This document shows positions 1-64,000 of a stretch of DNA of 64,000 bases, piece after piece; within the stretch, counting starts at the first letter, position 1, and the number at the start of each line of letters is the position of its first letter. This stretch comes from Anaerolineae bacterium (GTDB lineage Bacteria; Chloroflexota; Anaerolineae; 4572-78; J111), in assembly GCA_016926805.1 (NCBI GenBank), contig JAFGNV010000090.1, positions 62,001 through 126,000 of the forward strand, given 5' to 3'. The position numbers and the translations under genes were made by a program. Below the pieces are notes generated by a model. That model was not told where the DNA came from and made no database searches. It was given only the letters and a program-made list of their open reading frames with translations.

Positions 1-2
1 AA

Positions 3-1235
3 TCCCACAAACAAAGTGTGAATACCGCCTATCCCGGTTCGCGGACGGCGGTCAATCTGACCGGTCTGAGCGCCAGCGACCTCTTGCGAGGGAATGTGTT
101 GACCATCCCCGGCTGGCTTGAACCCTCCCAACTGATTGACGTTTACCTGAGGCTGTTGCCCGACTCGCCCCGGCCTCTGCGCCACAATCAGGAAATTGAA
201 ATATTCACCGGTTCCACCGAAGTCAACGGCCACGCCCGTTTGTTGGGCGCCCGCCAGTTGGAGCCGGGTCAAACCGGCTGGGTGCAGTTACGTTTGGCCC
301 GGCGTATTCCCGTGGTCAAGGGGGACCATTTTATCATCCGCCAGGCTTCGCCCTCCCTGACCATTGGCGGCGGGGTGATTGTAGATCCTTTGCCTCGCCG
401 TCGCCACCGGCGTTTTCGCCCTGAGGTCATCGATCGTCTGGAAACGCTGTTGGCCGGTACGCCGGAGGACGTTCTGCTGGCCGAGTTGGATCGACGCGGG
501 CCGGTATCGGCCAAAACGGTTATTGCCGAAAGCGGCCTCCCCATCGAAACCGCCACGGCAGCCCTGGCCGAACTGCTTGACCGTGATGAAGTCTTCTTCC
601 TCTCCGGGGTAGACTCCGGACCACTGGCGACTCTGGCCGCCGCAAAGTTATTGGTGGCCTCCCGAACCGGCTGGGCCAACCTGTTGAGACAAATAAAAAC
701 GACCCTGTCCAATTACCACCACCGCTACCCCTTGCGGCTAGGCATGCCCCGGGGCGAGTTGAAAAGTCGCCTCAAATTGGAGACTCGCCTGTTTAACGAG
801 GCCATCCAGCGCGGCCAACAAGACCAAGACTTAGTGGCCACCGAAACTATGGTTCGTTTGCCCGGTCACCAGGTGAAATTCACGCTGCAACAACAGCAGG
901 CCATTGACAAAATTCTGGCCGATTTTCGGCGCGCGCCCTATAACACCCCTCTACCCAAAGATGTCGCAGCTGCGATTGGCGAAGATGTGCTGCTGGCCCT
1001 GATTGAAGCCGGGCAACTGGTCCGCCTCTCCGAAGACGTGATGCTCTTGGCCAAAACTTACCAGGAATTTACCAACTGGCTCGAGCCATACCTGCGTCAA
1101 AACCAGACGGTCAACGTGGCCCAAGTCCGCGATACTTTCAATACCAGCCGCAAATACGCCCTGGCTCTTCTGGAATACACCGACGAGCAGCGAATCACCA
1201 GACGGGTTGGTGACGAGCGGGTGCTGCGGGAGTAA
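3..1235 (+). CDS. selB: Selenocysteine-specific elongation factor SelB, C-terminal part (partial)
   Basis: The frame is open to the left edge, so the 5' end (GTP-binding domain) lies outside the window; a GTG at 18 is internal, not a start. The first visible residues form the beta-barrel stretch typical of SelB domain II (AVNLTGL followed by DLLRGNVL), then a domain III segment (TIGGGVIVDP), and then about 270 residues of winged-helix repeats of the kind that bind the SECIS hairpin. SelB carries Sec-tRNA to in-frame UGA codons at the ribosome. The organism is therefore inferred to use selenocysteine. The HIT gene begins 38 bp downstream on the same strand. I found no tRNA-Sec or selA in the window. 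Confidence 0.9.
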   Translation, partial: SHKQSVNTAYPGSRTAVNLTGLSASDLLRGNVLTIPGWLEPSQLIDVYLRLLPDSPRPLRHNQEIEIFTGSTEVNGHARLLGARQLEPGQTGWVQLRLARRIPVVKGDHFIIRQASPSLTIGGGVIVDPLPRRRHRRFRPEVIDRLETLLAGTPEDVLLAELDRRGPVSAKTVIAESGLPIETATAALAELLDRDEVFFLSGVDSGPLATLAAAKLLVASRTGWANLLRQIKTTLSNYHHRYPLRLGMPRGELKSRLKLETRLFNEAIQRGQQDQDLVATETMVRLPGHQVKFTLQQQQAIDKILADFRRAPYNTPLPKDVAAAIGEDVLLALIEAGQLVRLSEDVMLLAKTYQEFTNWLEPYLRQNQTVNVAQVRDTFNTSRKYALALLEYTDEQRITRRVGDERVLRE

Positions 1236-1273
1236 CGAGTGATCCAGCGGCAAAAAACAAAAAGAGGATAACC

Positions 1274-1741
1274 ATGTTTAACCATGCCCCCGAGAATTAC
1301 CGGTGCCCTTTTTGCCTGTTAGTGCAGGGTATCGAAAATGAGGATGTATCTTCCGTTCAAACCGACATCATCTACCATAATCCGGCGGTCACGGCTTTCA
1401 TCAGTTCACACCAGTGGCCCAACAATCCCGGTAATGTCATCATTATCCCCAATGAGCATTATGAGAATATTTTCGACCTGCCAGTGGCTTATACACCCAA
1501 AATTCAGGCCGTGGCCAAAGCCGTTGCCCTGGCGATGAAAATAGCTTTTGACTGCGATGGAGTCTCCGTCCGGCAACACAACGAACCTGCCGGAAATCAA
1601 GATGTGTGGCATTATCATCTTCATGTCACGCCCCGCTATGAGGGCGACAGATTTTACACAACGCAGCGCAGATTCATGGCGGTTGACGAACGAGCGAAGT
1701 ATGCCCAAGCGCTCAGAAAGCATTTGGCAAATGATAGGTAA
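1274..1741 (+). CDS. HIT family nucleotide-binding protein
   Basis: A 155-residue protein with the histidine-triad signature WHYHLHVTPR near residue 115 and an N-terminal CPFC pair that is likely a zinc knuckle. HIT proteins hydrolyse or transfer AMP from nucleoside phosphoramidates and dinucleotides; the exact substrate cannot be read here. The start is an ATG preceded by AAAGAGGA. The next gene begins 3 bp after its stop, so it is probably co-transcribed with the two Nudix genes, suggesting a small nucleotide-sanitation operon downstream of selB. Confidence 0.9.
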   Translation: MFNHAPENYRCPFCLLVQGIENEDVSSVQTDIIYHNPAVTAFISSHQWPNNPGNVIIIPNEHYENIFDLPVAYTPKIQAVAKAVALAMKIAFDCDGVSVRQHNEPAGNQDVWHYHLHVTPRYEGDRFYTTQRRFMAVDERAKYAQALRKHLANDR

Positions 1742-1744
1742 ACA

Positions 1745-2293
1745 ATGATCACCCTTGGCGTTAATATCGCAATTGTTCAATCCGGTAAGATCCTCCTTAC
1801 CAGGCGCGAAGATTTTGAGGTTTGGTGTATTCCCGGCGGCATAGTTGACCCCAACGAATCTCTGGCCCAGGCGGCGATTCGTGAAGCGCGTGAAGAAACA
1901 GGCCTGGAGGTTGAATTGTTACGACTGGTAGGCATGTATTCCGAAATTGGCCGGGGAGACGGCGTGCACATCGCCTTATTCACCGGGCAGCCGGTCGGCG
2001 GCAGTCTCGAGCCGCAAGAGGGTGAGGTACTCGAGTTAGGTTATTTCGCCCCCAATGCCCTACCCGAGATATTGTGGTGGCATCGGCAGCGTGTGGCCGA
2101 TGTCTTCGATGGGGCGGGCGGCAGCGTCGCCTGGCGCACCAAGAGCAGCCCCAAAAAACGAGTCAATTCGCGTGAAGAATTGTACAACCTGCGCGACCGT
2201 TCCGGCCTGTCACGCCCGGAGTTTTACCGCTATTTCTTTGAACAACACGGCACAGACGAAGTTGTGTTGGAAGTTGGAAAGATTCCCCTATGA
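1745..2293 (+). CDS. Nudix hydrolase (first of a tandem pair)
   Basis: A 182-residue protein with a complete Nudix box around residues 38-60: GG then E, then REAREETGLEV, matching GX5EX7REUXEEXGU. Nudix enzymes hydrolyse nucleoside diphosphates linked to another group; the substrate is not evident. The C-terminal 80 residues (HRQRVADVFDG onward) have no motif I recognise. The next gene's ATG overlaps this stop codon by 4 bp (ATGA), which indicates translational coupling. Confidence 0.9.
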   Translation: MITLGVNIAIVQSGKILLTRREDFEVWCIPGGIVDPNESLAQAAIREAREETGLEVELLRLVGMYSEIGRGDGVHIALFTGQPVGGSLEPQEGEVLELGYFAPNALPEILWWHRQRVADVFDGAGGSVAWRTKSSPKKRVNSREELYNLRDRSGLSRPEFYRYFFEQHGTDEVVLEVGKIPL

Positions 2294-2919
2294 CCGAAAC
2301 GCCGAACTCCCGCTGGCTGGCCTGGGCCCGCGAAATCCAATCGTTGAGCCAGACCGGATTGGCTTTTAACCATGACGATTATAACGTTCAGCGGTATCAA
2401 CGTTTCATAGAAATTGCCGCCGAAATTGTGCAAAGTTACACCGGCCAGTCCCCAGAACCCTGGCGGCAAAACTTTTTGGCCCAACCCGGCTACGCTACGC
2501 CCAAGGTAGACGTGCGCGGCGCAGTAATCCGTAATGGGAAAATTCTCCTGGTTCAAGAGCAAACCGATGGGCGCTGGTCTATGCCCGGCGGGTGGGCCGA
2601 TGTGGGCGAAACGCCCTCGGAGATGGTGGTACGCGAGGTGTGGGAGGAGAGCGGATTTGAGGTTGAGGCCCGTAAAATAATCGGTGTGTACGACGCCAAC
2701 CGGGGCGGCCGGCCGCTGGAGTTTTACCACGCTTACAAAGTTGTCTTTCTGTGTCAGATTGTCGGCGGGGAGGCCCGCCCCAGCAATGAAACCCTGGCCG
2801 TTGACTTTTTCAGTTTTGACAACTTACCCCCGTTGTCAAATGAACGTACCCACGAGCGTCATCTGGCGGAAGTACAGGCGCATCTACAAGATAACAATCG
2901 GCCCGCGGCTTTTGATTGA
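2290..2919 (+). CDS. Nudix hydrolase with N-terminal accessory domain
   Basis: A 209-residue protein. Residues 1-70 match the helical N-terminal domain of the YjhB-like ADP-ribose pyrophosphatase group (LAWARE at the start, then RYQRFIEIA). A Nudix box follows at about residues 98-120 (GGWADVGETP then REVWEESGFEV). Likely activity is cleavage of ADP-ribose or a related NDP-sugar, by family resemblance only. It overlaps the preceding Nudix gene by 4 bp. The two paralogues share little outside the box, so this is an old pair, not a recent duplication. A palindromic repeat lies about 55 bp downstream. Confidence 0.9.
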   Translation: MTETPNSRWLAWAREIQSLSQTGLAFNHDDYNVQRYQRFIEIAAEIVQSYTGQSPEPWRQNFLAQPGYATPKVDVRGAVIRNGKILLVQEQTDGRWSMPGGWADVGETPSEMVVREVWEESGFEVEARKIIGVYDANRGGRPLEFYHAYKVVFLCQIVGGEARPSNETLAVDFFSFDNLPPLSNERTHERHLAEVQAHLQDNNRPAAFD

Positions 2920-2972
2920 AGCGATCGGTACGTTTGGAACTATAGCCCAGAAAAACCTTGGATTTTTGCCGG

Positions 2973-3001
2973 GTAGAGACAGGACAATGTTCTGTCTCTA
3001 C
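2973..3001. repeat. Palindromic repeat, family A copy 1
   Basis: A 29-bp near-perfect palindrome GTAGAGACAGGACAAT/GTTCTGTCTCTAC between the second Nudix gene and the IMP cyclohydrolase-like gene. Related copies lie at 3770-3806 and 10671-10699. There is no T-run, so a terminator role is unlikely. Confidence 0.8.
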
Positions 3002-3029
3002 TAACAACTATATTTCAGGAGGATGAGGT

Positions 3030-3761
3030 ATGTCAATTTTCAAAATAGCCGAGCAGAATTTTGAGAACCACTTAAAGCAAAATTCGTATCCCGGCCGAGG
3101 ATTGGTGGTGGGGCGTTCCTCGGTTGCAGAGGCCTGGCTGATGATTTACTGGATTATGGGGCGCAGCCAGCACAGCCGCAATCGCAAGTTTGTGGTTAAC
3201 AAGGGTGGCGTGCTAAGAACCGAGGCCGTGGACCTCAGTCTGGTTGACGACCCCAGCCTGATTATCTACGAAGCCATGCTTGAACTCCCCGGCATCTACC
3301 TGGTTTCCAACGGCGACCAAACCCGCACCATCGTTGAAACTCTCCAGACCGGAGGCACCTTTGAAGCAGCTCTGGCCACCCGCGAGCGCGAACCCGACGC
3401 GCCCAACTACACCCCCCGGATTAGCGCGATGCTGGACTTCCGCAGCCAGCCAGTAGCTCTGGCGCTCAATATTTTGAAGGCAAACCCGGCCAATCCCGAC
3501 CTGACCGATCACTTTACCTACCGGCCAGCGCCGCCCCCGCCGGGTTTGGGGCTGTGTTTGACCACCTACCAGGGCGATGGCAATCCCCTGCCCAGTTTTC
3601 AGGGTGAGCCGTTGCTGCTGCCCTGTCCGGGCAGGGTCGAGGAACTGCTGGAGGCATATTGGCAAGCCCTCGATGCGGAAAATCGTATTTCCCTGGCGGT
3701 CAAACAAATACCGGCAAAGGGTGGACCCGGCCAGCTTGTTGTGCGGAATCGTTTTGGCTAG
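3030..3761 (+). CDS. IMP cyclohydrolase-like protein (PurO family fold)
   Basis: A 243-residue protein with the family hallmarks YPGRGLVVG at residue 20, YWIMGRS near residue 49 and SRNR at residue 56. These match the archaeal-type IMP cyclohydrolase family, also found in some Bacteria, which closes FAICAR to IMP in the last step of purine synthesis. The ATG is preceded by a strong ribosome site (CAGGAGGATGAGGT). It lies alone between two copies of the same palindromic repeat. Whether it is a working purine enzyme or a paralogue depends on whether the genome also has bifunctional purH, which is not in this window. Confidence 0.75.
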   Translation: MSIFKIAEQNFENHLKQNSYPGRGLVVGRSSVAEAWLMIYWIMGRSQHSRNRKFVVNKGGVLRTEAVDLSLVDDPSLIIYEAMLELPGIYLVSNGDQTRTIVETLQTGGTFEAALATREREPDAPNYTPRISAMLDFRSQPVALALNILKANPANPDLTDHFTYRPAPPPPGLGLCLTTYQGDGNPLPSFQGEPLLLPCPGRVEELLEAYWQALDAENRISLAVKQIPAKGGPGQLVVRNRFG

Positions 3762-3769
3762 TGAGGAAC

Positions 3770-3806
3770 TTTTGTAGGGACAGAACAATGTTCTGTCCCT
3801 ACAAAA
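3770..3806. repeat. Palindromic repeat, family A copy 2 (near perfect)
   Basis: A 37-bp inverted repeat with 17-bp arms and a 3-nt centre (AAT), located 8 bp after the IMP cyclohydrolase-like stop. Core GACAGAAC-AAT-GTTCTGTC is shared with copies 1 and 3. It could also act as a transcript-end hairpin for the converging genes, but no T-run follows on either strand. Confidence 0.85.
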
Positions 3807-3845
3807 ATGACATTTCTGCTCGGAACGTATTGATGAAATCCTGTA

Positions 3846-4541
3846 CTAAGTTCCCCACTTTTGCCGAAAGCGTTCTGCCGCGCCGCCGATGATGGCCTTG
3901 CCGTGGCCAAAGCAGGCCACCTCAAAATCCAGCGCCGCGAGTTTGGCCAGGCTGCGTTTGCCTTCTTCCAGGTCCTCGTAAATAATAGACCAGTCCAAAC
4001 CAGACCTGTTGCCGGCCGTATCGGCGGCAAAGAGCACCCCACCGTGCTGCGGCCAGAGAAAGGCCAGTTGCCCGGCGCAGTGTCCTGGCACGTGGATGGC
4101 CTTGAGCCCACCGGCAAAATCGAATTCCGCGCCATCTTCCACCTGGTATTCGATTTCGGCAGGCTGGATGCTGGAGGACCCTGCCCGCATCAATAGGGGG
4201 ACTAATAATTTGAATAAAAGCTTGGGGGCCGGCTTTGCTGGCCGCATCGACTCGCCTTTTTGGACCATGGCCGCATCGAGCGGGTGCATGGTGGCGGGCG
4301 CGCCGGTTTGGGCTTTGAGCACCGCCAGACTGCCGGTGTGGTCGGCGTGGCAGTGGGTCAGCAAAATGTGCCGGATGTCGGCGGGCTGCCGGCCCAATTC
4401 GGCCACGGCCTGGAGGATTTTGTCGGCGCTGCCGGGAACTCCGGTATCAATCAGCGTCAACTCACCGCCATCAATTAAAAAGGCGTTGACCATACCCAAA
4501 GGGATGGTATACACGTTGGGAACAATCTGTTTTACGGCCAT
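3846..4541 (-). CDS. MBL-fold metallo-hydrolase
   Basis: A 231-residue metallo-beta-lactamase-fold protein with the metal motif HCHADH at about residue 62, a downstream GHCAGQ histidine and a C-terminal GHG. This is the glyoxalase II / hydrolase-like group that binds two metals; the substrate is unknown. The ATG follows an AAAGGAG site. It starts 6 bp after the stop of the upstream deacetylase gene and so sits third in a probable three-gene operon with two polysaccharide deacetylases. Confidence 0.88.
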   Translation of the reverse strand: MAVKQIVPNVYTIPLGMVNAFLIDGGELTLIDTGVPGSADKILQAVAELGRQPADIRHILLTHCHADHTGSLAVLKAQTGAPATMHPLDAAMVQKGESMRPAKPAPKLLFKLLVPLLMRAGSSSIQPAEIEYQVEDGAEFDFAGGLKAIHVPGHCAGQLAFLWPQHGGVLFAADTAGNRSGLDWSIIYEDLEEGKRSLAKLAALDFEVACFGHGKAIIGGAAERFRQKWGT

Positions 4542-4547
4542 TGTTGG

Positions 4548-5624
4548 TTACTCCTTTACTATTTCCTCCAATCCGGGAGCCGTCACCCGGTTGGGGTCAC
4601 CATCGGAAATGTAGTACTCGTGGGGATTTTGTTCAAAATAGGTCAGCCAGTGGTTCAAAAAGTCTGAGGTAACTTCCAGGCGTGAGACGTGGTAGGGGTC
4701 AAACGCGCTGTCGAACGGCGAAATGGTAGGGCCGCCCCAGGCCGCCGCGTTGCCGCTGTAAGTGTAACTGTAATCGCCCCATTGTCCCGCTTTAAGAAAA
4801 TCCATCGTGTACGGAAATTCCCCATAAGGCACGGAGAGGCTCTCCACGCTGTAACCGGGAGCCAGTTCCTCAATCACATGCTGGCTGACGGCCAGTTCCC
4901 ACTCAATGCGCTCGGCCGTCATCGCGGCCAGGCTGGCGTGGCTGACGGTGTGACTGCCAAGCTCCATGCCCTGGTTGACCAAAAATTGCGCTTTGGCTTT
5001 GGCCCACCGGGGTTGCCCAAACACCGAAAAATGATCGGCGTTGTCGTTGCCCAAAACAAAAAATGTGGCCCGGGCCGGCCAATCGGGGTGCTGGGTATGA
5101 AAGTTTAGAATAATACCCACCGCCGTATCCGCGTCGATGGTGTTATCGTCCAATACCCGGAATTGGCTGATGTCGGAGTCGTCAAAGGTCAGCACAACCG
5201 GCTTTTTCCCGGCGGGTACTTCCGGCAAGCCGCGCACCAGATCGACAAAATTCACCGGGTAGTAGCCGCTCTGGTAGAGGCGCTGCAAATCGGCCCGAAA
5301 ATTGGCCGGAGTGCGCTGAAAACGTAATTCCGGATGACCCAGGCGATGGTATTCTAACACCAGCACTTTACCCAGTTCGTTGGCATCGGCAAAATAAGGA
5401 GCGGGCGTGGATTCTGGTTGAGTCGACGCGGGACGGGAACGTAAACTCTCGTTGAGAATTATTTGGCGGGTTGGAGTCACGGTGACAAAAATAATGCCGG
5501 AGGAATTAGAATCGGACGGCATCTGGACCACCTCGACAATACCACAGTTTAACGTTACCAGGGCCAATATGGCCAGTAAAATCCAGGTACGTTTGACTTT
5601 CAGGTGATCTGGTAAATTGAACAT
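4548..5624 (-). CDS. Polysaccharide deacetylase family protein (NodB fold), membrane anchored
   Basis: A 358-residue protein with an N-terminal hydrophobic segment (about residues 12-27), then a NodB domain with the metal aspartate motif VLTFDDSD and the metal histidine motif ELGSHTVSHASL. Such enzymes remove N- or O-acetyl groups from cell-surface glycans. The export segment ends in LNC, a poor lipobox, so it may be membrane tethered and not a true lipoprotein. It is a paralogue of the gene 2 bp upstream, sharing layout and many motifs (EYHRLGHPE/EYHLIREPE, ADLQRLY/ADLERLH), so the pair arose by duplication. Confidence 0.88.
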   Translation of the reverse strand: MFNLPDHLKVKRTWILLAILALVTLNCGIVEVVQMPSDSNSSGIIFVTVTPTRQIILNESLRSRPASTQPESTPAPYFADANELGKVLVLEYHRLGHPELRFQRTPANFRADLQRLYQSGYYPVNFVDLVRGLPEVPAGKKPVVLTFDDSDISQFRVLDDNTIDADTAVGIILNFHTQHPDWPARATFFVLGNDNADHFSVFGQPRWAKAKAQFLVNQGMELGSHTVSHASLAAMTAERIEWELAVSQHVIEELAPGYSVESLSVPYGEFPYTMDFLKAGQWGDYSYTYSGNAAAWGGPTISPFDSAFDPYHVSRLEVTSDFLNHWLTYFEQNPHEYYISDGDPNRVTAPGLEEIVKE

Positions 5625-5626
5625 CT

Positions 5627-6790
5627 TTACGGCTCGGTTGGTCCGGCGGACACGTAATAGAATTGTGGATTTTGGGCAAAGTAGCCCAGCCAGTAATCAA
5701 GTTCGGTTTGCAGAGCCTGCACGCGGGGAATATAGTGAGGGTTAAACTCCACACTGTGCGGCGAAGGGCTGGCGCCGCCGGAAACCATCACCGTGCTGCG
5801 GTAGGTGTAAGGTTCGCCCTCCCACATGCCTTGCGCTACCAGGGTTTCGTTGAGAGGGTAATTGCCAAAAGGCACCGACAACGATTGAACATCATAACCC
5901 GGCAAGCGCGCTTCCAATTGGCGCTGGCTGACGGCCAGTTGCCACTGGACCTGATCGTCAGACCCTTCGGTCAGATTGAAATGGGAAATGGTGTGGCTGG
6001 CAACCTCGAAGCCATTATCAACGAGCCAACGCAGTTTCTGATCCTGCAACTCTTTTTGGCCAAATAGAATCCGATCGGGAACGTTGACATCTTGCAGCAC
6101 GTAAAATGTGCCTTTCAGTGGCCAATCTTCAGGGTGCTGCCGGTGAAACGCTTCCAGAATGCCCACCGCGGAATCAGGATCAATGGTACCATTTTCCAGA
6201 TAACGAAACTGGCTGATGTCGGAATCGTCAAATGTGAGCACCACCGGCTTGCGACCGGCGGGCAGGTTGGGAAAGCCCAACGCCAAATCGATGATATTGG
6301 CCGGGGTGTAACCTTCGGCGTGGAGGCGTTCCAGATCGGCCCGGAAGTTATCGGGCGTACGTTGCCAGCGGTCCTCAGGCTCGCGGATCAGATGATATTC
6401 CAGCACCAACACGCTGCCCAGGAGATTGGGTGGCAGCGTTGGCGAGGGAATGACGGTGGGGGTGGCTGTGCTTACCGGGGTCGCTGCGCTTACCGGGGTC
6501 GTTTCGCTTTCGGGGGTCGCTTCACTTGCGGGCGTGACGGTATGGGTCGAGGTCGGGGTAGGAGGTGGAGTCGCTTCGCTCACCAGGGTCGCTTCGTCTA
6601 CCGGCGTGGGGGTGGCGGTCGGGGTCGCTGCGCTTACTGGCGTATCGGGCTTGGTAACAGCAGCGGGTGTTGTCTGCCGGGCCACAGATGTAGTTGGGGC
6701 CGGTAGCGGATTCGGGGCAGCATCGGTGCGGCAAGCAGTCAGGAGAATCACGGTAATTAGCGTAAAACAGGAGGAGATAGATTGTCGCAT
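5627..6790 (-). CDS. Polysaccharide deacetylase lipoprotein with Thr/Pro-rich linker
   Basis: About 387 residues. The N terminus has a lipoprotein signal with lipobox LLTAC, then a linker of about 90 residues of repeated Ser/Thr-Pro units (VSEATP, VSAATP), then a NodB domain with VLTFDDSD and VASHTISHFNL. The linker would span the cell envelope and place the deacetylase at the surface. It heads the deacetylase-deacetylase-MBL operon. The ATG at 6790 is 13 nt from a GGAGG site; an in-frame TTG at 6793 is better spaced and may be the true start. The opposite strand of the linker gives long spurious Gly/Val/Arg-rich frames. Confidence 0.88.
   Translation of the reverse strand: MRQSISSCFTLITVILLTACRTDAAPNPLPAPTTSVARQTTPAAVTKPDTPVSAATPTATPTPVDEATLVSEATPPPTPTSTHTVTPASEATPESETTPVSAATPVSTATPTVIPSPTLPPNLLGSVLVLEYHLIREPEDRWQRTPDNFRADLERLHAEGYTPANIIDLALGFPNLPAGRKPVVLTFDDSDISQFRYLENGTIDPDSAVGILEAFHRQHPEDWPLKGTFYVLQDVNVPDRILFGQKELQDQKLRWLVDNGFEVASHTISHFNLTEGSDDQVQWQLAVSQRQLEARLPGYDVQSLSVPFGNYPLNETLVAQGMWEGEPYTYRSTVMVSGGASPSPHSVEFNPHYIPRVQALQTELDYWLGYFAQNPQFYYVSAGPTEP
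6465..6650. repeat. Degenerate 18-bp tandem repeats encoding the Thr/Pro linker
   Basis: Inside the deacetylase gene, units close to GGGGTCGCTGCGCTTACC recur with 18-bp spacing, most clearly at 6468-6535. They encode the hexapeptide V-S-A/E-A-T-P. Such coding repeats change length easily by slippage. Confidence 0.75.
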
Positions 6791-6911
6791 CAAATTTGTC
6801 GGGCCTCCTCCTCGGTTAAGACTAGCATGCTCGTTTGCCTCTTTTTTCCTGGTTTATTCAAGGTGTAACTCGGTTGGCAAGCGTCTCATTTTCCGGGGCG
6901 AGTTGGGATGA

Positions 6912-8696
6912 TTATTGTGAAGAATCTTTTCCGTTGCTGCGATAGAGTTCTGCCAGCGCGTCGCGCATCTCTTGCACCCAGCCGGCGTGCTCACTCTGAA
7001 GCACATCTTCGGTGTTCTCGACCAGTTTCTCAAAGTTACGCGGCTCGGCCTTTTGCTTATCAGGCAGGGCATACCACCACAGGCGAACACTCTCCAAATC
7101 GGCGGCGGCCTGGTTATAGATGGTCAGAGTGGTTTCGGTTTGTCTCAATTCCAGGAGAGCGGTCAGGGCGCCCGCGATAGCCACGGTTACGGCAATCCAG
7201 ATTTCAAGCCCAATTGCGGCCAGAAACGTACCAATCCCCCCAAGTATAAAAATCCACCAGTGGAGTCTTTTTGACTGTTGGTCGAGATGAACAACTCTCC
7301 CCTGGAACCACTGGTACTGGTGTTCAAGGCGCCAGGTAAGGTATTGCTCAGGGTTCAAATCGGAAAATCCATCATCACCCTCGGCCACAGCGGGTGGGGG
7401 AGGAAGCCCGATCCCCGTATAAGGTTTGAGACTACTCTGGTTGACCTCGGACTTCATGAGACTTTGGCTGATTAGCTTAACCTTGCGGGCCAGCTTGCTC
7501 TCGCGGGTTTCAACTGTATTTGTTTGCTTCTGGCTATAAATTTCGGCCCGCGTCCGGTAGCGATAAATTTCTCTTTTGATGGCCTCGGCGCTGCTGCGCA
7601 ACAAGATCCAACCAACGCCCCTGGCAAATTTAACCGAGCCTGCCGACAAGATACTCACCAGGATCGGCGCGGCAATGACCAGGAATCTGAGATAGAAATT
7701 TGTCTGAACAACGATGGGATTCTCAAAAGGTTCCAGAAATGAATACAACACAGCCAAAGTGGTGGCAATAACGCCCAAACCCAAAATCCATTTGCGCAGA
7801 CGAAGGTAAAACTTCTCAAGGTTAATAGCATTTTGATCATAAACCGCAAAACGCTTCCAGGCATCTTCCAGGGTCGAAGATGTTTTTAACTGGCGCAATT
7901 GATTTCTCAGCAATTGTTGCAACTCGGCCACCGAACCATCCAGCCGGAAAAAGTGGAGATGCCCCTCGTCAATAATTTCGGCCATAGTGGGGTCGACCCG
8001 TTTCTCCCGCCAGGGCATCCAGTCCAGAATTTTGTTAAGTCCCTTTCCTTGCCTCTGTTTTCGCTGCCATAGTCTGGCAATTTCATCGGCCAGCCGGCCG
8101 CTGTTTTGAATGACAATCACGGGCCAGCCTTCGCGCACGCTGCGCAATATCTCCTGTTTGGCCAAACTTCCGCCATTGACCAACACCGTTACCACCGGAA
8201 TGTTTTGGGCTAACGCAGCAGGAATATCGTACATTGTTTTAGTTTCACCACCCCATTTATCACTATCTACCAGCACAAAATGGGAATGGTTAGGCTCAAG
8301 GGGCGTTTTACCCTGGCCGGTGCCATCGGGCAAAACAACCTGCCCCGCCGGAACCACCCCCAGCAGTGGCGTTTTGTGTCCCCGGTCGGCCACGCCCTGG
8401 CCCATCATCGCCATCACCCCGGATTGAGTCCCGCCGTCAATAATCAGCGCGTCCAATTCAAGGGCAACCCGGGCAACTCCCCGGCTAAAAAGCTGGCTCA
8501 GGCGTGATCTAAATTTATCGCCAAGACCGCTTGCTCCTCCAGAAATTATGATGATGGCTTCAGGCCGGGGAATCTCCAAAGCGTTGAAAACGTCGGTGGG
8601 CTGAGCGCTGGTCGGCGGGGCAACTAGGCGGGCTTGATTTCCGTTTGGAAATTGAATTTCCTGACTATGGCTGGCTTGGTCTACAGGTTGACCCAT
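6912..8696 (-). CDS. SLOG (LSDAT-type) domain fused to two SLATT-like two-helix membrane modules
   Basis: A 594-residue protein. Residues 40-215 form a Rossmann-like SLOG domain of the LSDAT type known from the TRPM channel N terminus: SGGASGLGD (52-60), DGGTQSGVM (87-95), NHSHFVLVD (136-144). Two membrane hairpins follow (about 303-352 and 481-513), each inside a helical segment resembling DUF4231/SLATT. Comparative studies place SLOG-SLATT proteins among predicted nucleotide-sensing conflict systems, where SLOG binds a nucleotide and SLATT acts in the membrane; function here is inference. The start at 8696 was chosen because AGAGGAGG lies 6 nt before it; the upstream ATG at 8726 would place that site inside the gene. 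It is monocistronic with its own promoter. Confidence 0.82.
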   Translation of the reverse strand: MGQPVDQASHSQEIQFPNGNQARLVAPPTSAQPTDVFNALEIPRPEAIIIISGGASGLGDKFRSRLSQLFSRGVARVALELDALIIDGGTQSGVMAMMGQGVADRGHKTPLLGVVPAGQVVLPDGTGQGKTPLEPNHSHFVLVDSDKWGGETKTMYDIPAALAQNIPVVTVLVNGGSLAKQEILRSVREGWPVIVIQNSGRLADEIARLWQRKQRQGKGLNKILDWMPWREKRVDPTMAEIIDEGHLHFFRLDGSVAELQQLLRNQLRQLKTSSTLEDAWKRFAVYDQNAINLEKFYLRLRKWILGLGVIATTLAVLYSFLEPFENPIVVQTNFYLRFLVIAAPILVSILSAGSVKFARGVGWILLRSSAEAIKREIYRYRTRAEIYSQKQTNTVETRESKLARKVKLISQSLMKSEVNQSSLKPYTGIGLPPPPAVAEGDDGFSDLNPEQYLTWRLEHQYQWFQGRVVHLDQQSKRLHWWIFILGGIGTFLAAIGLEIWIAVTVAIAGALTALLELRQTETTLTIYNQAAADLESVRLWWYALPDKQKAEPRNFEKLVENTEDVLQSEHAGWVQEMRDALAELYRSNGKDSSQ

Positions 8697-8733
8697 GAGA
8701 AACCTCCTCTGGAAATAATGATGCACTTGGTCA

Positions 8734-8762
8734 ATTATAAACCGGACACGACGAAATTACAA
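8734..8762 (-). promoter_or_regulatory. Sigma-70-like promoter of the SLOG-SLATT gene
   Basis: Reading the minus strand: TTGTAA, 17 bp, TATAAT (8739-8734). The predicted transcript starts near 8727 and gives a leader of about 30 nt carrying the AGGAGG site. Confidence 0.6.
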
Positions 8763-8892
8763 CTTTATGTTAAGAAATGAAACGCGAAACGTTTCAACAA
8801 CTCCTGAGTAAGGCATAATCTCATAAATTTTTGGTTCATGTCAAGTACAAGTGCCAATGTCCAAATGCAAATAGAAAATTATCAGCACCGTC

Positions 8893-8972
8893 GCCCTCAC
8901 CCCTGCCCCTCTCCCGGAGGGCGAGGGGAAAAGCTGCCTCCTCTCCCAAAGGGAGAGGGTTGGGGTGAGGGC
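8893..8972. repeat. Long GC-rich inverted repeat (dispersed-repeat type)
   Basis: GCCCTCACCCC at 8893-8903 is perfectly complementary to GGGGTGAGGGC at 8962-8972; inside are further CTCTCCC/GGGAGAGGG arms. The interval lies between the unknown gene's stop and the SLOG-SLATT promoter. Repeats of this CCCTCACCCC...GGGGTGAGGG form are scattered in many environmental bacterial genomes. Confidence 0.8.
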
Positions 8973-8993
8973 CGGATTACGCCTGCACTTTTT

Positions 8994-9440
8994 CTAAACA
9001 TGAGCCAAATTTTCTTTACCTGCCTCCTCCAGAATGTGCAGCAAGGCCAACCCATAAGCTTCGCTGGCGCCAAACGCCTCAAAGGTTAAGGTGTTGCCAT
9101 GGAACTGAATTTGGCAACGATAACCATCGGTGGTACTGATTAAACTCAAGATTGGTTCCGGCTCGCCGATGAGGCGTTGTTCCAGCAACTCGCGGAGTTG
9201 ACCCTCTGTTGGGAGCCACACCACCTCGGTCACCAGAATATGGTCCAGGGCCCATTCAGCCGCACCGTGAAACTGAACGGCCAGATGCCCGCTCATTTCT
9301 CGCACCAAAATGGTCATATCGCTGATAACAAAAACCGTGTCATCCAAACCACGATCAGGAATGGCGAAAAGATCGTTTTTGGCCGGAGTCCAGTTCAAAC
9401 CGGCCGTTTTCAATTTTTTGGCCAGGGACAGCGAAAGCAT
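8994..9440 (-). CDS. Conserved protein of unknown function
   Basis: A 148-residue soluble protein with no signal or membrane segment. Visible blocks are LFAIPDRGLDDTVFVISD near the N terminus, HGAAEWALD and TEVVWLPTE in the middle, and LTFEAFGASEAYGLALLHIL at the end. I do not recognise an enzyme motif; similar proteins in related bacteria sometimes carry unhelpful pilus-related names. Its ATG overlaps the stop of the MFS gene (TAATG), so the two are translated together. Confidence 0.7.
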   Translation of the reverse strand: MLSLSLAKKLKTAGLNWTPAKNDLFAIPDRGLDDTVFVISDMTILVREMSGHLAVQFHGAAEWALDHILVTEVVWLPTEGQLRELLEQRLIGEPEPILSLISTTDGYRCQIQFHGNTLTFEAFGASEAYGLALLHILEEAGKENLAHV

Positions 9441-10657
9441 TATACCCCTACCTCATCCGGGGCCAGATTGCGCGTCGATTGATTGATCAACACAAAAAAT
9501 ATAGCCAGCATTACCGCCAGGTCAATCAAAATGACCAGCATCACCATATACGGGCCAATGGTATCGAACAGTTGGCCGATCAACCAGGGTAGAAACATAC
9601 CTCCGATACTGGCTCCCACAAAGAACCAACTCATCACCCGTCCGCTAATGGGCATGCGGCGTTCGGCCAGGTTGAGCGTGGTTGGAAAGACTGAGGCCAT
9701 TGAAAAGCCCAAACCCAACGCGCCAACCCACATGGCCGTGAGCGACTCATACCAAAACAAAATAATGCCCACACTGGCCAGGCAGCCCAGCAGATCACCC
9801 AGCAGCATGTAGCGGGGTCTGAGGCGCATGGCAATGGGAATAGCAATCAACCGCCCCATAGTCAATGCTCCCCAGAAGGCCGAGGTGAGATAGGCCGCAA
9901 CGGTTTCGTTGGTCAAATTCAGCGCAACAGCATAGGTAAAGACCCAGCCGCCAAAGCTGACCTCCGCCCCCACATAGAGGAAGAAGAAAAGTATAATCAA
10001 AACGACCAACATATAGTTCGCCGGTCCTGCCGGGCTATCTTCGGAGGCAATGTGACCCCTGGGGCTGGGCAAGCTCAATACCCACAACGAGATCGGGAAA
10101 ATTAACAAGGCCAGGGTCCAATAGGCCCAGTTGATGTCGCCGCTCATCTTGACGGTTTGGGCGATGATGATAGGGGCCAAAAATGCGCCCGCGCCAAAGA
10201 AAAAGTGCAGGGCGTTCATGTACGGCCCCACTTTGTCCCGGTGGGTCCACACCAGCAGGGTGTTGCCGCCGACATCCACCAAACCTTCGGCCATACCCAT
10301 CGCCAGCAACACCGCAATAAGCAACCATAATAGGGGAACAAGCGGGGTCAGGGCCATGGTTAAAGCTATTATCAAAAGGGTTATCGCTATCACCGGATGA
10401 CCCGGCAGGCGGTCATAGAGTCGCCCGGCCAGTAAAGAACCGATCAGATAGCCCAACGACCGCGCCGTGAACAGATAGCTGATGTCACGCAGTTCGGTTT
10501 GGGTGTGTTCGGCCAGACCGGGCAGGGTAGGGCCTAACGAAGCCGAAACCATGCCCAGGGCAGTGAAGGCCAGGTAATAACCGGCAGTTTTGGCAATTTT
10601 CTTGTCGCCAACAGCCGGAACGGTTTTGGTTGAGATAAGGGGGTCAGATATACTCAT
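9440..10657 (-). CDS. Major facilitator superfamily transporter
   Basis: A 405-residue membrane protein with about twelve hydrophobic segments and an MFS loop signature near residue 75 (GRLYDRLPG), plus ERRMPISGRVMSW in the second half, which resembles FucP/sugar and quinolone-type MFS members. The substrate is not evident. The start at 10657 follows GAAAGGA with 5-nt spacing; the longer frame to 10723 would translate the palindromic repeat that lies just upstream. It is coupled to the unknown 148-residue protein. Confidence 0.85.
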   Translation of the reverse strand: MSISDPLISTKTVPAVGDKKIAKTAGYYLAFTALGMVSASLGPTLPGLAEHTQTELRDISYLFTARSLGYLIGSLLAGRLYDRLPGHPVIAITLLIIALTMALTPLVPLLWLLIAVLLAMGMAEGLVDVGGNTLLVWTHRDKVGPYMNALHFFFGAGAFLAPIIIAQTVKMSGDINWAYWTLALLIFPISLWVLSLPSPRGHIASEDSPAGPANYMLVVLIILFFFLYVGAEVSFGGWVFTYAVALNLTNETVAAYLTSAFWGALTMGRLIAIPIAMRLRPRYMLLGDLLGCLASVGIILFWYESLTAMWVGALGLGFSMASVFPTTLNLAERRMPISGRVMSWFFVGASIGGMFLPWLIGQLFDTIGPYMVMLVILIDLAVMLAIFFVLINQSTRNLAPDEVGV

Positions 10658-10670
10658 CAGCATCCTTTCA

Positions 10671-10699
10671 GTAGGGATAGGACAATGTCCTGTCTCTAC
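10671..10699. repeat. Palindromic repeat, family A copy 3
   Basis: Same core as the copies at 2973 and 3770 (GTAGGGATAGGACAATGTCCTGTCTCTAC), lying 13 bp upstream of the MFS start and therefore probably in its leader or promoter region. Confidence 0.8.
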
Positions 10700-10731
10700 A
10701 AAACACGGAACAATTTTGGGCAAGATTGTAT

Positions 10732-11283
10732 TTAGTTTTCTATATTCTTCACGGTTAGCGGCAGCCCGGCCACCATAAACAGCACCCGGTCGGCCCGGGC
10801 AGCCAGGTATTGGTTGGCCCGGCCCAGAACGTCGCGATAGAGCCGGCCTAATGAATGGTCCGGCACCAACCCCAGGCCAACCTCATTAGAAACCACAATG
10901 AGCGGAATGTTGAGTTGCTGTTGCATCGCCAGAATACGCTCGATCTCCACCTGGATCACAATTTCAATTGCAGCTTGCGGCTGTGTTTCCATTTCCAGAA
11001 CGATGTTCGAGACCAACAGCGTCAGGCAGTCGAGAATCATTACGTCGAAACGATGGTCAATTTGGGACAGGGCGTCACCTACGTAACGAGGCGCTTCCAG
11101 GGTTTGCCACGAGTCCGGGCGGGCAGCCTGATGGACCGCGATGCGTTCAGCCATTTCTTTGTCTTTGGCTTCGGCGGTGGCGATGAAAAGCACGCGCTGG
11201 CCCATTTCGGCGGCCAATTTTTCGGCGTAGGGACTTTTGCCGCTGCGGGCGCCGCCTAAAATTAACGTCAGTGATGGAGTCAA
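10732..11283 (-). CDS. cobU: Adenosylcobinamide kinase / adenosylcobinamide-phosphate guanylyltransferase
   Basis: A 183-residue CobU/CobP protein with a Walker A loop LGGARSGKS at residues 9-17, the guanylylated-histidine region AVHQAARPDSWQTLEAP, the ILDCLTLLVSN stretch and the family's SNEVGLGLVP. It phosphorylates adenosylcobinamide and transfers GMP in nucleotide-loop assembly of cobalamin. The gene stands alone here; other cobalamin genes are at 55.3, 59.6 and 61.6 kb. I see no cobalamin riboswitch upstream. Confidence 0.95.
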   Translation of the reverse strand: MTPSLTLILGGARSGKSPYAEKLAAEMGQRVLFIATAEAKDKEMAERIAVHQAARPDSWQTLEAPRYVGDALSQIDHRFDVMILDCLTLLVSNIVLEMETQPQAAIEIVIQVEIERILAMQQQLNIPLIVVSNEVGLGLVPDHSLGRLYRDVLGRANQYLAARADRVLFMVAGLPLTVKNIEN

Positions 11284-11459
11284 ATCGATTCAGCCTCAAG
11301 AATCAGGTAAACTAAAGATGTTTCACTTCAACGGTATCCAGCCATTATACCACCTTGCCATTTTTTGCCGAATTTGCCCGCCCCAGACATCACTTACCAA
11401 TTATTAACCGCCGCCTTTTTACTCTGGAATGGAAGACAATTCAAGGTAATTACATAGTA

Positions 11460-11489
11460 AAACGGAGTTGGACAAAACCAACTCCGTTT
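11460..11489 (-). terminator. Intrinsic terminator after aldo/keto reductase 1
   Basis: A 12-bp perfect stem (AAACGGAGTTGG/CCAACTCCGTTT) with a 6-nt loop, ending on the minus strand in a short T stretch. It lies about 34 bp past the aldo/keto reductase stop. Confidence 0.7.
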
Positions 11490-11522
11490 CAGGCCAAAAT
11501 CCCAGCTTGTTTATGCGGCCAA

Positions 11523-12533
11523 TTATTCTCTGGCTTGCGCTGCCCGGCGGATGAAGTCATACGGATAAGACGGAGTCATTTCGCTGACTTCCGTGAGCCG
11601 GGTCATTTGGTCGTCGCGCAGCGTCCAGCCAGTGGTCCCAATGTTGTCTTCCAAATGTTCCATCGTGCGCACGCCGGTAATAGGCGCGGTTACGCCGGGG
11701 CGATGTAGCAACCAGCGCAAAGCGACCTGAGCCGGGGTTTTGCCAACTTCTTCGGCCATTGCCAGCAGCACGTCAATGATATTCCAGGTACGTTCCGTGG
11801 CGTAAGCCGCCCACGATTCGCTCCAACCCTCCTTTTCGGCAATTTCGACGCGCGTACCCGAAGGTGGCCCAGCCATTCCCCGGCGATACTTGCCGCTGAG
11901 CCAGCCGCCACGCAGCGGACTCCAGGGAATCAGGCCCAGGCCCTCGTTCAGACACACCGGCACCAATTCCCGTTCGATGTCGCGGTCAAGCAGATTGTAA
12001 AGCGGCTGCAACGAGGCAAACGGTTCCCATCCCATCTGTTTACTCAGGTCAATCGCCTTCTGCAATTGCCAGCCGCTATAGTTGCTGGCCCCAATGTAGC
12101 GAACTTTGCCACTTTCTACCAGGCTGTTGAGCGTACTCAAAGTTTCCGCCAGCGGCGTGCCGGGGTCCCAACAGTGAACCTGATACAGGTCAATATAATC
12201 GGTGCCCAGGCGACGCAGGCTATTTTCTACTCCAGCCATAATATGTTTACGACTCACCCCCAGGTCGTTAGGCCCTTCGCCCATGGGAAAGCGCACCTTG
12301 GTGGCGATAACTAGATCGTCGCGGGATTTTTTCTTGAGCCAGCCTCCCAGGATCTCCTCGGACGCGCCACGGGTGTAGACATCGGCGGTGTCGATAAAGT
12401 TGCCGCCTGCCGCCACAAAGCGGTCCAAAATCCGGTGACTGGTTCTCTTGTCAGCTTCTCGCCCAAAGGTCATGGCCCCCAGACACAACTCGCTGACTTT
12501 CAGGCCGGTTCGACCGAGATAACGATATTCCAT
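11523..12533 (-). CDS. Aldo/keto reductase 1
   Basis: A 336-residue TIM-barrel NADPH oxidoreductase with the tetrad visible as D and Y in [15 protein letters not shown] in VIATKVRFP and H in YQVHCWD, plus a [11 protein letters not shown] cofactor-binding segment. It resembles the YajO/Tas-like AKR group that reduces aldehydes or ketoses. The start at 12533 follows AAGGAGAACCATT; the longer frame adds seven residues across that site. It belongs to a run of minus-strand genes that look like carbohydrate oxidoreduction. Confidence 0.88.
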
Positions 12534-12583
12534 AATGGTTCTCCTTATCGTCAACCTAATTAGTTACCATTTGTTGTATAAAA

Positions 12584-13168
12584 TTACAATACCAGGTCAC
12601 AAGCCTCAGCCGGCATCCAGTGAGCATCCTGACCTTCCCACTTGACATTGCAGCCGATGGGGTTGGTTAACGGAACACTGACGGGCTTACCTGCCAAATG
12701 CTCAGCCAGAGCGCGTTCCAGGTCATTGGTCGTCATTTTGCTGGTTTCACGCGGGTTGTCAACGCCTCGACCTGTATAGATTAACTTGCGGTCTTGATCG
12801 AACACATAAAAGTGCGGCGTGCGCAGGGCGCCGTAGGCCAGCGCGACTTCTTGAGACTCATCATACAGGTAAAGCCAGGGGAATTTTTTCTCTTTCATCC
12901 GGGCAACCATGTGGTCAAAGTCATCTTCGGGATAGGTGTGTTTGCTGTTAGAGTTGATTCCCACAAATTTTACCCCTTGCGGGGCGAACTTCTCGGCGGT
13001 TTGCCGGGTTACTTCGTCGGACCCCAAAACGTAAGGACAGTGATTACAGGTAAAAAAAACAACCAGCACCCTGGCATCGTCAAAATCAGACAATTGGTAC
13101 GTTTTGCCATCCGTGGCCGGTAATTTGAAATCCTTCGCCTTTTCACCAAGTTGTAACGTAAAAGCCAT
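12584..13168 (-). CDS. Thioredoxin-family protein (AhpC/TSA-Redoxin type)
   Basis: A 194-residue cytosolic protein without signal peptide. The active-site region is [10 protein letters not shown] with C41 and C44 as a CxxC pair, followed by VKFVGINSN and a late RGVDNPRE. This matches the RedoxCys/AhpC-TSA group often annotated as thioredoxin family protein. The likely role is thiol-dependent peroxide or disulfide reduction. It lies 50 bp upstream of aldo/keto reductase 1 in the same direction. Confidence 0.85.
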
Positions 13169-13251
13169 AATTTAATCTCCTTTCAACTACGCTGCGATTG
13201 TCTCATACTCAAACTCAGTTTTGGCCCAAGACGGTTCTCTTTTTAAGATTG

Positions 13252-14010
13252 TTATTTCAGGCTCAACAGGTGGGCCAGGTTACCGCCCAAAATTTTGGTT
13301 TGATCCACTTCGGCCAGATCTCGCATTAAAGCCCGGTATTTGGCCAGTTCGACATGCATTAGACGGAAAGGTATATCACTGCCAAAACAAATCCGGTCAC
13401 TCCCCAGCGTGTCAATAGCCCGCAGAATTGCGGTAGCGGGGATAGAACTGCCAATAATGATAATATTGTCATATTTCTGTGCCGTTTCAATGGCCGCTCG
13501 ATCCAGGGCGGGCAATCTGGCCCCACCCATGTGAATCATAATAAACCGGGTTTCGGGAAACGTGGCGGCAATGTGCCCCAAACGATAGGGGTGAGTGTTC
13601 TCAAAGAAGTCGGAGCCAATGTGAAAGGCAATCGGTTTGCCGTAGCGGGTGGCGGCCTTGATGAGCGGCATTACCGTAGCGTCGTCGATGACGTAATCGT
13701 CCTGCGCGCCATTGAACTTGATGCCCCAAAAACCATATTCTTCAAAGCATTGGGCAATGGTTGCCAGGGCCGCATCTTTACCCAGCCGTGGATTGGTCCA
13801 ACCAAAGCCGAGCAAGCGGTCGGGATACTTCTGGGTGGCCTCATACACTGCTTTGTTTTCCGGAGCAATGTCTTTGTTGTAGGGCGGCTTGAGCCAGATC
13901 AGGGCTTTGTCCACCCCGGCCCGGTCCATCTGCGCCACCAACTCGTCGGCGGTGATAGCCAGGCCATCGAACTTGGCTGACGAAATGTGACAATCGGCAT
14001 CGATAATCAT
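13252..14010 (-). CDS. Amidohydrolase family protein (amidohydrolase 2 type)
   Basis: A 252-residue TIM-barrel protein starting with MIIDADCHIS, then FGWTNPRLG, AFHIGSDFF, FIMIHMGGARLPAL and CFGSDIPFR, the typical order of histidine and aspartate motifs in the COG2159-type amidohydrolases (lactonases and decarboxylases). The first motif is D-C-H in place of the usual HxH or ExH, which in this superfamily points to mononuclear or metal-independent members. It lies directly downstream of the enolase-superfamily gene, so a lactonase role in the same pathway is plausible but inferred. Confidence 0.85.
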   Translation of the reverse strand: MIIDADCHISSAKFDGLAITADELVAQMDRAGVDKALIWLKPPYNKDIAPENKAVYEATQKYPDRLLGFGWTNPRLGKDAALATIAQCFEEYGFWGIKFNGAQDDYVIDDATVMPLIKAATRYGKPIAFHIGSDFFENTHPYRLGHIAATFPETRFIMIHMGGARLPALDRAAIETAQKYDNIIIIGSSIPATAILRAIDTLGSDRICFGSDIPFRLMHVELAKYRALMRDLAEVDQTKILGGNLAHLLSLK

Positions 14011-14030
14011 TTGTTTAACCTCCTTGAAGG

Positions 14031-15113
14031 TTATTCTTCTACGCCAACAGTGTGCTTATTGACCCAATCCCAGTCCACATGAATGCCCAGCCCCGGCTCG
14101 TCCCAGGGTTGGGCGTAACCTTCGCGGTCAATTTCGGTAGAAGCGTCCTGGATGCCCGGCGGCGAGTAGTAGGTTTCTGGCACCAGCCGCTCGAAGTATT
14201 TGGTGTTGTAGATGGCGCAGGCAGCGTGCAAGCAAGCAATCGAGCCGCCGTGAATGGCGCACATCATGCCGTATCCTTCGCAGATGTGGGCGGTTTTCAA
14301 CACGCCGGTAAATCCGCCTTTGAAGTCATCCAGGGGGCCGGTGAGAATGATGTCCGCCGCACCCGCTTTAATCTGAGCCAGGGCGTCCCAGGGACCGCCG
14401 TGGGTTGCTTCAGCCACGGCCAGGGGGATGTCGAGTTGATTGGCCAGCCGGGCCAGGGCAGTGATGTTGAAATGATCCATTGGTTCTTCGTACCACAAAA
14501 AGCCTTGCTCTTCCAACTGGCGGCCAAACCATACCGCGTCTTCAAAAATGTTGAACATGCTCGACGCATCGTACATCAATTCAATATCGTCGCCCACCCG
14601 CCGGCGCAAAGCGCGACAGAGTTCGGCGTCTTCTTTCAACCGACCCCAGGCGTGCAGTTTGATGGCCTTATACCCTTTTTCCAGACACTCATCGGCCAGC
14701 GCCATAAACTCGTCCAGCGAGTCCAGGGTTACGGTACTGGCGTAGGCCGGAATGCGATGGCGCATACCCCCCAGTAACTTGTAAACCGGCAGGTTGCTCG
14801 CCTTGCCCAACAGGTCCCACAGGGCGCAATCAACCGGCCCAACGGCAAAACCCAGATTGGAGGTGCGCAGATTGCGCCAGAATTTATGCCAGATACGTTC
14901 TCGATCCAGGGGGTCTTCGCCGATGAGTTGCCATTTGACCTCTTCCAGATTGGCCGCGCGCCGATAAGGCGACATCCCCTCAATGCCTTCATCGGTGAGA
15001 ATACGCAGCAACGAAGCCCTGCCGGTGGAACCACTGGGCATAATCTCATCGCGCCAGTGGTAGGGGCCGCGTTCCCATTCGGCGTGATGTACTTTGACTC
15101 CGGTTATTTTCAT
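14031..15113 (-). CDS. Mandelate racemase / muconate lactonizing enzyme family protein
   Basis: A 360-residue enolase-superfamily protein: N-terminal capping domain, then a barrel with metal ligands around D182 (YDASS), the EEP motif at 209-211 and E235 (AVAEATHGG), and H288 (CAIHGG). These fit sugar-acid dehydratases. At the usual KxK catalytic pair the sequence reads K152-L-H154, so the second lysine is histidine; reaction chemistry may differ from classical members. It lies 20 bp upstream of the amidohydrolase, indicating an operon. Confidence 0.88.
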   Translation of the reverse strand: MKITGVKVHHAEWERGPYHWRDEIMPSGSTGRASLLRILTDEGIEGMSPYRRAANLEEVKWQLIGEDPLDRERIWHKFWRNLRTSNLGFAVGPVDCALWDLLGKASNLPVYKLLGGMRHRIPAYASTVTLDSLDEFMALADECLEKGYKAIKLHAWGRLKEDAELCRALRRRVGDDIELMYDASSMFNIFEDAVWFGRQLEEQGFLWYEEPMDHFNITALARLANQLDIPLAVAEATHGGPWDALAQIKAGAADIILTGPLDDFKGGFTGVLKTAHICEGYGMMCAIHGGSIACLHAACAIYNTKYFERLVPETYYSPPGIQDASTEIDREGYAQPWDEPGLGIHVDWDWVNKHTVGVEE

Positions 15114-15155
15114 CGTGTGTTTTTCCCTTCCTTCTGAATAGTTACCGGCCGCTCT

Positions 15156-16016
15156 TTAAACAAAAAGTGGCTCAACGCCCAAAGTCTCCACCATTGTCTG
15201 CATCTCTTTGTTTGAGGGTGCAGTTTGTTGGTAACGGCTGGCCGCATCCAGCACTTTGGGCATCAGGTAAGTGTCTCCCACCGTGTTCAAAAAGAGGCCC
15301 GGCCGGCCCAAGACATAGTGAACGGCCCGGTCAATATCGGCCTGGTCTTCAAAGGGTTCGTACCAGCAGGTGCGGGTGGGGGGTTTGTCGCCCCACGGTC
15401 CCCGGGCCAGGGACTTGATGGTTTGCACCGCCACATTGCGTTCCTGGCACACCTTGAGCAACTTATCAAAATTGGCGGCGTACTGCGGATTTTGCATCAA
15501 CGGGTAATTATAAGGCAGCAGCACCGAATCAAAATCAAACCGTTCCAGGCTGCGCAGGTGCATTTGGGCCACGGCGATTTCGTGGCCGGTCACGCCCAGG
15601 AAGCGCACCAACCCCTGGTCGCGGGCCTCGATGAAGGCTTCCAACGCGCCGCCCGGCCCCATTGCGATTTCCCACTCGTTGGGGTCAATCAGAAAGTGCA
15701 ATTGCCACAGGTCAACGTGGTCGGTTTGCAGCCGTTCCAGGGAGCGATGCAGTTCTTCTTTGGCTTTCTGGTAGGTACGTTCCCCGGTTTTGGTGGCCAG
15801 GAAGAAGTCCTGGCGATGGCGTTTCATCCACGGGCCGACACGTAGTTCAGCGTCGCCGTAGCTGGCGGCGGTGTCAATATGGTTAACGCCATATTTTAGC
15901 AACACGTCCAAGGTTTGGTCTGCTTCAGCTTGGGTACAACTCCACAAGGCCGCTGCCCCAAAAAGGGTGCGGGTACTCATGTGTCCGGTTCGTCCAAAGG
16001 GTAATTTCTCAATCAC
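15156..16016 (-). CDS. Aldo/keto reductase 2
   Basis: A 286-residue AKR with [13 protein letters not shown] (catalytic D and Y), FLATKTGE (K) and LWQLHFL (H). It is shorter than the other two and resembles the COG0667/COG1453-type predicted oxidoreductases. GTG start following GCGAGGAGC. It ends 42 bp before the enolase-superfamily start, so it probably belongs to the same operon and supplies or removes the sugar aldehyde or lactone. Confidence 0.87.
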
Positions 16017-16102
16017 GGTTTAGCTCCTCGCATTATGCTACAAATTGCAAATCAATCTGTTCGTTGGCAGGGGAGGTTCTCTCAGAACCATAGCTGATCA
16101 TT

Positions 16103-16122
16103 ACAGTTTTGAAACTGTAATG
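16103..16122 (-). terminator. Hairpin after aldo/keto reductase 3
   Basis: A perfect short palindrome TTACAGTTTTGAAACTGTAA 25 bp past the aldo/keto reductase 3 stop. Minus-strand flank is not T-rich, so it may be an operator or a weak terminator. Confidence 0.4.
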
Positions 16123-16146
16123 ATCATCCTCACTTGCTTGGCCGCC

Positions 16147-17130
16147 CTACCAGCGGTGATGCACCAAGCCCCGAATCTTATCATCGTATATGGCTTTAAC
16201 TTTGGCCATCACTTCGTCGCTCAAGGGTGGCAGGTCGGCGGCTTGGGCATTGGCGATGGCCTGAGCAGGATTCTTGGCCCCAGGAATGGCACAACTGACA
16301 GCATCGAACATTAAAATCCAGCGCAAAGCAAATTGGGCCATGGTTACGCCTGTTGGCACCAATGCCCGGAGTTCTTCCACGGCGTCCAGACCGGTGTCGT
16401 AATCCACTCCGGCAAAGGTTTCACCCACATCAAAGGATTGGCCGTAGCGGTTAAAATTGCGATGGTCGTCTTTGGGGAAAGTGGTTTGGCGGGTCATTTT
16501 GCCGCTGAGCAAGCCGCTGGCCAGGGGCACACGGGTCAGAATACCAACCTGGCGCTGTTTAGCCAGATCAAAGAACAGTTCAGCCGGGCGCTGGCGGAAG
16601 ATGTTGAAAATAATCTGGACGCTCTGCACGTTGGGGTATTCGGTGGCCTTGATGGCTTCCTCCGCTTTTTCCACACTGACGCCGTAGTACTTGATTTTCC
16701 CGGCTTGCGCCAGGTCGTCCAAAATACCAAAGACTTCCGGCCGGTAGTAGACCTCGGTGGGGGGGCAGTGCAACTGGACCAAATCCAACGTCTCAACTTC
16801 CAGATTTTTGAGGCTGCGTTCGACGAAGGCGGTGAGATTCTTCCGGTTGTAACCTTCGGCCACGTGAGGATCGAGCCGCCGCCCGGCTTTGGTAACCACA
16901 TAGACCTGCTCCGAACGTTCTTTGAGCACCTGCGCGATGAAGCGTTCGCTGCGACCGTCGCCATACACATCGGCCGTGTCAATGAAGTTAACGCCGTTAT
17001 CAATGGCGGCGTGCAGCGCTGCCAGGGCATCTTCCTCACTGACATGACCCCAGGACCCGCCAATACCCCAGGCCCCAAAACTGATTTCTGAAACTTTCCA
17101 GCCGGTTCTACCAAAATTGCGGTATTGCAT
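16147..17130 (-). CDS. Aldo/keto reductase 3
   Basis: A 327-residue AKR with [25 protein letters not shown] and VQLHCPPTEV giving the D-Y-K-H tetrad, and an IPGAKNPAQAIAN cofactor segment. It is most like the YghZ/Tas type. The start at 17130 follows GTGGAGGTG with good spacing; the longer frame to 17406 is antisense to nothing real and runs across the 3' end of the dehydrogenase gene in another frame. An inverted repeat TTACAGTTTTGAAACTGTAA lies between this gene and aldo/keto reductase 2. Confidence 0.87.
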   Translation of the reverse strand: MQYRNFGRTGWKVSEISFGAWGIGGSWGHVSEEDALAALHAAIDNGVNFIDTADVYGDGRSERFIAQVLKERSEQVYVVTKAGRRLDPHVAEGYNRKNLTAFVERSLKNLEVETLDLVQLHCPPTEVYYRPEVFGILDDLAQAGKIKYYGVSVEKAEEAIKATEYPNVQSVQIIFNIFRQRPAELFFDLAKQRQVGILTRVPLASGLLSGKMTRQTTFPKDDHRNFNRYGQSFDVGETFAGVDYDTGLDAVEELRALVPTGVTMAQFALRWILMFDAVSCAIPGAKNPAQAIANAQAADLPPLSDEVMAKVKAIYDDKIRGLVHHRW

Positions 17131-17194
17131 AGGTACACCTCCACTTGTGAATTTTTTGCTGGTTTCCAGACTCGGTTGGGAAACCAGGATGAGA

Positions 17195-18163
17195 TTAATA
17201 ACCAAGCTTTTTATCAACCACGTTGGCCAGCGACTCTCCAGCCTGGTAGCGTTGCAGATTGTCCATAAAAATGGCCAGCGCCCGTTCATCGTAATGAGGG
17301 GTTGCTCCGGCATAATGACCGGTGATGATGAGGTTATCCAGTGCCCACAACGGCGAATCAGCTGGTAGTGGTTCGGTTTCAAAGACATCCAGGCCCGCCC
17401 CGGCAATCCATTCTTCTTTCAACGCGCGAAGTAAAACATCTTCCCGGATGGTTCCTCCCCGGCCGATGTTGATCAAATATGCGCTCGATTTCATCGCTCG
17501 CAAAGCGGCCTCGCCGATCAGACCTTTGGTTTGGTGAGTTAGAGGTAGGGTAACCACCACAAAATCTGCCTGGGGTAACACCTCAAGTAGTTGATCCAGG
17601 CCGAATATTTTGTCCACACCCGGCGAGCCAAGTGAAGGATTACGCCGGATGGCCAGTACCCGCATCCCCAAGGCGGTGGCAACGGTAGCTGTTCTGCTGC
17701 CGATAGCGCCAAGACCAATTAAGAGCATCGTTTTACCGGCCAACTCAAAAACACTCTTTTGTTGGTCATAAGACACCCACTCTCGTTGAACCTGTGCCCG
17801 TATGGCCAGGGGGAATCCCCGGGCAAAAGCAAAGAGAAAGGCAAAAATGTGTTCGCTGATGGGGATGGCGTGTATGCCGGAGGCATTGGTCAAAATAAAA
17901 TCCAAATCAGCCACCTCGGGATAACGCAACAACCAATCGGCTCCGGCTCCCCATTGTTGCAGCCAACGAAGATTGCGCGCCTTGGGAATCAAATCGTGAG
18001 GAAACCGGTCTACCGCAATCTCGATGTCATCCAACACGGCCTCAATTTCACTGCGATCGTCCGTTACCAGAACATGTTTGTCCGGCACCATGGCCCGAAT
18101 TTGCTCAAGCAACGTTTCAGAGAGTCTGTCCGCAGGAAAGCCTAATAAGACAATTCGCGTCAT
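17195..18163 (-). CDS. D-2-hydroxyacid dehydrogenase (NAD-binding)
   Basis: A 322-residue protein of the D-isomer-specific 2-hydroxyacid dehydrogenase family. It has the NAD motif GLGAIG, the catalytic arginine in NIGRGGTI, glutamate in DVFETEPLP and histidine in ITGHYAGAT, in the right order. It would interconvert a 2-keto acid and a D-2-hydroxy acid. Its position upstream of aldo/keto reductase 3 supports a sugar-acid or glyoxylate/hydroxypyruvate role, which is inference. Confidence 0.9.
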   Translation of the reverse strand: MTRIVLLGFPADRLSETLLEQIRAMVPDKHVLVTDDRSEIEAVLDDIEIAVDRFPHDLIPKARNLRWLQQWGAGADWLLRYPEVADLDFILTNASGIHAIPISEHIFAFLFAFARGFPLAIRAQVQREWVSYDQQKSVFELAGKTMLLIGLGAIGSRTATVATALGMRVLAIRRNPSLGSPGVDKIFGLDQLLEVLPQADFVVVTLPLTHQTKGLIGEAALRAMKSSAYLINIGRGGTIREDVLLRALKEEWIAGAGLDVFETEPLPADSPLWALDNLIITGHYAGATPHYDERALAIFMDNLQRYQAGESLANVVDKKLGY

Positions 18164-18189
18164 CTTTCTATCCCGATTCCCAAAATGAT

Positions 18190-19098
18190 CTAAAAAGGTC
18201 TGAGATAGGGCCTGCGCCGGGGGCGGTTGATGAGGAGAATTCCCCCCATAATAAAGCCCATCCCCACCACCATCCCCATGGTGATTTGTTCGCCTAAAAG
18301 GAACACGCCGCCCAGACCGGCGACCACCGGCACAACGTAATCGGTCATTGCCGCGGCGGTGGCACCAAACCGTTTGATATTGTAGAAAACCAAAAACATT
18401 CCGACAAAATTACCGGCCAGGGCGGCATAAAATAAAGAAAAATAGCCCTGGTTGTCAACTTGGCGCAAATCGATGCCAATAAACAGAATCGCAACCGGCA
18501 TGATGACCAGCGTGGCGACCACCATGCGGATGCTGGCCACGTCGAGTGAGTTGTAGTGACGCATATACTTGCGCGAATAGATGGTCATGCTGCTGCCAAA
18601 AACTATCGCCGTGAAGATCAGGGCATAACCTATGGGGTTGGTTTGGCCAACATCTGCAAGCCCGCTTTCACCCCGCCCGGCAATCAACAAGGCCCCGCCC
18701 AGGGCCAGAACCACGCCGACCCCCTTGCGCAAGGTGAGTAATTCATCGCCCAAAAAGAAGTGAGCCAAAAGAACCGTCAGGGCCGGACCGGCCGTAATCA
18801 TGATCGCGGCTACACCGGACGATAGGTACTGTAAGGAACTGATGACCCCTACCATCGGTACGGCTGTGCCCAAAATCCCCAAAACGATAGCGTGACGCCA
18901 CAACTGGAGATTGGTAGGCCAGGCGCGACGCCGATAGCTAATAGCATACACGGCCCCATAACTCAAACTGGCCAGCACGGTGCGCAATCCCAGGTAGGTG
19001 ATGGGATGAAACTGGCCGACGCCAAAGCGGGAGGCAATGAGGCTGGAGCCGAAGAGAAAACCGAGCAGCAAAATGTAAGGTAATGCCTGAATTGTCAA
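18190..19098 (-). CDS. EamA/DMT-family transporter
   Basis: About 302 residues with ten hydrophobic segments in two EamA halves (GFLFGSSLIASRFGV at the start; MTDYVVPVVAGLGG in the second half). Members export small metabolites such as amino acids or sugar acids. The start is a TTG at 19098, chosen because TTAGGA lies 7 nt before it; the TTG at 19104 is too close. It is 26 bp upstream of the D-2-hydroxyacid dehydrogenase. Confidence 0.85.
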   Translation of the reverse strand: MTIQALPYILLLGFLFGSSLIASRFGVGQFHPITYLGLRTVLASLSYGAVYAISYRRRAWPTNLQLWRHAIVLGILGTAVPMVGVISSLQYLSSGVAAIMITAGPALTVLLAHFFLGDELLTLRKGVGVVLALGGALLIAGRGESGLADVGQTNPIGYALIFTAIVFGSSMTIYSRKYMRHYNSLDVASIRMVVATLVIMPVAILFIGIDLRQVDNQGYFSLFYAALAGNFVGMFLVFYNIKRFGATAAAMTDYVVPVVAGLGGVFLLGEQITMGMVVGMGFIMGGILLINRPRRRPYLRPF

Positions 19099-19303
19099 GG
19101 GCAAATCCTAAGCTGGAATGCCAGCGCCAAGATTTGAGGTTGGAAATGTTTAATAGGGTGGGGAGTTATCCATCAGCCATATCTGCATTATAACACGCAA
19201 TCGATTTACTGAACAACGGCACGTGTGACTCACCGGCAAAGGACAAATACTCGCCTCCCCTCTTTTTACGCTGGCCACTTACTTATGCTATCACATAACC
19301 GGT

Positions 19304-19354
19304 TTACTGGATAGGGACACCATGCCCGCTGTGGGGGGACAAATGTCCCGCGCC
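19304..19354. repeat. Dispersed repeat, family B copy 1
   Basis: About 48 bp homologous to 22751-22800, with core GGGACAAATGTCCCGC (inverted arms GGGACA/TGTCCC). It lies just past the 3' end of the AEC transporter gene. Confidence 0.75.
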
Positions 19355-19366
19355 GGTTACGGGCGG

Positions 19367-20281
19367 TCATACTAATAACAGCACAAAGGTTAAGGTCATC
19401 AGGCTGGCTATCGTTGAGAAAAGAACAGTGGTGGTGATAAAATCAGGCACCAGTTCGTATTCAATGGCGATAATGGAAATGGTTACTCCGGCAGGCATAC
19501 TGGCCTGCAAAATACCGGCACTGCGTTCCAGGCCGGTCAGGCCAAAGGGAACAGCCAAAAGAATGGCCAAAATAGGCCCACCCAACAATCGAACGGCGCT
19601 GGCCATAACCACATCTGCATTAATTTGAGGTTTGCCGACCCCGGCCAGTTGCACGCCCAAGGTGACCAGCAAGGTAGGGATCATGGCGCTGCCTAACAAA
19701 TTGGTCGAACGAGAAATAAATAACGGCACGTCAATAGAGGTGGCGCTAAAGAAAATGGCAGGCAGCATGGCAATGAGGGCCGGGGTGCGCACCACCGATA
19801 CCGCCGCGGCAATACCGCCACCGCGCGCCCAACCGGCCGCAACCACACTCATGAGAAACGCAACCACCACCACGGCCAGAAAATAAATTGTCCCCGGCAC
19901 CAGGGCCGCCTGACCCAACCGGAATTCAATCATCGACAACCCAAAATTACCCACATTGACAAACACGGCCACCAATACATAAGCGGCCACCATATCCCAG
20001 GACCGTCGCAATAACTTGGCCGTGATAAACCCCAAAAACCCACAGGCAACAACAACCACCGTGATGTAAGCAACCATCCGGGAGGCCAGACCGATCTCAA
20101 CTTCGGCCTCACTGATAACATGGAACACAAAGGCCGGAATAAAGATAAAATAGGCGGTTCGGGATAAGGTGCGGGCTTCCAAGCCAAGCCGGGGCCCGGC
20201 AAAATAACCAACCAACACCAACACAAAAACCGGCAGGGTAACGTCAATAAAAATCGAAAGGAACTGGCCGAGCATATTCAC
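19367..20281 (-). CDS. AEC-family (auxin efflux carrier-like) transporter
   Basis: A 304-residue protein with about ten membrane segments in two five-helix halves separated near residue 150, typical of the AEC family, which exports organic acids such as malate. The GTG start overlaps the TGA of the response regulator (GTGA), so it is the third gene of a kinase-regulator-transporter operon; an in-frame ATG at 20275 is an alternative start. The transporter is likely a target or partner of the two-component pair. Confidence 0.85.
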   Translation of the reverse strand: MNMLGQFLSIFIDVTLPVFVLVLVGYFAGPRLGLEARTLSRTAYFIFIPAFVFHVISEAEVEIGLASRMVAYITVVVVACGFLGFITAKLLRRSWDMVAAYVLVAVFVNVGNFGLSMIEFRLGQAALVPGTIYFLAVVVVAFLMSVVAAGWARGGGIAAAVSVVRTPALIAMLPAIFFSATSIDVPLFISRSTNLLGSAMIPTLLVTLGVQLAGVGKPQINADVVMASAVRLLGGPILAILLAVPFGLTGLERSAGILQASMPAGVTISIIAIEYELVPDFITTTVLFSTIASLMTLTFVLLLV

Positions 20282-20949
20282 GAATTCTCTTCATCCAGGC
20301 TGACCAGTCCCTGGCGCAGGGCATAAAGTGCCGCCTGAATGCGGTTGTTGACGTGGAGCTTTTCAAAAATTGTGGTTAGCCGATTGCGGATGGTTTTTTC
20401 CGATAAGCCCAGCTGATCGCCAATTTCTATGTTTTCCAGTCCCTGGGCTACCAGACGTAAAATGTCCAACTCGCGTTCGGTTAATTGGGTAATTCCATCG
20501 GCCCCAACCGGATCACCCTGCAAGCGGCGGAACTCGTCCATCATTTTCAAGGCAATGGATGAATCCAGCAAGGCTTCACCACCGGCCACGGTCCGAATAG
20601 CGCGGAGTAGTTCGTCGCTGTCGGCATCTTTGAGCAAATAGGCCCGCGCCCCGGCTTTAATGGCTTCAAAAACGTGCTGGTCCTGGCGGTACATGGTCAG
20701 AATAATTACCCCAATGTCAGGATTCTCTTTGGTAATGTAACGGGTGGCCTGCACTCCATCCAGCACCGGCATATTGATGTCCATCACCACCACGTCAGGC
20801 TCTACCAGCGAGGTCATGCGACATGCCTCCTGCCCGTCAGCCGCCTGGCCAATCACTTCCATATCGGCTTCGGCATTGCAGAGCTGGCTCAAACCCTGCC
20901 GAACCATGGTATGATCATCGGCAATGAGAATGCGAATGGGGTGGGTCAT
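20278..20949 (-). CDS. NarL/FixJ-family response regulator
   Basis: A 223-residue regulator. The receiver domain has the phosphoacceptor D57 in VVMDINMP, acidic pair D11-D12 and K at LLKDAD. A LuxR-type helix-turn-helix follows (LTERELDILRLVAQGL, then IGDQLGLSEKTIRNRLTTIFEKL). Its ATG overlaps the histidine kinase stop (ATGA), so kinase and regulator form a cognate pair. Confidence 0.95.
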   Translation of the reverse strand: MTHPIRILIADDHTMVRQGLSQLCNAEADMEVIGQAADGQEACRMTSLVEPDVVVMDINMPVLDGVQATRYITKENPDIGVIILTMYRQDQHVFEAIKAGARAYLLKDADSDELLRAIRTVAGGEALLDSSIALKMMDEFRRLQGDPVGADGITQLTERELDILRLVAQGLENIEIGDQLGLSEKTIRNRLTTIFEKLHVNNRIQAALYALRQGLVSLDEENS

Positions 20950-22676
20950 GGTTGCGCTCCTTGCAGGGGAATCTCGGCGTGCAAAATTGTGCCTTGCACC
21001 GGGGTGCTGTTTATGCTGAACTGGCCGCCTAACGTGGTCACCCGTTCGCTCATCTGGCGTAACCCCATTTTGGCGCCATCGGTTAAACGCATGGCCTGCG
21101 TGTCAAAACCAATGCCGTTATCCCGGATGATAAGCTGCGCTTTTTGACCAGGTTCAATCTCTAACTCGATCCAGGCCTGGCTGGCGCTGGCGTGTTTGGC
21201 GATGTTATTGAGACCTTCCTGCACCAGCCGGAAAAAAACCGGTTCTAAAAACGCGGGTAAATCTTTCTCATCTCCTTTCACCTCAAGCTCAACGGTAAGG
21301 CCGGCCTGTTCACCAAATTCGCGGGTAAATTTGCGGAGAGCGGGGCCAAAGCCCAATTTTTCCAGCTCGACAGGGCGCAGGGCAAAAATGGTACGGCGCA
21401 CGTCGTGGATGTTGGCCTGCACCGTTTTTTTGAGAGCACATAACTCGTCAAGCGCGCCCTCGCGATCGTTTTCAATTTGTTTGCGGATGTAATCCAATTT
21501 CAAACCCAAAAAGTAGAGACTCTGGGCCAGGCCATCGTGCAAATCCCGGGCAATCCGGGCGCGCTCCTCTTCAATCACCGACTCGCTAGCTTTACGTTTG
21601 GTGATGTCGCGGATAATGCCCAGTACCTCGTTTTCCCGGCTCACCACCAGGCGAAGCTCGTAATCGCGAAGGGTCCGATCTATGGGAAGCTGATATTCAA
21701 AAACCTGGGTTTCTCGGGTTTGTAAAGCTTGGACCAGTTGTTCCATCACCTGTTGGGCCACGTCGGGCGGAAAGACATCGGCCAGATTTTTGCCCAGAAA
21801 CTCGTCGGGGAGCAGCCACGGAGCAAAGCTTTTAGCTGCCTTAAAATCCAGCAGGGTACCTTCCTGGTTGAGTTGAACCATCATATCTGGAATGGCATCC
21901 AGCAACGCGCGGTTCTTGGCTTCGCTGTTGCGGAGCGCTGCTTCGGCCCGTTTGTGCTCAACCTGGGTGCGCAGGGCCACAATCCCGTAGGCCAAATCGT
22001 CGGCCAGATCGGTGAGTAGATTTACTTCATCGGGGTCAAAGGCTTCGGGTTCCGAGGCATAAATGGTCAGGGCGCCAAAAGGTTTGGCCTCGGCAATCAG
22101 CGGCAGACCCAACACCGAGGCATAACCTCGTTTACCGGCTTCATCACGCCAGGGAGCAAAGTTGGGATCGGTTTTGGTATTGCGGACGACGTAAGGTTTG
22201 CCGGTGCGGATGGCCGTGCCGGTCGGCCCGCGACCGCGCTCGGTATCGGCCCAGGTGATGTTGACCGACTCCAGATACCCTTCTTCGTAACCTTTTTGGG
22301 CCACCGGTTGTACGCTTTGGGTCTCATCGTCTCTGGCAAAACCAACCCAGGCCAGGTGATACCCGCCCACCTCAACAATAATCTGGCAAATGTTATGCAG
22401 TAATTCCGACTCCTCGGTGGCCCGAACCATTACTTCGTTACATTCACCCAGGGTTTTGAGGGCGCGATTCACCCGGCACAGTTCCTTTTCAACCTTCTGC
22501 TGGCGGGCCAAGAAACGTGATGTCAAAACGCCAAGCAACCCAAATCCGGCAATAGCCATGACCCCTACGTAGATGGGATGATTGGCCACGCCTGCTGCCA
22601 GAAGTGCGGCGTCAACAGCCCAGATAAACAATCCCAGGGCCAAAGACAGAGCCATGATCTTGTGTGCGGTTCTCAT
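20946..22676 (-). CDS. Sensor histidine kinase, NarX/DegS type, with GAF and PAS domains
   Basis: A 576-residue kinase. Two membrane helices (about 7-28 and 34-55), a GAF domain (about 85-220), a PAS domain (about 250-355, starting ALLDAIPDMM), then HisKA_3 with the phospho-histidine in RIARDLHDGLAQS and an HATPase domain (NNIAKHA, DNGIGFD, GLRQMSERV). It phosphorylates the NarL-type regulator encoded immediately downstream. The ligand of the GAF domain is unknown. Confidence 0.93.
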   Translation of the reverse strand: MRTAHKIMALSLALGLFIWAVDAALLAAGVANHPIYVGVMAIAGFGLLGVLTSRFLARQQKVEKELCRVNRALKTLGECNEVMVRATEESELLHNICQIIVEVGGYHLAWVGFARDDETQSVQPVAQKGYEEGYLESVNITWADTERGRGPTGTAIRTGKPYVVRNTKTDPNFAPWRDEAGKRGYASVLGLPLIAEAKPFGALTIYASEPEAFDPDEVNLLTDLADDLAYGIVALRTQVEHKRAEAALRNSEAKNRALLDAIPDMMVQLNQEGTLLDFKAAKSFAPWLLPDEFLGKNLADVFPPDVAQQVMEQLVQALQTRETQVFEYQLPIDRTLRDYELRLVVSRENEVLGIIRDITKRKASESVIEEERARIARDLHDGLAQSLYFLGLKLDYIRKQIENDREGALDELCALKKTVQANIHDVRRTIFALRPVELEKLGFGPALRKFTREFGEQAGLTVELEVKGDEKDLPAFLEPVFFRLVQEGLNNIAKHASASQAWIELEIEPGQKAQLIIRDNGIGFDTQAMRLTDGAKMGLRQMSERVTTLGGQFSINSTPVQGTILHAEIPLQGAQP

Positions 22677-22729
22677 TAACGTACCACCATGTCACCTTTG
22701 GGCAAAACCGTGATAACTTCCCCTCATGT

Positions 22730-22738
22730 ATTGTAACA
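22730..22738 (-). promoter_or_regulatory. Extended -10 promoter of the kinase-regulator-AEC operon
   Basis: Minus strand TGTTACAAT, a TGn-extended -10, about 55 nt upstream of the kinase ATG. No convincing -35 hexamer. Confidence 0.5.
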
Positions 22739-22750
22739 CTCAACCATCTT

Positions 22751-22800
22751 ATTGACTAGGGACAAGATGCCAGCGATGGCGGGACAAATGTCCCGCATGT
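22751..22800. repeat. Dispersed repeat, family B copy 2
   Basis: Matches 19304-19354 over about 48 bp, with an 8-bp stem GCGGGACA-AA-TGTCCCGC. The two copies bracket the kinase-regulator-AEC operon. Confidence 0.75.
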
Positions 22801-22808
22801 GGATTGCT

Positions 22809-22837
22809 TTGCCGCAATCAGGCAATCGTGTTATGAT
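22809..22837 (+). promoter_or_regulatory. Promoter of the P1 peptidase gene
   Basis: TTGCCG, 17 bp, TATGAT with TG-extension (TGTTATGAT at 22829-22837). It lies about 55 bp before the chosen GTG start. Confidence 0.55.
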
Positions 22838-22890
22838 TTTGGGGAGAGACAAGGAAAATAGTTATCTTGCGTATAAATAGGGAGGTGGTC

Positions 22891-23838
22891 GTGTCAATTT
22901 CATTCAACGACATTCCCGGCTTGCAGGTGGGTCATGCTCAAGATATTGAAGCGGTTACCGGCTGCACGGTGGTATTATGCCCGGCGGGTGCGGTAGGTGG
23001 GGTGGATCAGCGCGGCGGCGCACCCGGCACGCGTGAAACCGATTTACTCCGGCCCATGCATCTGGTGGAAAAAGTGCACGCGGTGCTACTTACCGGCGGG
23101 AGCGCCTTTGGTCTGGCTGCGGCAGATGGGGTGGTTCGATGGCTGGAGGAGAACCAGATTGGTTATGATACCGGGATAGCCCGCGTGCCCATTGTTCCGG
23201 CGGCGGTTTTGTTTGACCTATCCGTGGGGCGGGCCGATGTCCGTCCCGATGCGGCCATGGGTTACGCCGCCTGCCAAAATGCGGTCAACGAATCTGGTCC
23301 GCCCAAAATGGGCAGCATCGGCGCGGGCACCGGCGCGCGGGTGGGCAATATTCTTGGCCCGGCGGGCCGGATGAACGGGGGCCTGGGATCGGCGGTGATC
23401 GAGTTGGGTGAAAGGCTGTTGGTTGGCGCGCTTTTTGCGGTAAACTGTTTTGGCGATGTAATCGATCCCGCAACCGGGCAGATTCTGGCCGGGGCGCGAA
23501 AATTGCCAGAACAGACTTTTGCCGATACCATGCAGGTTTTGAAGCAAGGTGTGGCTGGCGGTTTCAGTAGCCCGGGCAACACGGTGATTGGCGTGGTGGC
23601 AACCAACGCCACGCTGAGCAAGGAGATGGTTAATAAAGTAGCGCAAATGGCCCACGATGGCCTGGCCCGCGCCATTCGTCCGGCGCACACCATGTTCGAC
23701 GGCGATACGATTTTTGCCCTGGCCACGGAACAAGGCCCGGCGGCTGAGGTCAATGTGATTGGGGCGTTTGCGGCAGAGGCCACAACTCAGGCCATTATCA
23801 ATGCGGTTATGGCCGCAAGCCCATCTTTGTCTGCCTGA
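22891..23838 (+). CDS. P1/S58-family peptidase (DmpA-like, N-terminal nucleophile)
   Basis: A 315-residue protein of the DmpA/aminopeptidase P1 family: DIPGLQVGHAQD at the start, GGAPGTRETDLL, LLTGGSAFGLAAADGV, and the autocleavage region ending SPGNTVIGVVATNATL, where cleavage before the Thr would create the nucleophile; then MAHDGLARAIRPAHTMFDGDT. Members are aminopeptidases or beta-aminopeptidases. The GTG at 22891 is chosen because AGGGAGGTG lies just before it; the upstream TTG at 22867 would put that site inside the gene. Confidence 0.9.
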   Translation: MSISFNDIPGLQVGHAQDIEAVTGCTVVLCPAGAVGGVDQRGGAPGTRETDLLRPMHLVEKVHAVLLTGGSAFGLAAADGVVRWLEENQIGYDTGIARVPIVPAAVLFDLSVGRADVRPDAAMGYAACQNAVNESGPPKMGSIGAGTGARVGNILGPAGRMNGGLGSAVIELGERLLVGALFAVNCFGDVIDPATGQILAGARKLPEQTFADTMQVLKQGVAGGFSSPGNTVIGVVATNATLSKEMVNKVAQMAHDGLARAIRPAHTMFDGDTIFALATEQGPAAEVNVIGAFAAEATTQAIINAVMAASPSLSA

Positions 23839-23918
23839 ATCCTCATTTTGCCGATAGGTTGATTTGTCCATGAGCCGGGAGGCTGGTTTGTGAACACACT
23901 CAATTTTTGGGAGATTTT

Positions 23919-25472
23919 ATGACGGAAGGCATTCAACTTGAAAATTATATTCTTGACGAAGAACTTGGCCGGGGTGATTTGACCATTGCCTATCGCGCCC
24001 GCCGCAAAGCAGACGAGGCGCTGGTGACCATTAAAGTGGTGGCCCCCCAGTTTACTTTTGACGAGTTTTTTGTGCGGCGTTTTAAGGATGCAGTCAGGCA
24101 AGCGATGAAGTTGGAACATCCCAACATCGTGCGCACCTACGAGGCCAACCAGGAAGGTGATGCGCTCTATCTGGTACGAGAATTCATTGAAGCCCGTCCC
24201 CTGGCCCAGGTTCTGGCCGAAGAAGGACCGCTATCGCCGCAACGGATGCTGACCATTGCCCGGCAAATTGCTACCGCTCTGGACTACGCCCATCAGAAAT
24301 CGGTGACCCATGGCGACCTGTCGGCCAACCGGGTTTACCTTGGCCTCAACGATCAGGTTACGGTGGCCGACTTTGGGCAAACCCAGGCCATGGCCGGCAC
24401 CAGTCTGGTTAAACAGGGTTTTGCGGTTGGCTCACCGGAGACAATGGCGCCGGAGCGAGTTCACGGTCAGGGACCTAGCCGCCAGTCCGACCTTTATTCG
24501 CTGGGAGTGCTCTGTTACCAGATGTTGGCCAATAAACCACCTTTTACGGGCACACCAGCGGCGGTTTTGCACGCTCAGGCTTACGAACAACCCCATCCGC
24601 TACATCTGGTCAATCCTGGCATTTCAGTGCCTTTGAGTGAGGCCATTGACCGGATGTTGGCCAAGGGGTTGGAGTTACGCTACAATACCGGCGCCGAATT
24701 CATCCGCGCTCTGGCCGTAGCCAGCGATGGGACTGCGCCCATGCGTTCGCCGGTTGTAGCGGCGGCCCAAATCCGAGAAGCCGGGTTGGCAAGAACATCC
24801 TTCTGGAAACGCCCCTGGTTGTGGGGAATAATTGCCGTTTCAATGGTGATTTTTTTCTTGATATTTGGCTTCTGGCTTGTGTCTAACTGGAATTCCGACC
24901 AACCAGTTGTGATTACAAATCCAACGGTTCAGATAGCCGTCCCCCCAACCACTCCGCCCACTGCTACAAGTGCGGCAACAACTGAGGCTGTAGAAATAAG
25001 CCAGGATACACCGGCGGTAGCAACCGAATCACCTCAAACGCCAACCGCCATTCCTACGCCCTCGCCAACCCCCTTTCTTACGCCCACGCCAATTTCCTTT
25101 CCCACACCTGGCTCACCGACTATTGCCGCAAATAGCCCGTTTGATAATTTGCAGTTGGCCCGCGAGCTTACCGCAGACAATCAACCTGGCCAGGTGGGTA
25201 TCTCTTTTACGCCCGGACCCCTGCCGGTTTACCTTTTCTTTGATTACAATGGCATCGAACCAGGCACCTTGTGGTCTCATCGTTGGACCTGGGGAGATAC
25301 GGAATTGGGCGCTTTTGAAGACTCCTGGCCAGAAAGTTATAGTCGCGCTGGTACGGCCTGGGTTTATTACAGTCCGCCGGGTGGGTATCAACCTGGCCCT
25401 TATGAAATAACCCTCGAAGTCGATGGGCAAACCGTGGCTACGGCCACTTTTGTAATTCAAGAAACACCATAA
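23919..25472 (+). CDS. Receptor-like Ser/Thr kinase with atypical catalytic loop
   Basis: A 517-residue protein: kinase domain about 10-270, a membrane helix about 300-322, a Pro/Thr-rich linker and an extracellular C-terminal domain (about 405-517) of beta-sandwich type that I do not recognise. The ATP lysine is K39 (VTIKVV) and DFG is at D151, but the catalytic loop reads HGDLSANR, keeping D133 and N137 while the usual lysine is S135 and the HRD arginine is glycine. It may be a weak kinase or pseudokinase. The ATG at 23919 follows GGGAG; an earlier TTG is unlikely. Confidence 0.88.
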   Translation: MTEGIQLENYILDEELGRGDLTIAYRARRKADEALVTIKVVAPQFTFDEFFVRRFKDAVRQAMKLEHPNIVRTYEANQEGDALYLVREFIEARPLAQVLAEEGPLSPQRMLTIARQIATALDYAHQKSVTHGDLSANRVYLGLNDQVTVADFGQTQAMAGTSLVKQGFAVGSPETMAPERVHGQGPSRQSDLYSLGVLCYQMLANKPPFTGTPAAVLHAQAYEQPHPLHLVNPGISVPLSEAIDRMLAKGLELRYNTGAEFIRALAVASDGTAPMRSPVVAAAQIREAGLARTSFWKRPWLWGIIAVSMVIFFLIFGFWLVSNWNSDQPVVITNPTVQIAVPPTTPPTATSAATTEAVEISQDTPAVATESPQTPTAIPTPSPTPFLTPTPISFPTPGSPTIAANSPFDNLQLARELTADNQPGQVGISFTPGPLPVYLFFDYNGIEPGTLWSHRWTWGDTELGAFEDSWPESYSRAGTAWVYYSPPGGYQPGPYEITLEVDGQTVATATFVIQETP

Positions 25473-25526
25473 TTCCCCTTGTTGGTCCTTATTTCCTCAT
25501 GAAAAATATCTCTGCCTTGTGTACTA

Positions 25527-25555
25527 TTGTTTTAAGGTATTGACAATGGTATAAT
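25527..25555 (+). promoter_or_regulatory. Promoter of the REC-GAF-histidine kinase gene
   Basis: TTGTTT, 17 bp, TATAAT with TGG extension. The layout TTGTTTT ... GGTATAAT is the same as at 32084-32112. Confidence 0.65.
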
Positions 25556-25594
25556 GAGGCAAACTCCACACCAGTCTAGTTGGGAGAAATTGAT

Positions 25595-27202
25595 ATGATG
25601 GAGGAACAAATCCTCATCGTTGATGATGAGGCTGATATTCTTGATCTTTGCCGGCGTATTCTGGAGGCCAGAGGCTATCGGGTAAAAACAGCCCACAATG
25701 GCCTCGAAGCGATTGAACTGGCTCTCCAAGAAAGTTTTGACCTGTTGCTGACCGACATCAAAATGCCGGGAATGAACGGCTTGGAGATTGCCCAAACGCT
25801 GAAAAAGTCGGACCCAAATGTGATCTGTGTGACGATGACCGGCTACAGCACCATGGATATGGTACTTGAAGCCTTGAAGCTGGGCATTGACGAATTCATC
25901 TTAAAGCCTTTTACCCCCGACGAACTGGGTATGGCTGTGGCCAAAACCCTTGAAAAAGTGCGGCTGCGCAAAGAAAATGTCCGCCTTCGCTCTCTGATTC
26001 CCCTGTTTGAATTGAACAAAATGCTCATGCGAACGGTGGAGGAAGATGAAGTGTTGAGCCGGTTGCTTGAGATTTCGCGGGAGGAAACCAAAGCCGACAT
26101 CGCCGGGCTGTACACCTTTGAAAAAGATACAAAAGGATCTTACCTAGCCTGTCGGGGAATGGAGGGGATTGACGGTAAGCTAAAACAGCAGATCTGCGAT
26201 AAATTGGTGGATCTGGATCTACGTCAGGGCCAGCAGTTGACTCTCAGTCGTGAGGATGTCAACGATACGGGTCGTGATATTTTGGAACAATTAGGCGTCC
26301 AATCAATTATTGCCACACCTCTCAAATCTAAAGAGGCCAATTCGAGCGCCCTTGTCCTGGCTCGTAGAGCCGGAAATTTTGCTCCCAGCGATAAAGATTT
26401 TTTGACGGTCCTCTCCGGTCAGGCCAGTATCGCCCTGGACAATGCTCGTCTTTTTGCCGAAATTCAAAAAGCGTATCAGGAGTTGCAGGTACTTGATCAC
26501 ATGAAAAGCGAGTTCATTAATATTGCGGCCCACGAACTACGTACCCCTCTGGCCATCCTGATCGGTTATGCCACCGTATTGGAAGAAGATGCAGAGGCTC
26601 CCTCGCCTGAGTATATCTCGATAATTAGCCGCAATGCCATGCGGCTCCGTTCGCTCATTGAAGATATGCTCAATCTAAAATATCTGGAGAGTGGGGTAAC
26701 TACCCTCTGCCAAGATCACCTGGATTTAAATGAAGTGATGGCTGAAGCACTGCAAGACATATCATTATCAGTTCAGGAGAAAAACTTGACGGTCACGGTC
26801 GATATTCCCGCTGATTTTCCCATCATCATTGCGGATCGCCAGAAACTGGACCTGATTATTATTAATCTGCTCGATAATGCGCTTAAGTTTACCCCGGAAG
26901 GTGGCCGGATAACCTGCCGGGCCGAGGTGGATGGGGACTGGATGACGATGTCTGTCAGCGATACCGGCATTGGTATTCCCGAGGAGAAACTTGACCGAAT
27001 CTTTGATCGCTTTTACCAGGTAGAGGACTCCCTGACCCGGGGTTATGAAGGGATGGGGTTGGGTCTGGCGATTGTCAGGGGTATGGTAGATGTGTGCGGC
27101 GGCAAAATTCACGTGACGAGCCAGGAAGGGGTGGGGACAACTTTTACGGTTACGCTGCCTCGTGATAACAGTAATTTGAAAGAACGCTTACTAAAATTGT
27201 AA
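25595..27202 (+). CDS. Hybrid receiver-GAF-histidine kinase
   Basis: A 535-residue soluble protein. Receiver domain 1-120 with D54 in LLLTDIKMP and K in FILKPF; GAF domain about 150-290; HisKA with the phospho-histidine near residue 312 (NIAAHELRTPLA) and HATPase (NLLDNALKFTPEGG, DTGIGIPEEKLD, GLGLAIV). With a receiver at the N terminus and no membrane segment it is probably a cytoplasmic relay, taking phosphate from another kinase. The ATG at 25595 follows GGGAG by 8 nt. Confidence 0.93.
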   Translation: MMEEQILIVDDEADILDLCRRILEARGYRVKTAHNGLEAIELALQESFDLLLTDIKMPGMNGLEIAQTLKKSDPNVICVTMTGYSTMDMVLEALKLGIDEFILKPFTPDELGMAVAKTLEKVRLRKENVRLRSLIPLFELNKMLMRTVEEDEVLSRLLEISREETKADIAGLYTFEKDTKGSYLACRGMEGIDGKLKQQICDKLVDLDLRQGQQLTLSREDVNDTGRDILEQLGVQSIIATPLKSKEANSSALVLARRAGNFAPSDKDFLTVLSGQASIALDNARLFAEIQKAYQELQVLDHMKSEFINIAAHELRTPLAILIGYATVLEEDAEAPSPEYISIISRNAMRLRSLIEDMLNLKYLESGVTTLCQDHLDLNEVMAEALQDISLSVQEKNLTVTVDIPADFPIIIADRQKLDLIIINLLDNALKFTPEGGRITCRAEVDGDWMTMSVSDTGIGIPEEKLDRIFDRFYQVEDSLTRGYEGMGLGLAIVRGMVDVCGGKIHVTSQEGVGTTFTVTLPRDNSNLKERLLKL

Positions 27203-27316
27203 TCAGGGCAAACATCAACTCTCATTTCTTTGTTTTCCCCCAAAAATGTTGCAAAACAAAACCAGAGTTCAGATCACATCTGGTCTTCACCTGCAAACTC
27301 GCAGGCATCAATACAA

Positions 27317-27847
27317 TCAACGCAGGGCTTTAACCAATTTGGGAAGCAAAAACCAACGCAGGATGGTATCGCCCGGTTCTAACTCGGCCCACGCCGTGAT
27401 GTCTGCCTCTAGGCATAGTAAACCAGCCGTGGGGACGCGGAGGTTTATGGCTCCATCCCCGTCACCACCAGCATTGGCTGCAAGCAAAGTAACAGCAGTT
27501 TCCTCCAGGGTGGGATTGTGGCCGATGAGCATTGCGCTTTCAATCTGGTTGGGGAGACGTTGCAAGGCGACGATCATGTCGGCCCTGCCGCCGCCATAAA
27601 ACGAGTCTGTCCATTGGATGTTTTTTGGAGGGTAGCCGCAAGCTTTGGCCACCAGCTCGGCGGTCTGTCTGGCCCGTTGCGCTGGAGATGATACAATTGT
27701 ATCGGGCACGCAATCAAAAAGAGCCAGCGCTTCTCCCATCAGCGGCGCATCTTTGAGACCGCGTTTAGCCAGCGGTCGGTCAAAATCAGCCAGACCGGGA
27801 TCACCCCAATCCGATTTGGCGTGTCGCAAGAGTAGAATGGTTTTCAT
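27317..27847 (-). CDS. sixA: Phosphohistidine phosphatase SixA-like
   Basis: A 176-residue histidine-phosphatase-superfamily protein with the RHG-type motif LLLRHAKSDW at the N terminus, ADFDRPLAKRGLKDAP next, SSPAQRARQTAE, and the second histidine in LIGHNPTLEE. These match SixA, which removes phosphate from histidine phosphotransfer domains. It follows a hybrid kinase, which would fit phosphorelay control, but the genes converge and are not an operon. Confidence 0.88.
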   Translation of the reverse strand: MKTILLLRHAKSDWGDPGLADFDRPLAKRGLKDAPLMGEALALFDCVPDTIVSSPAQRARQTAELVAKACGYPPKNIQWTDSFYGGGRADMIVALQRLPNQIESAMLIGHNPTLEETAVTLLAANAGGDGDGAINLRVPTAGLLCLEADITAWAELEPGDTILRWFLLPKLVKALR

Positions 27848-27919
27848 GATTTGCTCCTTTCTGCCTCCTCACTATTATACAGCGTTGGTGAGAAAATTCA
27901 TCAATCTACCTGCCTGCCT

Positions 27920-28942
27920 ATGACAATGTATCTGGTTATCTTTTTAACCGCTTTTGGTTTGACCCTGCTAGCAACTCCGCTGAGCACCCGGTTGGGGCGA
28001 GCTTTGGGGCTGGCGGACCGTCCCGGCGGGCGGCGGCGGCACAAGGGCGAGATTCCACGCCTGGGGGGAGTGGCGTTATTTGCCGGTTTCATGGGCGCGG
28101 GGTTATTAGTGTTTGGTTTGAGTGCGCTCCAGCTTTGGCCCCCCATTGGCGCCGAAGACCGCAAGTTGCTCTCCGGGGTATTGTTGGGCTGCATAGTTGT
28201 TTTTGGCTTTGGCCTGTGGGACGACCGGCGAGAACTGGCGGCTGGAACTCAGTTTGTAGCTCAGTTTGGGGTGGCTCTGCTGGCCATCGGGTTTGACATC
28301 ATCATTGAACGGGCAACCCTGCCCCTATTTGGGTTTCAGATTTTTCCCCCGTGGATTACGTATCCGCTGACGGTGTTCTGGATTATGGGCATGATTAATA
28401 CCGTCAATTGGCTGGATGGAGTGGATGGACTGGCCGCCGGAGTAACGGCAATTGCCAGCCTGCTCTTTGCTATTCATGCCTACAGTCTAGGGCAAATCAC
28501 GGTCGCTCTGTTTCCCCTGGCGCTGGCGGGGGCTTGCCTGGGTTTTTTGCCGTTCAATTTCTATCCGGCGCGGGTGTTTATGGGCAGCAGCGGCAGTATG
28601 TTTTTGGGTTTTGCCCTGGCGTCGCTTTCAATTCTGGCTCCGGCCAAAGTTGCAACGGCGTTGCTGGTGCTGGGTATCCCCATTGTCGATGTGGCCTGGG
28701 TCGTGATCAATCGCTGGCGGCGACGGTGCAGTCCCACCCAGGCCGGACGTGACCACCTCCATTTTCGCTTGCTGGATTTGGGTATGAGTCAGCGCCAGAT
28801 TGTTATTTTGTATTATACCTTCTGCGCTATTTTTGGCTTGCTGGCGCTGCTCATCGAAGATCGGGTGTTCAAGCTGGTGGCCCTGGGAGTGATGGGAGGT
28901 TTGACCTTGGGATTGTTGGGGTGGTTGGCCAGACAGAAATAA
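27920..28942 (+). CDS. WecA/MraY-like undecaprenyl-phosphate sugar-1-phosphate transferase
   Basis: A membrane protein of about 340 residues with ten hydrophobic segments. Family motifs are DRPGGRRRHKGEIPRLGG (loop 1), INTVNWLDGVDGLAAG (metal aspartates) and VFMGSSGSMFLG, then the HIH-like RDHLHFRLLD. It transfers a HexNAc-1-phosphate from a UDP-sugar to undecaprenyl phosphate, starting a surface glycan. The start is uncertain: ATG at 27920 or 27926, with no clear ribosome site, while a TTG at 27851 opens a longer frame. Confidence 0.88.
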   Translation: MTMYLVIFLTAFGLTLLATPLSTRLGRALGLADRPGGRRRHKGEIPRLGGVALFAGFMGAGLLVFGLSALQLWPPIGAEDRKLLSGVLLGCIVVFGFGLWDDRRELAAGTQFVAQFGVALLAIGFDIIIERATLPLFGFQIFPPWITYPLTVFWIMGMINTVNWLDGVDGLAAGVTAIASLLFAIHAYSLGQITVALFPLALAGACLGFLPFNFYPARVFMGSSGSMFLGFALASLSILAPAKVATALLVLGIPIVDVAWVVINRWRRRCSPTQAGRDHLHFRLLDLGMSQRQIVILYYTFCAIFGLLALLIEDRVFKLVALGVMGGLTLGLLGWLARQK

Positions 28943-28962
28943 CGGAAAGTCAGGTTGAGAGT

Positions 28963-29940
28963 CTACATATATCCCCTCGACCGGTACCAATCCAGCGTCT
29001 GTTGCGCCCCCTCGGCAAAGGTACGGGAAGTAAAACCCAACTCGCGTTCGGCCTTGCTGGAGTCGACCACCCAATCATTGAATACATAAGGTTTCAGGTT
29101 TTTGGGATATAGCGGCTCCCGCCCGGTAAAAAAGGCAATATCCTCCAAAATTTCGGCCAACTGGACCATCATCCATCCCGGAAAGTTAATCCGCCAACTG
29201 CTGCGATTGGCCAAACGGCTGACCGTTTGGTTTGCCTCTTTGTGCGAGATACTCTGGTTGGAGACATTGTAAATCTCTCCCACCCGGCCCTGCGTTAGAG
29301 CCGACTCAACCGCTCTAACGGCATCGCCAACGTAACAGGGGAAGATGATGTGGTGACCGTGGTGAACCTGCACCCGCCAATTGCGCAAGAATTCTTCAAA
29401 GAAAAGCCGGTTAAAAGCGTAATGCCCGTGCGGGCCGTACAGCGCTCCCAATCGCAAAATGATTACCGGCAAACCCTTGTCAACATAATTTCTCGCCAAC
29501 CGTTCCCCCAAAAATTTGGTCTGCGCATAGTTGTCGGTGGGGTAGGGGCGGCAAGGCGTTTCTTCGGTAACGACGGCTCCCGACTTTTGTGGCCCAACCA
29601 CAATAATGGTGCTGATATGAATCAATCGTTTGACCCCCGCTGCCAGGGCGGCTTCCAGAACATTCTGAGTGCCGTCAATATTAGTTTTCAGAAAAGGCTC
29701 CGGCGGTCCCCACAATCGAAAATGAGCGGCGGCATGAATCACGTAGTCACAACCCTGAATAGCCGTGCGGATAGAGGCCGGGTCGGTAACATCGCCATAG
29801 ACAATGTCCACGTTTAGATTTTGCAGGAACGCCGTATCACTGGCTGGACGGGCTAAAGCTTTAATGGCGTAGTTCTGGTTCGACAGGTGGGCGCAGAGGT
29901 TCTTGCCCAAAAAGCCAGTAGCACCGGTTATAAGAATCAA
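28963..29940 (-). CDS. NAD-dependent epimerase/dehydratase (extended SDR)
   Basis: A 325-residue extended short-chain dehydrogenase with the Rossmann motif GATGFLGKNL, the catalytic YAQTKFLGE (Y and K) and RLGALYGPHGH. It resembles dihydroflavonol-reductase-like or hopanoid-associated sugar epimerases. The TTG start follows CGAGGAA. The gene converges on the WecA/MraY-like gene, so a joint role in envelope sugar chemistry is possible but unproven. Confidence 0.88.
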   Translation of the reverse strand: MILITGATGFLGKNLCAHLSNQNYAIKALARPASDTAFLQNLNVDIVYGDVTDPASIRTAIQGCDYVIHAAAHFRLWGPPEPFLKTNIDGTQNVLEAALAAGVKRLIHISTIIVVGPQKSGAVVTEETPCRPYPTDNYAQTKFLGERLARNYVDKGLPVIILRLGALYGPHGHYAFNRLFFEEFLRNWRVQVHHGHHIIFPCYVGDAVRAVESALTQGRVGEIYNVSNQSISHKEANQTVSRLANRSSWRINFPGWMMVQLAEILEDIAFFTGREPLYPKNLKPYVFNDWVVDSSKAERELGFTSRTFAEGAQQTLDWYRSRGYM

Positions 29941-29961
29941 TCGTCATTTCCTCGGATAGAA

Positions 29962-31302
29962 TTATCGGTTGGTTAACAACAGGTTCAAGGCTTCCGCTGC
30001 CGGAGTAAAGAGAGGATTATATTCAAGCGCAGCCTGGAAATCTTTTTCCGCACCGGCCTGGCCGGTGGCCAGTAAGGCCAAACCGTGATAATAATAGGCT
30101 TCTTCCAGACCTCCCGTGCCTTTAAGGGTGGCCTCGGTCAGGTCCAGTACATCCTGATAACGGCCAACGGCGTAATAGGCTTCAAAGGGTGTAAATTGAT
30201 ACCACAACCGCCGCCAGTGAAGGCCCAATTGTCTGGCCCGGTCAAAAGCTGCTACGGCTTCCTGGGGACGTTCCAGGCGGGTGAGGGCCTCGCCCCGATT
30301 GAAGTAGGCAATCGGATCGTTGGGATTGGCTTCGATGTCGGCTTGGGCCTGCGCCAATAGCTTCTCATACATAACGGTGTTATCCAGATCATCACCGATA
30401 ACGGCTTTAACCGCTGCCGCTTGTTGAGGGGGATAGATAACAATGTACGGGCGGTTAAAGACGCGCCAGTCGGCATCGAACTGCTCGTAGCTAACCTTGT
30501 AATCAGGGCCGTTCAGCGAGTCAAACGTATTGAATTGGCTCTTAACATCATCATAGCCGGTAATCAGGCGATAATGCCCCAAACCATCACCATCGTGAAT
30601 AAGCCAAGTTTCGGCCACTACCGGCAAACCATTGTCGAGAAAACGTTTAATTTGCTCAGGTGCGCCTCCCCAACGCCCAACTGCTTCCAGGCCGGTAGAA
30701 CGAATATAGGTCACCAACTCATACGGGCTGACGTTTTTGTCGTCACGATTGGGTTTGAGGGCCAGAGCGGCGTCGGCCTGGGTTTCGGAACGGCCAAAGT
30801 AACCCATGTGCATGGTGATGGTGGCCGGCCCGCAATTATTCCAGGTTTGCCACTGGTGCGTAAAACCTTTCAGTTGTACGCTGCCTTTTAGCGGCGGCGT
30901 TTCCTCTACAGAGGCAGGGAGAGAAAGTTGATTCTCTTCCGAGTCGCTTTCGCTGTTAACACCAATAGCGGCAGGAATAACCTCTTCCAGCCTGGTGCCG
31001 ACGGCAACTGGCGGCAGGTTCATCCAGATGTGTTCATCTTCACCCTGACCCGAAGCCGCGTTTGCCGTATTGGTTGGGGCCGGGGTGGGTAGATATTCTG
31101 GATGCGGGATGAGTTTGCGATAATAGCTGCGAGCACGATAGGAAAGGTTGTCCAAATGGGTGCTGATGTTGGGCAGGATAATCCCCACCATAATCCCTAC
31201 GGTTGCCAGCAAAGCTCCCAGGCCCATCCCAAAAATCAGGGCACCACCTTTGGAAGCAATCTTTTTTTCGTAGGGGCGTCTCGATCGAGGTTCACTCCAC
31301 AT
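29962..31302 (-). CDS. Membrane-anchored C39-like cysteine peptidase with TPR domain
   Basis: A 446-residue protein with a membrane helix (about 20-45), a linker, a papain-like C39 domain with the catalytic cysteine in NNCGPATITM and histidine in GLGHYRLITGYDD, and C-terminal TPR motifs (DPIAYFNRGEALTRLERPQEAVAAFD, then EEAYYYHGLALLATGQ). The substrate is unknown. Its ATG overlaps the TGA of the AMMECR1 gene (TGATG), so the two are co-translated. Confidence 0.87.
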   Translation of the reverse strand: MWSEPRSRRPYEKKIASKGGALIFGMGLGALLATVGIMVGIILPNISTHLDNLSYRARSYYRKLIPHPEYLPTPAPTNTANAASGQGEDEHIWMNLPPVAVGTRLEEVIPAAIGVNSESDSEENQLSLPASVEETPPLKGSVQLKGFTHQWQTWNNCGPATITMHMGYFGRSETQADAALALKPNRDDKNVSPYELVTYIRSTGLEAVGRWGGAPEQIKRFLDNGLPVVAETWLIHDGDGLGHYRLITGYDDVKSQFNTFDSLNGPDYKVSYEQFDADWRVFNRPYIVIYPPQQAAAVKAVIGDDLDNTVMYEKLLAQAQADIEANPNDPIAYFNRGEALTRLERPQEAVAAFDRARQLGLHWRRLWYQFTPFEAYYAVGRYQDVLDLTEATLKGTGGLEEAYYYHGLALLATGQAGAEKDFQAALEYNPLFTPAAEALNLLLTNR

Positions 31303-31820
31303 CAGTTGTCCCTGGTATGGCGGGTAACCGTAAAACGAAAAAGGTCGGCTGGCTCGTCGGGACCGATACCGGCTTTACGTCTCACCAATTCCAATTGCCG
31401 GGGCACGCTGTCAACTGCCGCAATATCGGGCAGCAACAACGCCCGGCGGTATCCTGCCTGAATCAGAACTCCATAGACTTTCTCGTCCAATTCGCTCGGG
31501 TCCGAGACAGGCTCCATCTCACTTAGCACATCGACCTTTATCTCCAACCCTCCCAGCTCAGATAAAACCATAGGAGGAAAACGAGGGTCATCCGTGGCCG
31601 AGGCAATGGCGGTGTGGATAATCGCCTCGGCCAGATTCGGCTCGGTAGGAGTGATAGTGCCGCGACACCCACGTAACTGGCCATCGGCTGTATGTAACGA
31701 AACAAACACCGCCCCCGGTTCAGCCATCTCTTTGGGCAAGGGGTCGGGCAAAGACAGCGTTTGGCCTGTGCGCAAAAACAATTCGATGGCCTGGTAAGCC
31801 AACTTGACAAAGGACTGCAC
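31302..31820 (-). CDS. AMMECR1-domain protein (AmmeMemoRadiSam system protein A type)
   Basis: A 172-residue protein with the family core FVSLHTADGQLRGCRGTITP, DPRFPPM and the ELGGLEIKVDVLSE stretch. The GTG start follows AAGGAGAGC. In many bacteria this family is encoded with a Memo-like protein and a radical SAM enzyme, but neither is in this window; here it is coupled to the C39/TPR gene. The biochemical role of the family is not settled. Confidence 0.9.
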   Translation of the reverse strand: MQSFVKLAYQAIELFLRTGQTLSLPDPLPKEMAEPGAVFVSLHTADGQLRGCRGTITPTEPNLAEAIIHTAIASATDDPRFPPMVLSELGGLEIKVDVLSEMEPVSDPSELDEKVYGVLIQAGYRRALLLPDIAAVDSVPRQLELVRRKAGIGPDEPADLFRFTVTRHTRDN

Positions 31821-32147
31821 GTTGCTCTCCTTGATATTGATAGCCCCACAACATTATACGGATCAGACATTAAAACCTTCTGACCCACAACTCGCCTGAT
31901 GCAGGAACTCGGATTTTTCCTACCTCTATGTCTCCAACAAGCAGAAGATTCCGGGGTGGCAATTTGGATTAAGCATTTAGGCTTTTCCAATTTAATAGGT
32001 ACTTGGCTTTGGCAAGATTATTTTTTCTGGAATTTCCTTAACATTTCTTAATGTTTTCTGGGACTTTTCACCTAGTACCAAAGTTGTTTTGACTCCATCG
32101 ATTTGGTATAATTAAGATGTTCACAAATCTTAGAAGTTAGGTTAGGG
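31821..32147. other. Divergent intergenic region (about 330 bp)
   Basis: It separates the AMMECR1 gene (-) from the DnaB/RadA-like ATPase gene (+). It holds the + promoter at 32084-32112, a minus-strand TATAAT near 31853-31858, and a small AT-rich hairpin AACATT-TCTT-AATGTT near 32040-32056. I see no further gene. Confidence 0.6.
32084..32112 (+). promoter_or_regulatory. Promoter of the DnaB/RadA-like ATPase gene
   Basis: TTGTTT (32084-32089), 17 bp, TATAAT (32107-32112) with TGG extension. The form matches 25527-25555. Confidence 0.65.
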
Positions 32148-33311
32148 ATGAGTATGTCAGGTTCACCACAAGCTCAAGTTAAATCTCCCCAACAACAGCC
32201 CCCTGCTCAGCCGGGCGCTCCAGCACAACCGCCCCCTCAACCCCGCGTACCACGGGGGGCTTCGCAACGGCGGGTTGGCGGTCCAACTCCCCGCAGTTTG
32301 AGTCAGGTTCTCAAAGAAGCCGACCGGATGGTAGTGCAGGGTGAATTGGACGAATATTTACCTATTCCCTCCGGTTTTGACCAGATTGACCGCTTGATTG
32401 GTGGCGGCCTTCGCCGGACCGAACTGGTATTGTTGGGTGGACCCCAGGGCATTGGTAAAACCATTACCGCTTTACAAATGGCCCGTAACCTGGCTTTTAA
32501 CGAGGCTACCTATGCCCTCTACGTTTCTTACGAGCACAGCGAGATTCACCTCTTGAACCGGCTAATCTGCCAGGAAAGCATCGACCCCACGGGTACTGAT
32601 ACAAGTAGCGGCATTCGTCTGAAGGATTTACACAATATCGTGGTCAGTAAACGAGCACGTGAGTGGGTGCGCAATGAGGGCAACGTGGGCCTACATCAGA
32701 TTTTATCACAGCATCCCAAGACTGCCAAAGCGATGGAAACGATTAATCGTTACGCCGATCGCCTGCTTTTGATGAAGGCCAGCCCGGCAACCACTACCCT
32801 AAACAGCATCCGAGAAATTACCCGGCAAATCTCTGAAGCCACACAGGGCAAACTGGTGCTCTTTATAGACTACCTACAAAAAGTAGCCATTTACCCCGAG
32901 CGGGCTGCCGACGAAAATGATAAAGTCACGATTATCGTTGAGGGCCTCAAAGATATCGCCATGACCCATAACATCCCCGTATTAGCCATTGTGGCGGCCG
33001 ACCGGGAAGGCCTGCGCAGCCGGCGAATGCACCTGTATCACTTACGCGGCAGTTCTGCGCTTGATTATGAATGCGACATTGCTATCCTGATGAATAACAA
33101 GTTCCACATTCTCTCTAAAGACCATGTTTCCTTCAATCCCTACAAAAGCGAAAGTTACCGGGATTGGGTGGTTTTTACCCTGGAAAAAAACCGGGCTGGT
33201 CGAGCGATGATTGACGTGGAGTTCCAGTTACGGGCGCAGCACTTCTGCTTTAATCCCAAAGGCAATCTGGTTGAGCAGAAACTCATCGATGAGAAGATTA
33301 TTGTCGAATAA
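32148..33311 (+). CDS. DnaB-helicase-C/RadA-like RecA-fold ATPase
   Basis: A 387-residue protein. The first 75 residues are Pro/Gln-rich and disordered. The RecA-like core has Walker A GGPQGIGKT at about residue 98, a strand YALYVSYEHSE, a Walker B LVLFIDYLQKV, and an LRGSSALDYECD motif typical of the DnaB/KaiC-like sensor loop. The N-terminal primase-binding domain of replicative DnaB is missing, so it is not the replicative helicase. An intrinsic terminator follows, so it is a single-gene unit. Confidence 0.85.
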   Translation: MSMSGSPQAQVKSPQQQPPAQPGAPAQPPPQPRVPRGASQRRVGGPTPRSLSQVLKEADRMVVQGELDEYLPIPSGFDQIDRLIGGGLRRTELVLLGGPQGIGKTITALQMARNLAFNEATYALYVSYEHSEIHLLNRLICQESIDPTGTDTSSGIRLKDLHNIVVSKRAREWVRNEGNVGLHQILSQHPKTAKAMETINRYADRLLLMKASPATTTLNSIREITRQISEATQGKLVLFIDYLQKVAIYPERAADENDKVTIIVEGLKDIAMTHNIPVLAIVAADREGLRSRRMHLYHLRGSSALDYECDIAILMNNKFHILSKDHVSFNPYKSESYRDWVVFTLEKNRAGRAMIDVEFQLRAQHFCFNPKGNLVEQKLIDEKIIVE

Positions 33312-33344
33312 AATCATCTGTTATCGTTAAAGTAAAAACAAAGA

Positions 33345-33370
33345 GGCGACCATCAAAGGTCGCCCTTTTT
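33345..33370 (+). terminator. Intrinsic terminator of the ATPase gene
   Basis: GGCGACC/GGTCGCC stem with a 6-nt loop followed by CTTTTTG. Confidence 0.85.
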
Positions 33371-33458
33371 GATTATTTGTGCAATCATCGGATCACGATG
33401 ATTTCTATGATCTCGGGCCGGCAGTTGGCCCGCCTGGGCGGTCCGAAAACCTCGAGCC

Positions 33459-34487
33459 TCAGCTCTTAAAACCTAGCGTGGCTACCACGGGCCGGTGATC
33501 AGAACCGTACCCACCCGGTACCACGTGCGTTTCCTGCGACGTAAAATGTTTGCTGACAAAAACATGGTCAATGCGAACAACGGGGCTAATGAGTTCAAGC
33601 GGTTTGGTGTAGAATGGCAACCTGGCCAGCACATCGGGTTCGGGATAGGTGAAACCAAAACCCCGGCCCACCGCGTGATGGACATCGGTCATCCGGTCGG
33701 CCATCAGGTAGTAATTTTCGGCCCGGTCGGTTGTGTTGAAGTCGCCCAGAACAATCAGTGGCCCGGTTTCCTTTTCAATAGCGGCAGCAATGGCGACGAG
33801 CGCCTGTCGCTGGGCCTCCCAGCCCGTTTGCCGCACTGCCGGGCAAGGATGGACGTTCCAGATAGCCACCGCTCCGTAGGGCGTCGCTGCTGTTGCCAGT
33901 TGAGCGTGGGGAGCCTCAATTAAATCAGCATGCTTTAGCAACGGATAGCGACTCACCAGAACCAGGGGCAATCCCCAATCATTGACCAGATAATAGGGAT
34001 AATCCGGGGCCAGTTCGGGGAGGAGCGAAGCTTGTAAGGGTCCGGTAATTTCTTGAAAGGCGATGATATCCGGTTTTTCGGCCCGGATCAAATCGGCAAT
34101 GTCGGTGGCATTGCGGTTGGTATAATTCACATTGAAGGTCATCACCCGTAATTCGCCAGGCTTATCCTGGGCCCAAACCAGCGGCAACTGCGGCGTAAAA
34201 ACAGGAACATACGGTACGCCCAAGACCAGAATCAGCAGTACGGTGAAGCCAGCCAGCCAATACCGTCGCCCCATCAACGCGACCAACAGGGCCGGAAACA
34301 GGATCATTAAGAGCCAGGGAACAAAATAGCTGCCCAGGCGAATAAAAAGCCAGCGATCTCCCGGAAAAAACCACAACGCCAGCCAGGCCAATAGAACGAT
34401 GACCAGGATTTGCGTACCGGCGAGGCTCAGCCGCCCGGCAAATCGGGCAGCGGGGAACAAATAAGGACGAATTTGGGCCAGTTTCAT
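33459..34487 (-). CDS. Membrane-anchored endonuclease/exonuclease/phosphatase (EEP) protein 1
   Basis: A 342-residue protein with three hydrophobic segments in the first 110 residues, then an EEP catalytic domain: VMTFNVNYTN, IIAFQEITG, WNVHPCP, LGDFNTTDRAE, RIDHVFVS and GSDHRPVVA. EEP enzymes cleave phosphodiester bonds in nucleic acids, lipids or phosphoinositols; substrate is unknown. The start at 34487 follows GGGAGGTG. It is a paralogue of the next gene upstream and shares its layout. Confidence 0.88.
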   Translation of the reverse strand: MKLAQIRPYLFPAARFAGRLSLAGTQILVIVLLAWLALWFFPGDRWLFIRLGSYFVPWLLMILFPALLVALMGRRYWLAGFTVLLILVLGVPYVPVFTPQLPLVWAQDKPGELRVMTFNVNYTNRNATDIADLIRAEKPDIIAFQEITGPLQASLLPELAPDYPYYLVNDWGLPLVLVSRYPLLKHADLIEAPHAQLATAATPYGAVAIWNVHPCPAVRQTGWEAQRQALVAIAAAIEKETGPLIVLGDFNTTDRAENYYLMADRMTDVHHAVGRGFGFTYPEPDVLARLPFYTKPLELISPVVRIDHVFVSKHFTSQETHVVPGGYGSDHRPVVATLGFKS

Positions 34488-34668
34488 GGTTGCACCTCCC
34501 ACTGTTTTACTATCTCCCAACAACTGTATCCAGTATAACACCACCCGGCGGCACGTATTTGACCAACAACGGACTCAATTCTGACCAAATTGTGACCGTT
34601 TGCCGATGCTCCGGCGACGGCTTAAGTGGATGGTATTGGTTGATTAAAACTGGCCCAGATATTCCTGC

Positions 34669-35688
34669 TTATTTCACCAGAGACAACTCGGCTACAACGG
34701 GCAAATGGTCCGACCCGCCAGAGATAGAAAGCGTAGCGGCAGAATGGGCAAAAAAGTGGTCGCTAAAGAAGATGTGGTCGATGCGCACCATCGGGGTTAC
34801 CACAGGCACTCGTTTGACGCGTGGCATGTGGGCCGGCCAGGAGAAACCAAAGCCCCAACCAGCCTCCCAATGGGCGTTAGATAACTGCTGGTTGACCAAC
34901 CGATAGGTTTCGGCCTGATCGGTGGTATTGAAATCGCCGCCCACGATGAGCGGTCCATCTACGGCAGCTATTTCTTTCGCCAGGGTGGAAATCTGTTGAT
35001 ATTGATACCGCCAGACCAGCGGTGCGTAGGGATGTACGTTCCACACATTAATGGCCCCCATCGGGGTCTCAATTAATACTTTCTGGGTGCGTTCCTTTTT
35101 GAACGACGGGCCAAGGGGCGTCAGGGGGTATCGACTGATGATAGCCTGCCCTGTGGAGGGGTCAAAGGCCGTATGTAATTCGCCATCGGGGTAAAGATAG
35201 GTTAAACCAGCCATCAGCGCTGAGGCTGTACGCCAGGTAACCTCTTGTAGCAATAAAATATCGGGTTGCTCTTCACGAATAACGTCGATAGCCGAGGCAA
35301 TATTCTGATTTCGGCCCCACACGTTGTAACTCATCACTGTTAGCGGCATATTATCGGCTAAGGCCACGGGAGAACGGGGTAAGAAGAGAGGGGCATAAGT
35401 CAGACTGATGAGAAGCGTGGGCATGGCCAGAATCATCATCAGCCGGTAACGACGAGTCAGTAAGGCAATGATTATACCGGGAATCAGTCCAACCAACAGC
35501 CAGGGCATAAAGTAATTGATCAGCCGCACGGGCAGCAGCCGGTCGCCGGGCCACCAGCGGAGAGGATACCATAGGATCAGACCCACCCCCAAGAGCCATA
35601 ACCCGGCCCAAATTGGCAACAAAGAGAGCTTCAATCCTGTTTTGAAAAATGAGGGGATGTATCTTGAGAGATCGATGATTTTGAACAT
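34669..35688 (-). CDS. Membrane-anchored endonuclease/exonuclease/phosphatase (EEP) protein 2
   Basis: A 339-residue paralogue of the gene 182 bp downstream, with the same three N-terminal membrane segments and motifs (VMSYNVWGRN, LLQEVTWRTA, WNVHPYAP, GGDFNTTDQAET, RIDHIFFSD, GSDHLPVVAEL). The duplicates are clearly diverged. The ATG at 35688 has AAAGGAG about 11 nt upstream; the longer frame to 35766 crosses that site and the small upstream gene. Confidence 0.87.
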   Translation of the reverse strand: MFKIIDLSRYIPSFFKTGLKLSLLPIWAGLWLLGVGLILWYPLRWWPGDRLLPVRLINYFMPWLLVGLIPGIIIALLTRRYRLMMILAMPTLLISLTYAPLFLPRSPVALADNMPLTVMSYNVWGRNQNIASAIDVIREEQPDILLLQEVTWRTASALMAGLTYLYPDGELHTAFDPSTGQAIISRYPLTPLGPSFKKERTQKVLIETPMGAINVWNVHPYAPLVWRYQYQQISTLAKEIAAVDGPLIVGGDFNTTDQAETYRLVNQQLSNAHWEAGWGFGFSWPAHMPRVKRVPVVTPMVRIDHIFFSDHFFAHSAATLSISGGSDHLPVVAELSLVK

Positions 35689-35704
35689 TAATAAATTTTC
35701 TCCT

Positions 35705-35986
35705 TTAATATCGATAAGGCTGGTAAATAGTGGACGACTCAATTCCCAGGAGCTCGGCCAGCGCAAGCAGGGAATATTCGCAGGTTTCGGGTACGTATTT
35801 TTTTAGCAAATTCATTTTGTGGGCCAATTGTTGATGGCTGATTGGCCCAAAATTACCATTGGCATTGACCAATTCCAGAAATCTTTCCAGAGTTGCTTCG
35901 TCGGCCTGGGGAATGTTGTTGAGGGCAAAAGTAACGGTTGCCTCGACGTCTCGCTTGTTTATTTTTTGCTCTGAAATGTTGCCCAT
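35705..35986 (-). CDS. Small protein of unknown function
   Basis: A 93-residue hydrophilic protein (start at 35986 after GGGAGGGG). It reads as mostly helical, with SLLALAELLGIESSTIYQPY at the end. I recognise no family. Its stop lies 16 bp before the second EEP gene, so it is probably the first gene of the EEP operon. Confidence 0.6.
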   Translation of the reverse strand: MGNISEQKINKRDVEATVTFALNNIPQADEATLERFLELVNANGNFGPISHQQLAHKMNLLKKYVPETCEYSLLALAELLGIESSTIYQPYRY

Positions 35987-36129
35987 GACGACCCCTCCCA
36001 ACCGTAATCAGCATGAGAAACTTCTTCCCCTTCTATAATTTTATGTGCTGTTCCACGCGGTTTCTGTGCTAATCTTCCTTATTGCTTTATCTCTATAGAT
36101 AGATTGTCTAGGCATAATTTCAAAAGAAT

Positions 36130-36151
36130 ACCTGGTCAGATACGACCAGGT
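36130..36151 (-). terminator. Hairpin after the HAAS membrane protein
   Basis: ACCTGGTC/GACCAGGT with a 6-nt loop, 8 bp past the stop on the minus strand, followed by ATTCTTTTG. A weak intrinsic terminator. Confidence 0.55.
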
Positions 36152-36158
36152 GAAACGA

Positions 36159-37091
36159 TCAGGCTGTCAATCCTGATTGGGTTTGGTTACGTTGTATCCA
36201 GCGAGCAATCAGCCAGACGAACAGGGGATACAGGGTTAAACCGATGGTCAATAAGCCCATTGGCAATTTGTAAAGGAGAATACTCTGGGTGGTTATGACC
36301 GTTATAAAATAGCTTGGCAGAGCCTTAGCCACAATCAGCATCATCACCACGCTGCCGAGATAAATCAATTGGGTGCCGATGAGACCGGCCAGCAAATAAA
36401 TACCGCGTCGGCTGGGTCTGGCTGTGCGCAGGCTGGCGGCCAAAACCACAATCCATAAAATGGAAAAAGCGGTTTCCAACCAGATGATATTGCCGGGGTA
36501 GATATTGCCCGGCCCCCAGCCGGTGGTAACAATCTGCTGGCGTTCGATAATGGTTTTGAAGGCAAAATAGGTGGTGAAAGGCACGGTCATCAACGTGGCG
36601 TGCTCCCAACTATCGATGGCAAGGATGGTCACCAGGACGGGAAAGATGATGAAAAAGACCCCTTGCGTACCCGGTAATACCAGCAACGCCAGAAGAAGCC
36701 AGCCCAACCAGGCATACCACCAGGTGGGCCAGTCACGTCGCCAGGCCACCAGCGCCCCCAGGCCGAAGATGAGCAGGTAAACTTCCAACGGAATGAATTG
36801 ACCCACAAAATACCGGCCCAGGCCGCTGATACCCAAAATGGGCAGTGCCGCCAACAAAATGTCGGGCCAATCGACCACCCCGGCGACCCGGCGCCACTCA
36901 TTACCGATTTTGCGGGGCGCGCCAAAAATTTGTACAGCTTTGCTTTCCGCTTCTGAACGCGAAAGCCCTCGCTGTTGCCATTCCTGAGTGAGTTCTTCCA
37001 GATGGCCGTGAATTTCGGCGATGGCTTCGGCCCGCAGATGGTGGGGAATAGTCTTTTGGAAATCTTTCAAATATTGTTCAATGGCTAACAT
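36159..37091 (-). CDS. HAAS-domain membrane protein
   Basis: A 310-residue protein. Residues 1-75 form the alpha-helical HAAS-type signalling domain (MLAIEQYLKDF, then LTQEWQQRGLSRSEAESKAVQIFGAP), and the remainder contains about eight membrane helices. HAAS proteins are regularly encoded beside PadR-family regulators and are thought to respond to their signals. Start at 37091 follows GGAGGAACTGA; the longer frame is not supported. The PadR gene is directly upstream. Confidence 0.82.
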   Translation of the reverse strand: MLAIEQYLKDFQKTIPHHLRAEAIAEIHGHLEELTQEWQQRGLSRSEAESKAVQIFGAPRKIGNEWRRVAGVVDWPDILLAALPILGISGLGRYFVGQFIPLEVYLLIFGLGALVAWRRDWPTWWYAWLGWLLLALLVLPGTQGVFFIIFPVLVTILAIDSWEHATLMTVPFTTYFAFKTIIERQQIVTTGWGPGNIYPGNIIWLETAFSILWIVVLAASLRTARPSRRGIYLLAGLIGTQLIYLGSVVMMLIVAKALPSYFITVITTQSILLYKLPMGLLTIGLTLYPLFVWLIARWIQRNQTQSGLTA

Positions 37092-37219
37092 TGGGTCAGT
37101 TCCTCCAGCAGCAATAAAAATATCTTGGGTACTGCTGTCTGCCAACGTAGAATCTGCTTCCAAACTCTATCCTGAATAAAGGCTCAGGTTGGAAACAGAA
37201 AATTCAACTCCCATTGATT

Positions 37220-37549
37220 CTACGCAAAACCGTCTAATAGCTTCAATAAATGTTGGGAAAAGTCACTCCACTGTTTGGCCGACTTCTCCAGCTCGGCCCG
37301 GCCCTGGTTGGTGAGGGAATAATATTTGCGCGATGGGCCGTCTTCGACCACTTCCCATCTGCTTTCGACGAGACCATCTTTCTCCAAACGGTGCAGGGCA
37401 GGATAGAGGGTGCCCTGTTCCAGGTCAAAATACCCCTGGCTTCGGGTTTGCAACTCTTTGACAATCTGGTAGCCATACATTGGTTTTTCGGCCAGCAACC
37501 GGAGCAACATTACGGCGGTACTGCCGGTACGCATATCAAGCTTGGGCAT
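37220..37549 (-). CDS. PadR-family transcriptional regulator
   Basis: A 109-residue winged-helix protein with the PadR hallmarks MYGYQIVKELQ, GYFDLEQGTLYPALHRLEKDGLV and RKYYSLTNQGRAELE. The start at 37549 follows GAGGAGAAGT; the longer frame to 37615 runs through its own promoter. It probably represses itself and the HAAS gene, as the promoter overlaps a palindrome at 37595-37605. Confidence 0.92.
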   Translation of the reverse strand: MPKLDMRTGSTAVMLLRLLAEKPMYGYQIVKELQTRSQGYFDLEQGTLYPALHRLEKDGLVESRWEVVEDGPSRKYYSLTNQGRAELEKSAKQWSDFSQHLLKLLDGFA

Positions 37550-37594
37550 ACTTCTCCTCGTCTTTCTTTGACACACAATACATTTCTTTATACC

Positions 37595-37628
37595 TAGATA
37601 TTCTACTATACCCAATGTAATCTGTCAA
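37595..37628 (-). promoter_or_regulatory. padR promoter with overlapping operator palindrome
   Basis: Minus strand TTGACA (37628-37623), 17 bp, TAGAAT (37605-37600). The palindrome TAGATATTCTA at 37595-37605 covers the -10 hexamer, as expected for autorepression by a dimeric winged-helix regulator. Confidence 0.65.
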
Positions 37629-37786
37629 GATTGTTTGATGCTGCAATAGAGGTCTGGCCTCAAATATCTCACCCGACGACAAATTTGACAAGCAAATCGC
37701 CTCTAACTACTATATATAGGAGTCTATGTCTTGCAGCCTACAATATGTAGTACTGATCTGTTTGGGGCGAGACGGCGGGATGTGCC

Positions 37787-37815
37787 TTGACAAAAACAAG
37801 GTAAGACTCTACAAT
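37787..37815 (+). promoter_or_regulatory. Sortase promoter
   Basis: TTGACA (37787-37792), 17 bp, TACAAT (37810-37815). Predicted start near 37822, about 33 nt before the sortase ATG. Confidence 0.7.
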
Positions 37816-37854
37816 AACATGACATAATATTAGTCATCGACAAACGGACTGCGC

Positions 37855-38877
37855 ATGTTTGGTAAACGTAAACTGGATGAACTGAGCGTAGAAGAATTAG
37901 AAAAGGCGCTGTTGATTAAAAAGCGGCAGGCCCGTTTGGAGCGGTTCCAACGTTTATCCGAAGCAGGGTACACCCCTAATGAGGCCCTGGTAGGGCAAGA
38001 TATCTCCACGCTCACTATTCCTATACCCCAAGCGCATCAACCACAAACCCCGCCCGTCAATGCCCTGAGTTTCCCGGCGACCGTGGTCCAGCCTTTGCGC
38101 GGGTCAGAAGGTAAAAAACAGAAGCCTGTCAACGAGAACAAGCCCCCGGAACCCGGTCGATCCAAAAAAATTACCGATAAACTCCTCTTAGGTTTGGAAG
38201 TTACGGCGGTAGTTGGCCTGGTAATTGTGCTGGGGATTTCTTATTTCAACCTGAGAGAATTGAACGATGAAGTTTCCGAGGCCCAACAAAACGCCCTGAT
38301 TACGCCTGAGCTAGACCTTGCCCCCAGTCCCACGCCGCCCATTGCGCTGACCCAATTGCCCGGTGGACACTCCCCGCCCACATCGCCAGGTGGGGCGGTG
38401 CCGGATGTGCCGTTGCACCTACAGCAGTGGGTGCAGCCCTCACACCCTTCCGTTGCAGCAGTATCCCTTCAAGTCGAACAGCAGCGGTCGAACCGGCCAA
38501 CCCGCCTGGTTATTCCCAAAATCAAGGTGGATGCACCAATTGTGGACAACATTACCTGGGAGGATTTAAAACAAGGCGTTGGGCATCTGCCGGGTAGTGC
38601 TTATCCTGGCGAACGCGGTAATCTTTTTCTGGCCGCCCACAATGACATCTATGGCGAAATATTTAGATATCTGGACGAATTGGAACCGGGTGACGAATAC
38701 TTTATATATGGTGGTGAGCAGAAATTCCGTTATGTGGTCAAGGAAAAACGCATTATCGACCCTACCGACATTGAGGTAATGTGGCCCACCACCGAACCTG
38801 TGGCCACCCTGCAAACTTGTTATCCTTACCTGATCGATACTCATCGCCTGGTGGTGATTGGTGAATTAGCTGAATAA
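37855..38877 (+). CDS. Class D-like sortase
   Basis: A 340-residue protein: cytoplasmic N terminus of about 108 residues (long for a sortase), membrane helix 110-131, a Pro-rich linker, then the sortase barrel with catalytic H262 (LAAHND), C322 (TLQTC) and R331 (THRLVV). The extracytoplasmic enzyme joins sorting-signal proteins to an acceptor. I find no LPxTG-type protein in the window; the nearest candidate with a sorting-like tail is at 49.8 kb and has a different motif, so a pairing is speculative. Confidence 0.9.
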   Translation: MFGKRKLDELSVEELEKALLIKKRQARLERFQRLSEAGYTPNEALVGQDISTLTIPIPQAHQPQTPPVNALSFPATVVQPLRGSEGKKQKPVNENKPPEPGRSKKITDKLLLGLEVTAVVGLVIVLGISYFNLRELNDEVSEAQQNALITPELDLAPSPTPPIALTQLPGGHSPPTSPGGAVPDVPLHLQQWVQPSHPSVAAVSLQVEQQRSNRPTRLVIPKIKVDAPIVDNITWEDLKQGVGHLPGSAYPGERGNLFLAAHNDIYGEIFRYLDELEPGDEYFIYGGEQKFRYVVKEKRIIDPTDIEVMWPTTEPVATLQTCYPYLIDTHRLVVIGELAE

Positions 38878-38886
38878 CCCAGGCAA

Positions 38887-38895
38887 TGGTATAAT
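38887..38895 (+). promoter_or_regulatory. Extended -10 before the small membrane protein
   Basis: TGGTATAAT 43 bp before the ATG at 38938; no -35 match. Confidence 0.5.
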
Positions 38896-38937
38896 CTTGG
38901 CTTCAACCCTTCAATTGAAGAATGGAGAATTGGTTTA

Positions 38938-39168
38938 ATGGCCAAAAGATCACGTCGCGCTCAACGTCGGCCGATAGCATCGGAACGTACCCCTGAAATC
39001 ACATCTGCTGAAAGCCCTACGCCCGATACTTCGACCGGGCAACTTGTTAAGCGCAAAACCATAGATTTTGTCCAAGAATACGCCTATGTTTATAAAGAAT
39101 TGCGCAATGTGTTTATTATCGCGGTGTTGATGTTTGTAGTGCTGGTTGGGTTATCGTTTGTAATCTAG
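38938..39168 (+). CDS. Small single-pass membrane protein
   Basis: A 76-residue protein with a very basic N terminus (KRSRRAQRR), a Ser/Thr/Pro stretch and one C-terminal membrane helix at about 53-75. No family recognised. It follows the sortase gene by 60 bp with its own extended -10 element, and lacks a sorting motif. Confidence 0.6.
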   Translation: MAKRSRRAQRRPIASERTPEITSAESPTPDTSTGQLVKRKTIDFVQEYAYVYKELRNVFIIAVLMFVVLVGLSFVI

Positions 39169-39544
39169 ATTTTTCTTACGCATATTTTCATTTTACCCCG
39201 GGCAGGCCTCCGAAACGTGCAAGACTTTGGAGGTCTATTTCATTTCTCCCTCACATTCAACATTTTGGGTCATTTCGCCGGTTGGCCCGGGATGCGTCCA
39301 GAATTTTGGGCAACCTTCAGTTGCCCGAAATCTGGACAAACCAGGGGGGATTCGGGGTGATACCCCCCCGCGCGCCCCGTCTCTCCTAAAATTTCGGACA
39401 GACCCTTGACTGGATTGTTCATTGTAAAAAACTCCTTTTTGACTAAAATAAACCCCTGATGAGATTTTTTAGCGCAGCAAGGCTGAGCCCGCAGCAAGAC
39501 AGACTCTCAGCTTGCCAGGCATCCAATTTGACGAGTAGCGTAAG
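39169..39544. other. Intergenic region with several hairpins (about 375 bp)
   Basis: No coding frame is supported. It holds a CCTCCGAAA/TTTGGAGG repeat-like hairpin (39208-39233), a strong imperfect 16-bp hairpin around GGGCAAC-CTTCA-GTTGCCC (39298-39335), and GCAAGGCTGAG/CTCAGCTTGC (39478-39517) near the next gene's start. The last one lies in its leader. Confidence 0.6.
39298..39335. repeat. Strong inverted repeat (hairpin)
   Basis: Arms of about 16 bp with one bulge, CCAGAATTTTGGGCAAC paired with GTTGCCCGAAATCTGG. Not followed by a T-run. Confidence 0.65.
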
Positions 39545-41293
39545 TTGAACCAAGAGAGCATTGCAACCGAGGCAAACTTAATCAGAACCCTGGCCGTGAT
39601 TAATGAAATTGGCGCCAGTATCAATCAGTTGGGGATGGGCAACGACCTGTCTGTAACCTTGCGCCTGATTGTGGAAAATGCGGTCCGGGTGGTTGCGGCT
39701 GGAACCGAGCGCGAGGTGCAAGCCAGTGCCTCGGCGGTAATTTGGGTATACGACCAGGCCCGCCAGAGTTTTGATCTTGATCTACGGGTATCGGCTGGGG
39801 AACCGGCAGGCGCTTCCACGGACGATGTTCCACGGCAGGATGGATTGGGGATGCGGGCTATCCGGCAACGGCGCCGGATTCTATCATACCAGGAAACGGA
39901 CCTGTCGATTCATCCGGCCAAACAGGCAGCTGGCGCTCGTTCGTTGGTTTGTTACCCCCTGGTTGTCAGCGATGAGGTGGTAGGTTTGCTCTACGTGTAT
40001 CGGAGCGACAGACGACATTTTAATAGGTTAGAATTGTTGACTCTGGATAACTTTGTCAATCTGGCGGCAATGGCCATCCAGCATGGGCGGCAAATGGGCG
40101 GAATGACTCAAGCTTTGGAACGCAAGGTAAAAGAGTTAGAAAAACTGCGTTGGGCGGCCCAGTTGATTGGTAGTCGCCATAACCTGCAAGAAACCTTTCA
40201 GGAAATTCTGCAAATGGGTCTGGATATGACCGCCGCTCAATATGGTAGCTTTGAGTTATATCACAAAGAGAAACATGTTCTGACCATTGCGGCCCTGGCC
40301 GGACGCATAGAAGGAATGGCTCCGCCCCAAATCCTGCCAGTTGACGACCACAGTGTGGTGGGCTGGGTGGCTGCGCGCAAACAGTCAATTCGAATCTCGG
40401 ATTTACAGCAATCACCCTGGCGGGATATTTATCACCCCCTGCCCATTGAGCGCCAGATGCGCTCGGAAGTGGCCGTTCCTTTGATTGGCACAGGGGGTAG
40501 TCTGGAAGGCGTACTTAATATTGAAAGTCCCCAACCCAACGCCTTCACCGAGGACGACCGGCATCTCCTGGAAGTTCTGGCCACGCAAGCCGTGGTGACC
40601 TTGCAGGAAATGCGGCTTCTGGACGCCATGCAGGAAATTGCCGAGGTATTACTGACTGCGGCTGAGGACGAATTGCTGGCCTTGATTTTAGACCGGGCCT
40701 GCGACTTGATCAATGCTTCGGTTGGTTCCATCTGGACAACCTCGGACACCAAAACCCTGGTTCTGCACAAATCTACCCGGGGCGGACATCAAGCCAAAGA
40801 ACTCCCCCTGGATGACAGTTTTACCGGACAGGCCATTCGTCTGCAACGGCCCATCACCATCGACGATGTGCGCGTCCATCCCGATTTTAAGAATAAAAAA
40901 TTGGCCATCGAACAAGGTTGGGTATCGGCCATTGTGGTGCCGCTGGTGACACCCGGCGAGCCGGGACACGCCCTGGGGAGTTTCAGTCTCTATTCCTCAC
41001 ACCTGCGTGATTTTTCCGATTGGGATAAGAAGTTATTAACTTGCCTGGCCAATCATGCCGCCATTGCCATTCAAAATGCCAAAGGGGTGGCCCAGTTAAA
41101 GCAGGCTTACAATTTGAGTGAACGCGAGCGTGAGGTGCTTACCCTGTTGATTCAGGGCCGGACCAACAAAGAGATTGCCGAGGCTTTGACGGTGAGTATC
41201 AACACGGTTAAAAAACACGTCCAGAGTATTTTTACCAAGCTCAACGTGGACAGCCGGGCCGCCGCCGTGGCCAAAGCCTTGGGGCAGGAGTAG
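39545..41293 (+). CDS. Three-GAF LuxR-type transcriptional regulator
   Basis: A 582-residue soluble protein. Three GAF domains (about 25-190, 205-355, 365-510) are followed by a LuxR helix-turn-helix (LSEREREVLTLLIQGRTNKEIAEAL, then INTVKKHVQSIFTKLNV). No receiver domain and no membrane segment. It probably binds small ligands, with DNA-binding output. The TTG start has only a weak ribosome site (GAGTAG upstream), so the N terminus is uncertain. Confidence 0.88.
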   Translation: MNQESIATEANLIRTLAVINEIGASINQLGMGNDLSVTLRLIVENAVRVVAAGTEREVQASASAVIWVYDQARQSFDLDLRVSAGEPAGASTDDVPRQDGLGMRAIRQRRRILSYQETDLSIHPAKQAAGARSLVCYPLVVSDEVVGLLYVYRSDRRHFNRLELLTLDNFVNLAAMAIQHGRQMGGMTQALERKVKELEKLRWAAQLIGSRHNLQETFQEILQMGLDMTAAQYGSFELYHKEKHVLTIAALAGRIEGMAPPQILPVDDHSVVGWVAARKQSIRISDLQQSPWRDIYHPLPIERQMRSEVAVPLIGTGGSLEGVLNIESPQPNAFTEDDRHLLEVLATQAVVTLQEMRLLDAMQEIAEVLLTAAEDELLALILDRACDLINASVGSIWTTSDTKTLVLHKSTRGGHQAKELPLDDSFTGQAIRLQRPITIDDVRVHPDFKNKKLAIEQGWVSAIVVPLVTPGEPGHALGSFSLYSSHLRDFSDWDKKLLTCLANHAAIAIQNAKGVAQLKQAYNLSEREREVLTLLIQGRTNKEIAEALTVSINTVKKHVQSIFTKLNVDSRAAAVAKALGQE

Positions 41294-41306
41294 GATGGAT
41301 TAAATT

Positions 41307-41333
41307 TTGACTCTCTCTCGCTTGTGCTATAAT
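41307..41333 (+). promoter_or_regulatory. Promoter of the LysM-M23 gene
   Basis: TTGACT, 15 bp, TATAAT with TGC extension (41325-41333), about 25 bp before the GTG start. Confidence 0.55.
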
Positions 41334-41358
41334 TTGGGTCGAAGGAAGGAATGCGCAA

Positions 41359-42444
41359 GTGGGTCTATATATTGGCCCTCGCCGTGAGCGACGAGGGCGA
41401 AAAATATTGCTTTTGGCTGTTGTGGTTTTAATTGTGACCGGACTATTTGCCTGGCAGCGCGGATGGTTGCCCCAGGAGGCTTTCAATAGGCTGGAAACTA
41501 TCCAACAACGTATCCTGCTGCCCATTTCGCCTGTCTCCTCCCCTTTATCAGCCCAACCGCAGCCAGATGAAACCGGGGCCATGTTTAATACCGAGGCCAA
41601 GCCGGTGATTTTGGTGAGCACAGATGTGGTTGAAAATCCCCAAAGCGATGCTTACACGGCTGATCTCTACCGCGATACTAACGCTGACCAAACTATCCCC
41701 TGGCCCAACGCCGGGGGCCGGGCCAAAGTTGAGACTTATACGGTTCAGGAAGGCGATACGTTATGGAGCATTGCCGCCCAATTTGAGCTAGACATCGACA
41801 CTTTGCGCTGGTCTAACCCCGATCTGGAGCGTAACCCTGATATCGTTTCGGTGGGTACTGAGTTGGTGATTTTGCCGGTGCAGGGAATTTACCACCGGGT
41901 AAAGGCAGGAGATACCATTGCGGCCATTGCGGCCAGGTATGGTGTGGCCGAAGCAGATATTACCAATTATCCTCCCAACGGACTTTACCCCCCCTATGAT
42001 TTGAAAGCGGGCCAGGGAGTCATTGTTCCCTTTGGCCGGAAAGAGTTGAATGTTCCCCAACCGTCTCTGTCACCTGAAACGGCGCTGGCCTGGCCGTTGG
42101 TCGGTCCGATAACCCAGGGGTATCACCCGGACCACTTGGCCATTGACATCGGCGGTCCTTATGGCGCCACCGTTTACGCGGCGGGCGATGGCGAGGTAAT
42201 CTACGCCCGCTGGGCCGAAACAGGTTATGGTTACACCATCATCATTGATCACGGGGCAGGAATGCAAACCTGGTACAGTCACCTCAAAGGAACCTTTCTC
42301 CAATCCGGTTTTGTCGCCCGTGGCAACCCCATCGGCGAGGTTGGCAGCACCGGCCGCTCCTCCGGTCCGCATGTGCATTTTGAGGTACGGATTAACAAAG
42401 AACAGGTTAATCCGTTGGAATACCTGCCGGACAGCCCTAACTGA
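41359..42444 (+). CDS. LysM-domain M23 (LytM) peptidoglycan endopeptidase
   Basis: A 361-residue protein: membrane anchor about 14-34, two LysM domains (about 125-180 and 180-230; each has the GDT pattern), then an M23 domain with HLAIDIGG (zinc H and D), WYSHL and HVHFE. It cleaves peptide cross-links of peptidoglycan or helps activate a cell-wall hydrolase. GTG start follows GAAGGAAGGAA. A bidirectional terminator lies 25 bp downstream. Confidence 0.93.
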   Translation: MGLYIGPRRERRGRKILLLAVVVLIVTGLFAWQRGWLPQEAFNRLETIQQRILLPISPVSSPLSAQPQPDETGAMFNTEAKPVILVSTDVVENPQSDAYTADLYRDTNADQTIPWPNAGGRAKVETYTVQEGDTLWSIAAQFELDIDTLRWSNPDLERNPDIVSVGTELVILPVQGIYHRVKAGDTIAAIAARYGVAEADITNYPPNGLYPPYDLKAGQGVIVPFGRKELNVPQPSLSPETALAWPLVGPITQGYHPDHLAIDIGGPYGATVYAAGDGEVIYARWAETGYGYTIIIDHGAGMQTWYSHLKGTFLQSGFVARGNPIGEVGSTGRSSGPHVHFEVRINKEQVNPLEYLPDSPN

Positions 42445-42466
42445 CTTTACGATCTCATTTTAAAGA

Positions 42467-42505
42467 GAAAACCTCGTTTAGCTTCGATGGAGAACGAGGT
42501 TTTTG
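42467..42505. terminator. Bidirectional terminator between M23 and csp genes
   Basis: AAAACCTCGTT/AACGAGGTTTT arms with T or A tracts on both sides. The convergent genes use both strands. Confidence 0.85.
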
Positions 42506-42511
42506 TAAAGT

Positions 42512-42745
42512 TTAAAGTGATAGGTTGGTTGGGTTCAATCTGGTCACCTTGCTGGCTTGCAATCCCTTGGCGGTTTCTTCCAGCGCAAACTCTACCCGGT
42601 CGCCCTCTTCCAGGTAGCGGTATCCCTCCATTTGGATAGCCGAAAAATGGACAAAGATGTCGTTGGAATTGTTTTCGTGAGTGATAAATCCATAACCTTT
42701 GGCCTTGTTAAACCATTTTACGGTTCCGACAACCCGCTCATTCAT
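42512..42745 (-). CDS. Cold-shock domain protein
   Basis: A 77-residue protein, the normal length of this family, with RNP1 GYGFITH, RNP2 DIFVHFSAI and the start VGTVKWFNKAKG. It binds single-stranded RNA and DNA. A strong AGGAGGGAG site precedes the ATG. Confidence 0.97.
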   Translation of the reverse strand: MNERVVGTVKWFNKAKGYGFITHENNSNDIFVHFSAIQMEGYRYLEEGDRVEFALEETAKGLQASKVTRLNPTNLSL

Positions 42746-42798
42746 TGGGCCTCTCCCTCCTTATAAGATTTCTTTATGAGCTTGCCGATTCCGCTGCA

Positions 42799-42827
42799 AG
42801 TTTAATATAGACTACATAATTCGTCAA
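42799..42827 (-). promoter_or_regulatory. Candidate csp promoter
   Basis: Minus strand TTGACG (42827-42822), 17 bp, TAAACT (42804-42799). This gives a leader of about 45-50 nt, far shorter than the long cold-shock leaders of enterics. Confidence 0.4.
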
Positions 42828-42889
42828 ACTGCCCTTAACATTTTGTAATAAATTGTTATAAACTGTTAGGTTCAATCCCCCCCTTTATG

Positions 42890-42898
42890 TGCTAGAAT
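42890..42898 (+). promoter_or_regulatory. Extended -10 for the candidate sRNA
   Basis: TGCTAGAAT at 42890-42898 on the + strand, 7 nt before GTAAAC at 42905. No good -35. Confidence 0.5.
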
Positions 42899-42903
42899 AG
42901 GAT

Positions 42904-42976
42904 TGTAAACATTTATTCCCTCCTCCTTTTATTTTTGTTTACCCCCGGTTGGCCCAACAACCGGGGATTTTTTTAT
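42904..42976 (+). ncRNA. Candidate small RNA with anti-SD CU-rich loop
   Basis: There is a promoter-like element and a strong rho-independent terminator on the + strand with no + gene nearby. The predicted about 70-nt RNA has a 7-bp stem GTAAACA (42905-42911) / TGTTTAC (42936-42942) enclosing a 24-nt pyrimidine loop with CCCTCCTCC (42918-42926), the complement of GGAGGAGGG. The second hairpin (CCCCGGTT/AACCGGGG, 42943-42966) is the terminator, followed by seven Ts. The CU-rich loop suggests base-pairing with Shine-Dalgarno regions. This is inference from sequence. Confidence 0.5.
42943..42974 (+). terminator. Strong rho-independent terminator (+ strand)
   Basis: CCCCGGTT, 8-nt loop, AACCGGGG, A, TTTTTTT. 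The T-run is on the + strand only, so it does not end the histidine kinase gene that lies on the minus strand. Confidence 0.85.
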
Positions 42977-42983
42977 CTCGGTT

Positions 42984-44171
42984 TTAAGGTCCAGCGGCAT
43001 GTTTTGATCTTGTAGCTGTTGTTGCCGGCGATTGCGCTTGTTGCACCGGCAGGGTCACCATAAATGTTGTTCCTTCGCCGGGCGTACTTCTGGCGGTAAT
43101 GTTTCCTCTGTGCCGGTCGACAACAATCTTGCGGCAAATGGCCAGGCCAATGCCGGTGCCCTCATATTTACCGCGACCGTGCAAACGTTCGAAAACGTGG
43201 AAGATGCGTTCCAAATTTTTTTCATCAAAACCAATGCCGTTATCTTCAATCGTCAGTTCACACCATCCATTGTTGATTTTTGCCCGTATTTTTACCAGGG
43301 GTGGCTTTCCGGGCTGGTGATATTTGAGCGAATTGCCGATGAGGTTTTGAAGCAATTGTCTCATCTGCACGGCGTCGGCCTCGATGGTCGGTAACAATCC
43401 GACGGTTATTTGACCTCCGGACTCTTCAATTCGCCCTTCCAGATCAGTCAACACCTCCGAAGCGATCCGGTTCAGGTCAACCTGTTCAAACGGGTGAGCG
43501 CGGGTGGTAACCCGCGAGTAGGTCAACAGGTCTTCAATCAGGTCTTGCATGCGAGTGGCTGCATTCAACATCCGGTGCAAATAATCAAGGGCCTGTTCGT
43601 TCAAAGAACCGGCATATCGAGTGTGCAGCCGATGACTGAAGAGTTGAATTTTGCGGAGTGGTTCTTGTAAGTCGTGCGAGGCAATGTAAGCAAAGTTTTC
43701 CAATTCACGATTGCTGCGTTCTAAATCGACTGTATAGGCCTGTAATTGATCACGTATGGTCCGGTAATCGTGAAGGCGGTTGGTCAGGTCGGTAACATCT
43801 TGAATGACAACCAGGGCATAAAAACCGGTGTTAGCAGGATTGTTAACGGCGACAACAGTGGTGTGTTGGATGCGTGGTTGTCCATTGGGTAGATAGGCCG
43901 GGATGATAAATTTATGGAGTTGTGAAGAAAAAATGGTGGGCGGGCCGCCTTCAAAAATGTTTTGCAGGCGGCTGAGATATTTTGGCTCGTTTAGATGGGG
44001 AAAATAGTTGCCAATGTTGGCGCCCACAATTTGATGGCCCAATACATTTGTCCAGTCTTCAAGACAGCGGTTCCAAAAGAGAACAACCAGATCGTCTCGC
44101 AACACAAAGGCGCCAACCGGAACGTGATCGAGAATATTGAATTGAGCACTGGCCGACCCAATTTCGTTCAT
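42984..44171 (-). CDS. PAS-domain sensor histidine kinase (soluble)
   Basis: A 395-residue kinase without a membrane segment. A PAS domain covers about 10-130 (HVPVGAFVLRDDLVVLFWN), then a coiled stretch, HisKA with the phospho-histidine in YIASHDLQEPLRKIQ and HATPase (NLIGNSLKYHQPG, DNGIGFDEKN, GTGIGLAICRK). It is of the phytochrome-like/bacteriophytochrome kinase type by the SHDLQEPLR box. It belongs to the cheY-cheC set just upstream; a MITE-like element separates them. Confidence 0.93.
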   Translation of the reverse strand: MNEIGSASAQFNILDHVPVGAFVLRDDLVVLFWNRCLEDWTNVLGHQIVGANIGNYFPHLNEPKYLSRLQNIFEGGPPTIFSSQLHKFIIPAYLPNGQPRIQHTTVVAVNNPANTGFYALVVIQDVTDLTNRLHDYRTIRDQLQAYTVDLERSNRELENFAYIASHDLQEPLRKIQLFSHRLHTRYAGSLNEQALDYLHRMLNAATRMQDLIEDLLTYSRVTTRAHPFEQVDLNRIASEVLTDLEGRIEESGGQITVGLLPTIEADAVQMRQLLQNLIGNSLKYHQPGKPPLVKIRAKINNGWCELTIEDNGIGFDEKNLERIFHVFERLHGRGKYEGTGIGLAICRKIVVDRHRGNITARSTPGEGTTFMVTLPVQQAQSPATTATRSKHAAGP

Positions 44172-44191
44172 ACGCCTCCACTTTAGGACTA

Positions 44192-44333
44192 AGAACAGGA
44201 CTTACGCATGTCATTCTGAACCAAGCAAAGCGGAGTGAAGAATCCCCAGAAATTCTATTGGCAAGTCCACGTTTTAGGGATTTTTCGCTCCCTCTGGTCG
44301 CTCAAAATGACATGTTTGCGTAAGTCCTGAGAA
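44192..44333. mobile_element. MITE-like element with 13-bp terminal inverted repeats and 4-bp target duplication
   Basis: Element 44196-44329: left end CAGGACTTACGCA (44196-44208), right end TGCGTAAGTCCTG (44317-44329), perfect inverted repeats, with a second arm TGTCATT inside. AGAA flanks both sides (44192-44195 and 44330-44333), a likely target duplication. It carries no transposase and needs one in trans. It lies in the cheY-cheC-kinase transcript. Confidence 0.85.
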
Positions 44334-44410
44334 TTTAACAACTTTTCCCTTTATCAGATTGAATCCCTCAAAATTGGACCCATTTGAGAAAGTTATTTAA
44401 TCCCCAATCC

Positions 44411-45019
44411 TTAGCTAACATTCAGGTTAATCGCATCGATGGCGCTCAGCAACGCGTCAAACGAACCAACCTCAAAGAGCAGGATAATATCTCCCTCGAT
44501 ACAAAGCTGCTCAATGGTGAAATGGGTATGAGCCAGAAGAATCGTTGTATCGGCATCCAGTCCGTCGGCCAAAAGGAGCCTTTCAATATTGTCTTCAATG
44601 TAAGTGGGAACTGAGTAGTTGATGCGGCGATCCAAAACATTGCCAATAGACCCCATCACTCCGTTGAGGATGATATTGCCCACTTCGGTGAGCGTCCCAA
44701 TTCGGATTGAATCGAGATCCGGCGTGGCCGGTTCCTCACCGGTAAGAACGTCAACAAACTTTCCGGCGCTGTCGGGCGGAAAGACCAGTGAAGCAACTCC
44801 AGAGAAAGGCCCCTTGAAGCTGAGACGGACCGTGGAGAGCTTTTGGCTACCCAGCTTGCCCATTTCCTCTTTGAGCGTGAGGAGAGAAAATATTTTAACA
44901 TAAGGGACTTCCAGCAGCACCTGCGACTGGAGCATACTATTCAACATCCCCGCTGCTCGACCCACGCCAATGTTGATAAGCTCTTTTAAGGTGTCAATTT
45001 GGTCTGGAGTGGGTTTCAT
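44411..45019 (-). CDS. CheC-family CheY-P phosphatase-like protein
   Basis: A 202-residue protein with two copies of the CheC active-site pattern: LKELINIGVGRAAGMLN at the start and LTEVGNIILN in the second half, each with the E-(x)3-N pair. CheC/CheX dephosphorylates CheY-type receivers. Its ATG overlaps the stop of the CheY-like gene (ATGA), so it likely resets that protein. Confidence 0.9.
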   Translation of the reverse strand: MKPTPDQIDTLKELINIGVGRAAGMLNSMLQSQVLLEVPYVKIFSLLTLKEEMGKLGSQKLSTVRLSFKGPFSGVASLVFPPDSAGKFVDVLTGEEPATPDLDSIRIGTLTEVGNIILNGVMGSIGNVLDRRINYSVPTYIEDNIERLLLADGLDADTTILLAHTHFTIEQLCIEGDIILLFEVGSFDALLSAIDAINLNVS

Positions 45020-45396
45020 TGGTTCTCCTTTCGCCTGGCACTAAGAACGTTGTCTAATATTTGCTGCAATTGTTCACTGTCAACCGGTTTGTTTATTACC
45101 GCCGCCGCCCCAAGTTCCAGGCATTGTTTATGAGTGCTGGTCTGAACATCCGCGGTAATCACGATCATGGGGATGCTCGATTCTAGCTGCTGGATCTGTT
45201 CCAGCAACTCAAAACCATTGGTGCCGGGCATAATGAGATCTAATAAAACACAATCTGGTTTATGCGTGGCAATTATTTCCAAACCCTCCCGTCCATTAGC
45301 GGCCTCGATAGCCTGGTGGCCTCCTTGCAGCTCGACAAATCTGCGGAGAACCCGGCGTTGGTATATAGAATCATCGATGATTAGAATTAGAGCCAT
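45016..45396 (-). CDS. CheY-like single-domain response regulator
   Basis: A 126-residue receiver with the acidic pair D8-D9, phosphoacceptor D53 in VLLDLIMP, T in VITADV and K in VINKPVD. No output domain. It is translationally coupled to cheC, and the pair resembles two-component adaptation modules outside classical chemotaxis. Confidence 0.95.
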   Translation of the reverse strand: MALILIIDDSIYQRRVLRRFVELQGGHQAIEAANGREGLEIIATHKPDCVLLDLIMPGTNGFELLEQIQQLESSIPMIVITADVQTSTHKQCLELGAAAVINKPVDSEQLQQILDNVLSARRKENQ

Positions 45397-45440
45397 AATG
45401 CCTACCTTTTACCATAATCTGTTGTGGAGCAGTTTTGACA

Positions 45441-45449
45441 ATTATAACA
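45441..45449 (-). promoter_or_regulatory. Extended -10 promoter of the cheY-cheC operon
   Basis: Minus strand TGTTATAAT, about 45 nt upstream of the CheY-like ATG. Confidence 0.55.
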
Positions 45450-45606
45450 TGGCGACATTACAATGTCTATGGAATCTAAAAAATTCTTGGACGGCCAGCG
45501 CCGGAGAAATTCAAGGCGAGTGTTGATGTGTATTCCCAACATCAGCAAAGGACACAATTTGGAGGTAAGTCAGATTGTGGAGTGTTGGTTGGTTGGCTGA
45601 TTTGCT

Positions 45607-46041
45607 TTAGCCCGACTCGGCCAGACATTTCCGGGCCAGGTGTTTCAAATAGCTCACAATCGAGTCAATGCCACGCAAACGCTGCATACTTAAAACTTTT
45701 TCCAATCCCATCGCCTGGTAGAAGTTGGCGGGAAGATTGATTACCTGTTCCGGCCTGGCTCCGCGTAGACCTTCACCCAAAATGGCTGCGTAACCGCGCA
45801 CCGTGGGCGATTGGGGCGCCACGTCAAAATAAAACGCCATCCCTCCATTTTCCAATTCGGCGTAAACAAACACCGGGGTCATACATTCGTGGATCTGTTC
45901 CATGGTGGTATCCCGGTTCAACCAATCGGGGAGCGGCGGCATTTTTCCAGCGTATTCAAGGAGTAACTCCAATTTTTCCTGGCCTTCCACCCAGCCAAAT
46001 TCATCGATAATCTCTTGTAGTCGGGCCGGAATCTCGCTCAT
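45607..46041 (-). CDS. sufE: SufE-like sulfur acceptor protein
   Basis: A 144-residue protein matching SufE in length and motifs: LQEIIDEFGWVEGQEKLELL, then the sulfur-accepting cysteine in IHECMTPVFV, and LSMQRLRGIDSIVSYLK at the end. It accepts persulfide from SufS for Fe-S assembly. The ATG at 46041 follows AGGAGG with 12-nt spacing. A TTG at 46053 directly after the ribosome site is a less likely start. Confidence 0.92.
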   Translation of the reverse strand: MSEIPARLQEIIDEFGWVEGQEKLELLLEYAGKMPPLPDWLNRDTTMEQIHECMTPVFVYAELENGGMAFYFDVAPQSPTVRGYAAILGEGLRGARPEQVINLPANFYQAMGLEKVLSMQRLRGIDSIVSYLKHLARKCLAESG

Positions 46042-46403
46042 GATTTTGCTCAACCTCCTGGAAAAACAATTGTTTATCCGTTATATTCTAGCCGAAACAG
46101 GCGATATGGCGAATTTGCCTTCTGGCGGCTTGTTCAATATGTTTAGGCGTTGGATGCTATTCATTGAATACAGGCCGCAAATTGCCCCCAATTTCCCCCT
46201 TCCACTCCCTTCTGAGTCGTGTTATAATTGAAGAGCCTTTGTAGTTTTTATAATTCACATTAGGCAGTTTCTTCGGCGAGAGTCTCCCAAATCCAATCGG
46301 ATTTTACCAACCTGGAGACCATTCGATAATGATGGAACGGTTGTAGAGATGGGGCAACTGGCAACCTGACTGTTCTGCCCAATCATCTATCAGGAGGGAA
46401 ACA
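46042..46403. other. Intergenic region and structured leader of the propeller kinase (about 360 bp)
   Basis: Holds two candidate -10 elements on the + strand, TGTTATAAT (46220-46228) and TATAAT (46249-46254), then a leader of 140-180 nt with nested inverted repeats GTCTCC...GGAGAC and AAATCC-AATC-GGATTT near 46281-46320. No coding frame is supported. Confidence 0.55.
46220..46254 (+). promoter_or_regulatory. Tandem promoter elements of the propeller kinase gene
   Basis: Extended -10 TGTTATAAT (46220-46228) and a second TATAAT (46249-46254) with TTGAAG 15 bp upstream of it. Confidence 0.5.
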
Positions 46404-49400
46404 ATGATCGGTCGTACACTCGGCAATTACCGGATTATCGAGCAAATTGGGATGGGCGGCATGGCCACCGTCTACAAAGCCTACGACCCCGACACCGACC
46501 GCTACGTGGCCATCAAAATCCTGCCCGAACACTTCTCGCAAGACCCCAAATTCCGCCAGCGCTTCGAGCGCGAAGCCAAAGCCATTGCCAAATTGGAACA
46601 CATTCATATTCTGCCCCTTTTTGCCTACGGCGAGGAGGGCGGCACCGCCTACATGGTGATGCGCTATCTCAAGGCCGGTTCCCTTACCGATCGCATTCGA
46701 GCCGGGGCGTTGTCTTTAACTGAGGCCAGCCGTTTGTTGAGCCAGGTGGCCAGTGCCCTCGATCACGCCCATTCGCACGGCGTGCTCCACCGGGATGTGA
46801 AACCCAGCAATATTCTCCTCGACGCCGACGGCAACGCCTTTCTCACCGACTTTGGCATTGCCAAAATGGTGGAAAGCACGCTCGACCTGACCGGCGGCGG
46901 CATTCTGGGTACCCCGGCCTACATGAGTCCCGAACAGTGCCGGGGCAATCAGGAACTGACCCCCGCTTCCGACCAATATTCGTTGGGAATTATTCTTTAC
47001 GAAATGATTACCGGCCGAACGCCGTTTCAGGCGGAAACACCTATTGCTCTCATTCACATGCAGTTGAACGACCCCCTGCCGATGCCCCACCAGGTGCGCG
47101 CCGATTTGCCGGAGGAGGCGGAACGGGTCATCCTCAAAGCCCTCACCAAAGACCCGGAACTCCGTTTTCCCACTTGCGGGGCTATGGCCGCCGCCTTTGC
47201 CCGGGTAGTATCGCAAATACCTGCAGCCCAACTGGCTGAAGGTGATCTGACCGTGGGTGACCAGGCCCCATTTGCCCCAACGGCCGCGGTGGTAGAAGAT
47301 GCGACAGTATTGCATGGCGCGGCTGAACAGGCTGCCGCCCGGCCGAAACTTCGCCGGGGGATGCCGGGCTGGGCATGGGGCGCAATTGGATTGGTGGTTA
47401 TCTTGGGTTTGCTGGCGACGGCGATTGTGCTGGGGTGGTTCCTGCTTGGGGAAGACGAGACAACGCCCGTAGCTGAAATGCGCCAAACACCCGTCGCCGG
47501 AGGGGAGGATAAGGCCGAGAAAACCCCGACCACCCCGGGTGAGCCAGCTTCGCCGGAAATGCCCGCCGTCTCGGCCCCTGTTTCGCCGGGCGAACCGCCT
47601 CAAGGCCTCAAAGAGGTGAGGCCGTGTGATTGGCAAGGACATGGTTCTGGCTTGTGTATCTATGAACCGTCAAAAGAAAAACCTATCAGAAAAATCCTTC
47701 AGAATGAGAATTTTGAATTCCCCGGGATGGCCGCCTGGAGTCCGGATGGCAAACGAATCGCTTTCACCGCCGTGGAATCGGGCGGCAGTCACGACCGCGA
47801 TATGACCATTTATGTGGTTGACACCGACGGCAAAAATCTGGTCGAGCTGCCTCAGCTGAGTAATGACCTGAATCCGGCCTGGAGCCCCGATGGTGAATGG
47901 CTTGTTTTTCACAGCGGTTGTGATCTGGGAAAGATGCGACCCGATGGTTCTGAGCCAAAGATTCTCTGGCAACATGAGGCTGACAAATGTGTCGAACAAG
48001 CTCAATGGTCGCCCGATAGCCAGTTGATTGTTGTTTCCGTGCACACCGACGGGGGACATGAGATTTGGGTGACCACTGACAATGAAGGTGCACCGTTTGT
48101 TTCAGTTGCCACTGTTACTTACCAAAACGATAACTGCATGAGTCCGGACGTTGCCTTCAGTCCTAACGGCAAACGGGTCGCCTACATCGATGACAAATGT
48201 CAGGCGTGGCTGGCTAACGCCAACGGGTCGGGCCAGCCCGAACCGCTGCCCGATTTCCCTTATTGGTGGATGGCCTCAGCCTATCCGCAGTGGGGCACAA
48301 AGCCACCGGCCGGGCCTGTCGCCGCAGAGATTGCCGGGCCCAAATACCTGGGACTGTGTTCCGAAACAGACCCGGGCCGGTTGTGTATATTTGATGCGGA
48401 AACAGATCGGAACGTCCCCATACCTGTCGACCTGGATTTGCAGGACAGCTCCTGGCAATCCTGGTCGCCCGATGGCCGGCAGGTTGTGTTCGATGCCGGG
48501 CCGGATGAACGCCATAGACTTTACGTCGTCAACACCGACGGTTCCGGTCTGGCCGCCATTACCGAGGGCGCCACTAACGATCTTTTGCCCATCTGGTCGC
48601 CCGCCAGTGCGTGGATTGCCTTTCACCGCAACTGTGAATTGTGGCGCATCCGTCCCGATGGAACAGGGGCCGAAATGCTGGCGCCCCACACTAAAAACTC
48701 CTGCGCCCAGATGGCGGGTTGGTCTAGCGATGGGCGGCGGCTGGCTTTCATCGACGCGCTTTACGAGGAGTCAATTCCAGGCAAAGTCTGGTTGATTAAT
48801 CCTGACACTAAACTCACCCAGCAACTTTACACCTTTGCCCCGCGAGCGGAGCCATGGAAGCTGGCCTGGAGTCCTGATGGACGGCAAATTGCTATTTGGT
48901 ATGGCGAAGATGGGCAAGAGAAAATAATACTGTTGGATGTAAGAAGTGGCGAATCCAAACCGCTCAGTGAGGCCGAAGCTGGCCAAATCGGGCTTTGGAC
49001 GTGGCTATCGGATTATTGGCCGCAGTGGGGTGAGGAGACGGCCGCTTCTGCCGCACCGCCAGCCGCAGAGCCACCCCCGCCAAAACCGGTGGGTAAATGG
49101 GTCGAGACATGCCCAGACACCGAGCCGCCGCAAATCTGCGTTTTCGATGATGAGACCGGAAAGAAAATTCAGTTTACGGCTGATTTAACTTTCGAGTCGA
49201 TAGACAGCCCGAGTTGGTCGCCCGATAGCCGGCAAATTGCGTTCGGTGCCGGCTCAAACCCCGAACGCAGCCAGCAATACGACCACAAACTCTATGTCGT
49301 CAATGCCGACGGCTCCGGCCTGACTCAAATTACCCACGGCGATACCAACGATGTCTCACCTGCCTGGTCGCCCGACGGGGAATGGATCGCCTTTCATCGC

Positions 49401-49814
49401 AACTGTAGTTTGGGGTTGGTGCATCCCGACGGTGCGGAGGCCAAAATATTACTGGAAGGCTCGGAAATTCTGTGTGTGGGTTGGATAGCCTGGTCGCCCG
49501 ACAGTCAACAAATTTCCTTCTTTAACTGTTCGGATATGGCCGCCCAGGGTGAGTTGTGGCTGATTGATCGGGATGGCGGCAACCCGCACGTGGTCTATGC
49601 GTTTGAGCGGACGTTTTGGCCCTGGGTGACGATGTGGAGTCCCGATGGGCGGCAGGTTGGTTTTTGGTATTATGAAAATGATCAGAGCCGGATCGTTTTG
49701 GTCAATGTCGATGGCAGCGGCAAACCGCAGTCGATAAACGACCAGACGGTCATCGACCAAAAACGGTTGGCGCACTGGTTGTCTCAGTATTGGCCGCAGT
49801 GGGGCCGCCAATAA
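46404..49814 (+). CDS. Receptor Ser/Thr kinase with triplicated extracellular PD40-type propeller
   Basis: A 1136-residue protein. The kinase domain (about 9-268) is complete: GMGGMATVY loop, K38 in VAIK, HRDVKPSN with D131, DFG D149 and GTPAYMSPEQ. A membrane helix follows (about 324-347), a Pro/Ala-rich linker, and three tandem modules of about 240 residues (near 406-645, 648-895, 899-1136) made of WSPD-type repeats. Each module opens with a cysteine pair spaced 9-10 residues and holds a further two cysteines around the F-H-x3-C-x-L block. Ligand unknown. ATG follows CAGGAGGGAAACA. Confidence 0.94.
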   Translation: MIGRTLGNYRIIEQIGMGGMATVYKAYDPDTDRYVAIKILPEHFSQDPKFRQRFEREAKAIAKLEHIHILPLFAYGEEGGTAYMVMRYLKAGSLTDRIRAGALSLTEASRLLSQVASALDHAHSHGVLHRDVKPSNILLDADGNAFLTDFGIAKMVESTLDLTGGGILGTPAYMSPEQCRGNQELTPASDQYSLGIILYEMITGRTPFQAETPIALIHMQLNDPLPMPHQVRADLPEEAERVILKALTKDPELRFPTCGAMAAAFARVVSQIPAAQLAEGDLTVGDQAPFAPTAAVVEDATVLHGAAEQAAARPKLRRGMPGWAWGAIGLVVILGLLATAIVLGWFLLGEDETTPVAEMRQTPVAGGEDKAEKTPTTPGEPASPEMPAVSAPVSPGEPPQGLKEVRPCDWQGHGSGLCIYEPSKEKPIRKILQNENFEFPGMAAWSPDGKRIAFTAVESGGSHDRDMTIYVVDTDGKNLVELPQLSNDLNPAWSPDGEWLVFHSGCDLGKMRPDGSEPKILWQHEADKCVEQAQWSPDSQLIVVSVHTDGGHEIWVTTDNEGAPFVSVATVTYQNDNCMSPDVAFSPNGKRVAYIDDKCQAWLANANGSGQPEPLPDFPYWWMASAYPQWGTKPPAGPVAAEIAGPKYLGLCSETDPGRLCIFDAETDRNVPIPVDLDLQDSSWQSWSPDGRQVVFDAGPDERHRLYVVNTDGSGLAAITEGATNDLLPIWSPASAWIAFHRNCELWRIRPDGTGAEMLAPHTKNSCAQMAGWSSDGRRLAFIDALYEESIPGKVWLINPDTKLTQQLYTFAPRAEPWKLAWSPDGRQIAIWYGEDGQEKIILLDVRSGESKPLSEAEAGQIGLWTWLSDYWPQWGEETAASAAPPAAEPPPPKPVGKWVETCPDTEPPQICVFDDETGKKIQFTADLTFESIDSPSWSPDSRQIAFGAGSNPERSQQYDHKLYVVNADGSGLTQITHGDTNDVSPAWSPDGEWIAFHRNCSLGLVHPDGAEAKILLEGSEILCVGWIAWSPDSQQISFFNCSDMAAQGELWLIDRDGGNPHVVYAFERTFWPWVTMWSPDGRQVGFWYYENDQSRIVLVNVDGSGKPQSINDQTVIDQKRLAHWLSQYWPQWGRQ

Positions 49815-49844
49815 TCAGTAAAACCATCAGTTAGGAGGGTTCTT

Positions 49845-51743
49845 ATGCATACTTTGCGTTGGCTCTTTGTTGTGGGTCTGGCTGTCGTCAGTTTCGGTTT
49901 TATTCTACCGGACGGCCAGCCGGTTGAAATTATCGGGCAGGATGTCACTCGCCAGGCCATCAATCCCAATCCCCCTGCCGGGCCGGTCAAACTCATCTTT
50001 ATCCATCACTCCTGCGGCGAAAATTGGCTGGCCGACTACCACGGTGGTCTGGGCCTGGCCCTGCGCGATAACAACTACTTTGTCAGTGATACCAACTACG
50101 GCTGGGGGCCAGATGGCATTGGCGACCGCACCGACATCGGCAATTGGTGGGAGTGGTTCCAGGGGCCGCAGCGCGACACCTATCTGAATGCGTTATACAC
50201 GGAGAGTAACCGCTTTGGCGATTACTACTCGCGCCTGCCCAACGACCCTGGCGGCGAGAACCAAATTATTATGTTCAAAAGCTGTTTTCCCAACTCCTAT
50301 CTGGAAGGCAGCCCCACCGACCCGCCCCCAACCGGGGACAATCCCCTGCGCAGCGAAGGGAGTGGCTGGGAGGCACATTCGGTGGCCAACGCCAAGGGTA
50401 TTTATAACGACATTCTGGAATATTTTGCCACCCGCCAGGACAAACTGTTTATTGCGGTTACCGCCCCGCCGTTGATGGAGGGAGAGACCGACACGGCGCA
50501 CGCGGCCAACGCCCGGGCCTTCAACAACTGGCTGGTGAATGACTGGCTGGCCGATTATCCTTATAGCAACGTGGCCGTGTTTGATTTTTTCAATGTTTTG
50601 ACCAGTAACGGTGGCGACGTTTACACCAACGACGCCGGGCAGGAAATCGGCAACCACCACCGTATCTGGAATGGAGCGGTGCAGCATATCCAGACCGTCG
50701 CTTACAATATGTCGGCCTATCCCGACGGCGACAGTCACCCCACGCCAGCGGGCAACCAAAAAGCCACCGCCGAGTTTGTGCCGCTGCTCAATGATTATTA
50801 TAACCGTTGGCAATCCGTTGCCCCGCCCGCCGTGGCGCCAACCGCCCCCCCCGCGCAAGAGGAACCCGAAGTAGAAACAACGGAAGAAGTTGAAGCAGAA
50901 ACGGCAGAAGAAGCTGAAGCCCCCGCCGAGTCGGATGCTTCCCCGGCCGATGAGGTTCCCGCCGTTGTCCAAGGTCTCATCGAGAGTTTTGACCTGGCCG
51001 AATATTGGGAAGCTGATAGTGACGGCGAAGGGTCCGAGGTTACTGCTTTTGCGGATGATGAAATTGTTTACGGCGGCGCAGGCTCCGTTCGGATTGAATA
51101 CAGCATTGTGCCCGATGGCTGGGGTTACTATGGCCACTCCTTTGAGCCGGTTCAGGATTGGAGCGATGGAAATGGACTTTCCATGTGGCTTCGTTCTACC
51201 GACGAGAGTGGAATTACCTTGATGCTCTTTGCGGGCGATCCGCAGTCGGCCACGCCTTTTGAAATCTACATTGAACTTCCCGGTGATGACGACTGGCAGC
51301 AGTATACATTTCCGTGGGCCGCATTTGAACGGGCGGCGTGGGCCGATGTGGGCGGACTGGCTGAAATGGATCCAACTCAGGTGGTGGGTCTTGGGTTTAG
51401 CTTTGGGACAGAAGGTGAACCCATCGAGGGAGTCCTGTGGGTAGACGAACTCAGCCTTGTTACCGGGGCGATTTCCACTCCGCCGGAGGAAGCGGAAGAA
51501 GCCGAGGAAGTGGAGGAAACCGAGGACGTATCCGCCGAGCCTTCCCCGGAACCTGTCGAGGCTGCCGAGCCAACCGCAGCACCCACCGAACCCGCCGTTT
51601 CGGTTGCCTCAACCCAAACCTCTCCGCCAACTGAGTCAACTGCATCGCCGGTTGAGGAGGAAACCGGGGGTGGGTTGTGTCCTCTGGCCACGCTCATGGG
51701 GCCGTTGGTATTGGCGGCGGTAGTTTGGGCGCGCCAGCGGTAA
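49845..51743 (+). CDS. Secreted SGNH-like hydrolase with CBM-like domain and C-terminal sorting-like tail
   Basis: A 632-residue protein with a signal peptide (about 1-20), an SGNH/GDSL-like domain (FIHHSCGENW with the likely serine, later DGDSHPTPAGNQ with D and H), an acidic Glu/Ala linker, a beta-sandwich similar to CBM11/CIA30 modules (about 380-548), another Glu/Pro linker and a tail GGGLCP + hydrophobic helix + RQR. Probable esterase or deacylase on surface glycan; function is inference. It starts 30 bp after the propeller kinase with AGGAGGG, so co-expression is likely. Confidence 0.78.
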   Translation: MHTLRWLFVVGLAVVSFGFILPDGQPVEIIGQDVTRQAINPNPPAGPVKLIFIHHSCGENWLADYHGGLGLALRDNNYFVSDTNYGWGPDGIGDRTDIGNWWEWFQGPQRDTYLNALYTESNRFGDYYSRLPNDPGGENQIIMFKSCFPNSYLEGSPTDPPPTGDNPLRSEGSGWEAHSVANAKGIYNDILEYFATRQDKLFIAVTAPPLMEGETDTAHAANARAFNNWLVNDWLADYPYSNVAVFDFFNVLTSNGGDVYTNDAGQEIGNHHRIWNGAVQHIQTVAYNMSAYPDGDSHPTPAGNQKATAEFVPLLNDYYNRWQSVAPPAVAPTAPPAQEEPEVETTEEVEAETAEEAEAPAESDASPADEVPAVVQGLIESFDLAEYWEADSDGEGSEVTAFADDEIVYGGAGSVRIEYSIVPDGWGYYGHSFEPVQDWSDGNGLSMWLRSTDESGITLMLFAGDPQSATPFEIYIELPGDDDWQQYTFPWAAFERAAWADVGGLAEMDPTQVVGLGFSFGTEGEPIEGVLWVDELSLVTGAISTPPEEAEEAEEVEETEDVSAEPSPEPVEAAEPTAAPTEPAVSVASTQTSPPTESTASPVEEETGGGLCPLATLMGPLVLAAVVWARQR

Positions 51744-51751
51744 CCGAATGT

Positions 51752-53062
51752 TCAGCCTCGAAATCGTCGTAAAAGGGTATACAGGGCCTCGGTGCCAAAT
51801 TGCATCGCTTCTACCGGAATTCGCTCATTGGCCGCGTGGATGGTAGGTAGCAGCCCGTCCGGTACATCCATTGGATGAAAGCCGTAGGTTTGAATGCCCA
51901 ACCGGGCGAAATACCGGGCGTCGGTGACCCCGGCCAGCACCAGTGGGATTGGCGTTCCCGAAGGGTCGGCCTGGCGTAGAATGTCGGCCAGTAAGTTAAA
52001 GTGGGTCATATCCGGCTCGCCGGGGCCAGGGTCAAAGCGAGTTATTTCAAGGCTCACTTCATTACCAACCACTTGTTTGAGTTCGTGCAACATGTCGGCC
52101 GGGGTGAACCCGGGCAGCAGACGCCCATCTAATTCCACGGTAACCTCGCCGGGAATCACATTGAGTTTGTACCCCCCCTGAACCATGGTGGGGCTGACCG
52201 TGTTGTGCAGTAGGGCGTTCAACAGGCGGCCCTGTTCGCCCAATCGATCCAGCCACCAATTGGTCAGCCTCGGGTTGAGCAATTGCCGTATCGCCAGCCG
52301 TTTGGGGAACGGCAGCGTTTCGCCGATGGCCTCGATCATCTGGCGAACCACCGGCGTAAAGTGAACCGGCAGGCGGCGACGGTCCAAGATGTGCAGAAAA
52401 TTGGCCAGTTTGGCCATCGCCCCGCCGCGAATTGGCATGGAACCGTGTCCACCCGGCCCGCGCAGCGTGGCCCGCAGCGAGCACACCTGTTTTTCGCCAA
52501 CCATGATAGGATAAAATTTACGCCCCGCAAGGTGTTGGGAAAAGCCGCCCCCTTCGCCAACGGCGTAGCGCACGCCATCGAATTGCCCGGCGTGATGCTC
52601 CACCAGATATTTGGCCCCGAATTCGCCGTCTACCTCCTCATCGCTGACAATAGCCAGGATAACGTCACCGGGCAAAGTGAGGTTCTCGGCTTTGGCCCGC
52701 AGCACCGCGCAGACCATCATGGCAATGCCGCTTTTCATGTCCAGCGCGCCGCGCCCCCAGACAGAACCGTCGATAATGTCAGCAGCAAAAGGTGGATGAG
52801 TCCATTCCTGCCCCTTTGTGGTAACCACATCCACGTGCCCATACATTAACAAAGGCGTAGCCTCGCCCCGCCCTGGCAATCGGGCGATGAGGTTGGGCCG
52901 TCGGTCATCACGGGCCAGAATGGTGGTGGCAATACCGGCCTCACGAAGCAAGGTGTTGAGGTAGCCCATACATTCTGCTTCATTGCCGGGGGGATTGGTG
53001 GTGTCAAAGCGAATCAGGGTTTGTAGCAGTTCAACCGGATTGAGGTAAAGGTCTTGTCTCAT
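51752..53062 (-). CDS. M20-family metallopeptidase
   Basis: A 436-residue protein with M20 motifs in order: LLMYGHVDVV (metal H and D), GRGALDMKSG (bridging D), VSDEEVDGEFG (catalytic and metal E) and a late FHPMDVP. A dimerisation domain occupies the middle. It is of the ArgE/DapE-like group and hydrolyses an N-acyl amino acid or dipeptide; the substrate is not evident. Confidence 0.9.
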   Translation of the reverse strand: MRQDLYLNPVELLQTLIRFDTTNPPGNEAECMGYLNTLLREAGIATTILARDDRRPNLIARLPGRGEATPLLMYGHVDVVTTKGQEWTHPPFAADIIDGSVWGRGALDMKSGIAMMVCAVLRAKAENLTLPGDVILAIVSDEEVDGEFGAKYLVEHHAGQFDGVRYAVGEGGGFSQHLAGRKFYPIMVGEKQVCSLRATLRGPGGHGSMPIRGGAMAKLANFLHILDRRRLPVHFTPVVRQMIEAIGETLPFPKRLAIRQLLNPRLTNWWLDRLGEQGRLLNALLHNTVSPTMVQGGYKLNVIPGEVTVELDGRLLPGFTPADMLHELKQVVGNEVSLEITRFDPGPGEPDMTHFNLLADILRQADPSGTPIPLVLAGVTDARYFARLGIQTYGFHPMDVPDGLLPTIHAANERIPVEAMQFGTEALYTLLRRFRG

Positions 53063-53098
53063 AATTGTTGGTATCTTTCAAGCTGGAGCGGTCACCGG

Positions 53099-53150
53099 AG
53101 ATTCCTCGTCGTTTCAGCCGCTTCGCTTCCTTCGTTCCTCGGAATGACAT
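53099..53150. repeat. Degenerate remnant resembling the MITE right arm
   Basis: GAGATTCCTCGTCG...CCTCGGAATGACAT; ends with the same (A/G)AATGACAT as the right half of the 44.2-kb element. Lies upstream of the M20 gene. Confidence 0.5.
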
Positions 53151-53173
53151 TTTCAGGTAAAAGTCAACAGAAC

Positions 53174-55189
53174 CTAATCTGGCCGGGTTAAAACAGCCAC
53201 CCCATAAGGCGCGAGTTTGAATTTGCCCTCAAACGTTTTCCCACTCAGATGTTCCAGCACCGGCCACGGCGATTCGACAATTTTACCGGTGCGCTGGTGA
53301 TTAATGGCAAGCCAAATTTCAGTTTTGTCGGGATTCACCAGGGTACGAATTTCAACGCCCTGGGGGGCGGTAATCCGTGGCCGGCTCAGTTTGACCGTTT
53401 GGGTGAATCGCTCCAGCAAAGCGTATTGGGCCGCCTCATCCAGATAAGTACCCACATAATACACCAGCCCGCTTTTATGCGAGCGAACGGTGATGGCCAG
53501 TTGGTCATCCAACCAGCCGTTGGCGGGGCCGTAATGGGCAATCGCCGCGCCTAATTTATCGGTCAGGTTCAGGAGTTCGGCCCACTGGTGGGAGTAGCCT
53601 TCAAACCAGTTGCCTTTCACCGGCACCGGCTCGTCCAGGGCAAAGTATTCCTCTACCTCCACTCCGGCCAATTCGGCCAGCAGCCCCGGTTGGCGCATGG
53701 GCCAGAGCGCATTATCGTCGTCTTTCATGCCGGTTCGGGCGGTCAGTACCAGCCGGCCGCCGTATTCAACGTATTCGGTCAACACCTCGGCTCGACGTTG
53801 ATTGATGAGCATCAGCGCCGGGGCAAAGACCAGCCGGTAACGGCTCAAATCCTGAACGTCCGCCGAAATGATGTCGACCGGAATGTTCAGCGCGGCCAGG
53901 GGTTTGTAGTAATGCACCAGGTGGGCCACGTAATCAAAATCCTGGTGATGCGGCTGCGCCTGGATAGACCAACGGCTGTTATAATCGTTAAGAATGGCCA
54001 CGCGGGCGTCGGTAGTGGCTCCGGCCAGCAGGTGAGACACTTTGGCAAACTCTCGGCCAAGGCGCTGAACCTCTGAATAGAACGGACGTGGCTGGCCCGA
54101 CGGGTCAATCAGGGTACCGTGATATTGCTCCTGGCCCCCCAACGCCGACCGCCACTGCCAATAAAGGACGGCCTCGGCGCCGTGCGCCACGGCGTGCCAG
54201 GCCATCACCCGGCCCTCGCCTTTGTTAAGCGTGTTATTCACGGGCCTCCAATTTACGTGGTTCGGCTGCGTTTCGATGAGCCAGAAATTTTTCTGTTTGA
54301 ACCCGCGCACCAGATCGTGGGCCGCGCCTGCGGCCAGGTAATCAAGGTGACCGGTGCCAACGTACCAGTCCCAGGAAGCCAGGTCCAAGTCTTCGGTAAG
54401 GGCATAGTGGTCAAAAGCGTCGAACCAGTTCATAAAATTATGGGTAACCCACACCCCTGGGGGGAGGTGCGGCCGCAGCGCGTCGAGCTGAAGTTTTTGA
54501 TAGCGACGATAACTTTCGGTAACAAATTGTTTGAAGGCCAGCCTCAGGCCGGGGTTGTGCAGGCCGATGGGCAGGGGGATTTGCGCCCAATCGGTGTAGG
54601 TTTGACTCCAGTAGCGGGTGGACCAACGCTCGTTGAGGGCATCCAGGGACTCAAATTTCTCTTGCAGGTATTCCTGAAAGCGTCGTTGGCAGCGGTCGCA
54701 ATAACAAACGCGACTGTACTCATTATCCACCTGCCAGCCGATGACGTGGCGGTTGGGACCAAAATGCTCGCCCATGGCAGTGACAATACGCTGCACTGCC
54801 GCGTGAAACTCCAACGAATTGACGCAAAAATGGGTGCGATTGCCGAATTGCACCTGTCGCCCCTTCTCGTCGAAGGGCAGGATGTCCGGGTGTTGCTGGA
54901 TGAGCCAGGCGGGTGGGGCGGCGGTCGGCGTGCCCAACACACTGACCATGCCGGCATCGGCGAACATGGTAATGGCCCGGTCCAACCAATCAAAATTGAA
55001 TTCACTGGCAGTGGGTTCCAGGGTAGACCAGGCAAATTCGGCCATACGGACGACGGTGAAGCCAGCTTCCTGCATCAGCCGGACATCTTCGGGCCAGCGC
55101 TCTGCGGGCCAATGTTCGGGATAGTAGGCCGCGCCCAGGTGAAGACGGGCAGGAGGGGTATTATTGGCTTTGGGGGGTTGGTCGGTCAT
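53174..55189 (-). CDS. Beta-galactosidase, GH42
   Basis: A 671-residue glycoside hydrolase family 42 enzyme. Acid/base E157 (VDNEYS) and nucleophile E306 (WLIETQPN) are present; C122, C162, C164 and C167 match the zinc cluster of the family (VCYCDRCQRR). The three-domain A-B-C layout is full length. No signal peptide, so it is cytosolic and acts on imported galactosides. ATG with weak GGAG upstream. Confidence 0.96.
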   Translation of the reverse strand: MTDQPPKANNTPPARLHLGAAYYPEHWPAERWPEDVRLMQEAGFTVVRMAEFAWSTLEPTASEFNFDWLDRAITMFADAGMVSVLGTPTAAPPAWLIQQHPDILPFDEKGRQVQFGNRTHFCVNSLEFHAAVQRIVTAMGEHFGPNRHVIGWQVDNEYSRVCYCDRCQRRFQEYLQEKFESLDALNERWSTRYWSQTYTDWAQIPLPIGLHNPGLRLAFKQFVTESYRRYQKLQLDALRPHLPPGVWVTHNFMNWFDAFDHYALTEDLDLASWDWYVGTGHLDYLAAGAAHDLVRGFKQKNFWLIETQPNHVNWRPVNNTLNKGEGRVMAWHAVAHGAEAVLYWQWRSALGGQEQYHGTLIDPSGQPRPFYSEVQRLGREFAKVSHLLAGATTDARVAILNDYNSRWSIQAQPHHQDFDYVAHLVHYYKPLAALNIPVDIISADVQDLSRYRLVFAPALMLINQRRAEVLTEYVEYGGRLVLTARTGMKDDDNALWPMRQPGLLAELAGVEVEEYFALDEPVPVKGNWFEGYSHQWAELLNLTDKLGAAIAHYGPANGWLDDQLAITVRSHKSGLVYYVGTYLDEAAQYALLERFTQTVKLSRPRITAPQGVEIRTLVNPDKTEIWLAINHQRTGKIVESPWPVLEHLSGKTFEGKFKLAPYGVAVLTRPD

Positions 55190-55292
55190 CTTGTCTCGCT
55201 CCGTTTATTTCGGCGCAAATGGTAGCACAGATGACCGGAATGAGCGAATTTTTGTCCGGGTGGAAAATAGATGGAAGTGACTGGCTGCCCAA

Positions 55293-55859
55293 TTAAAATT
55301 CAATTCCCGGCTGGGCTTTGATGCCCTGCTCTTCGTAGGGATGTTTGACTTCCCGCATCTCCGTGACCAAATCCGCATATTCAATCAAAGCTTCCGGCGC
55401 ATAGCGACCGGTAATAATCAGGTGTAGCCCTGGCGGCTTGTTAGCCTTGAGCCAGGCAATAACCTGTTGGGTGTCCAGCCATTTAAAATGCAAGGGGTAG
55501 GTAAATTCATCCAGGATGAGCAGATCATAATTGCCGTGGGCAATACGTTCCTGGGCCAATTGCCAACCGTGACGCGCCCTGGCTTCGGTCTCGTCTATAT
55601 CTTGGCTGGTCCAGGTGAAGCCGTTGCCGGTGGAAATCCAATCGATTTCCATTCGTTCGGCGGCTTTGATTTCACCAAAACGGGCCTTCTTGTGCTTCAA
55701 AAATTGGATTACGCCAATTCTCATATCTCGACCCCAGGCACGGAGCATCATCCCCAGAGCGGCGGTGGTTTTGCCTTTGCCGTTGCCGGTGTTGACAATC
55801 ACCAGGCCTTTTTTTTTGCGGGCCTGACGAGTAGTTTCATTAAATTGAGTTGTGCTCAT
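55293..55859 (-). CDS. cobO: Cob(I)alamin / cobyrinic acid adenosyltransferase
   Basis: A 188-residue CobO/BtuR protein with Walker [43 protein letters not shown] and [20 protein letters not shown]. It attaches the adenosyl group to the corrin cobalt. It lies 66 bp after nadB in the same direction, so it may be the last gene of the nad operon. Confidence 0.95.
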
Positions 55860-55925
55860 ATTCCTATCCCCAAGGTCAACCTGATGGGTAGTCGGCTACC
55901 TGCGGTTGGCGGTCCGTGGTTCGAG

Positions 55926-57509
55926 TCAGACACGATAATGGCACCCAATACTTGTTTTATTCTCCCAGGCGGCGGTGGTCACAATGATTGCCGCGCGCGC
56001 GGCATTGCGCAGGCCAACCAGGCCGTCGGTCAGGCGGGAGGCTCGATAGAAGTTTTCGATCTCCACTTCCAGGTGACGTAGTTCGCTCATGGCCCGTTTT
56101 AAGCGGGGGGTGGTGCGGACCAGGCCGACGTAATTCCACATAATGTTTTTGATGGCGGTCATGTCTTGGTTTACCAGAGCGGGGTCGGGCGGTTCCAGGC
56201 CGGTATCTTGCCAGGGGGGGATGTTGTCTGGTTTGGGCCGGGCCTGGTCGGCGAGTAACGCTGGCTGGATGTGTTGGGCTGCCCGGTGTCCCCAGGTAAG
56301 GCCTTCCAACAGGGAGGCGCTGGCCAGGCGATTGGCCCCATGCACGCCGGTGCAGGCAACCTCGCCCACGGCGTAGAGATGCTGAATGGTGGTGCAGCCC
56401 CACATATCCGTCCAAACCCCGCCGCAGGAGTAATGCGCCGCCGGCACTACGGGAATCAGGTCGCGGGTGATGTCTACGCCGTATTCCAGACATTGTTCGT
56501 AAATGTTGGGAAACTCGGCCCGAATCTCGTCGGCTGGAATGTAGGAGCGCAGGTCCAGGTACAGGTTCCGCACATCGTGTTCCAGCATTTCCTGGTGCAT
56601 GCTGCGGGCGACCACGTCGCGGGGGGCCAGGTCTTTCCATTCGGCATCGTATTTCTGCATAAACGGCTCGCCGTTGGCATGCACCAGCCGCGCTCCGGCT
56701 CCCCGCACGGCCTCAGAGATGAGAAAATTCGACGCGGGTGGCCGGTGAAAGGTGGTCGGGTGAAACTGGACGAATTCGCTGTTGATGGCGCGCGCTCCAG
56801 CGCGATAGGCCATGGCCAGTCCATCGCCACGCGCGCCGGTGGGATTGGTAGTTCGCAGGAAGATCTGTCCCAGGCCGCCGGTGGCCAAAATGGTACGCTT
56901 GGCCAAACAACGAATAACCCGTTTGGCCGATTGATCCAACACGTAGGCCCCCACGCAAGCATGCGGCTCGTAAACGGCCAGTCGATTCAACGAGTGGTGG
57001 GCCGGAGTCAATAAATCAACCGCGGTATGGCCGGTCAAAAAATTTACCTGGGGATGATGAGCCAACAGCTCGATGAGTTCCAGTTCAATGGCCCGGCCGG
57101 TAGCGTCGGTGGCGTGGAGGATACGAGGAGCGGAGTGACTACCTTCCCGAATCAGGGCCAGCTCGCCCTCCGGCGTGTGATCGAAGGGAACGCCGACACG
57201 TTCCAACAGGACTTGCCTGACCAAATCCGGACCTTCTTCGGCCAGGATGGACACGGCCTGGGGGTTGCAATAACCGACCCCGGCCCGGTTGATGTCTTCA
57301 CTCAACAGCTCCGGCGAGTCATCGGCACCGCGATAGATGATGCCCCCCTGCGCGTAATAGGTGTTGGTTTCGGCTGGTTGCCGGGTGCGGGTAACAAGCG
57401 TTACCGAGATGCCGGCATCGGCCAGTTGCAGGGCCGCCGTGCCGCCGGCAATACCACAACCAATGATTAATACATCGGTTTCAAGACAATCGTTGGTTAT
57501 AGAAGTCAT
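55926..57509 (-). CDS. nadB: L-aspartate oxidase
   Basis: A 527-residue flavoprotein with the FAD motif GCGIAGGTAALQLADAG, TYYAQGGI, ILATGGLGQ, QFHPTTFHRP, and the active-site region with PAAHYSCGG. It oxidises aspartate to iminoaspartate, the first step of NAD synthesis. The stop of nadA is 5 bp upstream. The ribosome site is GTTAGGACAG before the ATG. Confidence 0.96.
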   Translation of the reverse strand: MTSITNDCLETDVLIIGCGIAGGTAALQLADAGISVTLVTRTRQPAETNTYYAQGGIIYRGADDSPELLSEDINRAGVGYCNPQAVSILAEEGPDLVRQVLLERVGVPFDHTPEGELALIREGSHSAPRILHATDATGRAIELELIELLAHHPQVNFLTGHTAVDLLTPAHHSLNRLAVYEPHACVGAYVLDQSAKRVIRCLAKRTILATGGLGQIFLRTTNPTGARGDGLAMAYRAGARAINSEFVQFHPTTFHRPPASNFLISEAVRGAGARLVHANGEPFMQKYDAEWKDLAPRDVVARSMHQEMLEHDVRNLYLDLRSYIPADEIRAEFPNIYEQCLEYGVDITRDLIPVVPAAHYSCGGVWTDMWGCTTIQHLYAVGEVACTGVHGANRLASASLLEGLTWGHRAAQHIQPALLADQARPKPDNIPPWQDTGLEPPDPALVNQDMTAIKNIMWNYVGLVRTTPRLKRAMSELRHLEVEIENFYRASRLTDGLVGLRNAARAAIIVTTAAWENKTSIGCHYRV

Positions 57510-57514
57510 CTGTC

Positions 57515-58546
57515 CTAACCTATCTGAATCATCCGTTCAACAGCTTTGGCCGCTCGCATCCGGATATCTTCCGGCACGTCAATGACGTAACGATTGAGTT
57601 TGAGCGCATTAAGCGTGTCTTCCAGCGTAATCTCGTTCATGTGGGGGCAGCGCACGCTGCACAACCGCAGCATTTCCTTATCGGGGTTGGCGGCGGCGAT
57701 GTTGTCGCCCATGGCACATTCGGTGAGCAACAGGTAGTGCGGTTTATTGGTTTCCTGGACAAACTTAATCATGGCCGAGGTGCTGGCCGAAAAGTCAGAC
57801 GTTGCCACCACCTCGGGTGGACATTCCGGGTGAGCCAGAATAACCACATCGGGGAATTGTTGGCGCACATTGGTGATGTCTTGCACGGTAAATTTCTCGT
57901 GAACTTCACACCGGCCGTGCCAGCCAATCATCTGGTAATCCAATTCAGTGTCATCCGGCCCAGCGGTGGCCGATGGGAAGATGATGTGCTTACCCGTTTC
58001 TTTGGCCACGTTGCGGGCCAGGTATTCGTCGGGGAGAAAAATAACGGTTTCACTATCGAGCGACTCAACCACGGCTTTGGCATTGCCCGACGTACAGCAC
58101 AGGTCGCTCTCGGCCTTCACGTCAGCGTAGGTGTTGACGTAACTGACCACCGGCACGCCGGGGAATCTGGCTTTGAGCCGGCGCACGTCTTCGGCAGTGA
58201 TGCTGGCCGCCAGAGAGCAGCCCGCTTTTTGGGCCGGCAGGAGCACGGTTTTTTCGGGATTGAGAATTTTGGCCGTTTCGGCCATAAATCTGACCCCACA
58301 GAAAACGATAATGTCTTTGTCGGTGGTAGCGGCTTTGCGGGCCAGTTCTAACGAGTCGCCGGTAAAATCGGGGATGGAATGGAATAGGGCCGGTTCCATG
58401 TAATTGTGGCCCAGAATGACTGCATTCTTCTCTTTTTTGAGCTGGTTTATTTCGTAGGCTAACTCAGCTTTGTAACGCAATTCCATGTCGGGGACAACGC
58501 GGCTGAGTTTGGCTTTCATTTGTTGGTAAGTTGCTTCAACTGTCAT
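57515..58546 (-). CDS. nadA: Quinolinate synthase
   Basis: A 343-residue NadA with ILGHNYMEPALFHS, the Fe-S cysteines in IVFCGVRFMAETAK, DLCCTSGNA and LRLCSVRCPHMN, and HPECPPEV. The 4Fe-4S enzyme condenses iminoaspartate with DHAP to quinolinate. It is the second gene of the nad operon, with 94 bp to nadC. Confidence 0.97.
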   Translation of the reverse strand: MTVEATYQQMKAKLSRVVPDMELRYKAELAYEINQLKKEKNAVILGHNYMEPALFHSIPDFTGDSLELARKAATTDKDIIVFCGVRFMAETAKILNPEKTVLLPAQKAGCSLAASITAEDVRRLKARFPGVPVVSYVNTYADVKAESDLCCTSGNAKAVVESLDSETVIFLPDEYLARNVAKETGKHIIFPSATAGPDDTELDYQMIGWHGRCEVHEKFTVQDITNVRQQFPDVVILAHPECPPEVVATSDFSASTSAMIKFVQETNKPHYLLLTECAMGDNIAAANPDKEMLRLCSVRCPHMNEITLEDTLNALKLNRYVIDVPEDIRMRAAKAVERMIQIG

Positions 58547-58640
58547 GGTGGTTTCACCTCGCTTTCTTGTTGATCACGTGAGCGCCGACTGCCAGCCATT
58601 GGTTACGATCTTTTGGTAGCCATTGGTCCGCTGCCAACCA

Positions 58641-59480
58641 TCATTTTAGTAACAGACTGATGTCCATTGCCGGCGCCGAGTGCGACAGTGCGCCCACAGA
58701 AATAAAATCCACCCCGGTGGCCGCAATGTTGGCTACCGTGTCTAAATCGACATTACCCGATGCTTCCAGGGGGATTCGACCGTTGGTTAGCCGCGCCGCC
58801 TTACGCATCTCGGCCAGGCTCATATTATCGAGCAGAATCCGGTCGACACCCAGGGACAGGGTTTCTTCCAGTTCGGCCAGAGATTTTACTTCAACTTCAA
58901 TGGGCCGACATTGTTTGTCCTGTGCACGCACTCGCTTGACTGCTTCGCTGATGCCACCCGCTGCGGTAATATGATTATCCTTGATAAGCACCATATCGTA
59001 CAAACCAAAGCGGTGATTTTGGCCGCCACCCAGTCGCACGGCCCACTTATCCAGTAGACGTAAGCCGGGAGCGGTTTTGCGGGTGTCCAGGATGATGGCT
59101 TTGGTATCCGCTACAGCTTTAACAAATTGGCGGGTGAGGGTGGCGATGCCAGACATTCGTTGCAGCAAATTCAAAGCGACGCGCTCGCCGCTCAGCAGTA
59201 CTCGCCCCGGCCCTTTCACGGTGGCGATGACACTGCCTTTTTCCACGGTATCGCCGTCGACAACGGAAGGAGTGAATTGCACGGTTTCGTCGATGAGCAT
59301 GAAGGTCAGCCGGACAACTTCCAATCCGGCCACAACCCCGGCAGTTTTGGCCACAAATTGGCCCTGGAGTATCACCTCGGAGGAAATGATGCAATCAGTG
59401 GTTACGTCCCCATCGCCAATATCTTCGGCCAGGGCATGTTGGATAGTGGATTTAATTTGAGACAAAATGTTGTTTGTCAT
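58641..59480 (-). CDS. nadC: Nicotinate-nucleotide pyrophosphorylase (carboxylating)
   Basis: A 279-residue NadC: EDIGDGDVTTD, LNLLQRMSGIATLTR, ILDTRKTAPGLRLLDKWAVRLGGGQNHR and VEVKSLAELEE, with a late ISVGALSHSAPA. It makes NaMN from quinolinate and PRPP. It is the first gene of the nadC-nadA-nadB-cobO operon, with a promoter and operator dyad directly upstream. The ribosome site is weak. Confidence 0.97.
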   Translation of the reverse strand: MTNNILSQIKSTIQHALAEDIGDGDVTTDCIISSEVILQGQFVAKTAGVVAGLEVVRLTFMLIDETVQFTPSVVDGDTVEKGSVIATVKGPGRVLLSGERVALNLLQRMSGIATLTRQFVKAVADTKAIILDTRKTAPGLRLLDKWAVRLGGGQNHRFGLYDMVLIKDNHITAAGGISEAVKRVRAQDKQCRPIEVEVKSLAELEETLSLGVDRILLDNMSLAEMRKAARLTNGRIPLEASGNVDLDTVANIAATGVDFISVGALSHSAPAMDISLLLK

Positions 59481-59503
59481 TGAAATAGACTTTCGTTGGC
59501 GAT

Positions 59504-59552
59504 TTAGTGTAAATTACACACTAAGTGTAGCGTCGAAAAGCAGAAATGTCAA
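59504..59552 (-). promoter_or_regulatory. nad operon promoter with overlapping operator dyad
   Basis: Minus strand TTGACA (59552-59547), 17 bp, TACACT (59529-59524). A perfect dyad TTAGTGT-N7-ACACTAA spans 59504-59524, touching the -10 and the expected transcription start. The site also contains the palindromes GTGTAAATTACAC (59507-59519) and ACACTAAGTGT (59518-59528). This is a classical repressor layout; the 21-bp length fits a NAD-responsive regulator such as NrtR, which I infer without proof. Confidence 0.7.
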
Positions 59553-59558
59553 ATTGTT

Positions 59559-60548
59559 TCACTGGCTTTTGGGCCTAATCGGGTTATATTTTCGGCAAAG
59601 CTGCGCCGTTATCAAGGCTATTCCAATGACAGATAGAAACAAAATAACGCAAATGTCGGCCAAACGCAGGGCCCGTCTGATCGCGTTCGCGTTCAGTTTT
59701 TCCTGGCCGCCGTCCAATTCGTAAACGCCCTGTTTGCTCAAGGTAACGTGGAGGGCGCCAGCCATGGCGCTCATGGTCCAGCCCGCATTGAGGCTGGCAG
59801 TTCGGTGGTGTTGGTCCAGCATAGTGCGGGCCGCACGACAACCATCGCCCCCTCCCAGCCAGGCCGCTATCACCAGCAGCCAGCCGGTCAGCCGGGCCGG
59901 GAGCCAGTTGAAAACGTCATCCAGGCGAGCCGGGAATTTGCCCAGATATTCAAACTCCGGCGTACGATAACCCCACATCGCGTCGGCGGTATTGACAAAG
60001 CGGTAAGCCCAGGCCAAAGATAGACCTCCGGCGGCGTAAGCCAGTAAAGGTGCGGTCACACTGTCGGTGAGATTTTCGGCCAGGGATTCGATAGCAGCTC
60101 CGGCAACTTCGGTCTCGTCCAGTTGGTCGGTATCTCGACTGACCAGGTGCCAACTGAGCAAACGTCGCGATTCAGCCAAATTGTGATGGGCCAGAGCCTC
60201 AGCAACCGCCTGTACCGCCCGGCGCAAACCACGATACGCAAAAACGGGCTTAAGGAGCAAAGGCTGAAGAGTGAGGGTGGAAGGATGAAACAAGGGGAAG
60301 GATGAGAGCCTTTGGTTGCTTTTGTTTTTCAGAAATTGAAAGGGAAAGGCAAAGAGACCGACTCCGGTCAGGGTCCAGAATGCGCCAAACCAAAACGACA
60401 TTCGTTTAGGTTGAAAATTACCACCCGCCACCCGTCTCCCCAAAGACAACCAGCGTCCCATCAGCATCAGGGGATGAAAGCGGTTAGGCGGATCGCCAAA
60501 AGCCAGATCCAAAGATACAGCCAAGAGGATAACGATTAGTCGAAACAT
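59559..60548 (-). CDS. cbiB: Adenosylcobinamide-phosphate synthase CbiB/CobD
   Basis: A 329-residue membrane protein with FGDPPNRFHPLMLMG, HNLAESRRLLSWHLVSRDTDQLDETE, AIESLAENLTDSVTAPLLAYAAGG and HRTASLNAGWTMSAMAGAL. It attaches aminopropanol phosphate to cobyric acid. Its start at 60548 is the ATG of MFRLIV; a GTG at 60587 is possible. It runs toward the nad operon but is separated from nadC by the nad promoter. Confidence 0.94.
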   Translation of the reverse strand: MFRLIVILLAVSLDLAFGDPPNRFHPLMLMGRWLSLGRRVAGGNFQPKRMSFWFGAFWTLTGVGLFAFPFQFLKNKSNQRLSSFPLFHPSTLTLQPLLLKPVFAYRGLRRAVQAVAEALAHHNLAESRRLLSWHLVSRDTDQLDETEVAGAAIESLAENLTDSVTAPLLAYAAGGLSLAWAYRFVNTADAMWGYRTPEFEYLGKFPARLDDVFNWLPARLTGWLLVIAAWLGGGDGCRAARTMLDQHHRTASLNAGWTMSAMAGALHVTLSKQGVYELDGGQEKLNANAIRRALRLADICVILFLSVIGIALITAQLCRKYNPIRPKSQ

Positions 60549-60712
60549 GTCATAATCTTTTCCATAGAAACTCCATAATTCTTCCACAAGTGCTTCATAT
60601 TGTTGGGGTAAAATAAGCTCAATAAGACATCATAAATGTCAAATCAAAAAACTTCTCGTTTTAGGGAAGAAATATCTGGAAAACAGTTGGTAATTTATAT
60701 GGAAGTATCACC

Positions 60713-61423
60713 ATGTTAAAGAAAATTTTGATTGGTAGTTTGTTGGTTCTATTATTTGGCCTCATTGTGGTAGCTGCTTATAGTCGTGGCGCCAGCGCCA
60801 GCGCGAATGAACAGGCCTATGGGCAAGGTTGGCGTGGGGCAGGGTATGAATCCAACCAGTTTGTCGAGTCCCGCGGGCAGCAGGGCGGTAAACGTGGTTC
60901 TGGACAGCCCGGTGCCGGTCGAATGGGGACGGGGCAGGATGACGACCGTAACGGTAATGGTCAAGGCAACCCGGGCCAGCGTGGAAATGGCGGTAATATC
61001 CCATTACCTGCCGCCCCCAGTGATGAACCGCTCACCGAAGCCGAGATCCAGGGCCTGCTCAAAGCTCTGGACGATGAGTACCACGCCTGGGCCGTCTACG
61101 GTCAGGTGATAGCAGACTTTGGCCAGGTGAGGCCATTCACTAACATTCAAAGAGCCGAAGCGCAACACATTGCTGCCCTGGTCAATCTTTTTGACCGATA
61201 TGACGTGCCGGTGCCGGATAACTCATGGGTTGGCCGTGTTGAAAGTTTTGACAGCGTGCAGACTGCCTGCGCCGCCGGCATTGCGGCTGAAATTGCCAAT
61301 GCTGCTCTTTACGATGAACTCTTTACCACCACCGATCGTGCCGATATTTTGACCGTATATCAGACCCTGCAACGCGCCTCAACGGAAAAGCACTTGCCTG
61401 CCTTCCAACGGTGTGCGCAATAA
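60713..61423 (+). CDS. DUF2202 (ferritin-like) exported protein
   Basis: A 236-residue protein with a membrane/signal segment (about 4-25), a 70-residue Gly/Arg/Gln-rich low-complexity stretch, then a DUF2202 domain (LTEAEIQGLLKALDDEYHAWAVYG, RAEAQHIAALVNLFDRY) with the EYHA and EAQH pattern of ferritin-like metal-binding helices. Function unknown. A strong terminator follows 13 bp after the stop. Confidence 0.85.
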   Translation: MLKKILIGSLLVLLFGLIVVAAYSRGASASANEQAYGQGWRGAGYESNQFVESRGQQGGKRGSGQPGAGRMGTGQDDDRNGNGQGNPGQRGNGGNIPLPAAPSDEPLTEAEIQGLLKALDDEYHAWAVYGQVIADFGQVRPFTNIQRAEAQHIAALVNLFDRYDVPVPDNSWVGRVESFDSVQTACAAGIAAEIANAALYDELFTTTDRADILTVYQTLQRASTEKHLPAFQRCAQ

Positions 61424-61436
61424 TAGCATCAATTCC

Positions 61437-61473
61437 AAAGAGTTCCCCCAGATGTTTCTGGGGGAACTCTTTA
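61437..61473 (+). terminator. Terminator of the DUF2202 gene
   Basis: 16-bp perfect stem AAAGAGTTCCCCCAGA / TCTGGGGGAACTCTTT with 4-nt loop TGTT, followed by ATAT. One of the strongest hairpins in the window. Confidence 0.9.
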
Positions 61474-61626
61474 TATTTGTCTCTCGGTTACCTGGGCATA
61501 CAAAAATCATCCAGAGCAACAACGCCTTTTTTAGGTTACATCCAACCGGGCAGACAACGCTTCAACAAGATTCATAGCGGTCAGATACACCCCGTTTTTT
61601 CAGATAGGTTCATTTTGCTCTCGGTA

Positions 61627-63120
61627 CTACGGCCAAACAATTTGTTCCACCGCCGCCATATCCAAATGCGCTCGAACGTGGTCGGCCAGACGATTGTAGG
61701 CTAACTCCCGGTCAAAGGTCCAGCCCCGGCCGTGCCATCCCAAACTGCGCAGCCAGGCATGACGCAGCGCGTCGTTATCAAAGAGACCGTGCAGGTACGT
61801 ACCCCAAATGCGACCGTCTGTACTCAGAGCGCCATCACCGTGGCCTGCCTCTGGGGTACCGATGTGACACAGAGGGCGAGACGAATTCACCAACCGGCTC
61901 CGGCCCATGTGGATTTCATAACCTTGAATAGGGATTCCCTCCAACCCGGCCAATGGTCCAACCGCAGCTTTTAGCGTTGCCTGAATCTGAACGGTGTGTT
62001 TGTCACCGGCAAATGTGGTTTCAACCGGCAATAAACCCAACCCCCCAGCACGTGTACCCGGTTCGGCTTCCACGCCATCGGGATCAAGGAGGGTTTGGCC
62101 CAACATCTGGTAACCGCCGCAAATCCCTATCACCGGCGTATCTTTTTGAGCCAATATCTTGATTCGTTCTGCCAGACCGGATTGCCGCAACCAGGCCAGA
62201 TCGGCCAGGGTCATTTTGCTGCCGGGCAGGATAATGGCCTGGGGCAAGCCGAGATCATCCACCCGTTCGACAAAACGCACCCGCACCCCGGGTTCGGCGC
62301 TTAGAGGATCAAAATCGTCAAAATTAGAAATGCGGGGAAAGCGGATGACGGCAATATCAACAACCGGCGTCTCCCCCCTGCGTTCCGGCTCATCCAGCGC
62401 CACCGAGTCTTCAGCCGCAATACCAATATCCGGTAAATAGGGAATGACGCCGAGGGTGGGAACGTTGAAGGCTCGTGCCTGTAACATTTGCAGGCCATCA
62501 CCCAGCAGGTTGATGTCACCGCGAAATTTGTTGATGACAAAGCCCTTCACCAACGTCCGCTCGTCCGGCTCCAACAATACCATCGTCCCCACCAGCGCCG
62601 CGAACACCCCACCCCGGTCGATATCCCCCACCAACAATACCGGCGACCCTGCGTATTGGGCCACCTTCAGATTGACAATATCCCCCTCTTTCAGGTTGAT
62701 TTCTACCGGGCTGCCCGCACCTTCCATAATCACCAAATCGTGTCGCTCCCGCAGACGATCCATCGCCGCGGTGACGTGTTGCCACAGATACGGTTTCAGG
62801 CTGCGCCAGTTCCCGGCATCGATATGGGTATAGGGTTTGCCATTGAGCACCATCTGGCTGCGGCTGTTGCCTTCGGGCTTGAGCAAAATGGGGTTCATGT
62901 CCACGTGGGCCGGGATGCCCGCCGCCGCAGCCTGGACCATCGTGGCCCGGCCAATCTCGTGCCCTTCGGGCGTGACGCCCGCGTTGAGGGCCATATTCTG
63001 AGCTTTGAACGGTGCCACCCGATAACCAGCCTGGGCAAATATGCGACATAGAGCCGTCACTAAAATAGACTTACCCGCATTAGAATGAGTCCCCAAAATC
63101 ATCAACGTTTTGGCCGCCAT
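61627..63120 (-). CDS. cobQ: Cobyric acid synthase
   Basis: A 497-residue CobQ/CbiP with the P-loop GTHSNAGKSIL, the AQNMALNAGVTPEG region, DIDRGGVFAAL, and a glutamine-amidotransferase domain with the cysteine in IGICGGYQMLG and late YEIHMG. It amidates four carboxylates of cobyrinic acid diamide. It starts 2 bp after the HAD gene with an AGAGGGCGAG ribosome site, so it is coupled to it. Confidence 0.97.
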   Translation of the reverse strand: MAAKTLMILGTHSNAGKSILVTALCRIFAQAGYRVAPFKAQNMALNAGVTPEGHEIGRATMVQAAAAGIPAHVDMNPILLKPEGNSRSQMVLNGKPYTHIDAGNWRSLKPYLWQHVTAAMDRLRERHDLVIMEGAGSPVEINLKEGDIVNLKVAQYAGSPVLLVGDIDRGGVFAALVGTMVLLEPDERTLVKGFVINKFRGDINLLGDGLQMLQARAFNVPTLGVIPYLPDIGIAAEDSVALDEPERRGETPVVDIAVIRFPRISNFDDFDPLSAEPGVRVRFVERVDDLGLPQAIILPGSKMTLADLAWLRQSGLAERIKILAQKDTPVIGICGGYQMLGQTLLDPDGVEAEPGTRAGGLGLLPVETTFAGDKHTVQIQATLKAAVGPLAGLEGIPIQGYEIHMGRSRLVNSSRPLCHIGTPEAGHGDGALSTDGRIWGTYLHGLFDNDALRHAWLRSLGWHGRGWTFDRELAYNRLADHVRAHLDMAAVEQIVWP

Positions 63121-63122
63121 TT

Positions 63123-63779
63123 TTATCTCGCCCTCTTGATAAAACCCAGTAAGCCGTCATCAATTTGGGTCGTCACGTAATTGGCGCCGGTTAAATCCTG
63201 CCGGCCGGAATTGGGATTGGCCAAGCCAATGGTTACCATTCCGGCTGAATTGGCTCCCCTGATACCGTGCGGCGAGTCTTCAAGTACAATACATCTTTCC
63301 GGTTCAACCCCCAATTTGGCTGCGCAAGTCAAAAATATTTCGGGATGCGGCTTGCCGTTGGCCACTTCTTCGCCGCTGACGGTGGCGTCAAAATAATCAA
63401 TCAGTTGCAACTTCTGTAAAATGAGGTTCACGTTTTGGCGCGACGAGGCGGAGGCCAGACCGATTTTAAAGTTGTTTTGCTGCAAAAATTTGAGCAGTTC
63501 CGGGATTCCGGCCATTGGCCCCAGGCTGGCTACTGTTTGCAAGCCCTCCGCGACCCTATTCTTTTCCTGGTTGACCAGCCAATCCACTGCCTGGGGCAGG
63601 CGATGATTGGTTTTGATGATTTGCCACATCTCCCGGCTGGAAATACCAACGTAGGCATGAAGTTCTTCATCGGTAATTTCTATGTTCAGTTCGGTGAGGG
63701 TGTTTTTGACGATTTCTAAATAAAGGGGTTCGGTATCAATGATAACCCCATCCATATCAAAAATAAAACCTTTGGTCAT
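63123..63779 (-). CDS. HAD-superfamily hydrolase, beta-phosphoglucomutase/phosphatase type
   Basis: A 218-residue HAD subfamily IA protein with motif I FDMDGVIIDTEP, a cap domain, motif II LASASS and motif III HPEIFLTCAAKLG, then VLEDSPHGI. Substrate unknown. ATG at 63779 follows GAAGGAAA. It is immediately upstream of cobQ; in cobalamin clusters such HADs may be the missing alpha-ribazole phosphatase, but nothing here proves it. Confidence 0.9.
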   Translation of the reverse strand: MTKGFIFDMDGVIIDTEPLYLEIVKNTLTELNIEITDEELHAYVGISSREMWQIIKTNHRLPQAVDWLVNQEKNRVAEGLQTVASLGPMAGIPELLKFLQQNNFKIGLASASSRQNVNLILQKLQLIDYFDATVSGEEVANGKPHPEIFLTCAAKLGVEPERCIVLEDSPHGIRGANSAGMVTIGLANPNSGRQDLTGANYVTTQIDDGLLGFIKRAR

Positions 63780-63820
63780 TTTCCTTCTCATTTTTGGTGT
63801 TGGTTATGACCAAGCGTTGG

Positions 63821-64000
63821 TTATGCCCAACGTTGCACTTCTATAATATTGCCTTCGGGGTCGGTGAGGTAAACCACCGTAATCTGGCCTGCGCCGGGAA
63901 TCTCTACGGTGACCCTCTGCCCATACTTACCGCCGCCCGCAGCCAGAACAGCCTCCTCCGCTGCCCCAACGTTATCCACGGCAAAGGCAATGTGGGCAAA
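63821..64000 (-). CDS. VOC/glyoxalase-family protein, C-terminal part (partial)
   Basis: The last 59 residues: FAHIAFAVDNVGAAEEAVL, AGGGKYGQ and YLTDPEGNIIEVQRW, the standard end of a VOC domain with the metal-ligand glutamate in NIIEV. It runs off the right edge. It lies 41 bp upstream of the HAD gene and may begin the HAD-cobQ operon. Confidence 0.85.
   Translation of the reverse strand, partial: FAHIAFAVDNVGAAEEAVLAAGGGKYGQRVTVEIPGAGQITVVYLTDPEGNIIEVQRWA

Follow-up and report, generated by a model that had tools for sequence, protein, structure and literature searches.

The locus and its setting

A minus-strand gene in the window (the whole 64,000-nucleotide stretch of DNA analysed here) encodes a protein in which an LSDAT-type SLOG domain is joined to two SLATT-like membrane modules. 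The initial annotation placed this gene at positions 6912–8762. The minus-strand open frame is real, but 8762 cannot be its start because the second codon of 6912–8762 is an in-frame stop. The ATG at 8696 is the likeliest start, which gives a gene at 6912–8696 (minus strand) and a protein of 594 aa; a GTG at 8726 is an alternative. A Shine-Dalgarno-like sequence, AGAGGAGG (8703–8710, minus strand), precedes the ATG. Further upstream lies a sigma-70-like promoter match, TTGTAA-17-TATAAT (8734–8762, minus strand); with two such matches in the region against 2.1 expected, the match alone is no evidence. That the gene is monocistronic, as had also been stated, is not certain: 118 nt separate it from the next same-strand frame downstream, and no terminator-like site was called in that gap.

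The gene is surrounded by 64 kb of ordinary-looking chromosome, with genes for cobalamin and NAD biosynthesis (the latter named from their translations), transporters and kinases. As had been noted, there is no signal-type nucleotidyltransferase nearby: a Pfam scan of 13 neighbouring genes in the window agrees with this, although CobU, a cobalamin guanylyltransferase, is encoded about 2 kb upstream (10732–11283). The same 13 neighbours include no mobile or defence gene. In the congeneric genome G851 the gene order is kept, with cobU, an MFS gene, a gene for a 141–148 aa protein and the LSDAT-SLATT-SLATT gene. The SMODS profile (PF18144), a mark of CBASS, has no match in the whole genome (it matched three of 14 control genomes). 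TIR_2 is likewise without a match on the 165-kb contig that carries the window, and the genome has seven TIR_2 matches, all on other contigs. The partner domains in these seven proteins are HEAT repeats, pentapeptide repeats, a kinase together with AAA_35 (two proteins) and an FGE-sulfatase domain, while two have TIR matches only. The window thus lacks a Thoeris layout, in which a TIR gene stands next to a SIR2-SLOG or TM-macro effector.

A TRPM-type LSDAT domain

The LSDAT domain, a SLOG domain of TRPM type, spans residues 47–226 (8019–8558, minus strand) and is recognised by Pfam, by fold and by a profile match to TRPM2. LSDAT_prok matches with E 1.6e-50 and 171.6 bits (curated cut-off 25.4), and LSDAT_euk with 72.8 bits (cut-off 25.7). 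Together with the TRPM MHR1/2 fold, these scores confirm the LSDAT-type SLOG domain called at first. Every PDB sequence that matches the N-terminal 245 residues at E 0.001 is a TRPM channel (47 of 47, counting one entry that bears no other label than MKIAA1616 and has a sister entry titled mouse TRPM3), and when the family profile is compared with the PDB, human TRPM2 ranks first (E 3.3e-23). The AlphaFold2 model of the full protein, made from a 23-row alignment (mean pLDDT 84.6, pTM 0.59), has a mixed alpha/beta domain up to about residue 251, followed by two long helical hairpins. In a structure comparison of this model, TRPM structures make up 49 of the 50 matches listed (Z 24–27), and the better of these alignments cover about 250 residues; 7aov, for example, aligns over 258 residues with Z 24.5 and an rmsd of 3.9. 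Thus, by both sequence and fold, the closest solved relatives of the protein are the MHR1/2 domains of TRPM channels. A structural model lacking a nucleotide pocket had been named as an outcome that would count against the initial annotation; the model obtained has a TRPM-like nucleotide-binding fold. The one remaining match among the 50 listed, a ciliary chain, bears the name cation channel family protein.

In the cleft of human TRPM2, Y295 is described as clamping ADP-ribose, R358 as contacting its phosphates and R302 as contacting a ribose (PMC6759353). Two of these three contacts are kept in the window protein. In both single-sequence and profile alignments Trp148 (8253–8255, minus strand) takes the place of the clamp Tyr295 and Arg201 (8094–8096, minus strand) that of the phosphate-contacting Arg358, the roles of the TRPM2 residues being those given in PMC6759353. 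The R302 contact is not kept: K153 stands opposite it in the single-sequence alignment and M155 in the profile alignment. K153 is therefore not claimed as an equivalent. The NHSHF motif at residues 136–140 (8277–8291, minus strand) is common to TRPM2, and its H137 and H139 are invariant in all 23 rows of the family alignment, as are G175 and G200; E151 is kept in 18. The residues aligned with the TRPM2 contacts are not kept across the whole family. Position 148 is W in 15 of 23 rows, with four rows gapped, and position 201 is R in 12, K in three and G, N, D, Q or Y in the other eight. Judged by these aligned residues, the nucleotide pocket is partly conserved, and its ligand may vary among lineages.

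Two SLATT modules in tandem

Two two-helix membrane modules follow the LSDAT domain. The first (residues 283–392; 7521–7850, minus strand) is of the DUF4231 or SLATT_3-like kind, and the second (residues 452–573; 6978–7343, minus strand) is a SLATT_1 module; Pfam, AlphaFold2 and hydropathy contribute to both assignments. The first module matches DUF4231 with 39.1 bits (cut-off 24.7). Over the same stretch SLATT_3 scores 24.8 bits, just under the Pfam cut-off of 26.3, and the NCBIfam SLATT_3 model gives 31.3 bits against a cut-off of 45. The SLATT_1 match of the second module (83.2 bits) exceeds the cut-offs of both Pfam (26.3) and NCBIfam (41). With DUF4231 and SLATT_1 above their cut-offs and two hairpins in the AlphaFold2 model (helices 275–321/327–356 and 449–494/499–543), the two SLATT-like modules of the initial annotation hold, and no housekeeping Pfam family scores above its cut-off on the membrane parts, an assignment that had been named as a possible refutation. 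Folded alone from 36 rows, the tandem SLATT half reaches pLDDT 91.0 and pTM 0.86. Simple hydropathy gives three hydrophobic stretches (303–321, 334–352 and 491–509). The last is the single stretch of the second module that passes the cut, and the hairpin of that module, with its fourth membrane helix, comes from the model. On the model, each chain would carry four membrane helices.

No Pfam ion-transport family matches the window protein, the membrane part being SLATT and the TRP ion-channel domain absent, and neither SIR2 nor macro Pfam domains are matched. Searched against solved structures, the tandem SLATT half is matched neither by profile (E up to 10) nor by Foldseek (E 0.001), and the best match in a VIA structure comparison has Z 8.5 over 65 residues, a usual level among helical proteins. 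The lack of a solved-structure match does not show that the fold is new. PADLOC models gave 0 matching families for the window protein at E up to 10. SLATT is predicted in print to be a membrane effector regulated by ADPr derivatives (PMC9503650), and pore formation by SLATT is a prediction from the literature (PMC9503650, PMC7159879).

Family distribution and alternative architectures

LSDAT_prok, DUF4231 and SLATT_1 are all matched in each of the 23 full-length proteins of the family alignment (the window protein included), and all three also match a protein on a Hymenobacter plasmid. Hence two SLATT modules are standard in this family rather than unusual, and the earlier remark that SLOG-SLATT proteins generally have one SLATT module fails here. 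Full-length members occur in the window's family, in the order of Thiomargarita, on a Chlorohelix plasmid and on the Hymenobacter plasmid. The distribution is patchy: any part of the protein is matched in 17 of 400 sampled genomes of the window's phylum, its own included, and in the phylum of Thiomargarita in one of 398, which is the centre genome itself. Within orders, 20 of 42 genomes are matched in that of Thiomargarita, 17 of them with both halves, and 13 of 25 in that of the window, a count that includes its own genome and one very weak match. The window's genome itself has one LSDAT_prok match and one SLATT_1 match. No match was found in annotated phages by tblastn, and a pattern scan of viral contigs, which detects close relatives only, found none either. 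A literature search, whose reach did not extend to the founding 2015 SLATT paper, found no description of an LSDAT domain with tandem SLATT modules.

The two halves also occur apart. In three of the six genomes searched from a sister family (G842, G843 and G844; the other three are without any match), separate LSDAT and tandem SLATT genes adjoin each other; two of the pairs overlap by 4 nt, and 22 nt lie between the genes of the third. These adjoining separate genes support the idea that the halves act together. Moreover, in the same class as the window there are 11 loci with a tandem SLATT gene but no LSDAT. At nine of these it directly follows a same-strand TIR-WD40 gene (one BLAST cluster, with Pfam run on one member for the WD40 repeats); of the other two, one contig ends inside the TIR-WD40 gene and one stretch has no TIR. 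A gene of a TPR-S cluster then follows the LSDAT-free tandem at seven of the 11 loci (Pfam run on one). In the window's family a TPR-S protein is fused to the tandem SLATT, in six members of one BLAST cluster (Pfam run on one; one of the six has an internal stop). Finally, standalone LSDAT genes adjoin Mrp/NUBPL-type genes at three Chloroflexota loci, two of which are also near PSP1.

These arrangements bear on what the LSDAT domain does. It might be a LOG-like enzyme that breaks down NAD or a signal, acting as a nucleotide glycohydrolase or phosphoribohydrolase, with SLATT serving only as an anchor. Other SLOG clades are described as enzymes (PMC9503650), and G175, G200, the NHSHF histidines and E151 are kept. 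However, the closest homologues are the ligand-binding MHR1/2 domains, and the tandem SLATT appears to be more than an anchor because it is also paired with TPR-S and TIR-WD40 proteins where LSDAT is missing. We therefore regard an enzymatic role as highly improbable.

The two halves of the window protein differ in their relationships. Relative to the congener G851, its LSDAT half is 64.7% identical and its membrane half 48.1%. The window membrane half is 39–48% identical to that of every fused relative, while the G851 membrane half is 46–59% identical to all fused relatives but one, a Chlorohelix protein (42%). By identity, the membrane half nearest to that of the window is the separate-gene tandem of G842 (50%). 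In the LSDAT trees the window protein groups with G851 (94/85 and 93/74), and the five proteins of its family form one group (95/95); a tree that places the window protein with the separate LSDATs is rejected (p 0.0003). In the membrane-half tree, tested after the long branch L053 had been dropped, the window protein and G851 as sisters are rejected (AU p 2e-6). These comparisons suggest that the membrane half of the window protein may have been swapped between lineages, or may be changing faster there. A proven recombinant it is not: all fused proteins as one clade, with the window protein deepest, is not rejected for the membrane half (p 0.44), nor is a window LSDAT that branches outside the rest of the fused proteins (AU p 0.16, with the long branches L053, L129 and L050 dropped). 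The tested groupings were named after the first tree had been seen, and for this reason too recombination is suggestive only.

TIR genes beside relatives

Of the 26 full-length loci scanned, that of the window among them, five have a TIR domain within 3 kb, always downstream and on the same strand. The distance from gene to TIR domain is 30 nt in G810, 34 nt in G811, 128 nt in G821 and 575 nt in G808. The fifth locus is one of three copies in G828, where the TIR domain is 2.3 kb away; this copy is frameshifted, with two other frames before the TIR gene. As six of the 26 loci have a flank shorter than 1 kb on at least one side, some neighbours are unseen. On the 24 countable loci 0.31 TIR domains would be expected within 3 kb, an expectation that rests on TIR counts for 22 genomes, and the probability of five or more is 1e-5; if the clade of G808, G810 and G811 is counted once, 3 of 22 remain (P 0.0025). 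Both P values assume independent loci and belong to a test that was chosen after the pattern had been seen. In G810 the genome's single TIR_2 match is the gene that follows the LSDAT-SLATT-SLATT gene. Two further candidates were set aside. On the Chlorohelix plasmid a TIR-SUMF1 gene lies 1.2 kb off, with its TIR domain 4 kb away and on the opposite strand. Beside another G828 copy (contig C608), a 787-aa opposite-strand frame resembles TIR-WD40 (46% identity over 267 aa to the TIR-WD40 protein of locus L135), and the TIR profile calls no TIR domain in it.

How many events this adjacency represents depends on the tree. In the membrane-half tree, G821, the G828 copy, G808, G810 and G811 fall in one group (96/93). 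The full-length tree, made with L053 dropped as a long branch and the window protein left out, does not draw the TIR-adjacent rows and G828 as one clade and does not reject one either (AU p 0.29). A single origin is thus possible, and the initial reading of about three independent lineages was given up; the loci may descend from one to three events. If one origin is assumed, the chance of at least one TIR-adjacent locus is 0.25–0.27, and the count alone therefore leaves chance open. Mere inheritance of a neighbourhood is disfavoured because the stretches around G821, G810, G808 and G811 (loci L123, L134, L135 and L136), which hold 15, 15, 11 and 7 frames respectively around the four genomes as named, have by blastp only this gene and the TIR gene as common families. 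In addition, a catalytic-type glutamate column, which we take to be the NADase glutamate, is E in all 22 aligned TIR domains, 20 of which come from LSDAT-SLATT and tandem-SLATT loci. Since TIR adjacency is found at five of 26 loci, with about 0.3 expected on the 24 countable ones, and four of the stretches have no other gene in common, a TIR enzyme is the likely partner of the LSDAT-SLATT family.

Genes for diguanylate cyclases also occur beside some members, and the ligand could in principle be a cyclic dinucleotide supplied from next door. GGDEF genes adjoin the gene downstream in G400 and G402 and a GGDEF-EAL gene adjoins it upstream in G834, and the GGDEF motif is present in all three neighbours. 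GGDEF is abundant, however: three of 24 loci have it within 3 kb against 0.55 expected (P 0.016; 26 scanned), and two of the three loci are sister rows in the trees. Once abundance and kinship are allowed for, the enrichment is weak, and GGDEF was rejected as a partner. Moreover, GGDEF is matched just once, and weakly (E 2.8e-6), in the genome of the window, and the related pocket of TRPM2 is reported to bind ADP-ribose (PMC6759353). A cyclic dinucleotide ligand is accordingly quite improbable.

More weight belongs to the possibility that the protein is a stress or metabolic channel, whose LSDAT domain senses ADP-ribose or another NAD metabolite under oxidative or NAD stress, in the manner of animal TRPM2, with no dedicated TIR enzyme. 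This would fit the core chromosomal setting with its upstream gene order kept in G851, the contig free of TIR_2, the 13 neighbours free of mobile or defence genes, and the 21 of 26 full-length loci at which no TIR domain lies within 3 kb. The standalone Chloroflexota LSDATs beside Mrp/NUBPL-type genes, two of them near PSP1, are apparently housekeeping as well. Set against these points are the TIR genes that adjoin some relatives and the LSDAT-free tandems, and the presence of full-length members on two plasmids. On balance we consider such a stress or metabolic channel less likely than the reading below, but a serious rival to it.

Proposed mechanism

We favour the reading that the gene encodes a nucleotide-gated membrane effector whose LSDAT domain would bind an NAD-derived nucleotide of the ADP-ribose class, and we give this a probability of about 0.5. 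The signal (ADPR, or a cyclic or modified form of it) would be made by a TIR enzyme or arise under stress. At some related loci a neighbouring gene encodes a TIR-WD40 enzyme that could supply it; for the organism of the window the most likely source would be one of the seven TIR domains encoded elsewhere, or NAD breakdown under stress. The LSDAT domain would close on the nucleotide, as MHR1/2 does in TRPM2, and binding would make the tandem SLATT joined to it change conformation or oligomeric state. The tandem SLATT might then open, or cluster into a lesion, so that the membrane barrier collapses, and the leaky membrane could lead to dormancy or abortive death, perhaps in defence. The opening of TRPM2 by cADPR itself is described as disputed (PMC8949931). 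The proposal in the initial annotation that the protein gates the membrane on binding a nucleotide agrees with the domain content and the TRPM-type LSDAT fold; the gating and its direction, the ligand, the pore and the role in defence we infer. Against this reading we count the position of the window gene among metabolic genes on a contig without TIR_2, and the 21 of 26 loci without a TIR domain within 3 kb.

The accompanying idea that the protein is self-contained is weakened. There is indeed no nucleotidyltransferase alongside, but TIR or TIR-WD40 genes lie beside some relatives and seven TIR_2 matches lie elsewhere in the genome. Supply of a signal in trans is thus possible, though not proven, given that TIR_2 is absent from the contig but matched seven times elsewhere, and that SMODS is absent. 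With relatives that adjoin TIR genes and seven TIR_2 matches in the genome, it seems no less likely that the ligand is a diffusible TIR product supplied in trans than that it is purely metabolic.

More tentatively, and short of an even chance in our estimate, the loci may form one TIR-driven, TRPM2-like signalling family. A TIR-WD40 enzyme would make an ADP-ribose-type signal, an interchangeable sensor (TPR-S, or an LSDAT domain that is either fused or encoded alongside) would receive it, and a common tandem SLATT would act on the membrane, the halves being exchanged independently. PADLOC recognises the TIR parts with its generic TIR models. For the sensor and membrane proteins that were run against it, the sole match was a weak TIR-type one in a TPR-S protein, so PADLOC would probably not call such loci as a system.

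Relation to known systems and implications

In animals, the gating of TRPM2 by ADP-ribose is a central example of ion flow controlled by a nucleotide, and ADP-ribose signals are made by TIR domains in bacteria as well as in plants and animals. Like TRPM2, the window protein has an N-terminal LSDAT sensor, homologous to that of the channel and fused to a membrane part, in which the NHSHF motif, the aromatic clamp and the phosphate-binding Arg align. Unlike TRPM2, it has two SLATT hairpins in place of the TRP channel and no NUDT9-H domain, and the R302 contact is not kept. SLATT effectors were reportedly predicted by Burroughs, Aravind and colleagues in 2015. The modules found here, SLATT_1 and a SLATT_3/DUF4231 type, and their association with SLOG and TIR domains resemble those predicted effectors as described in PMC9503650 and PMC7159879. 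They appear to differ in that two different SLATT types in tandem form one conserved unit, with LSDAT as a fused sensor and TIR-WD40 and TPR-S as alternative partners.

Two Thoeris effectors offer further comparisons. In the TM-macro type, the macro domains are described as oligomerising on ADPR, with a presumed clustering of membrane helices (PMC11204291). The present family would resemble this ThsA in combining a TIR-made, ADPR-type signal with a sensor fused to helices that presumably cluster and perturb the membrane (PMC11204291), whereas here the sensor is LSDAT rather than macro, the SLATT modules are in tandem and the window copy has no adjoining TIR gene. In the SIR2-SLOG ThsA, a SLOG domain is reported to sense cyclic ADPR isomers (PMC11204291); the LSDAT domain belongs to another SLOG clade, and a membrane effector replaces the SIR2 NADase. 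What appears new is the pairing of the parts and the exchange of sensors, no single domain being new.

A TRPM-type sensor joined to a different membrane module, with TIR genes adjoining some relatives, brings together the fields of TRPM2 and TIR signalling. It provides a concrete candidate activator for the predicted effector SLATT, and a small system in which to ask directly whether an LSDAT sensor lets a TIR product open a membrane effector. Where LSDAT and tandem SLATT are encoded by separate genes, moreover, sensor and membrane part can be studied one without the other. If the proposed reading is true, a nucleotide-gated membrane switch of this kind could shut the cell down under attack or stress.

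Sequences flanking the LSDAT-SLATT-SLATT gene

An inverted repeat, TGAAACGTTTCGCGTTTCA, is positioned upstream of the LSDAT-SLATT-SLATT gene (window 8778-8796) and was called as a terminator-like site; its initial 11 bases are found once in the window. We take its appearance to be that of a LacI-family operator. The adjacent gene (8994-9440) encodes a 148-aa protein that gave no match in a Pfam scan, and a 141-aa relative occupies the same place beside the LSDAT-SLATT-SLATT gene in the congeneric genome, G851. Two adjoining NUDIX hydrolase genes (1745-2919) lie approximately 4 kb from the LSDAT-SLATT-SLATT gene. The C-terminal domain of TRPM2, the animal ADP-ribose-gated channel, belongs to the NUDIX family; however, since NUDIX genes are common, this proximity may be due to chance.

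Gene neighbors of the relatives

Residues 53-168 of the TPR-S protein at L037:9495-11798 show a weak match to a TIR-type effector (PADLOC, E 1.5e-5), which is absent from the Pfam results. In genome G828, one full-length LSDAT-SLATT-SLATT copy has, at a distance of 62 nt, an oppositely oriented 787-aa frame (L130:3-2366); this frame resembles the TIR-WD40 proteins (46% over 267 aa), with no TIR domain called in it.

In three Thiotrichales-type loci (L001:1489-6010, L003:7024-11480, and L133:9541-10419), the gene directly upstream of LSDAT-SLATT-SLATT falls in a single cluster, whose L001 member, the one scanned against Pfam, matches NTP_transferase; a GGDEF (diguanylate cyclase) gene follows directly downstream in two of the three. 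On a Hymenobacter tibetensis plasmid (L052:11315-14875), the gene is flanked by a glycosyl hydrolase 108 gene on one side and, on the other, by a PG_binding_3-like gene (a weak match, below the cut-off), an order that looks holin-and-endolysin-like.

LSDAT is also encoded as a standalone gene. In genome G192, such a gene is the first of a same-strand run (L051:5223-9083) that ends with a 570-aa, TIR-bearing frame, two genes separating it from LSDAT. In the Chloroflexota loci L041, L044, and L046, each standalone LSDAT gene adjoins an Mrp/NUBPL-type ATPase gene, and a PSP1-type gene is also present in two of these loci (Pfam was run on the L046 neighbors). This setting is apparently a housekeeping one, which speaks against the idea that every LSDAT serves in defence.

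Follow-up and report, generated by a model that had tools for sequence, protein, structure and literature searches.

Three kinds of small RNA are the closest described counterparts of the locus analyzed here. The csRNAs of Streptococcus are CiaR-controlled and measure 51-202 nt (PMC3091779); RoxS/RsaE is under two-component control, by ResDE and its homologue (PMC8216469); and the cuckoo-type RNAs of alphaproteobacteria form tandem hairpins, often lie beside a DUF1127 gene, and are driven by RpoH in Rhodobacter (PMC3927594, PMC10253847). For the group of bacteria considered here, no description of anti-Shine-Dalgarno (anti-SD) sRNAs was found in the literature. The window, a stretch of 64,000 nt from the genome of an Anaerolineae bacterium, carries between two genes of opposite orientation a short interval that seems to encode an RNA of this kind. 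The reading favored in this work, with a probability of roughly three in four, is that of a multi-copy anti-SD sRNA activated by a two-component system.

Organization of the predicted sRNA locus

The predicted sRNA, of approximately 70 nt, occupies positions 42905..42974 of the + strand, as indicated by the position of its promoter, its terminator, the z-score of its fold and a covariance model match; its start was set approximately 7 nt past the -10 element and is uncertain by 1-3 nt. The extended -10, TGCTAGAAT (42890..42898, + strand), lies 19 bp after box A (CTTAACATTTTGTAATAAATTGTTATAAACTGTTAGG, 42834..42870, + strand), a block of direct repeats of approximately 10 bp that is predicted to be the site of an OmpR-family response regulator (RR), and which the first-pass annotation had missed. 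Folding places a 5' hairpin at 42905..42942, where GTAAACA (42905-42911) pairs with TGTTTAC (42936-42942) to form, in the RNA, the 7-bp stem GUAAACA/UGUUUAC around a 24-nt pyrimidine-rich loop. Within this loop lies the anti-SD element CCCUCCUCC (CCCTCCTCC in DNA; 42918..42926), with an unpaired probability of about 1.0. The RNA would end at a Rho-independent terminator of the CCCCGG…CCGGGG-T7 type, CCCCGGTTGGCCCAACAACCGGGG-A-T7 (42943..42974; stem 42943-42966, T7 42968-42974). The extended -10, the stem, the pyrimidine loop and the + strand terminator all lie where the first-pass annotation had placed them. The folding energy of the 70-nt RNA is -23.6 kcal/mol versus -10.8 +/- 2.3 in dinucleotide shuffles (z = -5.65). 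In the window copy only, a CAU is found at 42910..42912, a position from which both the SD and the AUG of a single mRNA could pair, as in the csRNAs; by alignment, the closest copies do not keep it.

The divergent neighbor is a cold-shock protein gene (csp, 42512..42745, minus strand; Pfam CSD), and the convergent one a PAS histidine kinase gene (42984..44171, minus strand; Pfam) that serves as a synteny marker; genes for CheX/CheC-like, receiver and LysM-M23 peptidase proteins complete the neighborhood. A promoter-like site for csp (42827-42799) stands back to back with box A within 42799-42870, and a regulator bound at box A could act on csp too; the csp-beside-sRNA arrangement is absent in the sister species G001. 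Downstream, the next + strand gene starts only at 46404, as expected from the initial observation that none lies within several kb, and the lack of a following + strand gene rules out a leader or attenuator in the window. The interval was also considered as a terminator of the kinase gene, which is ruled out by the T-run being present on the + strand only, the minus strand being without a U-tract after the terminator hairpin, and as a small ORF. On the + strand, the 70 nt hold only a TTG frame without SD that runs into the terminator, while the minus strand offers a perfect SD-ATG, with a frame of just 6 codons (MFTILF), that the C84 copy of G001 lacks.

Conservation and copies of the RNA

Taken singly, promoter-like and terminator-like matches occur at chance level in the region by motif scan, which speaks for a chance encounter of such sequences in an intergenic gap with no functional RNA. 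What places the locus above chance is that the whole promoter-antiSD-terminator unit is conserved elsewhere, at further loci and across genomes. In G001, two loci match the interval 42833-42976, with E of about 1e-10 and 6e-9; these loci, on contigs C84 and C233, both keep box A, the extended -10, CCTCC(T)CC, and CCCCCGG..CCGGGGG plus T7. A covariance model was built from three copies (G000 C77, G001 C237 and G001 C84), with the window copy left out, and matches the window copy at E=1.7e-5, a copy on contig C209 of the same genome at 2.6e-10 and one in G007 at 2.5e-8; the covariance search of relatives proposed in the first-pass annotation recovered the anti-SD and terminator unit in the sister species and in paralogues. 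With these E-values, and with a box-to-promoter spacing fixed at 18-19 bp and no match in the control (see below), the chance explanation deserves hardly any weight, and a genuine sRNA gene at 42905-42974 (+) is very probable.

The C84 locus is the syntenic copy, with the same histidine kinase and the CheC/CheX-type gene beyond it, and with an inserted gene for a bacterial Roco protein (LRR-Roc-COR, L107:2146-5700) separating the kinase homologue from the sRNA. The C233 copy sits elsewhere, after metH; a + strand gene begins about 90 bp beyond it, and a leader role is conceivable for that copy. These positions bear on the possibility that the RNA acts in cis, overlapping the 3' untranslated part of the histidine kinase operon that converges on it, and either controlling that mRNA or being titrated by it. 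Such a role would fit the end of the kinase gene lying 10 nt from the T-run with no minus-strand terminator between, the likewise convergent C84 copy, and the full complementarity of the antisense strand, which includes the only AAGGAGGAGG-N-ATG of the genome. However, C233 and the copies of types B and C described below have other neighbors, so that the conserved body does not follow the kinase, and action in cis is judged quite improbable.

The 7-bp 5' stem is absent from both C84 and C233 by alignment and folding, and it is for this reason regarded as a local feature. The proposal of the first-pass annotation that the RNA pairs with ribosome binding sites holds up as an idea, the anti-SD loop sequence (kept as CCUCCUCC or CCUCCCUCC in relatives) and the terminator being conserved, the anti-SD being predicted as unpaired in most copies, and no credible ORF being present; the stem thought to display the loop does not hold up, and in relatives the anti-SD would simply be single-stranded. 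The terminator hairpin with its T-run is conserved among the copies of the genus.

Nor is the RNA an orphan, as had been supposed, since at least two more loci of its genome (C77 and C209) carry the RNA body. Pattern and covariance searches together yielded further copies at C209, at G001 C41, at G007 C520, twice each in G010 and G006, and once in G017 (family f3) and once in G018 (family f2). Sorted by promoter, type A copies carry box A; type B copies have AAACCCCCAAAAATTGGGG upstream (C77, C209, C237, C41, G010 C3 and G006 C4); and type C copies have a plain TTGACA-N17-TATATT promoter (G010 C1 and G006 C3, both 3' of ksgA-like genes), to which the promoter of the G017 copy is similar. The inverted repeat AAACCCCCAAAAATTGGGG is conserved within the family (L100:2600-2755, L099, L161, L162, L165, L166), and this type B operator is also present at other loci. 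The RNAs of paralogues C209 and C41 (L161:2393-2540, L162:2444-2590) contain, close to the 5' end, a GGAGG that is predicted to pair with their own anti-SD, a possible self-sequestering or sponge-type switch.

Box A and its probable two-component regulator

Alignment of 12 promoters from four genomes defines box A as a 37-bp repeat box, with consensus CTTAAYATTTTGTAAYAAAYYGTWAYAAAYTGTTWGG, followed by 18-19 bp and then TGNTA, the counterpart of the extended -10 of the window. The composite pattern TWAYRNAYYGTTNGG-N18,19-TGNTA has 12 matches, confined to 4 of the 25 genomes of the order, and the reversed control has 0; one of the 12 (G001 C158), without upstream repeats, is doubtful. Beside one of the boxes is encoded an OmpR-family regulator (Response_reg and Trans_reg_C domains in Pfam), whose orthologues (5 genes) are found in exactly the four box-A genomes, at 64-73% identity, the next best match reaching at most 43%. 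The nominal probability of two identical 4-of-25 sets is about 8e-5 under the assumption of independent genomes, a value that makes the association look stronger than it is, given that the genomes are related, two of them sharing a genus. All 5 RR loci have a box-A-like site immediately 3' of the RR gene (the G006 C3 site being degenerate and without a composite match). In the source genome the RR gene is at C54:35233-35979 with a histidine kinase gene directly upstream; a kinase gene ends directly upstream of the RR gene in 3 of the 5 loci, and the kinase of G001 is a GAF/PAS sensor.

Adjacency and co-occurrence suggest that the RR binds box A. Because box A and the RR share four genomes and box-A-like sites follow all RR genes, it is most likely that the sRNA is activated by the two-component system of this RR, and that it represses mRNAs by covering their SD sites. 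Only three sRNA copies, in two genomes, carry box A, and with promoters of other kinds in the remaining copies the RR input would be lineage-specific. Box A is also found 5' of an orthologous gene (product V/RVMILEGSNGQSFF...) in three genomes (L106:2133-2725, L103:1641-2226, L104:1751-2404). This gene is a predicted conserved member of the regulon; of its three members, L106 and L103 were scanned against Pfam and gave no match.

The sequence of events would be as follows. A pair formed by a histidine kinase and the OmpR-family RR would sense some stress, and the phosphorylated RR would bind the approximately 10-bp repeats of box A beside the -35 region, recruiting RNA polymerase to the extended -10. 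An RNA of approximately 70 nt, ending at the terminator, would then be made, in which the unpaired CCCUCCUCC(UUU) would pair with SD sites of the AGGAGG(GAA) type, blocking ribosome binding and reducing translation from a set of mRNAs. Paralogues with other promoters would couple this anti-SD module to different signals.

Predicted targets

Perfect extended targets, GGAGGAGG 5' of ATG, for which the first-pass annotation had proposed a search, are not found in the genome except on the antisense strand of the sRNA itself, which is also the sole genome match of AAGGAGGAGG-N2-10-ATG. Since GGAGGAGG before ATG is absent elsewhere in the genome, the RNA would be expected to target ordinary AGGAGG(GAA) sites. 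The pattern AGGAGGGAA-N1-7-ATG, a 9-nt complement, has 16 genome sites versus 4 for the reversed pattern. The 15 non-self sites are predicted targets, 12 of which open plausible ORFs of at least 63 aa; they include two Ser/Thr kinases (one of them at 46404 in the window), a receiver protein, two cNMP-binding proteins and an AMP-binding enzyme. Within the window, SD sequences are used to a moderate extent only.

The absence of perfect extended targets also bears on a different assignment, in which a real, RR-controlled RNA would use its C-rich stretch chiefly for a different partner, acting as a sponge of G-rich RNAs, by binding a protein, or as a general mimic of the 16S tail, instead of repressing particular mRNAs. 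The internal pairing of the anti-SD in some copies would fit such a role, as would the likeness of CCUCCUUUC of the paralogues to the 3' tail of 16S rRNA. Against it stand the unpaired anti-SD of most copies and the excess of 15 non-self start sites with the 9-nt complement over 4 reversed-pattern matches; in addition, analogous C-rich sRNAs repress at SD sites (PMC3091779, PMC8216469). Another main partner is consequently considered unlikely, if less so than action in cis, and repression at SD sites remains the preferred role of the RNA.

Wider distribution

A covariance search of 396 genomes of the class gave 29 with a match at E<=0.05, of which about 20 are expected by chance, and given this expectation only groups with conserved flanks were used. 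Two such groups look real: five genomes of family f37 share ACTCrTTTTCCTCC... plus GCTCCGG..CCGGAGC (L174, L176, L180, L189, L191), and three genomes of one genus of family f12 share CACCTCTCCTCCTTTCCTTGG... (L177, L182, L185). The motif being short, these units may be either homologous or convergent. An exact-pattern scan of named genomes gave 20 matches, mostly within unrelated sequence, and was set aside. More tentatively, and with odds somewhat below even, the RNA of the window may be one branch of a class-wide, multi-input anti-SD sRNA system forming a major post-transcriptional layer, in which one output module (CCUCCUCC plus terminator) would be coupled either to a box of OmpR type, to an inverted-repeat operator or to a plain sigma-70 promoter.

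Outside the class, three Acidobacteria contigs (L117:7346-7408, L121:4806-4868, L128:2856-2918) share ACCTCCTCCTTTCGCyCCCCsGGCGGCCCCACCCCG..GGGG plus a T-run, with a partly conserved upstream stretch. This unit has no Rfam match and is a probable separate family of anti-SD sRNAs.

Comparison with known anti-SD sRNAs

The locus resembles the csRNAs in its predicted OmpR-family regulator with direct repeats upstream of the -10, in the presence of several similar small RNAs per genome, and in its Rho-independent terminator. The window copy also has the unpaired complement of the SD (and AUG) between two stem-loops, of which relatives keep the SD complement and the terminator stem only. Unlike the CiaR repeat, TTTAAG-N5-TTTAAG located 10 bp before the -10, the repeats here are of GTAAY type with a 10-bp period, and they end 19 bp before TGCTAGAAT, a longer distance combined with an extended -10; the TTTAAG pair is absent from the window promoter. 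Furthermore, no sequence homology to csRNAs was seen, and the 5' stem-loop is not conserved here.

With RoxS/RsaE (RF01820) the RNA shares a C-rich unpaired region aimed at SD sites, a terminator hairpin and, as predicted, two-component control. The RF01820 model, however, scores 29 bits on the window versus a gathering score of 79. No Rfam family reaches its gathering score in the window, and membership of one was rejected, the sub-threshold matches (RsaE and others) reflecting a shared terminator and C-rich make-up. Anti-SD loop motifs like CCUCCUCCC link the RNA to the cuckoo RNAs, including CcsR, and to SmelA075/SmelA099 (PMC3927594, PMC10253847); the exact 9-mer CCUCCUCCC is absent, and CCCUCCUCCU occurs in the hairpin loop of the window copy only. 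In contrast to the cuckoo RNAs, there is here a single copy at the locus, with one loop, no DUF1127 neighbor and an RR-type box.

In its proposed mechanism the RNA resembles csRNAs, RoxS/RsaE and cuckoo RNAs, but defining features tested for each of them are absent here, and it is therefore filed as a family of its own, akin in kind to these three and a member of none. If confirmed, the csRNA design of two-component regulator, repeat box and short anti-SD RNA would have arisen independently far from Streptococcus, and the locus would offer a concrete predicted regulon (regulator gene, box, RNA and start sites) in bacteria whose post-transcriptional control is almost unstudied.
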